Below, one piece after another: positions 1 to 24,635 of a stretch of DNA of 24,635 nt; position 1 is the first letter of the stretch; the number at the start of each line of letters is the position of its first letter. The DNA lies in the IMG/VR virus record IMGVR_UViG_3300027839_000069, positions 1 to 24,635 of that record; one strand, written 5' to 3'. A program made the translations under genes and the position numbers. The DNA is from a virus. The notes under the pieces are model-generated. The model was not told where the DNA came from. It did not search any database and saw only the letters and a list, made by a program, of their open reading frames with translations.

Positions 1-3000
1 GAGGCAGAAAGGGCACCGTCCGCGTTAAGTAAAAACAGGGTGCGGTTCAATGTGAATTTCGAGCCGACAGAACCCGCCAAGGGCGAGCTTAGGATAACAG
101 AGCCTGGGGACGATACTAGGGCGCGGGATGAAAAAATGTGGATCAATGAAACAAACCCCGGCCTTGTCCACAGGCTTTTGTCTGACCCCCGATGGAAAAA
201 CCAGATTGACGATATGCTGGACAGTTATAACGAGAGGAGGCCAGGCGCACAGTTAAATAGAGAAGAATTTGTAAGACAATACACTGCACTCGTTACATCC
301 GTTACTCCATTGCAAGACCTTAGTGATCTGGGAATTTTGAATACTATCCAAGGTGCGGTAGCAATGCCCGGCGGTCTGGCACCCACGGATAACATACTTG
401 ACCTAGGAAGTTCTGCGGGCAAGAACTTGGTGCGAGCCCTAATGAGGTCTGGCGCACTTCCTTCTTCCTTGCAGGATAATGTCCATGCCGTCAGACGGCG
501 ATTCGTTGATACGATGAAAACCCGATTTGAAACATTGGATGGCAAGGTAGTAGAGCTTCTTCAAGCAACGCGACTTCCCGACAACATACAGCGTCAATAT
601 GTAGATGACATTGACGGATTATTCCAATTCATGGGTGAGGTAGCAATCCGGGGCGAGGATATGAACGCAGATCTTCCTGCCTTGTACGACCGCCCCGGCA
701 ACAGGATTATTATCAATCTTGCTGCAATTGATCCCAATGACATGGTTAGCGCAGAGGAGGTTGTAAAGCAGGCAGCCTTTCACGAAGGGCTACACGCGCT
801 GATAATCCGAGATCATTTAACCGAAGAAGAATTAAATGTACTATATGGTTTCGTTAGAGATAAAAATAACATAGTACCAAAGGAAATAGACGAGGAAGCA
901 TATAATGCACAATTAACGTGGTTTGAACGCTCCGTCGTGGCCCACAAGGATAGCGGGTTAGCTGAAGCGGACATCGAAAAAGAAGCCATCATTTCCCTGC
1001 TGGAAAACTTGACGCAACATCCCGATCTGTATGTAGAGGGAAAGAAAACCCGCACGATTGCCAAGGGTGTCCGGGGATTTCTTGAGGGGTTCGTGGATGC
1101 AGCCAAGGATTCTGACATCGTTGATGTTATGAGAATACTTGGACGAATAGAGCGTGGTGAAGTTGGCGAGCGCACGGCTGGATTTTTAGGTGATACCGAA
1201 TATACAAATGATTCGATAGTTAGATCTAATGATTTACTGCGTTATGCAAATCCCGAAGATATAAGAAAATTAAAAGCAGCCATTGTTTTACGCGATGCTG
1301 CTCCGTCTGATCAAATGAGAGAAGTCGAACAGGCGAAAATAGATGATATCTCTGATAAGATAGTTGCCAACCGTGGCATTATTCAGGAGTCTGCTCCACC
1401 ACCTCCCGATGCGGTGCAGGCCATTGAGAATCAGCGTCAGGCAATCGAACATTATCGTGCTACCTTTTCGGGGGAAGTCCCCCTATTAGGCTTGGATCAA
1501 AAGAATAGGGATAGTGAGGCGTATAAGCTGGCCCTAGATACATTCATGGAAATGCGTGGCAAAGATCCCAGATATGCCTACAAGATGCCTGAGCCATATC
1601 AAAAATTTTTCAACAAAATGTCGCCGCTGTCACCCAACCTGTTGAGTCTTGTTGCTGACGTTGAGAAGGCCGGAGTCATAACACCGTTGGATGGGGATGT
1701 TACAAGGAAAAGTCTTGAGGAAGGTGGCATACTCAGTGGGGACTATGTTAGAAGACCATGGTGGAGGGGTGGGGGAATTGAAGGAGATTTGTCTGAGGTT
1801 GACACCGAAACATTAAAAGATCAGCCCACCACTGGAGATAATATTAAGGATACGGTGGAGAATCTAAAGGGAAGTGTTGACGGATTACGCTATCTCTATT
1901 TGGATCGTCGCCAGTATATCGTAAAGCAAACCGATAGGCTTATAGCTGCACAGAACAGGGCGCAGTTAGATGCCGAAACATCTGCTCTGGTTATGTGGCG
2001 TAACTCCGACAATGCACTCAATTGGTTGTCCAGCTTGATGCTTAGGGGACCATTGTCTTATCTCGGAACAACGGTTGGATCCGGAAGGTTTGAGAATGCA
2101 CCCATCTATGACAATGATCTACAAGAAAAATACGGGGGTGATGGTCGTGTCCAGGGGCTAAACGACATAATTGCCCCGATCATAGACGCCGGTAGCCAAC
2201 AGGCTGCACTTACTTATGGCCTAATCAAGAGGGTGCGATGGACAAGGGATCGCCTTGAGAGCATCCAGTCGGCAACCGCAGGCGTGGATTCAGAAAATCT
2301 TAACCCCGAAACCAGACGTAAATTAAAATTATTTCAAGAATCCTACGAGGATATTAAAGTCGCCGTCAGGAAACTTACCGAAGCTCAGATGGATGATATT
2401 GTCCAAGAAATAGAAACAAAAGAAAGTAATAAAATTATTGTAGAGTTTTGGGATCGTTACAAGGCATACGATAATCACATGATCAAGATGTCTTACAATA
2501 CTGGCATGATCACCAGGGAGATACGTGACGAGTGGTTGTCTATGCCGTATGCGCCGTTCTATCGCGAAACAATGGAGAACGAAGATTTCCCGATAGGCTC
2601 ACAGGAGCAGATGGCAAAGCGTAGGAAGAATGTGGTAGAGAAGGCCCTAACGGAGAGCATGAAGCCGATAACGTCGAAGTTGTCGGATAGCATTATAACA
2701 AATACACAAGCATTGGTTCGTGATGCCATGATGAATACAGCGGTATCACGAACAGTTAGAGATGCTGTGGCCTTGGGGGAGGCAAGAAAAATAAATATCA
2801 GTGCCGTGGCAGCCTCTCTTGATGATCGCGTTGTGCGGGTTATGGAACATGGCGTCCCAACGTATTATCAGTTGGACGATGCACAGGTTGCTATGTCTGC
2901 AATGCTGCTGGGATTCAACCCCAAAAAGCAGTTGCAAAAATTATTTGGCGAACACAAACTCGGCAAATTTATGCAGACGGCTCTCACGAAAAGCTCTTCA

Positions 3001-4671
3001 TTCTTGAGGGATGCTGTTACAAGAACTCCACCCTTCGCTACAAAGAATGTTTTCAGAGATTCTTGGAATGCTATGAGCCTTACTGGCGGAGGGCCACGGC
3101 TTATTCTTGAAGCGTTCGGCAATGCCATTAATCCAGACTCTCTACGCAGGGCGGATGAGTTGGGACTATCAATAGGAGTCGATTTTGTTGCGGAGCCTGG
3201 TGAGTATGGCAATAAAATGAGGTCGGAACTGAAGAAAGCTAATCTAGATTGGAAAAATCCCCTTAATGCCTTTAGCATATTGTGGAATTTTTCAGGACGT
3301 ATAGCCAAGCAATCCGAAGTCGCGACCAGACTTGCTGTATATGATCGCATATTAGCTATGACGGGGGACAAGGCGCTTGCAGTACACTATGCCATAGAAA
3401 TTATGAACTATGGTCGCAGGGGTGCGAGTCCGGTACTCAGCACATATATGGCTACCGTGCCGTTTATGAACGGTAGGCTGGAGGGCCTTGATGTTACCTA
3501 CAGGGGTCTTCGTGGCAAGAAGGGTTCCTCTGATATTCCAGGAGTTTATGGGTACGGATTAACCACAGGTGAGTACGAAGGTCTTCCTTTCTGGAAAAAG
3601 ACTAGGGCAAAGGTTGTGAGTCGCGGCCTCGCGCTAACCGCTGCAACTGGTGTCCTTTACTTGTTAATGCGAGACGATGAGGAATGGCAAGACCTGAGGG
3701 ATGAGACTAGATCTGACAACTGGGTACTCCCCCTGTCGGATCATGCATGGATAAAAATTCCTATACCATTTGAGATCGGCGTAATCTTTAAGGTTATTCC
3801 AGAAAAAATGTTTGAAGCTATTACGGAGGCGGATGTAGATGTGGGTGATGTAGGGGAGGAGGCGTGGCGACAACTACGCACTTCGCTAAGTATAGGGGGG
3901 CCACAATTATTTACCCCAGTAGTTAATGCGATGCGTAATTACGATACGTTTAGGAAGGACGGCATAGTTGATTCGTGGATGGAAGAAACCTTGTCTCCCA
4001 ATGAGCAACGTAATCGGTATACGAGTAACGTTGCCAGGGGTGTAGCAGACCTTGCCAACAGCGTACCACTGGTTAACAAGATGGACTTTCTGACATCCCC
4101 CATGAAAGTCGAATACATGATGCGTCAGTATCTCGGCACGATGGGGAGCTATGTGGTAACAGTCGCAGACAGAATAGCCCGTACTGGAATCTTGCCGGAT
4201 ATACCATTCGATCCATATATGAATTTAGCAGAAGCAGAAAGCGTGATCGGTACCAACAAAGATTTTGACTGGAAATCCCTGATCGGCGGTGAAGGTATCG
4301 CTAATGTCCCCCTCCTTGGCGACCTACTAACTGATCCCAGGACACGCCAAGGGAGTCAGCAAGCTTTTTTCGAAATGATAGAAGACCTTGATACCGTCCT
4401 TGCTACACTAAGCAGTATTACTGATAGGGATTACTTGAAGGGTTTCGAGTATAGGAAGAAGCACCTAGACATACTGAGACATCAGCGTCAGTTGAGGTTT
4501 ATGCAGAATCAGTTGAAACAGTGGCGCGAAAGAAGGGACCACTTATCAAAGATCCCCCCTGGATCAATGTCTACAGACGAGATGCGAGAATACCACCAAA
4601 GACTTCTTGAGAGCCGTCAAAGTATTTTAGCAAGTGTCAATGACCTCATGGCCTCCATAAGACAGGAATGA
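1..4671 (+). CDS. Very large polyvalent virion-associated protein, LPD38-like, 5' end cut by the window
   Basis: At least 1543 aa. The frame stays open to base 1, so the GTG at 40 is probably internal and the real start lies outside the window. Numbered from that GTG, residues 248-252 read HEGLH, an HExxH zinc-peptidase signature in a hydrophobic helix context. Around 988-1007 lies FLRDAVTRTPPF followed by KNVFRD. Around 1205-1250 a helix followed by RDDEEW, DNWVLP and a KIPIPFE segment matches the pattern I associate with the LPD38 domain of phage polyvalent proteins. The C-terminal 80 residues are highly charged and probably coiled coil (about 1470-1540). Such giant proteins are thought to be packaged in the capsid and ejected with the DNA; that role is inference here. 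The gene heads the + strand lysis cassette, and its stop overlaps the in-frame ATG at 4668. The domain assignment is from memory of motifs, not a search. Confidence 0.85.
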   Translation, partial: EAERAPSALSKNRVRFNVNFEPTEPAKGELRITEPGDDTRARDEKMWINETNPGLVHRLLSDPRWKNQIDDMLDSYNERRPGAQLNREEFVRQYTALVTSVTPLQDLSDLGILNTIQGAVAMPGGLAPTDNILDLGSSAGKNLVRALMRSGALPSSLQDNVHAVRRRFVDTMKTRFETLDGKVVELLQATRLPDNIQRQYVDDIDGLFQFMGEVAIRGEDMNADLPALYDRPGNRIIINLAAIDPNDMVSAEEVVKQAAFHEGLHALIIRDHLTEEELNVLYGFVRDKNNIVPKEIDEEAYNAQLTWFERSVVAHKDSGLAEADIEKEAIISLLENLTQHPDLYVEGKKTRTIAKGVRGFLEGFVDAAKDSDIVDVMRILGRIERGEVGERTAGFLGDTEYTNDSIVRSNDLLRYANPEDIRKLKAAIVLRDAAPSDQMREVEQAKIDDISDKIVANRGIIQESAPPPPDAVQAIENQRQAIEHYRATFSGEVPLLGLDQKNRDSEAYKLALDTFMEMRGKDPRYAYKMPEPYQKFFNKMSPLSPNLLSLVADVEKAGVITPLDGDVTRKSLEEGGILSGDYVRRPWWRGGGIEGDLSEVDTETLKDQPTTGDNIKDTVENLKGSVDGLRYLYLDRRQYIVKQTDRLIAAQNRAQLDAETSALVMWRNSDNALNWLSSLMLRGPLSYLGTTVGSGRFENAPIYDNDLQEKYGGDGRVQGLNDIIAPIIDAGSQQAALTYGLIKRVRWTRDRLESIQSATAGVDSENLNPETRRKLKLFQESYEDIKVAVRKLTEAQMDDIVQEIETKESNKIIVEFWDRYKAYDNHMIKMSYNTGMITREIRDEWLSMPYAPFYRETMENEDFPIGSQEQMAKRRKNVVEKALTESMKPITSKLSDSIITNTQALVRDAMMNTAVSRTVRDAVALGEARKINISAVAASLDDRVVRVMEHGVPTYYQLDDAQVAMSAMLLGFNPKKQLQKLFGEHKLGKFMQTALTKSSSFLRDAVTRTPPFATKNVFRDSWNAMSLTGGGPRLILEAFGNAINPDSLRRADELGLSIGVDFVAEPGEYGNKMRSELKKANLDWKNPLNAFSILWNFSGRIAKQSEVATRLAVYDRILAMTGDKALAVHYAIEIMNYGRRGASPVLSTYMATVPFMNGRLEGLDVTYRGLRGKKGSSDIPGVYGYGLTTGEYEGLPFWKKTRAKVVSRGLALTAATGVLYLLMRDDEEWQDLRDETRSDNWVLPLSDHAWIKIPIPFEIGVIFKVIPEKMFEAITEADVDVGDVGEEAWRQLRTSLSIGGPQLFTPVVNAMRNYDTFRKDGIVDSWMEETLSPNEQRNRYTSNVARGVADLANSVPLVNKMDFLTSPMKVEYMMRQYLGTMGSYVVTVADRIARTGILPDIPFDPYMNLAEAESVIGTNKDFDWKSLIGGEGIANVPLLGDLLTDPRTRQGSQQAFFEMIEDLDTVLATLSSITDRDYLKGFEYRKKHLDILRHQRQLRFMQNQLKQWRERRDHLSKIPPGSMSTDEMREYHQRLLESRQSILASVNDLMASIRQE

Positions 4672-4676
4672 TTTGT

Positions 4677-4997
4677 ATGAATATTATCAGCGAAATACTC
4701 AAGGATGAACGCGGCTCCTTCAGTGCTGCCAGAACATTTCTTTTCGGGTCATTGGTTTTTACGGGTACTATCATCGTGCTGGACTCGCTCATGTTGGGAG
4801 TACCAGAGATTGCGTACACCCTCCTGGGTAGCCTTAACGTGGGGTTGCTCGCGTGGGCAGGTGGTCCACGGGTGGCTCAGTACTTGGCTCCGCAGATAGG
4901 CTCCGTCGCGGCTGGGATAGCGAAGGCAGTGAAGGGGCCACGGCGTCCCGACTTATTAGATAACAGTGCAGACTTCAGAGAACATGACGAAAGATGA
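4677..4997 (+). CDS. Small two-helix membrane protein, probable holin
   Basis: About 106 aa with two hydrophobic segments (roughly residues 20-42 and 44-64) separated by a short turn, and a charged, proline-containing C-terminus. This fits a class II-type holin that permeabilises the inner membrane for the endolysin. It lies directly upstream of an M15-type endolysin, which supports the call. An ATG at 4668 overlaps the previous stop (ATGA), but it has no properly spaced ribosome binding site. The ATG at 4677 has AGGA nine bases upstream and is preferred. The 3' end overlaps the endolysin start by 14 nt. I recognise no specific holin family, so the function rests on topology and position. It could be another small phage membrane protein. 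Confidence 0.7.
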   Translation: MNIISEILKDERGSFSAARTFLFGSLVFTGTIIVLDSLMLGVPEIAYTLLGSLNVGLLAWAGGPRVAQYLAPQIGSVAAGIAKAVKGPRRPDLLDNSADFREHDER

Positions 4998-5460
4998 ATG
5001 GGTGGAGGTGTGCGGAGAGGCTTTAGAAGCCGAGGGTATCCGGCATTTCCATCCGCTTGAGGTATGCGATGTTGGGCGTGAGGCCCCCGGTACGCCGCCC
5101 TACGATCCCCACCGACTTCAGACACCTCAACTTAGTTTAATTCCCAAAGCAATTCTGGTTTGTCGTGTCCTGATTTATCTTCGGGAGGCTGTCAGGCCAA
5201 TGCCCGTGCGCGTCAACTCTTGGTATCGCGACCGTCTTTACAACTATAGAATTGGTGGAGTCGGCAGTTCGATGCACCTGACCTGCGGTGCAGCCGATGT
5301 TGTTAAGCCCGGCTTCACGCCAGCCGAGGTGGCTGACATTTTGGAGGATCATCCTGATAGCGATCAATTCGGGATCGGTCGCTACAAATCATTTACACAT
5401 ATAGATGTGAGGGGCATGATCGGTCGCCCGTCCCCTGCACGATGGGGCAGCAATGAATAA
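4984..5460 (+). CDS. M15-type peptidase endolysin
   Basis: 158 aa. The C-terminal half shows the zinc-site pattern of M15 (VanY/D-Ala-D-Ala type) peptidases: S-S-M-H98 with D105 in the 'SxHxxGxAxD' position, then H139-I-D141 in the 'HxD' position. These enzymes cut peptide crosslinks in peptidoglycan, and phages use them as endolysins. There is no signal peptide, so export would depend on the holin just upstream. The open frame extends to a GTG at 4966, but the ATG at 4984 follows a purine-rich CAGAGAAC stretch and is chosen. The residue spacing and location between a holin-like gene and an ART-like gene make the lysis role likely. The N-terminal 70 residues are not recognisable. Confidence 0.85.
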   Translation: MTKDEWVEVCGEALEAEGIRHFHPLEVCDVGREAPGTPPYDPHRLQTPQLSLIPKAILVCRVLIYLREAVRPMPVRVNSWYRDRLYNYRIGGVGSSMHLTCGAADVVKPGFTPAEVADILEDHPDSDQFGIGRYKSFTHIDVRGMIGRPSPARWGSNE

Positions 5461-6553
5461 CGGCATAAGATCATTGCCCCGGTATCATCATGGTGGTCCA
5501 CACACGAAAGAGGAGTTTGCTGCATTTCGTGCCCGTCGGGCCAAAGAAGAGCATAGACGCCGTGCCATGGCTGGGGAACCAGGCTATCCGAGTATCGGAC
5601 CACGACCATCATGGGCAGAGCGTGTCGCTGCTCAAGTTAGATCCGTCCCGCGCAGGATAAATAGAGCCTTGCAACCGGAGACAGCCGGGGAAACTGCTGC
5701 TTTGGTCGCTGGCTCCATGGCAGAGCCACTTGGAACTAGTATCGACGTAGCTGACATGATAGCCGGTTTCGCAACACGCGACCTTCCCAGGGTGGGGTGG
5801 GGTGCGCTTGGCTTTGCTACTCCGTTTGTTGCAGGTTCAGCTATGCGAAACGTTGTAAAACATGGGGGATTGAAGGCTTTACCAAGCAGGATTGCCCGTA
5901 AGTGGGAAGACCTCCGCCTTCCGATGGACGAAGCTTCCGTTGCAAGGCGCATGGAGGAGCAAGGATATGAAGGGTTTTTACATGGGACGGGTATGCGGGG
6001 AGAAGCTTTATCAAGGGCTCCCTTGGATCCGGATCGACCGTTTTTTCAAGTGGACAACCCCGATGTTGCCGCAGAATACGGCCAGCCGCGCAATGTTTAT
6101 TCACGAAAACCCAATCAACTTACCTTTGATGCAGAAGGCGCACCTTGGTCGGAGATACCAATGGAAAAAATTCGTGGGCAGATTGATCCAAGTCGCCTTG
6201 AAGAGTTTGATAAACTCGTAAGCAGATACTGGTCCCAGGGTTCTGCCTCCACGGGGCACCTGGACACCGATGTTCTTTCTAGGATTTCGCGGCAAATGGG
6301 CTATAGTGGTTTTGATGCACACAATCTGAGGGACGCTCCCTGGACAGGGCTCTCTCCTCGCAGGCTGGATCCACCCGACGCTCCATCTCTTGTGAGATCT
6401 ACCTTAGATCCTGGGCTTGTTAGATACGAGGGTGCCAGATTTAATCCGCGTGATCTGGGATTGAATGATCCAATGGCTGGCATAGCAGGGTTGTTAGGTG
6501 TTGGAGCTACTGGGGCTGCTCGCAGAAATTATGTCGAGAGGAATCGCCAGTAA
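5453..6553 (+). CDS. Polyvalent-type protein with ADP-ribosyltransferase-like domain
   Basis: 366 aa. Residues 1-75 are basic and Arg-rich. Residues 75-135 contain Ala/Gly-rich, partly hydrophobic stretches. From about residue 170 the pattern matches the ART-PolyVal fold of phage polyvalent proteins: an HGT at 177-179, an FFQVDNPDVAAEYG segment (197-210), a YSRKPNQLTFD strand, then GYSGFDAHNLRD (283-294) and a C-terminal F-N-P-R-D motif near 330-334. ART-like proteins modify host targets using NAD; some are injected with the DNA. Substrate and activity here are unknown. The ATG overlaps the endolysin stop by 8 nt, so the gene is probably translationally coupled to the lysis cassette. The assignment is by motif pattern only; a search against ART-PolyVal would settle it. 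Confidence 0.65.
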   Translation: MNNGIRSLPRYHHGGPHTKEEFAAFRARRAKEEHRRRAMAGEPGYPSIGPRPSWAERVAAQVRSVPRRINRALQPETAGETAALVAGSMAEPLGTSIDVADMIAGFATRDLPRVGWGALGFATPFVAGSAMRNVVKHGGLKALPSRIARKWEDLRLPMDEASVARRMEEQGYEGFLHGTGMRGEALSRAPLDPDRPFFQVDNPDVAAEYGQPRNVYSRKPNQLTFDAEGAPWSEIPMEKIRGQIDPSRLEEFDKLVSRYWSQGSASTGHLDTDVLSRISRQMGYSGFDAHNLRDAPWTGLSPRRLDPPDAPSLVRSTLDPGLVRYEGARFNPRDLGLNDPMAGIAGLLGVGATGAARRNYVERNRQ

Positions 6554-6670
6554 GAACCTGTGCCTAAGAATTATTTTACAACGTTGTCGAGCTGTGCAGC
6601 CTGATATACTTCTCAAAAATTGTTTTTTAGTAGCCTGGACGAACCGCAACAAGGCGTAACACCCGTAACA
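6554..6670 (+). other. Intergenic spacer with CTAAG-AT repeat
   Basis: This 117-nt gap between the ART-like and spanin-like genes contains CCTAAGAATTATTTTA at 6563-6578. It closely resembles, in opposite orientation, the element at 14052 and 15824 (14 of 16 bases). No strong ribosome binding site or hairpin is evident. It may carry a promoter for the spanin gene. Confidence 0.4.
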
Positions 6671-7300
6671 ATGAGCATAAAACCAAAAGAAATTGCCGTA
6701 CTGGGAGGGATTCTTCTCATACTAATGCTTGGCCTCAGGGGTTTCAGCAACGCGAAGGCCGAGGCCCTGGTAGCAGAAGAACGAGTACGGGTACTAGAGG
6801 GAGAGCGCATAGAACTTGAGCGCCAGATGGAAGAAGCCGCCGAAGGCTATGAGGTCCTACGCGATAGCTTAGATCAAGCCCATGATTCCATCGCTGAGGT
6901 ACGAGAAGAGGCCGTTGCAAGGGCCTCCCGTGCCTCCATAAGCTTCGCCACGGACTTGGGGATGCTCAGGGATAGCATCAATATAGTTCAACCTGACAGT
7001 GGCTTAGGGGAAATCGTTGATAGGATACAAGCGGATCACAAAACCCAGATCCAAGCGTATGAAGTTCAGATCGAAACGCTTGAGGCAGATAATCTTTTGT
7101 TATGGCGACGGGTGGAGGTGTCGGATTCCCTGTGGATCCAAGAGCAGAATCTAAACGCATCTCTTAGAAACGAGATAGCCGCCCTCCACCAAGAGTCTGA
7201 CGCTTGGCAGAGAGCGGCTAATCCCAACATCTTCAAAAGATTAGGTGGGAGTATTCCCTATATCTTGGTCGGTGCCGGAGCCATAGTTCTTCTGAATTAA
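6671..7300 (+). CDS. Spanin-like membrane coiled-coil protein
   Basis: 209 aa. An N-terminal transmembrane segment (about residues 8-25, after a short KPKE start) is followed by a long charged helical region (about 30-190) rich in Glu, Arg and Ala that should form coiled coil. The last 15 residues are again hydrophobic (IPYILVGAGAIVLL). N-in anchor plus periplasmic coiled coil, in the lysis cassette, is the layout of an i-spanin (Rz-like), which fuses inner and outer membranes during lysis. The hydrophobic C-terminal tail is unusual for Rz and may make this a single-chain variant. No lipobox is visible. A TTG at 6620 extends the frame upstream but has no ribosome binding site, so the ATG at 6671 is used. 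I see no embedded or overlapping Rz1-like lipoprotein gene. Confidence 0.6.
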   Translation: MSIKPKEIAVLGGILLILMLGLRGFSNAKAEALVAEERVRVLEGERIELERQMEEAAEGYEVLRDSLDQAHDSIAEVREEAVARASRASISFATDLGMLRDSINIVQPDSGLGEIVDRIQADHKTQIQAYEVQIETLEADNLLLWRRVEVSDSLWIQEQNLNASLRNEIAALHQESDAWQRAANPNIFKRLGGSIPYILVGAGAIVLLN

Positions 7301-7320
7301 TTTTTATAAAAGATTGCCCC

Positions 7321-7388
7321 AGCTTTCGGTGTGTGAGTTGAGCTAAAGGCCAACCACCGTCAGCGCGTCCCTTAGTAGCTTTCGGTGT
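7321..7388. repeat. Convergent junction with 12-bp direct repeat
   Basis: The + strand late genes end at 7300 and the - strand block ends at 7343. AGCTTTCGGTGT occurs at 7321-7332 and again at 7377-7388. Between them, the bases around 7331-7371 resemble 14192-14232, which lies at the other convergent junction. A weak hairpin (CACCG/CGGTG) can be drawn, but without a T-tract, so termination here is only suggested. Confidence 0.5.
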
Positions 7389-8527
7389 AGGGTCTCCCTC
7401 AGAGTTTCGATTGATCTCTCGACCGCCTCCTCCACCCCCTTAACGTCGGCTCCAGCTATACCAACCTCTTTCTGTCCACGGGTTACTACCGCATGATGGA
7501 AAAGTCTACCATGAGCCTTGATGAGTTCCACGAAATTATCAACGAATTCGTTTAACTCTAGCGAATCAGGTATAGAGACTTCCCCCGCCTTAACCATGGT
7601 TTCGGATCTGGGTCCGGTCCCAGTTCGTGGTACCTTGTGGCTGTCCTCCCCTGCTACAAGTGCCTTGATGTCAGGGGCACAACCAGATTCGATATCTGTA
7701 ATCCGATTTTTTATTTTAGGCATCCTCATCAATCTATTCCCCGCCTTTCGTATTCTCCTTTCTGTCCAATAAACAATATGGTAGCCAGATTCTTTGAACG
7801 CCTCGACGATAGTACTACCGCCCGCCCTGGCTTGACAGAAGTTTTCCTGCTTCTCTGTGAGCTTAATCTCCCAACCACGCCTCACTCTCCCCCCAGGCTT
7901 GGTGACTTCCCTAGGCTTGGTGACTTCGATATCCTTGTGAAAGCCTGCGGGTATGTCCCCCAACTCATTTACAAATTTCGCAATCTGATCTCTTATCTTT
8001 TTATGGTCTAATAGCCTGCGAGCGGCATTGCTAGAAAACGCAGGATTTGAAACGTTATAGGAATCAGTGTAAGCGTCAGCCCTGTTAGATCCCAAGGCCA
8101 TAAGCTCACAAAACGAGAGCTGTTTATCTGTGAGTGGCCGCTCCCTTGCCACCAGCTTGGCTAGGAGCGGATCAGCTTTCGCTGGCGTCTTGGCAACCTC
8201 CTTCCCTGCCATTCCCTGAAGTGCCTTAATCAGATCGCTAACGTTGATCGTATCATCATTATTGTTGGAACCCATAATCTTCTCCTCGGAATCCACGGTC
8301 TTCTCCTCCTTGTGATGCGCGTCGGTTGGAAGTCCCCCGGCTTTGGGGTGACAACCATTTTCTACATGGCTGGGATCAAGCATAGAGAAACTTAGTTTCT
8401 TGTTATCGGTTTCATCTAAGTGCCAGATACCACGACCACGATCCCAGTTTACAAACCTCCCAGCCTTGATTTTCTTGCCACATTTAATGCATGGCCCGCC
8501 ATACTTGGCCGCAATAATCAGGCTCAT
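7343..8527 (-). CDS. Zinc-ribbon protein with two terminase small-subunit-like repeats
   Basis: 394 aa from the ATG at 8527, which overlaps the previous stop as ATGA and has GGGAGG ten bases upstream; a GTG at 8545 is less likely. The N-terminus carries C13-x2-C16 and C59-H60, probably zinc binding. Residues 132-186 (PLTDKQLSFCELMALGSN, AYTDSYNVS, SSNAARRLL, KIRDQI) match the helix-turn-helix repeat of small terminase subunits. Residues 223-279 (LTEKQENFCQARAGGST, AFKESGY, RLMRMPKIKNRI) repeat the same pattern. The C-terminal 100 residues are helical. The repeats suggest DNA binding, with either a packaging role or a regulator derived from TerS. A separate single-repeat TerS-like gene exists at 22586, so this one may not be the packaging subunit. 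Confidence 0.75.
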   Translation of the reverse strand: MSLIIAAKYGGPCIKCGKKIKAGRFVNWDRGRGIWHLDETDNKKLSFSMLDPSHVENGCHPKAGGLPTDAHHKEEKTVDSEEKIMGSNNNDDTINVSDLIKALQGMAGKEVAKTPAKADPLLAKLVARERPLTDKQLSFCELMALGSNRADAYTDSYNVSNPAFSSNAARRLLDHKKIRDQIAKFVNELGDIPAGFHKDIEVTKPREVTKPGGRVRRGWEIKLTEKQENFCQARAGGSTIVEAFKESGYHIVYWTERRIRKAGNRLMRMPKIKNRITDIESGCAPDIKALVAGEDSHKVPRTGTGPRSETMVKAGEVSIPDSLELNEFVDNFVELIKAHGRLFHHAVVTRGQKEVGIAGADVKGVEEAVERSIETLRETLHRKLLRDALTVVGL

Positions 8528-9120
8528 AGCAGGGCGACCTCCCACTCATAGCCAGACATGAGGCTTGAGTAATCGAAATGTTTACCAAGGGCATCCACAA
8601 TGCTCACTTGGTCTGGCTCAAATCCCAGCACCTCTCCAGGGGGGTGGCTATAATAGCAAATGCTATTAATGGTGGTCTTGTTAAGTGCGAAGTCCCTGCC
8701 CGTTGTTGTCAGCCTCCACAGGCCGGACGATCTTTTCTTTGGATCTGGATTCTTCGGGCTTTTTTCAATCAGCCCCCAGTACCGAAGCTTCGCATAGTCA
8801 CCACCACCATTGATGGCCCCCGAAGTAGGTATGTGAACGTACTCCCCATCCTTGCCATGAAATACCATCCAGACCATCACCCGTGCATACGATCCAATCT
8901 TATAGGCGTATACCTTGCTATTGGCACCGCAATGATGGCACTTGGAGATCGGCTCGTTAGACATTATTCGCAAGCGATCTAGATCAGAAAAATATTCTTT
9001 GGTATCAAAAAGATCCCGGAAGAATTCATCCTGTTCATTTTTTTGATCATGCGAATTAAACATGGATAGCTGGCTCGAACAGCTTTCGGCTTGAGTGAGC
9101 CATTCTGTTTCCTCATCCAT
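8524..9120 (-). CDS. Conserved phage protein, zinc-knuckle plus winged-helix-like region
   Basis: 198 aa, start preceded by GGGGAGGAAGG. A CHHCGA knuckle near residues 61-66 is followed by a region of the form GGGDYAKLRYWGLIE, then SGLWRLTTTGRDFA, which reads like the recognition helix and wing of a winged-helix domain. The C-terminus (EVLGFEPDQVSI, KHFDYSSLM) also follows a pattern I recall from phage hypothetical proteins next to replication genes. DNA binding is inferred. The stop overlaps the start of the TerS-repeat protein by four bases, so the two are coupled. A GC-rich hairpin just upstream (9148-9192) may separate it from the genes transcribed before it. Confidence 0.7.
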   Translation of the reverse strand: MDEETEWLTQAESCSSQLSMFNSHDQKNEQDEFFRDLFDTKEYFSDLDRLRIMSNEPISKCHHCGANSKVYAYKIGSYARVMVWMVFHGKDGEYVHIPTSGAINGGGDYAKLRYWGLIEKSPKNPDPKKRSSGLWRLTTTGRDFALNKTTINSICYYSHPPGEVLGFEPDQVSIVDALGKHFDYSSLMSGYEWEVALL

Positions 9121-9147
9121 TACCTTCCTCCCCTCTCGTTAAAGAAT

Positions 9148-9192
9148 CCTGGGGGGTTGGGCGATGTATGTTTCGTCGCCAACCCCCCCCAG
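9148..9192 (-). terminator. Long GC-rich hairpin, possible - strand terminator or attenuator
   Basis: Left arm CCTGGGGGGTTGGGCGA (9148-9164) pairs with the right arm starting TCGCCAACCC at 9175, with one or two bulges, around a 10-nt loop. On the - strand the stem is followed by ATTCTTTAAC, a poor but present T-rich run. It sits between the RHH gene and the winged-helix-like gene, so it could be an attenuator within the operon. Confidence 0.5.
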
Positions 9193-9201
9193 GTCCACTA
9201 C

Positions 9202-9417
9202 TCAGTTCATCCACCATCCCGCATCTGATTGGGGTAGCGGCGTCCCACCTTCCTCGTCTACTTCATTTGTGGCTTCTACATACGCTTCTATCGCCCTGTT
9301 TATATACCGTGTGATGCTGAGATTTTCTCTATCAGCATGCGACTTGGCACTTTCGAACAGGTCGTGTGGAAGCCTGAGTAGAAATTGCTTCCTACCAGGG
9401 GAGCCCTTCATTGTCAT
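9202..9417 (-). CDS. Ribbon-helix-helix (Arc-like) DNA-binding protein
   Basis: 71 aa from the ATG at 9417, which follows AGAGG by six bases. The open frame runs further upstream, but that part overlaps the preceding gene and lacks a start signal. The core KQFLLRLPHDLFESAKSHADRENLS followed by ITRYINRAIEAYV is a typical RHH: a short beta strand that reads DNA bases and two helices that form the dimer. A basic N-terminus precedes it and an acidic tail ends it. Such proteins usually repress their own or neighbouring promoters. It overlaps the SSB-like gene by 26 nt. It is the clearest small DNA-binding regulator in the window, and one candidate reader of the palindromes at 20-23 kb, but nothing links them directly. 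Confidence 0.75.
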   Translation of the reverse strand: MTMKGSPGRKQFLLRLPHDLFESAKSHADRENLSITRYINRAIEAYVEATNEVDEEGGTPLPQSDAGWWMN

Positions 9418-9736
9418 CTTTATCCTCAGAGGAACTATGATTGGCTTCTTTGTTTTCGGAAGCGTTACCGTTCGCTGTCCCCTCCGTGGGCATGGACTTA
9501 ACACGCTCTAGTTCCAGCCGGAAGAACTTATAATCCAATCCAGCTTTACTTGTGCGATTCCACATAGCGGCCCTCAAGACAGGCATGGTGCCCGTCTTGG
9601 CCCTGTCCACCATAGCTTTTAGAAACTCTCTGGTGAACTCTATCTTGCCCACCTCCGAAGGGTGGCGATCAGTCTTCGCATACTTGTTTGTGAAAACTGC
9701 AAAGTCCAGCTTCGGTTCGTCATCGTAATCAGACAT
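9392..9736 (-). CDS. Small protein beside the annealing protein, SSB-like candidate
   Basis: 114 aa. The ATG at 9736 has GGAG eight bases upstream, and the gene overlaps the end of the annealing-protein gene by 8 nt. Residues 30-80 contain KIEFTREFLKAMVD, then MPVLRAAMWNRTSKAGLDY and KFFRLELER. The 'W-x-R-x-S-K-x-G-x-D-Y' string recalls small OB-fold or DUF736-like phage proteins. The C-terminal 30 residues are Ser/Asn/Glu/Asp rich and end EGLPW, resembling the acidic, aromatic-ended tails of single-stranded DNA-binding proteins. With the annealing protein and nuclease next door, an SSB role is plausible but not shown. Confidence 0.55.
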   Translation of the reverse strand: MSDYDDEPKLDFAVFTNKYAKTDRHPSEVGKIEFTREFLKAMVDRAKTGTMPVLRAAMWNRTSKAGLDYKFFRLELERVKSMPTEGTANGNASENKEANHSSSEDKDDNEGLPW

Positions 9737-10517
9737 CGTGTTTCTCCTCTTCTGCATCGTGAAGTTTGAATGCGCTCTCTGCGAGGGCTAGGATTTCTCT
9801 TCTCAGCCTGACTAGGGCTTCGCCGTCACGGCCCTTGATCGCATCCGTGATCTGCTTCTTGGCAGCATCGTCGGCGGGTGTCCACCCTCGCTTGTGTAGG
9901 GCGGTTACTGTTTCCTTGAGCTTTGTGATCGACTCGTCTACTGACACCTCTCCATAGGTGAGCGACGGTAGATCTTCTTTGGCCTCCTCTGCGGCCTTCT
10001 TGGGTGATTCCTTCGGAGCCTTATACTTCGGTGCTTTCTTGGTAGCCTTGGGCTTCGGCGTCTTCTCTGGGGCCGCCTTAACAGACGTAGTATCCCTTGG
10101 AAGATCTTCGCCAGCATATACATATGCACCTAATCCCAGAATCCCAAGGCACTTTGTTAGGCAACGTTGTTTTGCGTCAGAGATGGCACGGCTGTCAGGA
10201 TTCGCGATTGCCTTATTCTTATAGTCCATCACAGGCAGCCACATCTCTCGCTTCACACTATCGCCAATGGTTACGGAGCAGCAGACAGATGCGGTGCCAC
10301 CGGGGTAGGTTGTGATATCCCTAGTTACACCACCTTCATCCGTCATGCCATGCCATTTGACGATAAGCTGTGGATAGTGGTCCATCATAATCGACCACGC
10401 CCAAGCCCAACTCAGATAGGTTAGCCCCCCCTTCTCTTCGGTATGTTCATTGACGTTGATACCGGACAGCGTGTCCCAGACTTCCTTAGCTGTTGGATCT
10501 TTTATTACTGTTGCCAC
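9729..10517 (-). CDS. Sak3/DUF1071-type single-strand annealing protein
   Basis: 262 aa. The GTG at 10517 follows GGGGAGGAG by six bases and is preferred to the upstream GTG at 10550, which would place that ribosome binding site inside the gene. The N-terminal domain has the DUF1071 hallmarks: LTYLSWAWAW (32-41), LPVMDYKNKAI (94-104) and a conserved end KQRCLTKCLGILGLGAYVYA then GEDLP (about 116-140). These proteins anneal complementary single strands during phage recombination and are grouped with Rad52-like annealing proteins. A Lys/Ala/Pro-rich linker (about 145-185) leads to a helical C-terminal domain. It lies between a Cas4-like nuclease and a putative SSB, the usual exonuclease-annealase set. 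The 5' end overlaps the nuclease gene by 32 nt. Confidence 0.85.
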   Translation of the reverse strand: MATVIKDPTAKEVWDTLSGINVNEHTEEKGGLTYLSWAWAWSIMMDHYPQLIVKWHGMTDEGGVTRDITTYPGGTASVCCSVTIGDSVKREMWLPVMDYKNKAIANPDSRAISDAKQRCLTKCLGILGLGAYVYAGEDLPRDTTSVKAAPEKTPKPKATKKAPKYKAPKESPKKAAEEAKEDLPSLTYGEVSVDESITKLKETVTALHKRGWTPADDAAKKQITDAIKGRDGEALVRLRREILALAESAFKLHDAEEEKHDV

Positions 10518-11220
10518 GGCTATCTCCTCCCCATTGTGGACAGAACTCACTTACAGAACACCACCCTTCACATCTAACGAACTTTGTTCCAGCATCATTC
10601 ATCCAACGTTCCTCATCCGTACAGGGAGTAGTTTCCTCCTTCGTATGGATAGCTACCCGTTGGGACACAAACCTTTCTCGTCTCTCCGATGACCAGAGTG
10701 GAACCGGAATCGAAACAATCGGGCTGTTTGGATAATTATTTTTACCCGCTCTGCTCTTCGTCCAATCCCGACATACTGCCACGATAGTTAAACGATGTAC
10801 TTCGGTTCCATTTTTTTCCAGAAGCCACGCATACAAATTGAGTTGTGATTCCCAGTCAGGTTTGAGGGATCTGGTCGTGGTATAAACAGACGTAACCTTG
10901 TAGTCGGTGACGTGCCCATCTTTCACCAAGTCCACGGCACCGGAGATTCTTACGCCCTCATGCTCAGAGAACAATCTCTGTTCCACGGTACCGTCACCGT
11001 GACCCTCTAGTACGGCATGAACGCCGGATCCCAGAAGTTTCCACACCTCGTCACGAACGTCGGAGGTAAGAAGATCTTCATTCTCCTTCCATAAACGGGT
11101 GATTTGCGGGGGCTGAAGTAGCCCTGTCACGCTGAAGTCAGCTTCTCCCTTGTCATAGGGATCAGCTTCAATGGCTTTTATGAAAACATCCGGTGCCCCG
11201 TACTGATTTGTAAGCTTCAC
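10486..11220 (-). CDS. PD-(D/E)XK nuclease, Cas4/RecB-like, with Cys cluster
   Basis: 244 aa, GTG start with GGAGG five bases upstream and a GTGA overlap with the preceding stop. Visible motifs: H68 in GSGVHAVLE, D97 in SGAVDLV, D106-Y-K108, and Q126-L-N-L-Y130, the QxxxY motif of RecB-family nucleases. Four cysteines near the end (C200, C217, C221, C227, with an EERW between the first two) resemble the iron-sulfur cluster ligands of Cas4/AddB-type enzymes, though here all four are C-terminal. It probably resects DNA ends to feed the adjacent annealing protein. The C-terminal tail after the last Cys is short and Ser/Asn rich. Confidence 0.85.
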   Translation of the reverse strand: MKLTNQYGAPDVFIKAIEADPYDKGEADFSVTGLLQPPQITRLWKENEDLLTSDVRDEVWKLLGSGVHAVLEGHGDGTVEQRLFSEHEGVRISGAVDLVKDGHVTDYKVTSVYTTTRSLKPDWESQLNLYAWLLEKNGTEVHRLTIVAVCRDWTKSRAGKNNYPNSPIVSIPVPLWSSERRERFVSQRVAIHTKEETTPCTDEERWMNDAGTKFVRCEGWCSVSEFCPQWGGDSRGNSNKRSNS

Positions 11221-11477
11221 TCCGTCCTCCAGACACCGATCTTCCTGTCATTGCTCACAAAGCGACAGGTAAATTTCTTATTGAGCTTCTTGCCATAACG
11301 AAAAGCCGCTGACCGTAACCGATTTTCTATTGTCCTACGCCCATTGCTATCATCATCCGTCTCTGCATCAACCAGAAAGGATTGCCCAATCTCTAGGTCA
11401 TCAAAAGGATAATCCAAAGATCCAAGGCTCATCTTGCTGGGCATCGGCCTATCGTCACTAATGTCAAAATCGCTCAC
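11217..11477 (-). CDS. Small 'YPF' family phage protein, copy 1
   Basis: 86 aa from the GTG at 11477, which overlaps the previous stop (GTGA) and has GGAGG five bases upstream. The ATG at 11489 is possible but has no good site. The core is YPFDDLEIGQSFLV, then RLRSAAFRYGKKLNKKFTCR and a terminal IGVWRTE. Two other proteins here share this plan (11474-11740 and 15219-15461): a motif of aromatic/Leu-rich start, 'x-x-G-D/Q-S/L-F/I', then a basic helix and a strand ending in V-W-R. I know the pattern from phage hypothetical proteins but not its function. The basic helix suggests nucleic acid contact. Confidence 0.75.
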   Translation of the reverse strand: MSDFDISDDRPMPSKMSLGSLDYPFDDLEIGQSFLVDAETDDDSNGRRTIENRLRSAAFRYGKKLNKKFTCRFVSNDRKIGVWRTE

Positions 11478-11740
11478 CTCACCCTCCATATTCCAATTCC
11501 ATAATCAGTTTTGCGAACAGTAAATTTCCTGCTGGTTCTGCGGGATACACGATAGACGTAGCTTCTAATTGAACTAATTAACCCATCTACTCCCTCCTTA
11601 TTCATCGGCATTTCGATAAGGTCACCTACTGCCACGCTCTCAAGCGGCAAGTCGCCCCACTTGCGGCGTGGCCCAGGATTTACGGGAGGCGGAATGCCCA
11701 CTCCCTCGTAAACTCTGTATCTCTTGGACTCTTCTTGCAC
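11474..11740 (-). CDS. Small 'YPF' family phage protein, copy 2
   Basis: 88 aa, GTG start preceded by GGGGGTGGAAC. Residues 31-45 (LPLESVAVGDLIEMP) correspond to the YPF motif of the next gene, and SSIRSYVYRVSRRTSRKFTV followed by GIGIWRVR corresponds to its C-terminal half. It is the first gene of the leftward recombination block and is divergent from the RusA gene, with only 47 nt between the two starts, so opposing promoters must be compact or overlap coding sequence. Function unknown. Confidence 0.7.
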   Translation of the reverse strand: MQEESKRYRVYEGVGIPPPVNPGPRRKWGDLPLESVAVGDLIEMPMNKEGVDGLISSIRSYVYRVSRRTSRKFTVRKTDYGIGIWRVR

Positions 11741-11787
11741 GTTCCACCCCCAAGTGTTATCGTCGTTGGTACCTAACGTCGAGAGGA

Positions 11788-12246
11788 ATGATAATCAACC
11801 GTTCAAAGAAACGCAATAGTATTGACAACGATCCGTGTATAGTTAGTATACTCGGTGAACCAGCCTCCAAGGCTAACTCCCGTCGTTTAGTTTTTATTGG
11901 CGGAAAGCCCAGATTCATTAAGTCAAAAAAAGCTCTTTTGTATTCTAGGGATTTTGATTTACAGTGCCCAGTTAGAAAGAATCTGTTTGAAGAAGACTTG
12001 AGTATAGCTATAAAGATTTACTATAAAACTAGAAGACCTGATCTAGATGAATCTTTAATACTAGATCTTCTACAAGATAAGATATTTAAGAATGACCGAA
12101 GTATAAAATCTAAACATATTGAACATGGATTAGATAAAGAACGACCTCGTTCAGTGATTGTTATTAGTAGTCTGGATAATAAAGACTTGGTTAGAAAGAC
12201 CTTATTAACTCTAGTAGAGGAAGAGGAGGATGCCCAATGCAGGTAG
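11788..12246 (+). CDS. RusA-type Holliday junction resolvase
   Basis: 152 aa from the ATG at 11788. The frame is open further upstream, but that part is antisense to the divergent gene and lacks RusA similarity. The core follows the RusA pattern: ILGEPASKANSRR near the start, KPRFIKSKKALLY, then RRPDLDESLILDLLQD (D85, D87, D93, D97) and NDRSI with D103, ending with the ERPRSVIVIS strand. RusA dimers cut four-way junctions using such aspartates with magnesium, here probably to tidy replication or recombination intermediates before packaging. The sequence is clearly richer in A+T than both flanks, a sign of separate origin. GAGAGG lies only two bases from the ATG, closer than usual. The gene overlaps the primase-helicase start by 10 nt. 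Confidence 0.8.
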   Translation: MIINRSKKRNSIDNDPCIVSILGEPASKANSRRLVFIGGKPRFIKSKKALLYSRDFDLQCPVRKNLFEEDLSIAIKIYYKTRRPDLDESLILDLLQDKIFKNDRSIKSKHIEHGLDKERPRSVIVISSLDNKDLVRKTLLTLVEEEEDAQCR

Positions 12247-14000
12247 TGGAACAAGTTCGTAATGTGGTATCTGGTCTTGGTAGTGGACAACACAAGAAAC
12301 AATGTCCAGAGTGTCAGGGTGATAGGTCTGGTAAAAACCGAAAGGATCGTCCTCTCTCCATCAGGATAGATACTGCGGGGGTTAAGTACAGGTGTCATCA
12401 TTGTGGGATGGAGGGTGGTTGGGACCATAACGACGACCTTGATTTCAATTTACTCACAGCACCATCCCCTCCGAATGGGGAAAATTTCCCCCTCAATATT
12501 GATCGTGGATCTACGAACAGCACGGCGCTTGATTACCTGAGATCCAGGCACATAACCGATGAAGTCATCAAGAGTCATGCGATCCTTGGTACCTATCGGT
12601 TCAATGGCAAGACGGTTCCGGCAGTTGGGTTCCCCTACGGGGATGGCACTGTTGTTAACGCTGTGAAGTGGAGGTCTGCCGACAAAGAGAAACGGTTTAG
12701 TCAAGAAAATATATGTGAAGATTTTTTCAATCTGGATTCTTATGTCGATGGCAATGATGTCTTAATCTGTGAAGGCGAGATTGATGCACTCGCTTGGATA
12801 AGTGCCGATCTCCCAGACAACGTGACCGTTCTTTCTATCCCCAACGGCGCACCAGCCAAGGTTCGGGACGGAAAGATTGATCCGAAGGATGACAACAAGT
12901 TTAGATATATCTGGCGTGCGAAACGACAGTTGGATTCTGCGCCAAGGATTATTTTGAATACCGATCTTGATGATCCCGGAAAAGCCCTCCAAGAAGAGAT
13001 CATTCGCAGGGTAGGTAGTACAAAGATTTGGACGATAGATCTTGGTGGCCACAAGGATGCTTCGGAAGCCGTGGACGCCAAGGGTGCGGCGTACCTTGAG
13101 CAACAGTTGGAATACTGTGAGCGGATCCCAACCATTGGGTTGCATGGCGTAGAAGAATTTGTCGATTCGTTTGTAGATCTGTATGACAATGGCCAAATGA
13201 AGGGAGCCTCCACTGGCTTGGCCTCGTTAGATAGATACATACAAATCCCCTTGGGTATGCTTACGGTAGTCACAGGCTTTCCCGGCAGTGGAAAGTCGGA
13301 TCTCGTTGATCAGATTTGCATCAACCTAGCCAAATCACATAACTGGAAAACGGTTTATTGTTCTTTCGAGAAGCCACCTGAGTTGCACATGGCTCAACTG
13401 GCACAGAAGATCTGTAACCGCCCGTTTTTCGACGGCCCGTCCACTCGCATGAGTACTGAAGAGCGTGACTTCTCCGCCGATTGGATTAAAGAAAACTTCA
13501 TGTTCATGGACAGTCGGCGTGACAGTCCGAATGACATTAAGGGCATCCTCTCTACTGCTAGTGCGGCAGTAATGAGAATGGGTTGTAGGATCTTAGTGAT
13601 AGATCCTTACAACCATATAAAGCTCAACCATGGTCAGCGTGAAACGGATGCCATTTCGGATATGCTAACTTCCGTACAGCAATTCGCCCGTGACCATGCG
13701 TGTCATGTATTCTTTGTGGCCCACCCGACGAAGCTTCCTCCCGATAGGCGGGGAGACAAGAAGGTTGTCGTTACGGGCCATGATGTGGCTGGCTCTGCGG
13801 CATGGTTTGCAAAGGCTGATATTGGCATGACTGTTTGGCGTCATCAGCGTGATGAGGATCCCCCAGAATGCCACGTCTGGAAGACCAGATGGTCTTGGAT
13901 GGGCAAGAACGGTGTCTGTCCCTTGCATTTCGATCCCATCACCGGACGTTGGCAGGACTTCAGCCCTGCGCTTGATGATTACGATTGGGATTTTGACTAG
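12237..14000 (+). CDS. T7 gp4-like primase-helicase
   Basis: 587 aa, with GAGGAGG seven bases before the ATG. A zinc-binding region (C23-x2-C26 and C53-x2-C56) is followed by a Toprim domain with CEGEID at 178-183 and N-T-D-L-D-D around 241-246. The helicase half has Walker A GFPGSGKS (347-354), CSFEKPPE, Walker B ILVID with D456, and VAHPTK, as in SF4 DnaB/gp4 hexameric helicases. It therefore should both unwind the fork and lay primers. The protein ends in an acidic, aromatic tail (DDYDWDFD), similar in kind to the T7 gp4 tail that binds DNA polymerase; that role is inferred. No DNA polymerase gene is in the window. One copy of the 17-bp palindrome lies in its coding region at 12476. Confidence 0.93.
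   Translation: MQVVEQVRNVVSGLGSGQHKKQCPECQGDRSGKNRKDRPLSIRIDTAGVKYRCHHCGMEGGWDHNDDLDFNLLTAPSPPNGENFPLNIDRGSTNSTALDYLRSRHITDEVIKSHAILGTYRFNGKTVPAVGFPYGDGTVVNAVKWRSADKEKRFSQENICEDFFNLDSYVDGNDVLICEGEIDALAWISADLPDNVTVLSIPNGAPAKVRDGKIDPKDDNKFRYIWRAKRQLDSAPRIILNTDLDDPGKALQEEIIRRVGSTKIWTIDLGGHKDASEAVDAKGAAYLEQQLEYCERIPTIGLHGVEEFVDSFVDLYDNGQMKGASTGLASLDRYIQIPLGMLTVVTGFPGSGKSDLVDQICINLAKSHNWKTVYCSFEKPPELHMAQLAQKICNRPFFDGPSTRMSTEERDFSADWIKENFMFMDSRRDSPNDIKGILSTASAAVMRMGCRILVIDPYNHIKLNHGQRETDAISDMLTSVQQFARDHACHVFFVAHPTKLPPDRRGDKKVVVTGHDVAGSAAWFAKADIGMTVWRHQRDEDPPECHVWKTRWSWMGKNGVCPLHFDPITGRWQDFSPALDDYDWDFD
12476..12492. promoter_or_regulatory. Palindrome copy inside primase-helicase gene
   Basis: TGGGGAAAATTTCCCCC, identical to the copies at 20057 and 21384 but located about 7.5 kb away within coding sequence. 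This remote copy could act as a roadblock-type site or be a chance match; identity over 17 bases makes chance unlikely. Confidence 0.6.
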
Positions 14001-14038
14001 GGGTGGTGCTGCGATTGGGATTTTGACTAGGGGTGGTG
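13982..14038 (+). repeat. 30-bp tandem duplication over the primase-helicase stop
   Basis: Twenty-seven identical bases occur at 13982-14008 and 14012-14038 with a period of 30. Each copy contains the codons for D-W-D-F-D and a TAG stop. Because the period is a multiple of three, the second copy is in the same frame: reading through the first TAG would add GWCC and a second DWDFD before another TAG. Confidence 0.9.
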
Positions 14039-14051
14039 TTCGAGCCCCACT

Positions 14052-14080
14052 TTAAAATTATTCTTAGACAGAATATCCTC
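14052..14080. repeat. 29-bp dispersed repeat, copy 1
   Basis: TTAAAATTATTCTTAGA (14052-14068) is identical to 15824-15840, and the next twelve bases also match at most positions. It lies in the 274-nt gap after the primase-helicase gene. Possible promoter or regulator site; nothing decisive. Confidence 0.6.
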
Positions 14081-14211
14081 AATTCGCTCAATGCTCGAAG
14101 ATCTCCCGTCTGTGTATGTAGCCAGTTGACTAGAAACGGTTTTGGGAATAGGTTTTGATCATACTATAAGACCTCCTCTCTTGTGGTATTGGATGTGAGT
14201 TGGGCTAGATC

Positions 14212-14258
14212 AACCGCCGTCAGCGTGTCTCCCAGACTTTTCGCTGGCGGCGGTTTTT
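14212..14258 (+). terminator. Strong Rho-independent terminator after the replication genes
   Basis: AACCGCCGTCAGCG (14212-14225) pairs with CGCTGGCGGCGGTT (14242-14255) as a 14-bp stem with one G-U wobble, and TTT follows, completing a run of five T. The loop contains a small inner hairpin (GTCT/AGAC at 14227-14237). It should stop + strand transcription coming from RusA/primase-helicase before it meets the leftward genes ending at 14275. Confidence 0.85.
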
Positions 14259-14274
14259 CTATTTGGGTTGCATT

Positions 14275-14685
14275 TCATTCCTGCCATGGTTCCTTCTTGT
14301 CCCTATCATCCCCCCTCCGTCCTTCCAGATGTCCAGCTATAAACTCATCCCATTCAGGGGGACGCTTGATGAGTGTTGCCCCGCATAGCGTACAAGTGAC
14401 ATCTCTCCCACCCCCCGCTGAGAACTCTCTAGCGGAGCATTGCGGGCACGGCTCCGCTTCAGTCTCCTCATCCCAGATACTGGGGTGGCCGATCTTCATC
14501 AAGTAATCAACTATCGCGGCGTTGGCTGACTGATCCCTGAGGATCTTGTAGTCCACCGCCGCCATGATCCATGCTTCAATGGTCATCTCAGCGTTGAGCG
14601 CCGCTTCCCTAGCGGCAGAGAGCAGCGAGCCTTTCGTAAAGCCCACCAAGAGATCGTAAATTGCAACTTCTTTACGCTCATTCAT
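14275..14685 (-). CDS. Unassigned protein with C-terminal zinc ribbon
   Basis: 136 aa. The first 70 residues are helical and Ala-rich (LLSAAREAALNAEMTIEAW). A four-cysteine ribbon follows: CPQC near residues 80-83 and CTLCG near 97-101. It ends in an acidic/basic mixed tail. I do not recognise the family. It is the last gene of the long leftward block and faces the terminator at 14212. The ATG lies four bases after the previous stop in the string CTAACTAAATGA and has no visible Shine-Dalgarno sequence, so re-initiation by ribosomes from the gene before is likely. Confidence 0.65.
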   Translation of the reverse strand: MNERKEVAIYDLLVGFTKGSLLSAAREAALNAEMTIEAWIMAAVDYKILRDQSANAAIVDYLMKIGHPSIWDEETEAEPCPQCSAREFSAGGGRDVTCTLCGATLIKRPPEWDEFIAGHLEGRRGDDRDKKEPWQE

Positions 14686-14689
14686 TTAG

Positions 14690-14908
14690 TTAGTCGCTCG
14701 TCTGCATGACAGACCCCTTGCCCTCGTGTGGATCCTTACCCCCTATGGCGTTGTTGATGCGCCGTGCCATAACAACCGTGGCGTTGCACTCATCGCAACA
14801 ACGACCGTTCATTACTGGCTCGGCGTTATGACCTTCGGTCCAGTAGACCTCCCCTGTTGTGAGATTTCTACGCTCATCAATGGGGCCACTGCAAAGGCAA
14901 CACTTCAT
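14690..14908 (-). CDS. Small Cys-rich zinc-binding phage protein
   Basis: 72 aa from the ATG at 14908, which overlaps the preceding stop as ATGA and follows AAAGGA by eight bases. The longer frame to 15004 is antisense overlap without a start signal. The pattern MKCCLCSGPI, then WTEGHNAEPV and GRCCDECN with VVMARR, is one I recall from many short phage proteins: two C-x2-C pairs that should hold one zinc. Function unknown; probably an accessory protein acting on host machinery or nucleic acid. Confidence 0.8.
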   Translation of the reverse strand: MKCCLCSGPIDERRNLTTGEVYWTEGHNAEPVMNGRCCDECNATVVMARRINNAIGGKDPHEGKGSVMQTSD

Positions 14909-15222
14909 AATTTTTTCCTTTCGCTTAGGTAAGTAAGAAACTTTTGTCCCCGGTAATAAAAATATTTTGATACTCGTGTGGCCAGGGTGGCGATTGCCAT
15001 CCAAGGGGGTGGCGATTGCCTACTATCGGGACATTTCACTTCGGCCATTGATCCATTAACTATGGCGGGTGAGTCCCAGATATCCATGATGGCATCGCAG
15101 TTATTGAGGCATCCATATAGTTCAACGGCCCCCGACTTGGAGATAAGGGCTACGTCATGGCCCTGCTTCCGCGCACCCCCTATCGCCTTGTCCCTCATGT
15201 ACCTCGCTTCACTGGTTCTCAT
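14905..15222 (-). CDS. Unassigned small protein
   Basis: 105 aa from the ATG at 15222, which overlaps the previous stop (ATGA) with GGAG ten bases upstream; the frame is open to 15279 but without a better site. It has a charged N-terminal helix (MRTSEARYMRDKAIGGARKQG), a central Cys pair (YGCLNNC) and a basic aromatic tail. The region encoding PPPWMAIATLAT contains the 14-base string GGCAATCGCCACCC twice, spaced about 21 bases apart, a small internal duplication. No family recognised. Position between two other ATGA-coupled genes supports it being real. Confidence 0.6.
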   Translation of the reverse strand: MRTSEARYMRDKAIGGARKQGHDVALISKSGAVELYGCLNNCDAIMDIWDSPAIVNGSMAEVKCPDSRQSPPPWMAIATLATRVSKYFYYRGQKFLTYLSERKKL

Positions 15223-15461
15223 TCTTGTGATTCTCCATAAAAAGGAAATGACGGTTGCCATTTCTTGCCGACCATCCACACACGGTAGGCCCCGCTGCCT
15301 TCCTCGCGAACGACAATGCGGAGATGACCGTGGGTTTCATTGTGATTACTCAGCCACCTGTGGCCAGAGTTACGCAACGTCTGACCTAGCTGGGAGCCAC
15401 CTCCTCCTACTAGAAACGAGTCCCCTTCCGCCATCTTCCGCCATGGGTATTCCTCAGTCAT
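15219..15461 (-). CDS. Small 'YPF' family phage protein, copy 3
   Basis: 80 aa. YPWRKMAEGDSFLV at residues 5-18 matches the YPFDDLEIGQSFLV segment of the protein at 11217-11477. The middle is Gly-rich and basic (GHRWLSNH), and a strand AYRVWMV near residue 58 matches the V-W-R end of the other members, here followed by an extra 20-residue tail. The ATG directly abuts the previous TAA in the string CTAACTAAATGA, with no clear ribosome binding site, which suggests coupling. Function unknown. Confidence 0.75.
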   Translation of the reverse strand: MTEEYPWRKMAEGDSFLVGGGGSQLGQTLRNSGHRWLSNHNETHGHLRIVVREEGSGAYRVWMVGKKWQPSFPFYGESQE

Positions 15462-15782
15462 TTAGTTAGCCCGTTGAGCGTAGTTTTCTTCTTCTTCCAC
15501 TCGTTCGACTAGGTGTCGAGCAATCTCCCGCCAATTAACCTCACGCAACGCCCCGTTTAATAGGTCCAGATACAATCCTTCGATCTCTGGTGCCCATTCA
15601 TCGAATTGTTCACGAAGGGTTGTGGACAATTCGTGCGTAGCTGATTCCTTATCTGTCAAAACTTCTTTGCGGGCCATGTCTCCGTAGTGTTCATAGAGAT
15701 TTTGATCGTTATCAATCCACACATTAACGATCCAAGTTTCCCAGTTTGTCCATCCGTTATAGCCTAGAGTGTCACCCGCCAT
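15462..15782 (-). CDS. Conserved 'NGWTNWETW' protein
   Basis: 106 aa, AAAGGAG seven bases before the ATG. The N-terminal NGWTNWETWIVNVWIDND and the later LLNGALREVNWREIARHL are a pattern I recall from a widespread small family in phages and plasmids (annotated as DUF7249 or similar; the number is from memory). It is acidic, helical and without cysteines. No function is known to me. The 29-bp repeat at 15824 sits 42 nt upstream of its start, so this may be the first gene of a sub-operon running to 14275. Confidence 0.8.
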   Translation of the reverse strand: MAGDTLGYNGWTNWETWIVNVWIDNDQNLYEHYGDMARKEVLTDKESATHELSTTLREQFDEWAPEIEGLYLDLLNGALREVNWREIARHLVERVEEEENYAQRAN

Positions 15783-15823
15783 TGGATACTCCTTTCGGTT
15801 GTGGGCCTGGCAATAGCTATGCC

Positions 15824-15852
15824 TTAAAATTATTCTTAGATAGGAGATCTTC
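15824..15852. repeat. 29-bp dispersed repeat, copy 2
   Basis: Shares TTAAAATTATTCTTAGA exactly with 14052, and about 26 of 29 bases overall. It lies in the 74-nt gap between two leftward genes, upstream of the start at 15782, a place where a promoter would be expected. Confidence 0.6.
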
Positions 15853-15856
15853 GTGT

Positions 15857-16156
15857 TTAGGACGTGGACGACAGCTTAATGAGAAAGCCGGGAGTCAGGT
15901 CTCCGTACCATGAGCCTAGCTGGTTGTATTCGTAGAATTCAAGCGCCTCCTCGTAGGTGGGGATGCCCCCGGCCATGAGCTTTTCGATGACCTTTTCTTT
16001 GTCATAGATCACAATGCATTCCATCCCGAAGCGTTCCAACACTCCCACCACACAGTCATCAAAGCCGCACATGGTCGGCGCACCCTCGACGCCAAGCCCT
16101 AGCAGTTGCTCTGTTAGTGTGGCGGTGCTGTCGATAAATGCCGTATCGTCTGGCAT
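15857..16156 (-). CDS. Conserved small phage protein
   Basis: 99 aa, start preceded by GGGGGA. The string GFDDCVVGVLERFGMECIVI followed by YDKEKVIEKLM, TYEEALEFYEYN, and a terminal TPGFLIKL is a pattern I associate with hypothetical proteins in many proteobacterial phages and in some bacterial genomes. It is acidic and predicted compact alpha/beta. No catalytic motif is visible and no function is known to me. Confidence 0.8.
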   Translation of the reverse strand: MPDDTAFIDSTATLTEQLLGLGVEGAPTMCGFDDCVVGVLERFGMECIVIYDKEKVIEKLMAGGIPTYEEALEFYEYNQLGSWYGDLTPGFLIKLSSTS

Positions 16157-16183
16157 ACTGTCCCCCGTCGAAAGAAATTAGGC

Positions 16184-16381
16184 TTAGAGCTGTACGCCTT
16201 CGGCAGTGACCTCTCGCACATCTACGGTAACGTCATCGTGCATTGTCATTTCTGCGAAGTCCATGCCTAACGCAATGTCTTCGGCTTCCTTCTCGTTAGC
16301 GGCGACTATCTTGGTCCAGTACGCAACGGATACAGAGACATAATACAAATCCGAATGGCAATTCGTTGTGTTGCCCTCCAT
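16184..16381 (-). CDS. Small acidic protein
   Basis: 65 aa with GGGGAGG before the ATG. It reads as strand-helix-strand: YYVSVSVAYWTKIVAA, then NEKEAEDIALGM, then DDVTVDVREV. This is the layout of small phage proteins that carry an 'A-x-N/D-E-x-E-A' helix between two beta strands. Acidic overall, no cysteine cluster. Function not known. Confidence 0.65.
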   Translation of the reverse strand: MEGNTTNCHSDLYYVSVSVAYWTKIVAANEKEAEDIALGMDFAEMTMHDDVTVDVREVTAEGVQL

Positions 16382-16405
16382 GCTCGACCTCCCCTCTCTC
16401 TGAAA

Positions 16406-17707
16406 TTAAATGTGAACTACTTTACCAAACAGTTTGCCTCCAGAATTTCCGTAGCTACCAACCATTGGTACTTGGCCAGTTGTAACCCATAGCACCGGGA
16501 AGTTGGGACTTCTGTCTCGGACGCAGCCGTAACCATCCGTGAAGTAAACGAGGCCACCGACATCTTCATTGTTCTTCTCTATGTAATCGAATATAGGATC
16601 AAATGAGGTTCCTCCCCCTCCGTAGATGTCCAACTCCATGGCGTCTGCCCCTCCTCCATTCTTCAGATCCATATCATACCAAGGCTCATCCGTGTCTGGA
16701 TTCTTATGTATCCAAGCGTCTACATATGCTACCCGAATCTTGCTTAAGCCTAATTCCTTGGCCCATCTCACTAGATTCTTTCGGCATTTTTCAAAATCAT
16801 CCCGACCCATGGATGCCGATGAATCAATACAAGCATAGAGTGTGTGCGGAGTTTTTATCTTGCTTGGTAAATATATCTTTCTGTGCAAGAATCGTCTGTT
16901 CGGACGTTTATAACTACGGATATGAGAGAAGTGCTTCTTCAAGAAGTATCGGATGTGATCCGACGATGCAGTCTTGCCAGTTGATGTGAAAATCTTATCA
17001 ACCATCCCGCCTTTACCCTGACCTATCTGCCTCTCAAGCATGGCGGCTTCCGCCACACGATTGTTGATATTTTTTTCCTCTGCTTCTATCGCATCCTTGG
17101 CTTCTTGAGAGTCTCCCTCGCAATCTTTAGGAACTAGAATCTCTCCACATCCATGATCCGTGGGACCCTCTTTTCCACCACCACCCCCTCCACCACCACC
17201 CCGCTTGGGCTTGGGCTTCCATCCTTTCTTTAGCAGATCGTTGCATATCTTTTCGACAGGCCATCCACAGGTGGAGTAATGATCGTCCCATAAAACATTA
17301 TCTGGTAATGTAAAATCCATACCGTAGTTTATGCTGTTCTTTATGCTACCGTTGATGGCATAATCACTACCCACATTCCATAATCCACACGCATCTTCTT
17401 CGGAAAGCCCACAACGTTTCCTCCATATTGCGAGTCGTATGTGATGCTTGAGCCCGATGTGTAGAGATTCGTGGATTATAATTCCACGGACGTTGAGATC
17501 GTTTATGGATTCCGCGTAAGATCTGTTGACCAGAATTACTTTTCCATCAGTAGCGAACGTTGCGATCTGATCACTCACTTCGATGGGCAAGAAACCCATT
17601 AGTGTATGGGATCCCGGCGCACATCCGAACAACTTGGAGCGTTGTTTCTTAACGCGCCTGACTACTAGCTCATCGTCTGTTAGTTCTTTGGATTGATTTC
17701 CGTACAT
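16406..17707 (-). CDS. HExxH metallopeptidase-like plus VWA domain protein (DUF2201-like)
   Basis: 433 aa, with GGGAGGGAG before the ATG. The N-terminal part has I-I-I-H-E-S-L-H (HESLH, 79-83) followed by H88 and DYAIN at 115-119, the layout of the putative metallopeptidase domain found with VWA in DUF2201 proteins. A nine-glycine run (170-178) and a charged linker follow. The C-terminal VWA domain has an intact metal ion-dependent adhesion site: D295-x-S297-x-S299, T367 in GGGGTSFDP and D391 in YFTDGYG. Such proteins pair with MoxR-type AAA+ ATPases, and one is encoded two genes upstream here. Together they may remodel or load a client protein. Whether HESLH is catalytic is unknown. Confidence 0.85.
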   Translation of the reverse strand: MYGNQSKELTDDELVVRRVKKQRSKLFGCAPGSHTLMGFLPIEVSDQIATFATDGKVILVNRSYAESINDLNVRGIIIHESLHIGLKHHIRLAIWRKRCGLSEEDACGLWNVGSDYAINGSIKNSINYGMDFTLPDNVLWDDHYSTCGWPVEKICNDLLKKGWKPKPKRGGGGGGGGGKEGPTDHGCGEILVPKDCEGDSQEAKDAIEAEEKNINNRVAEAAMLERQIGQGKGGMVDKIFTSTGKTASSDHIRYFLKKHFSHIRSYKRPNRRFLHRKIYLPSKIKTPHTLYACIDSSASMGRDDFEKCRKNLVRWAKELGLSKIRVAYVDAWIHKNPDTDEPWYDMDLKNGGGADAMELDIYGGGGTSFDPIFDYIEKNNEDVGGLVYFTDGYGCVRDRSPNFPVLWVTTGQVPMVGSYGNSGGKLFGKVVHI

Positions 17708-17776
17708 ATCTCCCTCCCCTTTTCATGCGTGGCACAGGTGGCACAGGTGTTTTGACATACTTTCCAGGAAAATCAG

Positions 17777-17795
17777 GTGCCTAAGTTAATTTTTA
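17777..17795. repeat. 19-bp repeat, copy 1 of 2
   Basis: GTGCCTAAGTTAATTTTTA is identical at 20519-20537, where it lies inside a small gene. It resembles the CTAAG-AT elements at 6563, 14052 and 15824. Here it lies beside the nested inverted repeat. Confidence 0.6.
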
Positions 17796-17796
17796 T

Positions 17797-17835
17797 AGGG
17801 TAGGCTTAATGCCCTAGGGACATATAGCCTACCCT
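17797..17835. promoter_or_regulatory. Nested inverted repeat between the 327-aa and VWA genes
   Basis: AGGGTAGGC (17797-17805) and GCCTACCCT (17827-17835) are a perfect 9-bp inverted repeat. Its 21-nt loop holds CCCTAGGG, itself a palindrome (17812-17819). On the - strand it lies just past the stop of the 327-aa gene but is followed by A-rich rather than T-rich sequence, so it is not a classic terminator; a transcript-stabilising or processing hairpin is more likely. Confidence 0.7.
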
Positions 17836-17839
17836 CTGG

Positions 17840-18823
17840 TTAGTTACCCATGAATTTGTCGAACTTGTCCGTTGCGGGTGCGGCTGCCTTTGTGATGTCG
17901 GTTAATTTGTCCCTGACATTCTTCCGCTCGGTATCATCCTCACCCGATAGCGCCGACCGTGCCGCGCTGAGATCACCACCCCCCAGATCTTTTATATCCT
18001 TCATCAGATCTCTGATCCTATCAGCGGCATCAGTTAGGTCTTCGTCATCCAGTGCTTGACGCCATCCATCAATTTTATCTGCCAGATCTTCTAATTTATT
18101 CCACCCCTTTTCGTATGGCAGAGTATTCTTTCTGTTGTCACCTTCGGTGTGGACGTATTCGTCAAGGCGTTTCACGATAGCATTTGCCTCGCCCATAACG
18201 TTATCCGCTATACTGCCGACAACGTTCGCTATCTTCTGGGCTTGCTCACGCTTGGCTCCCTCCACACATCTATCTATGACTTCTGACGGAGCCTTGAGCC
18301 TAATGTCATTAGCGATATTGGCTTCATCTACGAGAGGCTTGATCCACGTTTCCCAACTGAATCTTTTTCGCAACTCTTCAACGGGTATGAAAAACTCTTG
18401 GAACCTGCCGTTTAATTGCGTCAACGCCTCGGCCCTGAACAAATCCCACTGCGAAATTAAATGACGTTCCAGCAGGCGCTCCCATTCCATCCTGTAACTG
18501 GTCATTGTTTCTTCGTAGACAACCAGCTTGTCCGGCGCGAGCAGATACTCATTGCCGCTAACACGACCGCCGTTTTCATTGTTTCGTGAAGTAGTCCACG
18601 GATCGGTCACGCTCTTCATGTAACTTCTAGCTTGAGCCACGGGAGCCTTGACCATTCGCACTATCGCTTCATCAAAGATGGCCACCTGACCCTTGGCCCT
18701 GCGCTTGTCTATCCCCGTGGCATCGGCTCCCGCATCGGATAATTCCTGACATCTCTTGAGGTGACCGTACTGCCTAACGTTGATACCAGTGAGCATGAAG
18801 TTCTCAAAAAGTTTCTTGTTCAT
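17840..18823 (-). CDS. Middle protein of the AAA+/VWA block (DUF3150-like candidate)
   Basis: 327 aa, GGGGAGGAAG before the ATG. Mostly helical and charged. The first 60 residues hold LTGINVRQYGHLKRCQ and a KRRAKGQVAIFDEAI stretch; the centre has aromatic-rich helices (EEFFIPVEELRKRFSWETW-like, about 160-185); the last 100 residues are acidic helices. No enzyme motif. It lies between the AAA+ ATPase gene (21-nt gap) and the VWA gene, and I recall phage proteins called DUF3150 in this position, so it may be the client-binding or scaffold subunit. The family match is from memory and unverified. Confidence 0.75.
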   Translation of the reverse strand: MNKKLFENFMLTGINVRQYGHLKRCQELSDAGADATGIDKRRAKGQVAIFDEAIVRMVKAPVAQARSYMKSVTDPWTTSRNNENGGRVSGNEYLLAPDKLVVYEETMTSYRMEWERLLERHLISQWDLFRAEALTQLNGRFQEFFIPVEELRKRFSWETWIKPLVDEANIANDIRLKAPSEVIDRCVEGAKREQAQKIANVVGSIADNVMGEANAIVKRLDEYVHTEGDNRKNTLPYEKGWNKLEDLADKIDGWRQALDDEDLTDAADRIRDLMKDIKDLGGGDLSAARSALSGEDDTERKNVRDKLTDITKAAAPATDKFDKFMGN

Positions 18824-18844
18824 AATGCTCTTCCTCCCCTAGGG

Positions 18845-20032
18845 TTAGAAATAAAAGTCTTGGTTCTGAGCATAGTGTCTTATGAATTCCTCCTCTTTTT
18901 GAATGTCCTCATTGAGCGCTAGTGCCGCACTCACGCACGCCACCGAAGCCTCCCGATCAATTCTATTTACAAACTTAATTATATTATTGATCTGGCTTGC
19001 GCCCCCAAGACTTTGATAAGTGCTACGCTTTTTATCCAAGCGCGATACGAGCATACAAATAACACTGCACAACATTGTCTTTCCGTTGGGAGTCATATCG
19101 TTTCTGAGTTGATCTATCTTGTCACTGTACTTGTCGGGATCCGCAAGCATCTCATCAAGATCCCCGAAATTTTTTCCCGCTCTGTACGTTGCGAACAACT
19201 CGGCAGTGCCCCGGAATCCAATTATTCCTAGTATCATGGCCTCGGATACAGGTGAGTCCATGTCCAAGCCCGTCTTTAATAAATTACTGGCTTGGAAAAC
19301 TGTACTAGGGGCACAGAAGGACTTGCCACTAGCCTCGTCATTCTGGGTGAAGAGGAACTGGTCGCCTTGGTACTTGAGAATACTCGACACCAGCGGGTGC
19401 AACTCACCCTTGTGGTGTTCCAAGAAACCCTTGACGGTGGCTCGCACCTGTAGGATGCACGCTCTCCTAATCAGATCACTGTGCATCGCGAACGCCCCTG
19501 CTCCATCATCCGCGCCGTTGGTTGTGCCGATGAAGTAAGTGTGGGGCGGCACTTGATAGTTGGTGCCCAGAGTTCTCTCATTAAAAAGCTCTGACCAGAT
19601 CTTGAAATTCTCTGGTTTCTTACCTATCTCTTCAGCGATAACGGTACAGCGGATGTCTGCCCACTCTACGTCCTTGGTCCAACTCGCATCTGCTCCCGGC
19701 AGTGCAGTCGTGACGTATCTGTCGTAGGTACGATCCCCGATGGCGGGCATCGCGAAATCTTCTGGATCGTAACAGGTAGCATTGAAGATCTGCATACCGT
19801 ACTCACCGACCCCCGGCCTACCACCAGAGTTGCAATTCACGATTGGCTTGGGCTCGCCATCGTTGTGACGGCGAGAGATTTCTAATACCGCAGCCTTTGC
19901 GGCAGTAGTCTTTCCGCCCCCCGGTGGCCCCGATAGAATTACCGGATAGCCCTCCATTTCTAACTGGACTGCGGCCTCCGGCACCTCACTGGGTTCTATG
20001 AATTGCCTAAGGTGATACTCTGCTTCTTTCAT
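18845..20032 (-). CDS. MoxR/CobS-like AAA+ ATPase
   Basis: 395 aa, GGGAGGAGAGAGG before the ATG. Walker A GPPGGGKT at 35-42; Walker B-like CTVIAEEIG around 129-137, where the usual Asp-Glu is Glu-Glu; sensor 1 FIGTTNGADD around 167-176 with N172; and paired arginines R189-R190 in the arginine-finger area. This matches the MoxR/CobS group of AAA+ ATPases, which act with VWA-domain partners such as RavA-ViaA or CobS-CobT. The partner here is the HExxH/VWA protein at 16406-17707. A copy of the palindrome sits 25 nt upstream of the start, suggesting that the whole three-gene block is switched by that regulator. Confidence 0.87.
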   Translation of the reverse strand: MKEAEYHLRQFIEPSEVPEAAVQLEMEGYPVILSGPPGGGKTTAAKAAVLEISRRHNDGEPKPIVNCNSGGRPGVGEYGMQIFNATCYDPEDFAMPAIGDRTYDRYVTTALPGADASWTKDVEWADIRCTVIAEEIGKKPENFKIWSELFNERTLGTNYQVPPHTYFIGTTNGADDGAGAFAMHSDLIRRACILQVRATVKGFLEHHKGELHPLVSSILKYQGDQFLFTQNDEASGKSFCAPSTVFQASNLLKTGLDMDSPVSEAMILGIIGFRGTAELFATYRAGKNFGDLDEMLADPDKYSDKIDQLRNDMTPNGKTMLCSVICMLVSRLDKKRSTYQSLGGASQINNIIKFVNRIDREASVACVSAALALNEDIQKEEEFIRHYAQNQDFYF

Positions 20033-20056
20033 ACCTCTCTCCTCCCTCTAAAGATT

Positions 20057-20073
20057 TGGGGAAAATTTCCCCC
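20057..20073. promoter_or_regulatory. Palindromic operator-like site, copy upstream of the AAA+ gene
   Basis: TGGGGAAAATTTCCCCC: GGGGAA and TTCCCC arms around AAT. Located 25 nt before the ATG at 20032 and immediately ahead of its ribosome binding site. Confidence 0.75.
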
Positions 20074-20113
20074 TCCCAGACCTCTCTTCTTTGGAAATAT
20101 AATTATTAGTTAA

Positions 20114-20356
20114 TCATTTATCAACTCCTTGTCGCTTGGCACCTACCCCATCAAGATCAATAAGTATTTCGTTCATTCTTTTTATTACTGCTCTTATACG
20201 TTTATGTAATCGGGCCTCATCCTCGTCATCCCACAAATGAAACCTCCCCTTCTCTTCACAACATGGACTCCTTGTGGCATTAAGATGTTCTGCTACAGAT
20301 GTCATGTCTTGAATAGAATCCTCAAAGCAAGTCGTCATCCAATCTGATATTGCCAT
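20114..20356 (-). CDS. Unassigned small protein
   Basis: 80 aa. Acidic N-terminal helix (MAISDWMTTCFEDSIQDM), a Cys pair (SPCCEEKG) near the middle and a basic helix (ARLHKRIRAVIKRMNEIL). No family recognised. GGGTGGGA lies eight bases before the ATG and contains half of the dispersed palindrome (TTCCCAC on the + strand at 20363-20369), without the other arm. It lies upstream of the AAA+ gene in the leftward block. Confidence 0.6.
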   Translation of the reverse strand: MAISDWMTTCFEDSIQDMTSVAEHLNATRSPCCEEKGRFHLWDDEDEARLHKRIRAVIKRMNEILIDLDGVGAKRQGVDK

Positions 20357-20436
20357 AATTTTTTCCCACCCCTGGGGCGTAGCCTGAAGTTCAAATTAAT
20401 TCTCTGCATAGGTTTATTTTTTTAATTCTCCTGTTG

Positions 20437-20619
20437 TTATCTTCGTTGCCATTCGTATGCCTCCCATCCTATCTCTTCAATTAGAATTTTTAGCGGTGAA
20501 TAGTCCTGTGTTTCACGAGTGCCTAAGTTAATTTTTAGTTGCCAGGTATTGAGCTGTCGCCTGTTCCTCTCAATTTTTTGCCGGATCTTCGACAGCCTTC
20601 TCTCCTCAATTAACGTCAT
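20437..20619 (-). CDS. Unassigned small basic protein
   Basis: 60 aa. The first half is a strongly basic helix (RRLSKIRQKIERNRRQLNTW) and the second half ends EEIGWEAYEWQRR. Such a short, basic, aromatic-ended protein might bind nucleic acid or a host protein; this is a guess. The start lies 4 nt after the previous stop, and the ribosome binding site GGAGGAG overlaps the last codons of that gene. The 19-bp repeat at 20519 is inside this coding region. Confidence 0.6.
   Translation of the reverse strand: MTLIEERRLSKIRQKIERNRRQLNTWQLKINLGTRETQDYSPLKILIEEIGWEAYEWQRR
20519..20537. repeat. 19-bp repeat, copy 2 of 2
   Basis: Identical to 17777-17795, but here coding for W-Q-L-K-I-N-L-G-T of the 60-aa protein on the - strand. 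Sharing between a coding and a noncoding place suggests a recent copy event or a common protein-binding site. Confidence 0.6.
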
Positions 20620-20623
20620 CGTC

Positions 20624-20857
20624 CTACTCCTCCGTTGCGGGGGGAATATTTCCCCCCTGATTTTTACTTCTTTCTACTGCGAGATCAATCAATTCGTACA
20701 CCATGTACTCAGCATCTCTGATCGCATCTTTGGATTCCTCACTCAGCTTGTTGGCCGCGTAAGAACCCAGAGATAATTCAGCCTCCGCTCTCAGGTTGAC
20801 CGCCTTTTGGATGTGTAACATGAGCTTGTCCACGCCATCCTCAGATAGATGCGACAT
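20624..20857 (-). CDS. Unassigned small protein ending in a palindrome
   Basis: 77 aa, with CAGGGAGGG before the ATG. Acidic and helical (VDKLMLHIQKAVNLRAEAEL, ESKDAIRDAEYMVYELIDLAV). The last ten residues GGNIPPATEE are encoded by a palindrome copy (20639-20657) plus the ribosome binding site of the next gene, so the operator-like sequence is translated here. No family recognised. Confidence 0.65.
   Translation of the reverse strand: MSHLSEDGVDKLMLHIQKAVNLRAEAELSLGSYAANKLSEESKDAIRDAEYMVYELIDLAVERSKNQGGNIPPATEE
20639..20657. promoter_or_regulatory. Palindromic operator-like site
   Basis: GGGGGGAATATTTCCCCCC: perfect 8-bp arms around TAT. It lies 20 nt upstream of the start at 20619, within the 3' end of the preceding gene. 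Confidence 0.75.
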
Positions 20858-20872
20858 AATCCCTCCCTGTTG

Positions 20873-20889
20873 TGGGGAAATTTTCCCCC
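20873..20889. promoter_or_regulatory. Palindromic operator-like site
   Basis: TGGGGAAATTTTCCCCC, 16 nt before the ATG at 20857, directly before its GGGAGGG. Followed on the + strand by GGTTACAAGATTACT, which also follows the copy at 21762 with one change. Confidence 0.75.
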
Positions 20890-20925
20890 GGTTACAAGAT
20901 TACTCCTACCTCGACAACAACAACC

Positions 20926-21129
20926 TCAGGTGTGAGCGTAGCCGTCCGTCTCCACGCCGAACCACATTCTCCCGGTGTTTAGCATGACGGCATCTCCTCC
21001 GAACTCGGGTTGGATCTCGACGTTATCGGTCAAGCCATGGCGTTGACGCAAGATGTCGATAGCCTCTCGCTGTGCCTCGGTGATCTCACCGTCTTTCACC
21101 TCTCGTGAATTGGGCCAGAAAATACGCAT
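20926..21129 (-). CDS. Conserved small phage protein
   Basis: 67 aa, AAGGAAG before the ATG. The strings EAQREAIDILRQRHGL, VEIQPEFGGDAVM and GRMWFGVETDGYAHT form a pattern I recall from short proteins in many phages. Probably an alpha/beta fold; no catalytic residues apparent and no known role. It lies 3 nt after the 21133 gene, so the two are one transcription unit. Confidence 0.75.
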   Translation of the reverse strand: MRIFWPNSREVKDGEITEAQREAIDILRQRHGLTDNVEIQPEFGGDAVMLNTGRMWFGVETDGYAHT

Positions 21130-21132
21130 TGC

Positions 21133-21369
21133 CTACTCTTCCTTTTTCTGTAAGGGGAATCCGATAGTGAGGCCATCAGTATCATAGCCACCATCAAAAT
21201 CCACAGTGACTTTGAGATCGGCCAACCACCGTTCTGCTTCCTCACGTTGTGAGGAGTGCCATACCCGCAATACGCTCCACGTTTCGACGGGTCCGGTGCC
21301 GTAGACGAGCATGATCTGGTCCATCATGCCTGTCTCTAGGCGAATGGGTTCCTTCTTGTTCTTGGGCAT
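21133..21369 (-). CDS. Unassigned small protein
   Basis: 78 aa. AAGGAG lies eight bases before the ATG, and a palindrome copy lies directly before that. The N-terminus is basic (PKNKKEPIR), then RVWHSSQREEAERWLADLKV reads as a helix of the kind seen in small phage proteins that follow a strand with V-W/R. The C-terminus has YDTDGLTIGFPL. I do not recognise a function. Confidence 0.65.
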   Translation of the reverse strand: MPKNKKEPIRLETGMMDQIMLVYGTGPVETWSVLRVWHSSQREEAERWLADLKVTVDFDGGYDTDGLTIGFPLQKKEE

Positions 21370-21383
21370 AGTGCTTTACTCCT

Positions 21384-21400
21384 TGGGGAAAATTTCCCCC
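21384..21400. promoter_or_regulatory. Palindromic operator-like site
   Basis: TGGGGAAAATTTCCCCC, identical to the copies at 12476 and 20057. It is 15 nt before the ATG at 21369 and touches the AAGGAG ribosome binding site, so a bound protein or an RNA hairpin would affect that gene directly. Confidence 0.75.
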
Positions 21401-21410
21401 GGTTATAAAT

Positions 21411-21599
21411 TTACTTCTCACCTTCCTCGCGTTCCCGCATGGCTTCATCTTGAGCGTCAGAGTAGCCGCTCTCTCCGTAGTATTCGGCACTACTCATCCC
21501 GTCATGCTCCTCCTGAAAGCGGGCCTCTAGGGCACGGCATTTCTCGACCACGCGCTTGATCGGGTCCACTTCCCTTTCGTCTGTGTACTCACCTTCCAC
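21411..21599 (-). CDS. Small acidic protein
   Basis: 62 aa, GTG start with AAGGAG seven bases upstream. Very acidic and charged (DEREVDPIKRVVEKCRALEARF, then a Ser/Tyr-rich region and REREEGEK). Probably a mostly helical accessory protein. No family recognised. The stop runs into the repeat following the palindrome at 21384. Confidence 0.65.
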   Translation of the reverse strand: MEGEYTDEREVDPIKRVVEKCRALEARFQEEHDGMSSAEYYGESGYSDAQDEAMREREEGEK

Positions 21600-21612
21600 T
21601 AGAAATCTCCTT

Positions 21613-21738
21613 TCAGAACAATTCCTCTGCGATCCAGCAAACGAGTAAGATTAGGAACAAGAGAACAAACACCACCACAACAAATGGTTCATCGGCAGCA
21701 GCTTCGGGCTGTGTGAATCCAGAAAGCTGTCCATACAT
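21613..21738 (-). CDS. 41-aa single-span membrane protein
   Basis: Too short for a usual gene-finder cut-off. It reads MYGQLSGFTQPEAAADEPF, then a 17-residue hydrophobic segment (FVVVVFVLLFLILLVCW) and a short acidic end IAEELF. GGGGGAGG lies six bases before the ATG, and the stop is followed at once by AAAGGAG, the ribosome binding site of the next gene; both signals are strong evidence for translation. A palindrome copy lies 24 nt upstream of the start. N-out or N-in cannot be told. It could be a superinfection or lysis-timing peptide; that is speculation. Confidence 0.7.
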   Translation of the reverse strand: MYGQLSGFTQPEAAADEPFVVVVFVLLFLILLVCWIAEELF

Positions 21739-21761
21739 AATGCGCCTCCCCCTTAGTGGTA

Positions 21762-21777
21762 GGGGGAAAATTCCCCC
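21762..21777. promoter_or_regulatory. Palindromic operator-like site, 2-nt centre
   Basis: GGGGGAAAATTCCCCC: 7-bp perfect arms with a 2-nt rather than 3-nt centre, the only such copy. It is 24 nt before the ATG at 21738. Confidence 0.7.
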
Positions 21778-21805
21778 CGGTTACAGGATTACTTCCGCTT
21801 CTTTC

Positions 21806-22357
21806 TCATTCCCCATACTGTTCCAGTTCCAGTGCTTTCCGGGGCGACATACCCGCCTTGGTTGCCAGGACAGATGTGTCGGTGCGCTGATCCATGCACC
21901 TGTCGTGATCGGTGACTTGCACAAGGTTGCCGTTTATCATGGCCCATGCACGGCGCACATCCCTGCCGCATCCCTTGCACACATACTCTGCGGGTATCCT
22001 GCGTGATCCCCTTTTATGGGGGGAATTTTTCCCACTACGCTCGGGTCTGTGTGACCCTTCGCTGAACTCAGCGACAGAACGTGACGCCTCGGTGGCACGA
22101 TGGTCATGGTCGGCAAGGGCAGTGTTGCCCTGCGTATACTGACCCGTCGTGGCCAGAACCTTCTTCTGGTTCTTTTCCACCCGCTCCCATGGCTTGACCA
22201 GTGGTATCGGCAGGAGATGTTCGATCCTGCGTAGCCACTTGCTGTAGGCTTCCTCGTAAGTGTCGCACCTAACAGCCATGAAGTAGACGGCGGCGTCTAT
22301 GCGCTTGGCGCAGATGGGAACACTCGCAGCTATCGCTGCGTTGATCCCGTTAGCCAT
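21806..22357 (-). CDS. Unassigned protein with C-terminal zinc-binding region, first gene of leftward operon
   Basis: 183 aa, GGAGGGGGA about nine bases before the ATG. The N-terminal 60 residues (CAKRIDAAVYFMAVRCDTYEEAYSKWLRRIEHLLPI) are helical. The middle is polar. Near residues 126-156 are C-K-G-C and H-D-R-C with intervening strands (DVRRAWAMINGNLVQVTDH), which may bind zinc. It is the first gene downstream of the divergent control region, so it is probably expressed early. A palindrome copy at 22019 is within its coding sequence. No family recognised. Confidence 0.65.
   Translation of the reverse strand: MANGINAAIAASVPICAKRIDAAVYFMAVRCDTYEEAYSKWLRRIEHLLPIPLVKPWERVEKNQKKVLATTGQYTQGNTALADHDHRATEASRSVAEFSEGSHRPERSGKNSPHKRGSRRIPAEYVCKGCGRDVRRAWAMINGNLVQVTDHDRCMDQRTDTSVLATKAGMSPRKALELEQYGE
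22019..22035. promoter_or_regulatory. Palindromic operator-like site inside a gene
   Basis: GGGGGAATTTTTCCCAC, a hybrid of the G4 and GTGGG versions of the palindrome. It codes for S-G-K-N-S-P on the - strand. Not near a start codon. Confidence 0.6.
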
Positions 22358-22394
22358 CCTGTAGTCCCCCTCCTCAAGGGTCGTTCATTTCCAA

Positions 22395-22411
22395 GTGGGA
22401 ATTTTTCCCAC
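22395..22411. promoter_or_regulatory. Palindromic operator-like site in control region, leftward side
   Basis: GTGGGAATTTTTCCCAC, with arms extending to 9 bp as AAGTGGGAA/TTCCCACTT (22393-22413). It is 38 nt upstream of the start at 22357 and about 50 nt downstream of the predicted leftward promoter. Confidence 0.8.
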
Positions 22412-22469
22412 TTACTGTGGCGGGCGCACCTCTCCTGCGAGGCCACTCGCCTTCTTTATCCTACATATA

Positions 22470-22498
22470 AATATAACCGATTTCAAGATGTTATGCAA
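22470..22498 (-). promoter_or_regulatory. Candidate leftward sigma70-type promoter
   Basis: Reading the - strand, TTGCAT (22498-22493), a 17-nt spacer and TATATT (22475-22470). The -10 matches 5 of 6 consensus bases, the -35 only 3 of 6. It would start transcription near 22463 into the operon beginning at 22357. Confidence 0.5.
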
Positions 22499-22531
22499 GG
22501 TATAGTGGACCCTGATACAGAAATCCTTTTA

Positions 22532-22548
22532 GTGGGAAAAATTCCCAC
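22532..22548. promoter_or_regulatory. Palindromic operator-like site abutting the TerS promoter
   Basis: GTGGGAAAAATTCCCAC, arms 8 bp when extended (22531-22549). The -35 box of the rightward promoter begins at 22551, two bases away, so an occupied site could block or recruit RNA polymerase. Confidence 0.8.
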
Positions 22549-22550
22549 TG

Positions 22551-22579
22551 TTGACCTGTCGAATACCTAATGGTAGAGT
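22551..22579 (+). promoter_or_regulatory. Candidate rightward promoter for the TerS-like gene
   Basis: TTGACC, a 17-nt spacer and TAGAGT (22574-22579). Transcription would begin about at the ATG (22586), giving a leaderless or nearly leaderless message; no clear Shine-Dalgarno sequence precedes that ATG, which agrees. Confidence 0.5.
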
Positions 22580-22585
22580 GGTGGT

Positions 22586-23023
22586 ATGACTAATCCTAAT
22601 GGTGTTAGCCCGAAACAATCGGCGTTCGCTGCGTTTGTAGCTGAAGGTGACAGCTACACGGATGCGTATCGCAAGGCGTATGATGCGTCGAAGATGAAGG
22701 ATCAAGTGGTGTGGAATGCTTCGTCTCGACTGGCGAAGAATGAGAAGGTGCAGGGGTACATCACGGCACTGAAGAAGAAGGATGCAACAGCAGTAGAGGC
22801 GCACCAGAAACTCAGCAAAGACTGGGTCGTGCAACGGTTACAGGATGAAGCGCAGAGTGAGAAGAACCCCGCCGCTACCCGCGTGCGTGCGCTTGAGTTG
22901 TTGGGCAAGACCAGCGGATTGTTCGATGAGTCTACCCATATCACGTTTGAGAATCGCACGCCTGAGGATGTGGAGAAGGAGCTTGTAGAGAAGCTGGCGA
23001 TGCTGTTCCCAGTGAAGGCGTGA
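22586..23023 (+). CDS. Terminase small subunit-like protein
   Basis: 145 aa. The N-terminal part has the TerS helix-turn-helix pattern: VSPKQSAFAAFVAEGDSY, AYRKAYDAS, VWNASSRLAKNEKVQGYI. A helical middle (LSKDWVVQRLQDEA, then NPAATRVRALELLGKTSGLF) and an acidic C-terminal helix follow. Small subunits recognise the packaging start on phage DNA and load the large subunit. No large terminase gene follows on the + strand in the window: downstream is a 630-nt noncoding region with repeats. It may therefore be either the packaging subunit beside its pac/cos region, or a TerS-derived regulator like the two-repeat protein at 7343-8527. Confidence 0.8.
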   Translation: MTNPNGVSPKQSAFAAFVAEGDSYTDAYRKAYDASKMKDQVVWNASSRLAKNEKVQGYITALKKKDATAVEAHQKLSKDWVVQRLQDEAQSEKNPAATRVRALELLGKTSGLFDESTHITFENRTPEDVEKELVEKLAMLFPVKA

Positions 23024-23067
23024 TAGCAGGGTTAGTGTAGGTGTTGGGAAGCGTGTTAAAATCCCAA

Positions 23068-23084
23068 GTGGGAATTTTTCCCAC
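23068..23084. promoter_or_regulatory. Palindromic operator-like site
   Basis: GTGGGAATTTTTCCCAC, identical to the copy at 22395. It lies 45 nt after the TerS-like stop and 24 nt before the first iteron. Confidence 0.75.
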
Positions 23085-23107
23085 ATGATTTGACCTAACC
23101 CCTGTCG

Positions 23108-23220
23108 TGACAGCCGTACCTCGTACATGACCCCTGACAGCCGTACCTCGTCGCTTGGGGGGTGCAGACTGCGGATAGGTGGGAAATTTTCCCCCAAAAA
23201 ACTTGACAGCCGTACCTCGT
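23108..23220 (+). repeat. Three iteron-like repeats
   Basis: TGACAGCCGTACCTCGT occurs exactly at 23108-23124, 23135-23151 and 23204-23220, all in the same orientation, the first two 27 nt apart. A palindrome copy lies between the second and third. Directly repeated 17-mers in an intergenic region are typical of initiator or terminase binding sites. Confidence 0.85.
23179..23195. promoter_or_regulatory. Palindromic operator-like site among the iterons
   Basis: GTGGGAAATTTTCCCCC, a hybrid copy. It ends eight bases before TGACAGCC of the third iteron. Confidence 0.7.
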
Positions 23221-23264
23221 CGCAGGCCCCCCCCTGGGAAGGCCCCCGGAGGGCCGCCGGAGGC

Positions 23265-23472
23265 TGCTGTTAGATATAATCATCGCGAAGAATGAGCGTC
23301 CTTCAGCTTTTAAATGCTGTTAGATATAGTCAGGCGTAGGGAAGTATGGCGTAGTTCAGTCATACTTCGCTCGCATCTCCTTGTGTTAGTCGCGAGTAGC
23401 GATGTGCTGTTAGATATAATCATCGCGAAGAATGAGCGTCCTTAGGCTGTTAAATGCTGTTAGATAAAAGTC
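23265..23472 (+). repeat. Two ~66-bp direct repeats with four 12-bp boxes
   Basis: The first 39 bases of the unit, starting TGCTGTTAGATATAATC, are identical at 23265-23303 and 23405-23443; the similarity then continues to about 23331 and 23472. Within them TGCTGTTAGATA occurs four times, at 23265, 23315, 23405 and 23455. The first and third are followed by TAAT, giving exact TATAAT -10 boxes, but no -35 is present. Confidence 0.9.
23341..23368. other. Hairpin between the direct repeats
   Basis: GAAGTATG (23341-23348) and CATACTTC (23361-23368), perfect 8-bp inverted repeat with a 12-nt loop. It lies in the 70 nt that separate the two long repeats. No T-tract, so not a terminator. Confidence 0.6.
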
Positions 23473-23541
23473 ATCGTTCAGATGCAGTGCTGTTCAATAC
23501 GCCTCGCGACTAGCGAGTCCTCAGGCTTTAGGCTTTTAAAT

Positions 23542-23566
23542 AAAAAAAAGAGCGAAGCTCCTTCAA
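23542..23566 (-). terminator. Rho-independent terminator, - strand
   Basis: On the - strand, AAGGAGC-TTC-GCTCTTT followed by a run of T (the A8 at 23542-23549). A 7-bp stem with one G-T pair and a T-tract of eight. It would stop transcription arriving from the gene at 24464, protecting the repeat region. Confidence 0.75.
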
Positions 23567-23594
23567 AAAAAATTTTGGTTGGGTCCTGACGGTA

Positions 23595-23627
23595 CGCAAA
23601 ACGAGGGGCCAGGCTGACGCCCAGCCC
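23595..23627 (-). terminator. Second - strand terminator, just after the orphan gene
   Basis: On the - strand GGGGGGCTG, a short loop, CAGCC and GCCCC, then TCGTTTT. The GC-rich stem with a short T-run lies about 30 nt after the stop at 23655. Together with the next one it forms a double terminator. Confidence 0.6.
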
Positions 23628-23654
23628 CCCGAATGCTCCGGTCGAGCCGGTGGT

Positions 23655-24464
23655 TTACTCGGCTATGGGTGGGATATAGAAGGCGTCCAAGGTCTGGTCG
23701 TCTTCGGTGGCAGTGACAAAGCGTCTCGCGCTCTGTAACTGGTTACGGCTCGCAGCGATCACATCCGCGAGAGTCTGATAAACCTCACCGCTCCGAGCCT
23801 TGCTGATCAGCACTGATAAATTCTCAGTTCTGCCTCTGGGGCCGATGGTGATTTCGCACCTCTCGGTTCCGTCGTCGTCTGTGGTTACCACGTAGGTGTC
23901 GGCGTAGTCGGCACCCAGTGCATGGATGAGACCCGCCGAATCGGTTCCGATGTGAACCATCAACCGACTCTCGGCGCATCGGGCACGCTTCAGAGCCGCC
24001 CAAATCTCAGCCTTCTCGGACCAACTGAGAGCGCTGGTCGGCTCCACCGTCGCGAGAGCAACAGCGGGATCGGAGGCCAAGAGTTCAAGCCAGTCGGATA
24101 CGGCCCGCCTGCGCTGGCGCACGCCTTTGCTCCCGTTCTTACGGGCCGCCTCGGCGGTTCCTCGGGGGGAGTGGATCCCCGTGGGGTAAAGTTCTAGAAG
24201 CCGCTCGTACTCAATTCTCGCGGCGTTTCCTGCCCGGATCTTGAGGGCCTTGAAAGAGTGACAGACCATCTCCAAGGTGTCGGCGCTTCCGGCCCCGGTC
24301 CTTATAGCCGTCGAGCCCCAAGCGTGCATCAACGCGACGAAGGAAGCGCGGGCCGTTTCGGTTGCGCCTTGCGCCTCCCGCGAGGTGACGGAGGCGGTGC
24401 CGATTTGGTCGGCACACTTGTTGACCGCCCGACTGATGGCGGCGGTGAGTTTGGAAAGTGACAT
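23655..24464 (-). CDS. GC-rich orphan protein, unassigned
   Basis: 269 aa, AGGAG about eight bases before the ATG. The base composition is clearly higher in G+C than the rest of the window, and the codons use C or G in third position much more. The N-terminal 120 residues are Ala-rich helices, ending in a basic stretch (RKNGSKGVRQRRRAVSDW). The second half contains strands around HIGTDSAGLIHALGADYAD, VVTTDDDGTERCEITIGPRG and a final helical, acidic end. I recognise no domain. It is bounded by two terminators and a leader with two hairpins, so it forms its own transcription unit and may have arrived from elsewhere. Confidence 0.7.
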   Translation of the reverse strand: MSLSKLTAAISRAVNKCADQIGTASVTSREAQGATETARASFVALMHAWGSTAIRTGAGSADTLEMVCHSFKALKIRAGNAARIEYERLLELYPTGIHSPRGTAEAARKNGSKGVRQRRRAVSDWLELLASDPAVALATVEPTSALSWSEKAEIWAALKRARCAESRLMVHIGTDSAGLIHALGADYADTYVVTTDDDGTERCEITIGPRGRTENLSVLISKARSGEVYQTLADVIAASRNQLQSARRFVTATEDDQTLDAFYIPPIAE

Positions 24465-24483
24465 CGGTGCTTCTCCTAGTTTT

Positions 24484-24527
24484 CGGGGACATAGCCCCGG
24501 TTGCGCCCGGAGTCATTCGCTCCGGGC
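24484..24527 (-). promoter_or_regulatory. Two hairpins in the leader of the orphan gene
   Basis: GCCCGGAG (24505-24512) and CTCCGGGC (24520-24527) form a perfect 8-bp stem with a 7-nt loop. CGGGG near 24484 pairs with CCCCG near 24495. Both lie between the likely transcription start and the ribosome binding site, a place for attenuation or translational control. Confidence 0.65.
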
Positions 24528-24605
24528 TGCCCATAGATAGAGCAATTCGCGTGCCACCATTTCTCCCCATTTCCTGCCATTCCGGCTTATTTAATCACGT
24601 CAAAA

Positions 24606-24618
24606 TGACAGCCTGTCA
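24606..24618. repeat. Small palindrome sharing the iteron core
   Basis: TGACAGCCTGTCA: TGACA and TGTCA arms around GCC. Its first eight bases TGACAGCC equal those of the three iterons 1.4 kb away. Confidence 0.55.
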
Positions 24619-24635
24619 CATTGGCACCACACCGT

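What the first reader, a model, noticed from the sequence alone, without database searches (positions are those of the whole stretch)
20057..23195. A dispersed 16-17 bp palindrome family placed at gene starts: candidate phage-wide regulon
Ten copies of G-K-GGGAA-N3-TTCCC-M-C lie at 20057, 20640, 20873, 21384, 21762, 22019, 22395, 22532, 23068 and 23179, plus one at 12476. Six of the leftward genes and the TerS-like gene have a copy within about 15-45 nt before their start codon, often touching the ribosome binding site. Arms are one helical turn apart, as expected for a symmetric dimer. Known parallels in layout are mycobacteriophage L5 stoperators and the start-associated sequences of Cluster K phages; this sequence matches neither. 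Whether it works as DNA operator, roadblock or RNA hairpin is inference.
Basis: partly seen in the sequence, partly recalled or inferred. Interest (0 to 1): 0.88.

Follow-up and report, generated by a model that had tools for sequence, protein, structure and literature searches.

The report
Phage operator palindromes that switch together
A family of aquatic phages carries a dozen or so copies of a short palindrome just before its early genes, and related phages have swapped every copy for a different palindrome at the same places, together with one hypervariable neighbouring gene that is probably the protein reading them, so the array looks like a private gene-control code that each phage keeps distinct.

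Summary
The palindromes are real: 11 copies in the window, against 0.33 expected by chance. They are not one fixed sequence. About 22 related contigs and one cultured cyanophage each carry their own family (GGGGAAAnTTTCCCC, GGGTGAAAnTTTCACCC, CTATAGAAAnTTTCTATAG, TGGGTAAnTTACCCA and others) at matching places: abutting the TerS -35 box, in the early-operon leader, twice after TerS, between operon genes and inside the primase linker. All copies within a genome agree. Two contigs with about 95% identical flanks differ at every palindrome compared. Such concerted change requires a sequence-specific trans-acting factor. Half-sites vary independently, with no stem covariation, favouring a symmetric DNA operator over an RNA hairpin. 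A hypervariable gene convergent with TerS (window 23655-24464) does: it is replaced when the motif switches, while TerS and TerL stay 99% identical. Its predicted fold has no known relative. Most likely it is a repressor at a stoperator-like array, in phages with no detected integrase. The kind is known from Cluster A mycobacteriophages; the palindromic design, regulator family and wholesale switching are new. Repression itself is inferred.

The parts
12476..12492 (.). palindrome copy inside the primase-helicase gene, in the variable linker
   Evidence: Kept in most relatives although the linker peptide differs; in L019 (G011) it is read in another frame; in L014 it reads GGTGAAAATTTCACC
20057..20073 (.). 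palindrome copy before the AAA ATPase gene (18845-20032, -)
   Evidence: core 26 nt upstream of the start in window, G001, G002, G003
20640..20656 (.). palindrome copy before 20437-20619 (-), overlapping the 3' end of 20624-20857
20873..20889 (.). palindrome copy before 20624-20857 (-)
21384..21400 (.). palindrome copy before 21133-21369 (-)
21762..21778 (.). palindrome copy with a 6-bp centre, before small ORF 21613-21738 (-)
22019..22035 (.). palindrome copy inside the first operon gene (21806-22357, -), between its helical part and Zn-ribbon-like end; an internal copy is also seen in relatives
22395..22411 (.). palindrome copy in the leader of the leftward operon
   Evidence: centre -132 to -193 from the TerS start in relatives with other arm sequences
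22532..22548 (.). palindrome copy abutting the -35 box of the TerS promoter
   Evidence: centre -46 from the TerS ATG; same place in relatives with other arms, or one helical turn upstream in L009 and L076
23068..23084 (.). first palindrome copy after TerS
   Evidence: +480 to +490 from the TerS start in most relatives
23179..23195 (.). second palindrome copy after TerS
   Evidence: +563 to +637 from the TerS start in most relatives
22551..22585 (+). TerS promoter TTGACC-17-TAGAGT directly before the ATG (apparently leaderless)
   Evidence: conserved in about 22 contigs, TTGACC-17-TATAAT in L077
22451..22486 (-). leftward early promoter TTGAAA-17-TAGGAT
   Evidence: GGTTATATTTATA conserved in relatives
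22586..23023 (+). TerS-like gene
   Evidence: PHROG terminase small subunit, 3e-15
23655..24464 (-). hypervariable gene, candidate palindrome-binding regulator
   Evidence: tracks the motif while TerS and TerL do not; AlphaFold pLDDT 91; no PDB, BFVD or Pfam match
21806..22357 (-). first gene of the leftward operon, Cys-rich C-terminal part

Best explanation
The palindromes are DNA operators: two inverted half-sites about one helical turn apart around an A/T-rich centre, bound by a symmetric dimer encoded by the phage. The likely binder is the hypervariable gene at 23655-24464. Bound dimers at the divergent TerS/early-operon control region, in the operon leader, between operon genes and inside the primase would shut down or hold back early genes, by blocking initiation at the two sigma-70-like promoters and elongation elsewhere, as stoperators do. 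Regulator and sites switch specificity together, so each phage type responds only to its own regulator. Shown by computation: site reality, conserved positions, concerted genome-wide switching, half-site independence, and association of one gene with the motif. Inferred: binding by that gene, dimerisation, repression rather than activation, and the selective reason for switching.
For: Copies far above chance. Positions conserved relative to TerS across unrelated arm sequences. All copies within a genome agree and differ between genomes. L076/G032 and L077/G033: flanks 92-96% identical in DNA, TerS 99.3% and TerL 98.9%, yet GGGTGAAAn versus CTATAGAAAn at syntenic sites, and the block holding the regulator gene has no nucleotide similarity. 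L074/L075: TerS identical, flanks about 94-97%, sites caught with one half of each type. Half-site independence: 75 one-sided versus 8 symmetric deviations; 896 matched pairs versus 900.4 +/- 4.8 with halves shuffled, p=0.84. One genome (G026) has the same asymmetric site in five of six copies. The site before TerS moves by one helical turn in two genomes. Within equal TerS distance, same-motif pairs have more similar regulators (0.115 versus -0.008, nominal p 2e-7) but not more similar TerL (0.858 versus 0.859, p=0.91). A basic block (window residues 104-120) is conserved across clades only when the motif is the same (38% versus 17% elsewhere; no such excess among L074-L077).
Against: No binding data. 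The regulator model matches no known DNA-binding fold. Genome pairs are not independent, so the p values are nominal. Some same-motif pairs have regulators only about 25% identical. The cyanophage MinM2 has the array (GGTTCAGnCTGAACC) but no detectable regulator homologue. L070 has mixed sites. Tight spacing to start codons in MinM2 (many 29-30 nt) could also fit a translation-level role. Each site can fold as an RNA hairpin.
Confidence: 0.6

Rival explanations
1. DNA operators as above, but read by another phage or host protein; the hypervariable gene merely sits in a replacement hotspot.
For: MinM2 has the array without a detectable homologue. G030 and G033 are partial contigs, so other genes could not be compared. 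RHH is also fast-evolving.
Against: TerS, winged-helix and TerL do not follow the motif. A host factor would have to change between phages with 99% identical TerS and TerL.
Confidence: 0.25
2. RNA hairpins in front of ribosome binding sites, recognised by an RNA-binding protein or controlling translation or mRNA processing.
For: Sites sit just before SD sequences, in gaps too short for promoters. Hairpins of 5-7 bp are predicted. Tight spacing to the start codon in MinM2.
Against: No covariation between half-sites. Copies lie deep inside the primase gene, upstream of the -35 box of a leaderless gene and after TerS, where a leader hairpin is useless. Position shifts by one helical turn. No Rfam match.
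Confidence: 0.1
3. Same regulator and sites, but the protein is an activator (or switches early to late) acting from next to the -35 box.
For: The site abuts the -35 box upstream (centre about -46) with helical phasing, an activator-like position. No integrase or HTH_3 repressor was found, so no lysogeny needs maintaining.
Against: Most copies have no recognisable promoter near them. Intragenic and between-gene copies suit a block to elongation better.
Confidence: 0.25
4. Mobile or recombination-spread intergenic cassettes (like REP/RPE palindromes or T4 PeSL cassettes) with no regulator.
For: Longer repeated cassettes around some sites, for example 44 nt in the window; sites lie in linkers and gene gaps.
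Against: Positions are conserved while sequences are replaced in concert at all places in otherwise 95% identical DNA; mobility does not explain this.
Confidence: 0.04

Closest known systems
Cluster A mycobacteriophage stoperators and immunity repressor (L5, Bxb1, Trixie)
   Same: 20-30 sites per genome, mostly not at promoters; genome-specific motifs; motif distance tracks repressor distance; repressor blocks elongation (PMC6550527)
   Different: Those sites are 13-bp, asymmetric and oriented with transcription, bound by a monomer with two domains (PMC9283540, title and abstract), in temperate phages with graded motif change. Here sites are palindromes, sit at gene starts, switch wholesale, and no integrase was found.
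Cluster K Start Associated Sequences (SAS/ESAS)
   Same: Short repeats just before start codons in the non-structural genome half, often in operon gaps; ESAS has inverted repeats (PMC3203893)
   Different: SAS is a fixed non-palindromic GGGATAGGAGCCC that contains the SD, 3-7 bp from the start. Here the SD is separate, the element is palindromic and sequence-variable, and copies also lie in coding DNA and after TerS.
SPbeta repeated element SPBRE with master repressor MrpR
   Same: Dispersed repeated element across a phage genome bound by one phage-encoded master repressor (PMC10516654)
   Different: Temperate prophage; MrpR has a tyrosine-recombinase fold. The candidate here is a helical protein with a small beta part and no such match.
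phiC31 conserved inverted repeats bound by the c repressor (recalled, not verified here)
   Same: Dispersed palindromic repressor sites in intergenic regions
   Different: Recalled only; no paper was found in the library. phiC31 is temperate and unrelated.

Membership tests
Cluster A-type stoperator system | many sites per genome, mostly outside promoters | tested here: met
   11 copies in the window; most with no promoter-like site nearby
Cluster A-type stoperator system | site motif co-varies with the repressor across genomes | tested here: met
   Same-motif pairs have more similar candidate regulators; TerL control does not. That the candidate is the repressor is not shown.
Cluster A-type stoperator system | asymmetric 13-bp sites in one orientation | tested here: not met
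   Sites are palindromes with independent half-sites
Cluster A-type stoperator system | repressor blocks transcription and gives superinfection immunity | not testable with these tools
   needs experiment
Cluster A-type stoperator system | temperate life style | tested here: inconclusive
   No PF00589 or PF00239 integrase in 10 records while controls rang; records may be incomplete
Cluster K SAS | non-palindromic 13-bp element carrying the SD, 3-7 bp from the start codon | tested here: not met
RNA leader hairpin family | compensatory changes in the stem | tested here: not met
   Pair matches equal shuffled halves, p=0.84; no Rfam hit
N4-type hairpin promoters with virion RNA polymerase | phage-encoded single-subunit RNA polymerase | tested here: inconclusive
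   PF00940 finds nothing, but no control rang either; giant protein has only LPD38
intrinsic terminators | GC stem followed by a T run | tested here: not met
   Only the copy at 20639 scores as terminator-like as a whole hairpin

The most novel reading that the evidence does not exclude
Non-lysogenic phages use a hypervariable regulator plus a dozen cognate palindromes as a swappable identity code: a resident phage's regulator silences incoming phages of the same type (or coordinates only its own genome), and selection to escape cross-silencing drives wholesale replacement of regulator and sites between near-identical genomes.
Probability: 0.3. Interest if true: 0.92.

Novelty: new variant of a known kind. 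Interest (0 to 1): 0.78.

Why it matters
It gives a natural experiment in regulon rewiring: genomes 95% identical in their flanks but with every compared operator changed, and genomes caught half-way with one old and one new half-site. It makes testable how a regulator and a dozen sites change specificity without passing through a dead intermediate, and whether immunity-like control exists in phages without lysogeny. It also offers a new family of candidate DNA-binding proteins of varied specificity and an annotation rule for a large group of uncultured aquatic phages.

Tried and rejected
TerS-like, winged-helix and RHH proteins as specificity determinants. N4-like hairpin promoters: no RNA polymerase found in the giant protein, but the PF00940 search had no ringing control. 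Known RNA families. Terminators. Bacterial host by TerS: no relative in genome contigs. Regulator homologue in phages: none. MinM2 first operon gene MM2_92 against the regulator profile: nothing. Regulators of the other motif types against the profile: weak hits at best (p 0.002-0.006, low probability), none for L081/L082. AlphaFold of the L065 regulator is unusable (pLDDT 40), though its order of helices and strands resembles the window model. Foldseek and VIA on the window model gave no convincing relative; absence there proves nothing. Pelagiphages HTVC027P and HTVC023P, phages 023Pt_psg01, DSL-LC04, CRP-901 and NrS-1: no palindrome family. Scan of viral contigs for GGTTCAGnCTGAACC: the listed loci hold single sites only, taken as background. 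The alignment used a wrong region and is not used. L070 was meant as a blind prediction of motif from regulator and came out ambiguous.
Full report
OBSERVATION. All eleven palindromes are in the window at the stated coordinates. Shuffles give 0.33 hits where the window gives 15, overlapping registers included. The reversed pattern gives none. De novo search for split palindromes ranks this family first in the window, where shuffles reach one copy. One copy (21762) has a shorter centre, and three copies lie in or across coding DNA.

RELATIVES. Searches with the AAA ATPase, TerS-like and primase proteins fetched about 30 related viral contigs; complete or long records were read. Every contig of the closest group (TerS about 90%) has the same palindrome type at the same places, as far as each contig reaches: core 26 nt before the AAA ATPase start (window, G001, G002, G003), before TerS, twice after TerS, and in the primase. 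The primase copy lies in a variable linker. In L019 the same DNA motif is kept in a different reading frame, and in L014 it has become GGTGAAAATTTCACC. The DNA, not the peptide, is therefore what is kept.

CONCERTED SWITCHING. In more distant contigs the sequence changes but the layout does not. Types found: GGGGAAAn, GGGGAAAAn (two bases longer), GGGAGAAAn, GGGTGAAAn, CTATAGAAAn, TGGGTAAn, TGGTAAn, GGAAAAATn and TTCATTAAAnn, each with its inverted repeat. Centres fall at -43 to -51 from the TerS ATG (or -56/-57, one helical turn further, in two genomes), at -132 to -193, at +480 to +490 and at +563 to +637, with some sites missing or displaced in some genomes. Copies in one genome agree. TerS itself is 95-100% identical among L074-L077, which have four different types.

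THE TWO TELLING PAIRS. L076 (G032) and L077 (G033) have 92-96% identical DNA over most of the early operon and TerS and 94% on the TerL side; TerS is 99.3% and TerL 98.9% identical as protein. Their palindromes are of different types, and at one syntenic site the flank is near-identical up to the swapped palindrome. The block right of TerS that holds the hypervariable gene shares no nucleotide similarity at E 1e-5. L074 (G030) and L075 (G031) have identical TerS and 94-97% identical flanks, and several sites carry one half of each type, as if specificity were changing half-site by half-site.

DNA OR RNA. Within genomes, deviations from the consensus are one-sided 75 times and symmetric 8 times. 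Half-sites match each other no better than shuffled halves (896 versus 900.4 +/- 4.8, p=0.84). In G026 the same asymmetric version recurs in five of six copies. Sites also occur where a leader hairpin would make no sense: deep in the primase, after TerS, and upstream of the -35 box of a promoter whose transcript would start at the TerS ATG. No Rfam family matches. This favours a symmetric DNA operator. RNA hairpins can form, so RNA is disfavoured, not excluded.

PROMOTERS. The TerS promoter, TTGAC-N17-TA(T/A)AAT-like directly before the ATG, is conserved in about 22 contigs, and the palindrome abuts it when present. A leftward promoter with a conserved GGTTATATTTATA element serves the early operon; its leader carries a palindrome. 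Operon-internal copies sit between a stop codon and the next Shine-Dalgarno sequence with no room for a promoter, which suits a roadblock or stoperator.

WHICH PROTEIN. TerS and the winged-helix protein are excluded as determinants by constancy across motif types; RHH is disfavoured. A gene of 254-344 aa, convergent with TerS and present in the contigs that extend far enough (none was found in L080), is hypervariable: 22-52% identity among L074-L077, and it is the one replaced in the G032/G033 pair. Within a given TerS distance, same-motif genomes have more similar versions of it (0.115 versus -0.008, nominal p 2e-7) and not more similar TerL (p=0.91). Pairs are not independent, so the p value is a guide only. 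A basic block at window residues 104-120 is conserved across clades only when the motif is the same. AlphaFold gives a confident, mostly helical model with a small beta part (pLDDT 91) without PDB, BFVD or Pfam relatives.

BREADTH AND HOSTS. TerL relatives among cultured phages include pelagiphages and cyanophages. Synechococcus phage MinM2, like the equally long Planktothrix records that share its genes, has the same early-operon architecture (MoxR ATPase, VWA, DUF3150, twinkle primase) and over 20 copies of GGTTCAGnCTGAACC, many centred 29-30 nt before starts. No homologue of the regulator is seen there. Pelagiphages and others lack an array. No integrase of the tyrosine or serine families was found in ten records.

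COMPARISON. Cluster A mycobacteriophages have genome-specific stoperators that follow repressor divergence (PMC6550527), so the kind is known. Here the sites are palindromic and sit at gene starts as Cluster K SAS do (PMC3203893), the regulator family is undescribed in the libraries searched, and switching is wholesale between near-identical genomes.

VERDICT. Operator array with a co-evolving specificity factor: near certain. DNA-level symmetric operator: about 0.8. Factor is the 23655-24464 family: about 0.65. Repression rather than activation: about 0.6, untested.

Noticed in passing
L012 +2800 to +2814 from TerS, L071 6330-6390, L077 6896-6909 and others: A second palindrome family (about TAGAT-n-ATCTA) lies 2.4-3.6 kb right of TerS in the relatives, next to TerL, and does not switch with the first family.
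   Followed up: partly
window 23108-23127, 23135-23154, 23204-23223: Repeats of TGACAGCCGTACCTCG right of TerS, also in relatives (GAGGTACGGSTGYC); possible pac/cos or origin iterons.
   Followed up: no
window 23265-23326 and 23405-23466: 62-nt direct repeat, 95% identical, in the gap between TerS and the hypervariable gene.
   Followed up: no
window 22551-22588: TerS-like gene appears leaderless, with the ATG at the expected transcription start in about 22 contigs.
   Followed up: partly
window 7343-8545: A second protein with terminase-small-subunit-like stretches (PHROG 51, Pfam Terminase_2).
   Followed up: no
G031 30163-30453 (-) and G030 1449-1703 (+): Small Cys-rich gene beside the hypervariable gene is also strongly diverged; the two may form a replaceable module.
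   Followed up: no
L102 (MinM2) 12188-40523: Over 20 copies of GGTTCAGnCTGAACC before genes of cultured cyanophages, which would make the system testable in culture.
   Followed up: partly
L070 497 and 664: Sites of mixed type (GGGAGAAA/GGGGAAA), perhaps another genome in mid-switch.
   Followed up: partly
G001, window and G007 leader sites: Some operon-internal sites share a longer cassette GGAAGTAATacCATAACCG before the palindrome, reaching into the upstream stop codon.
   Followed up: no
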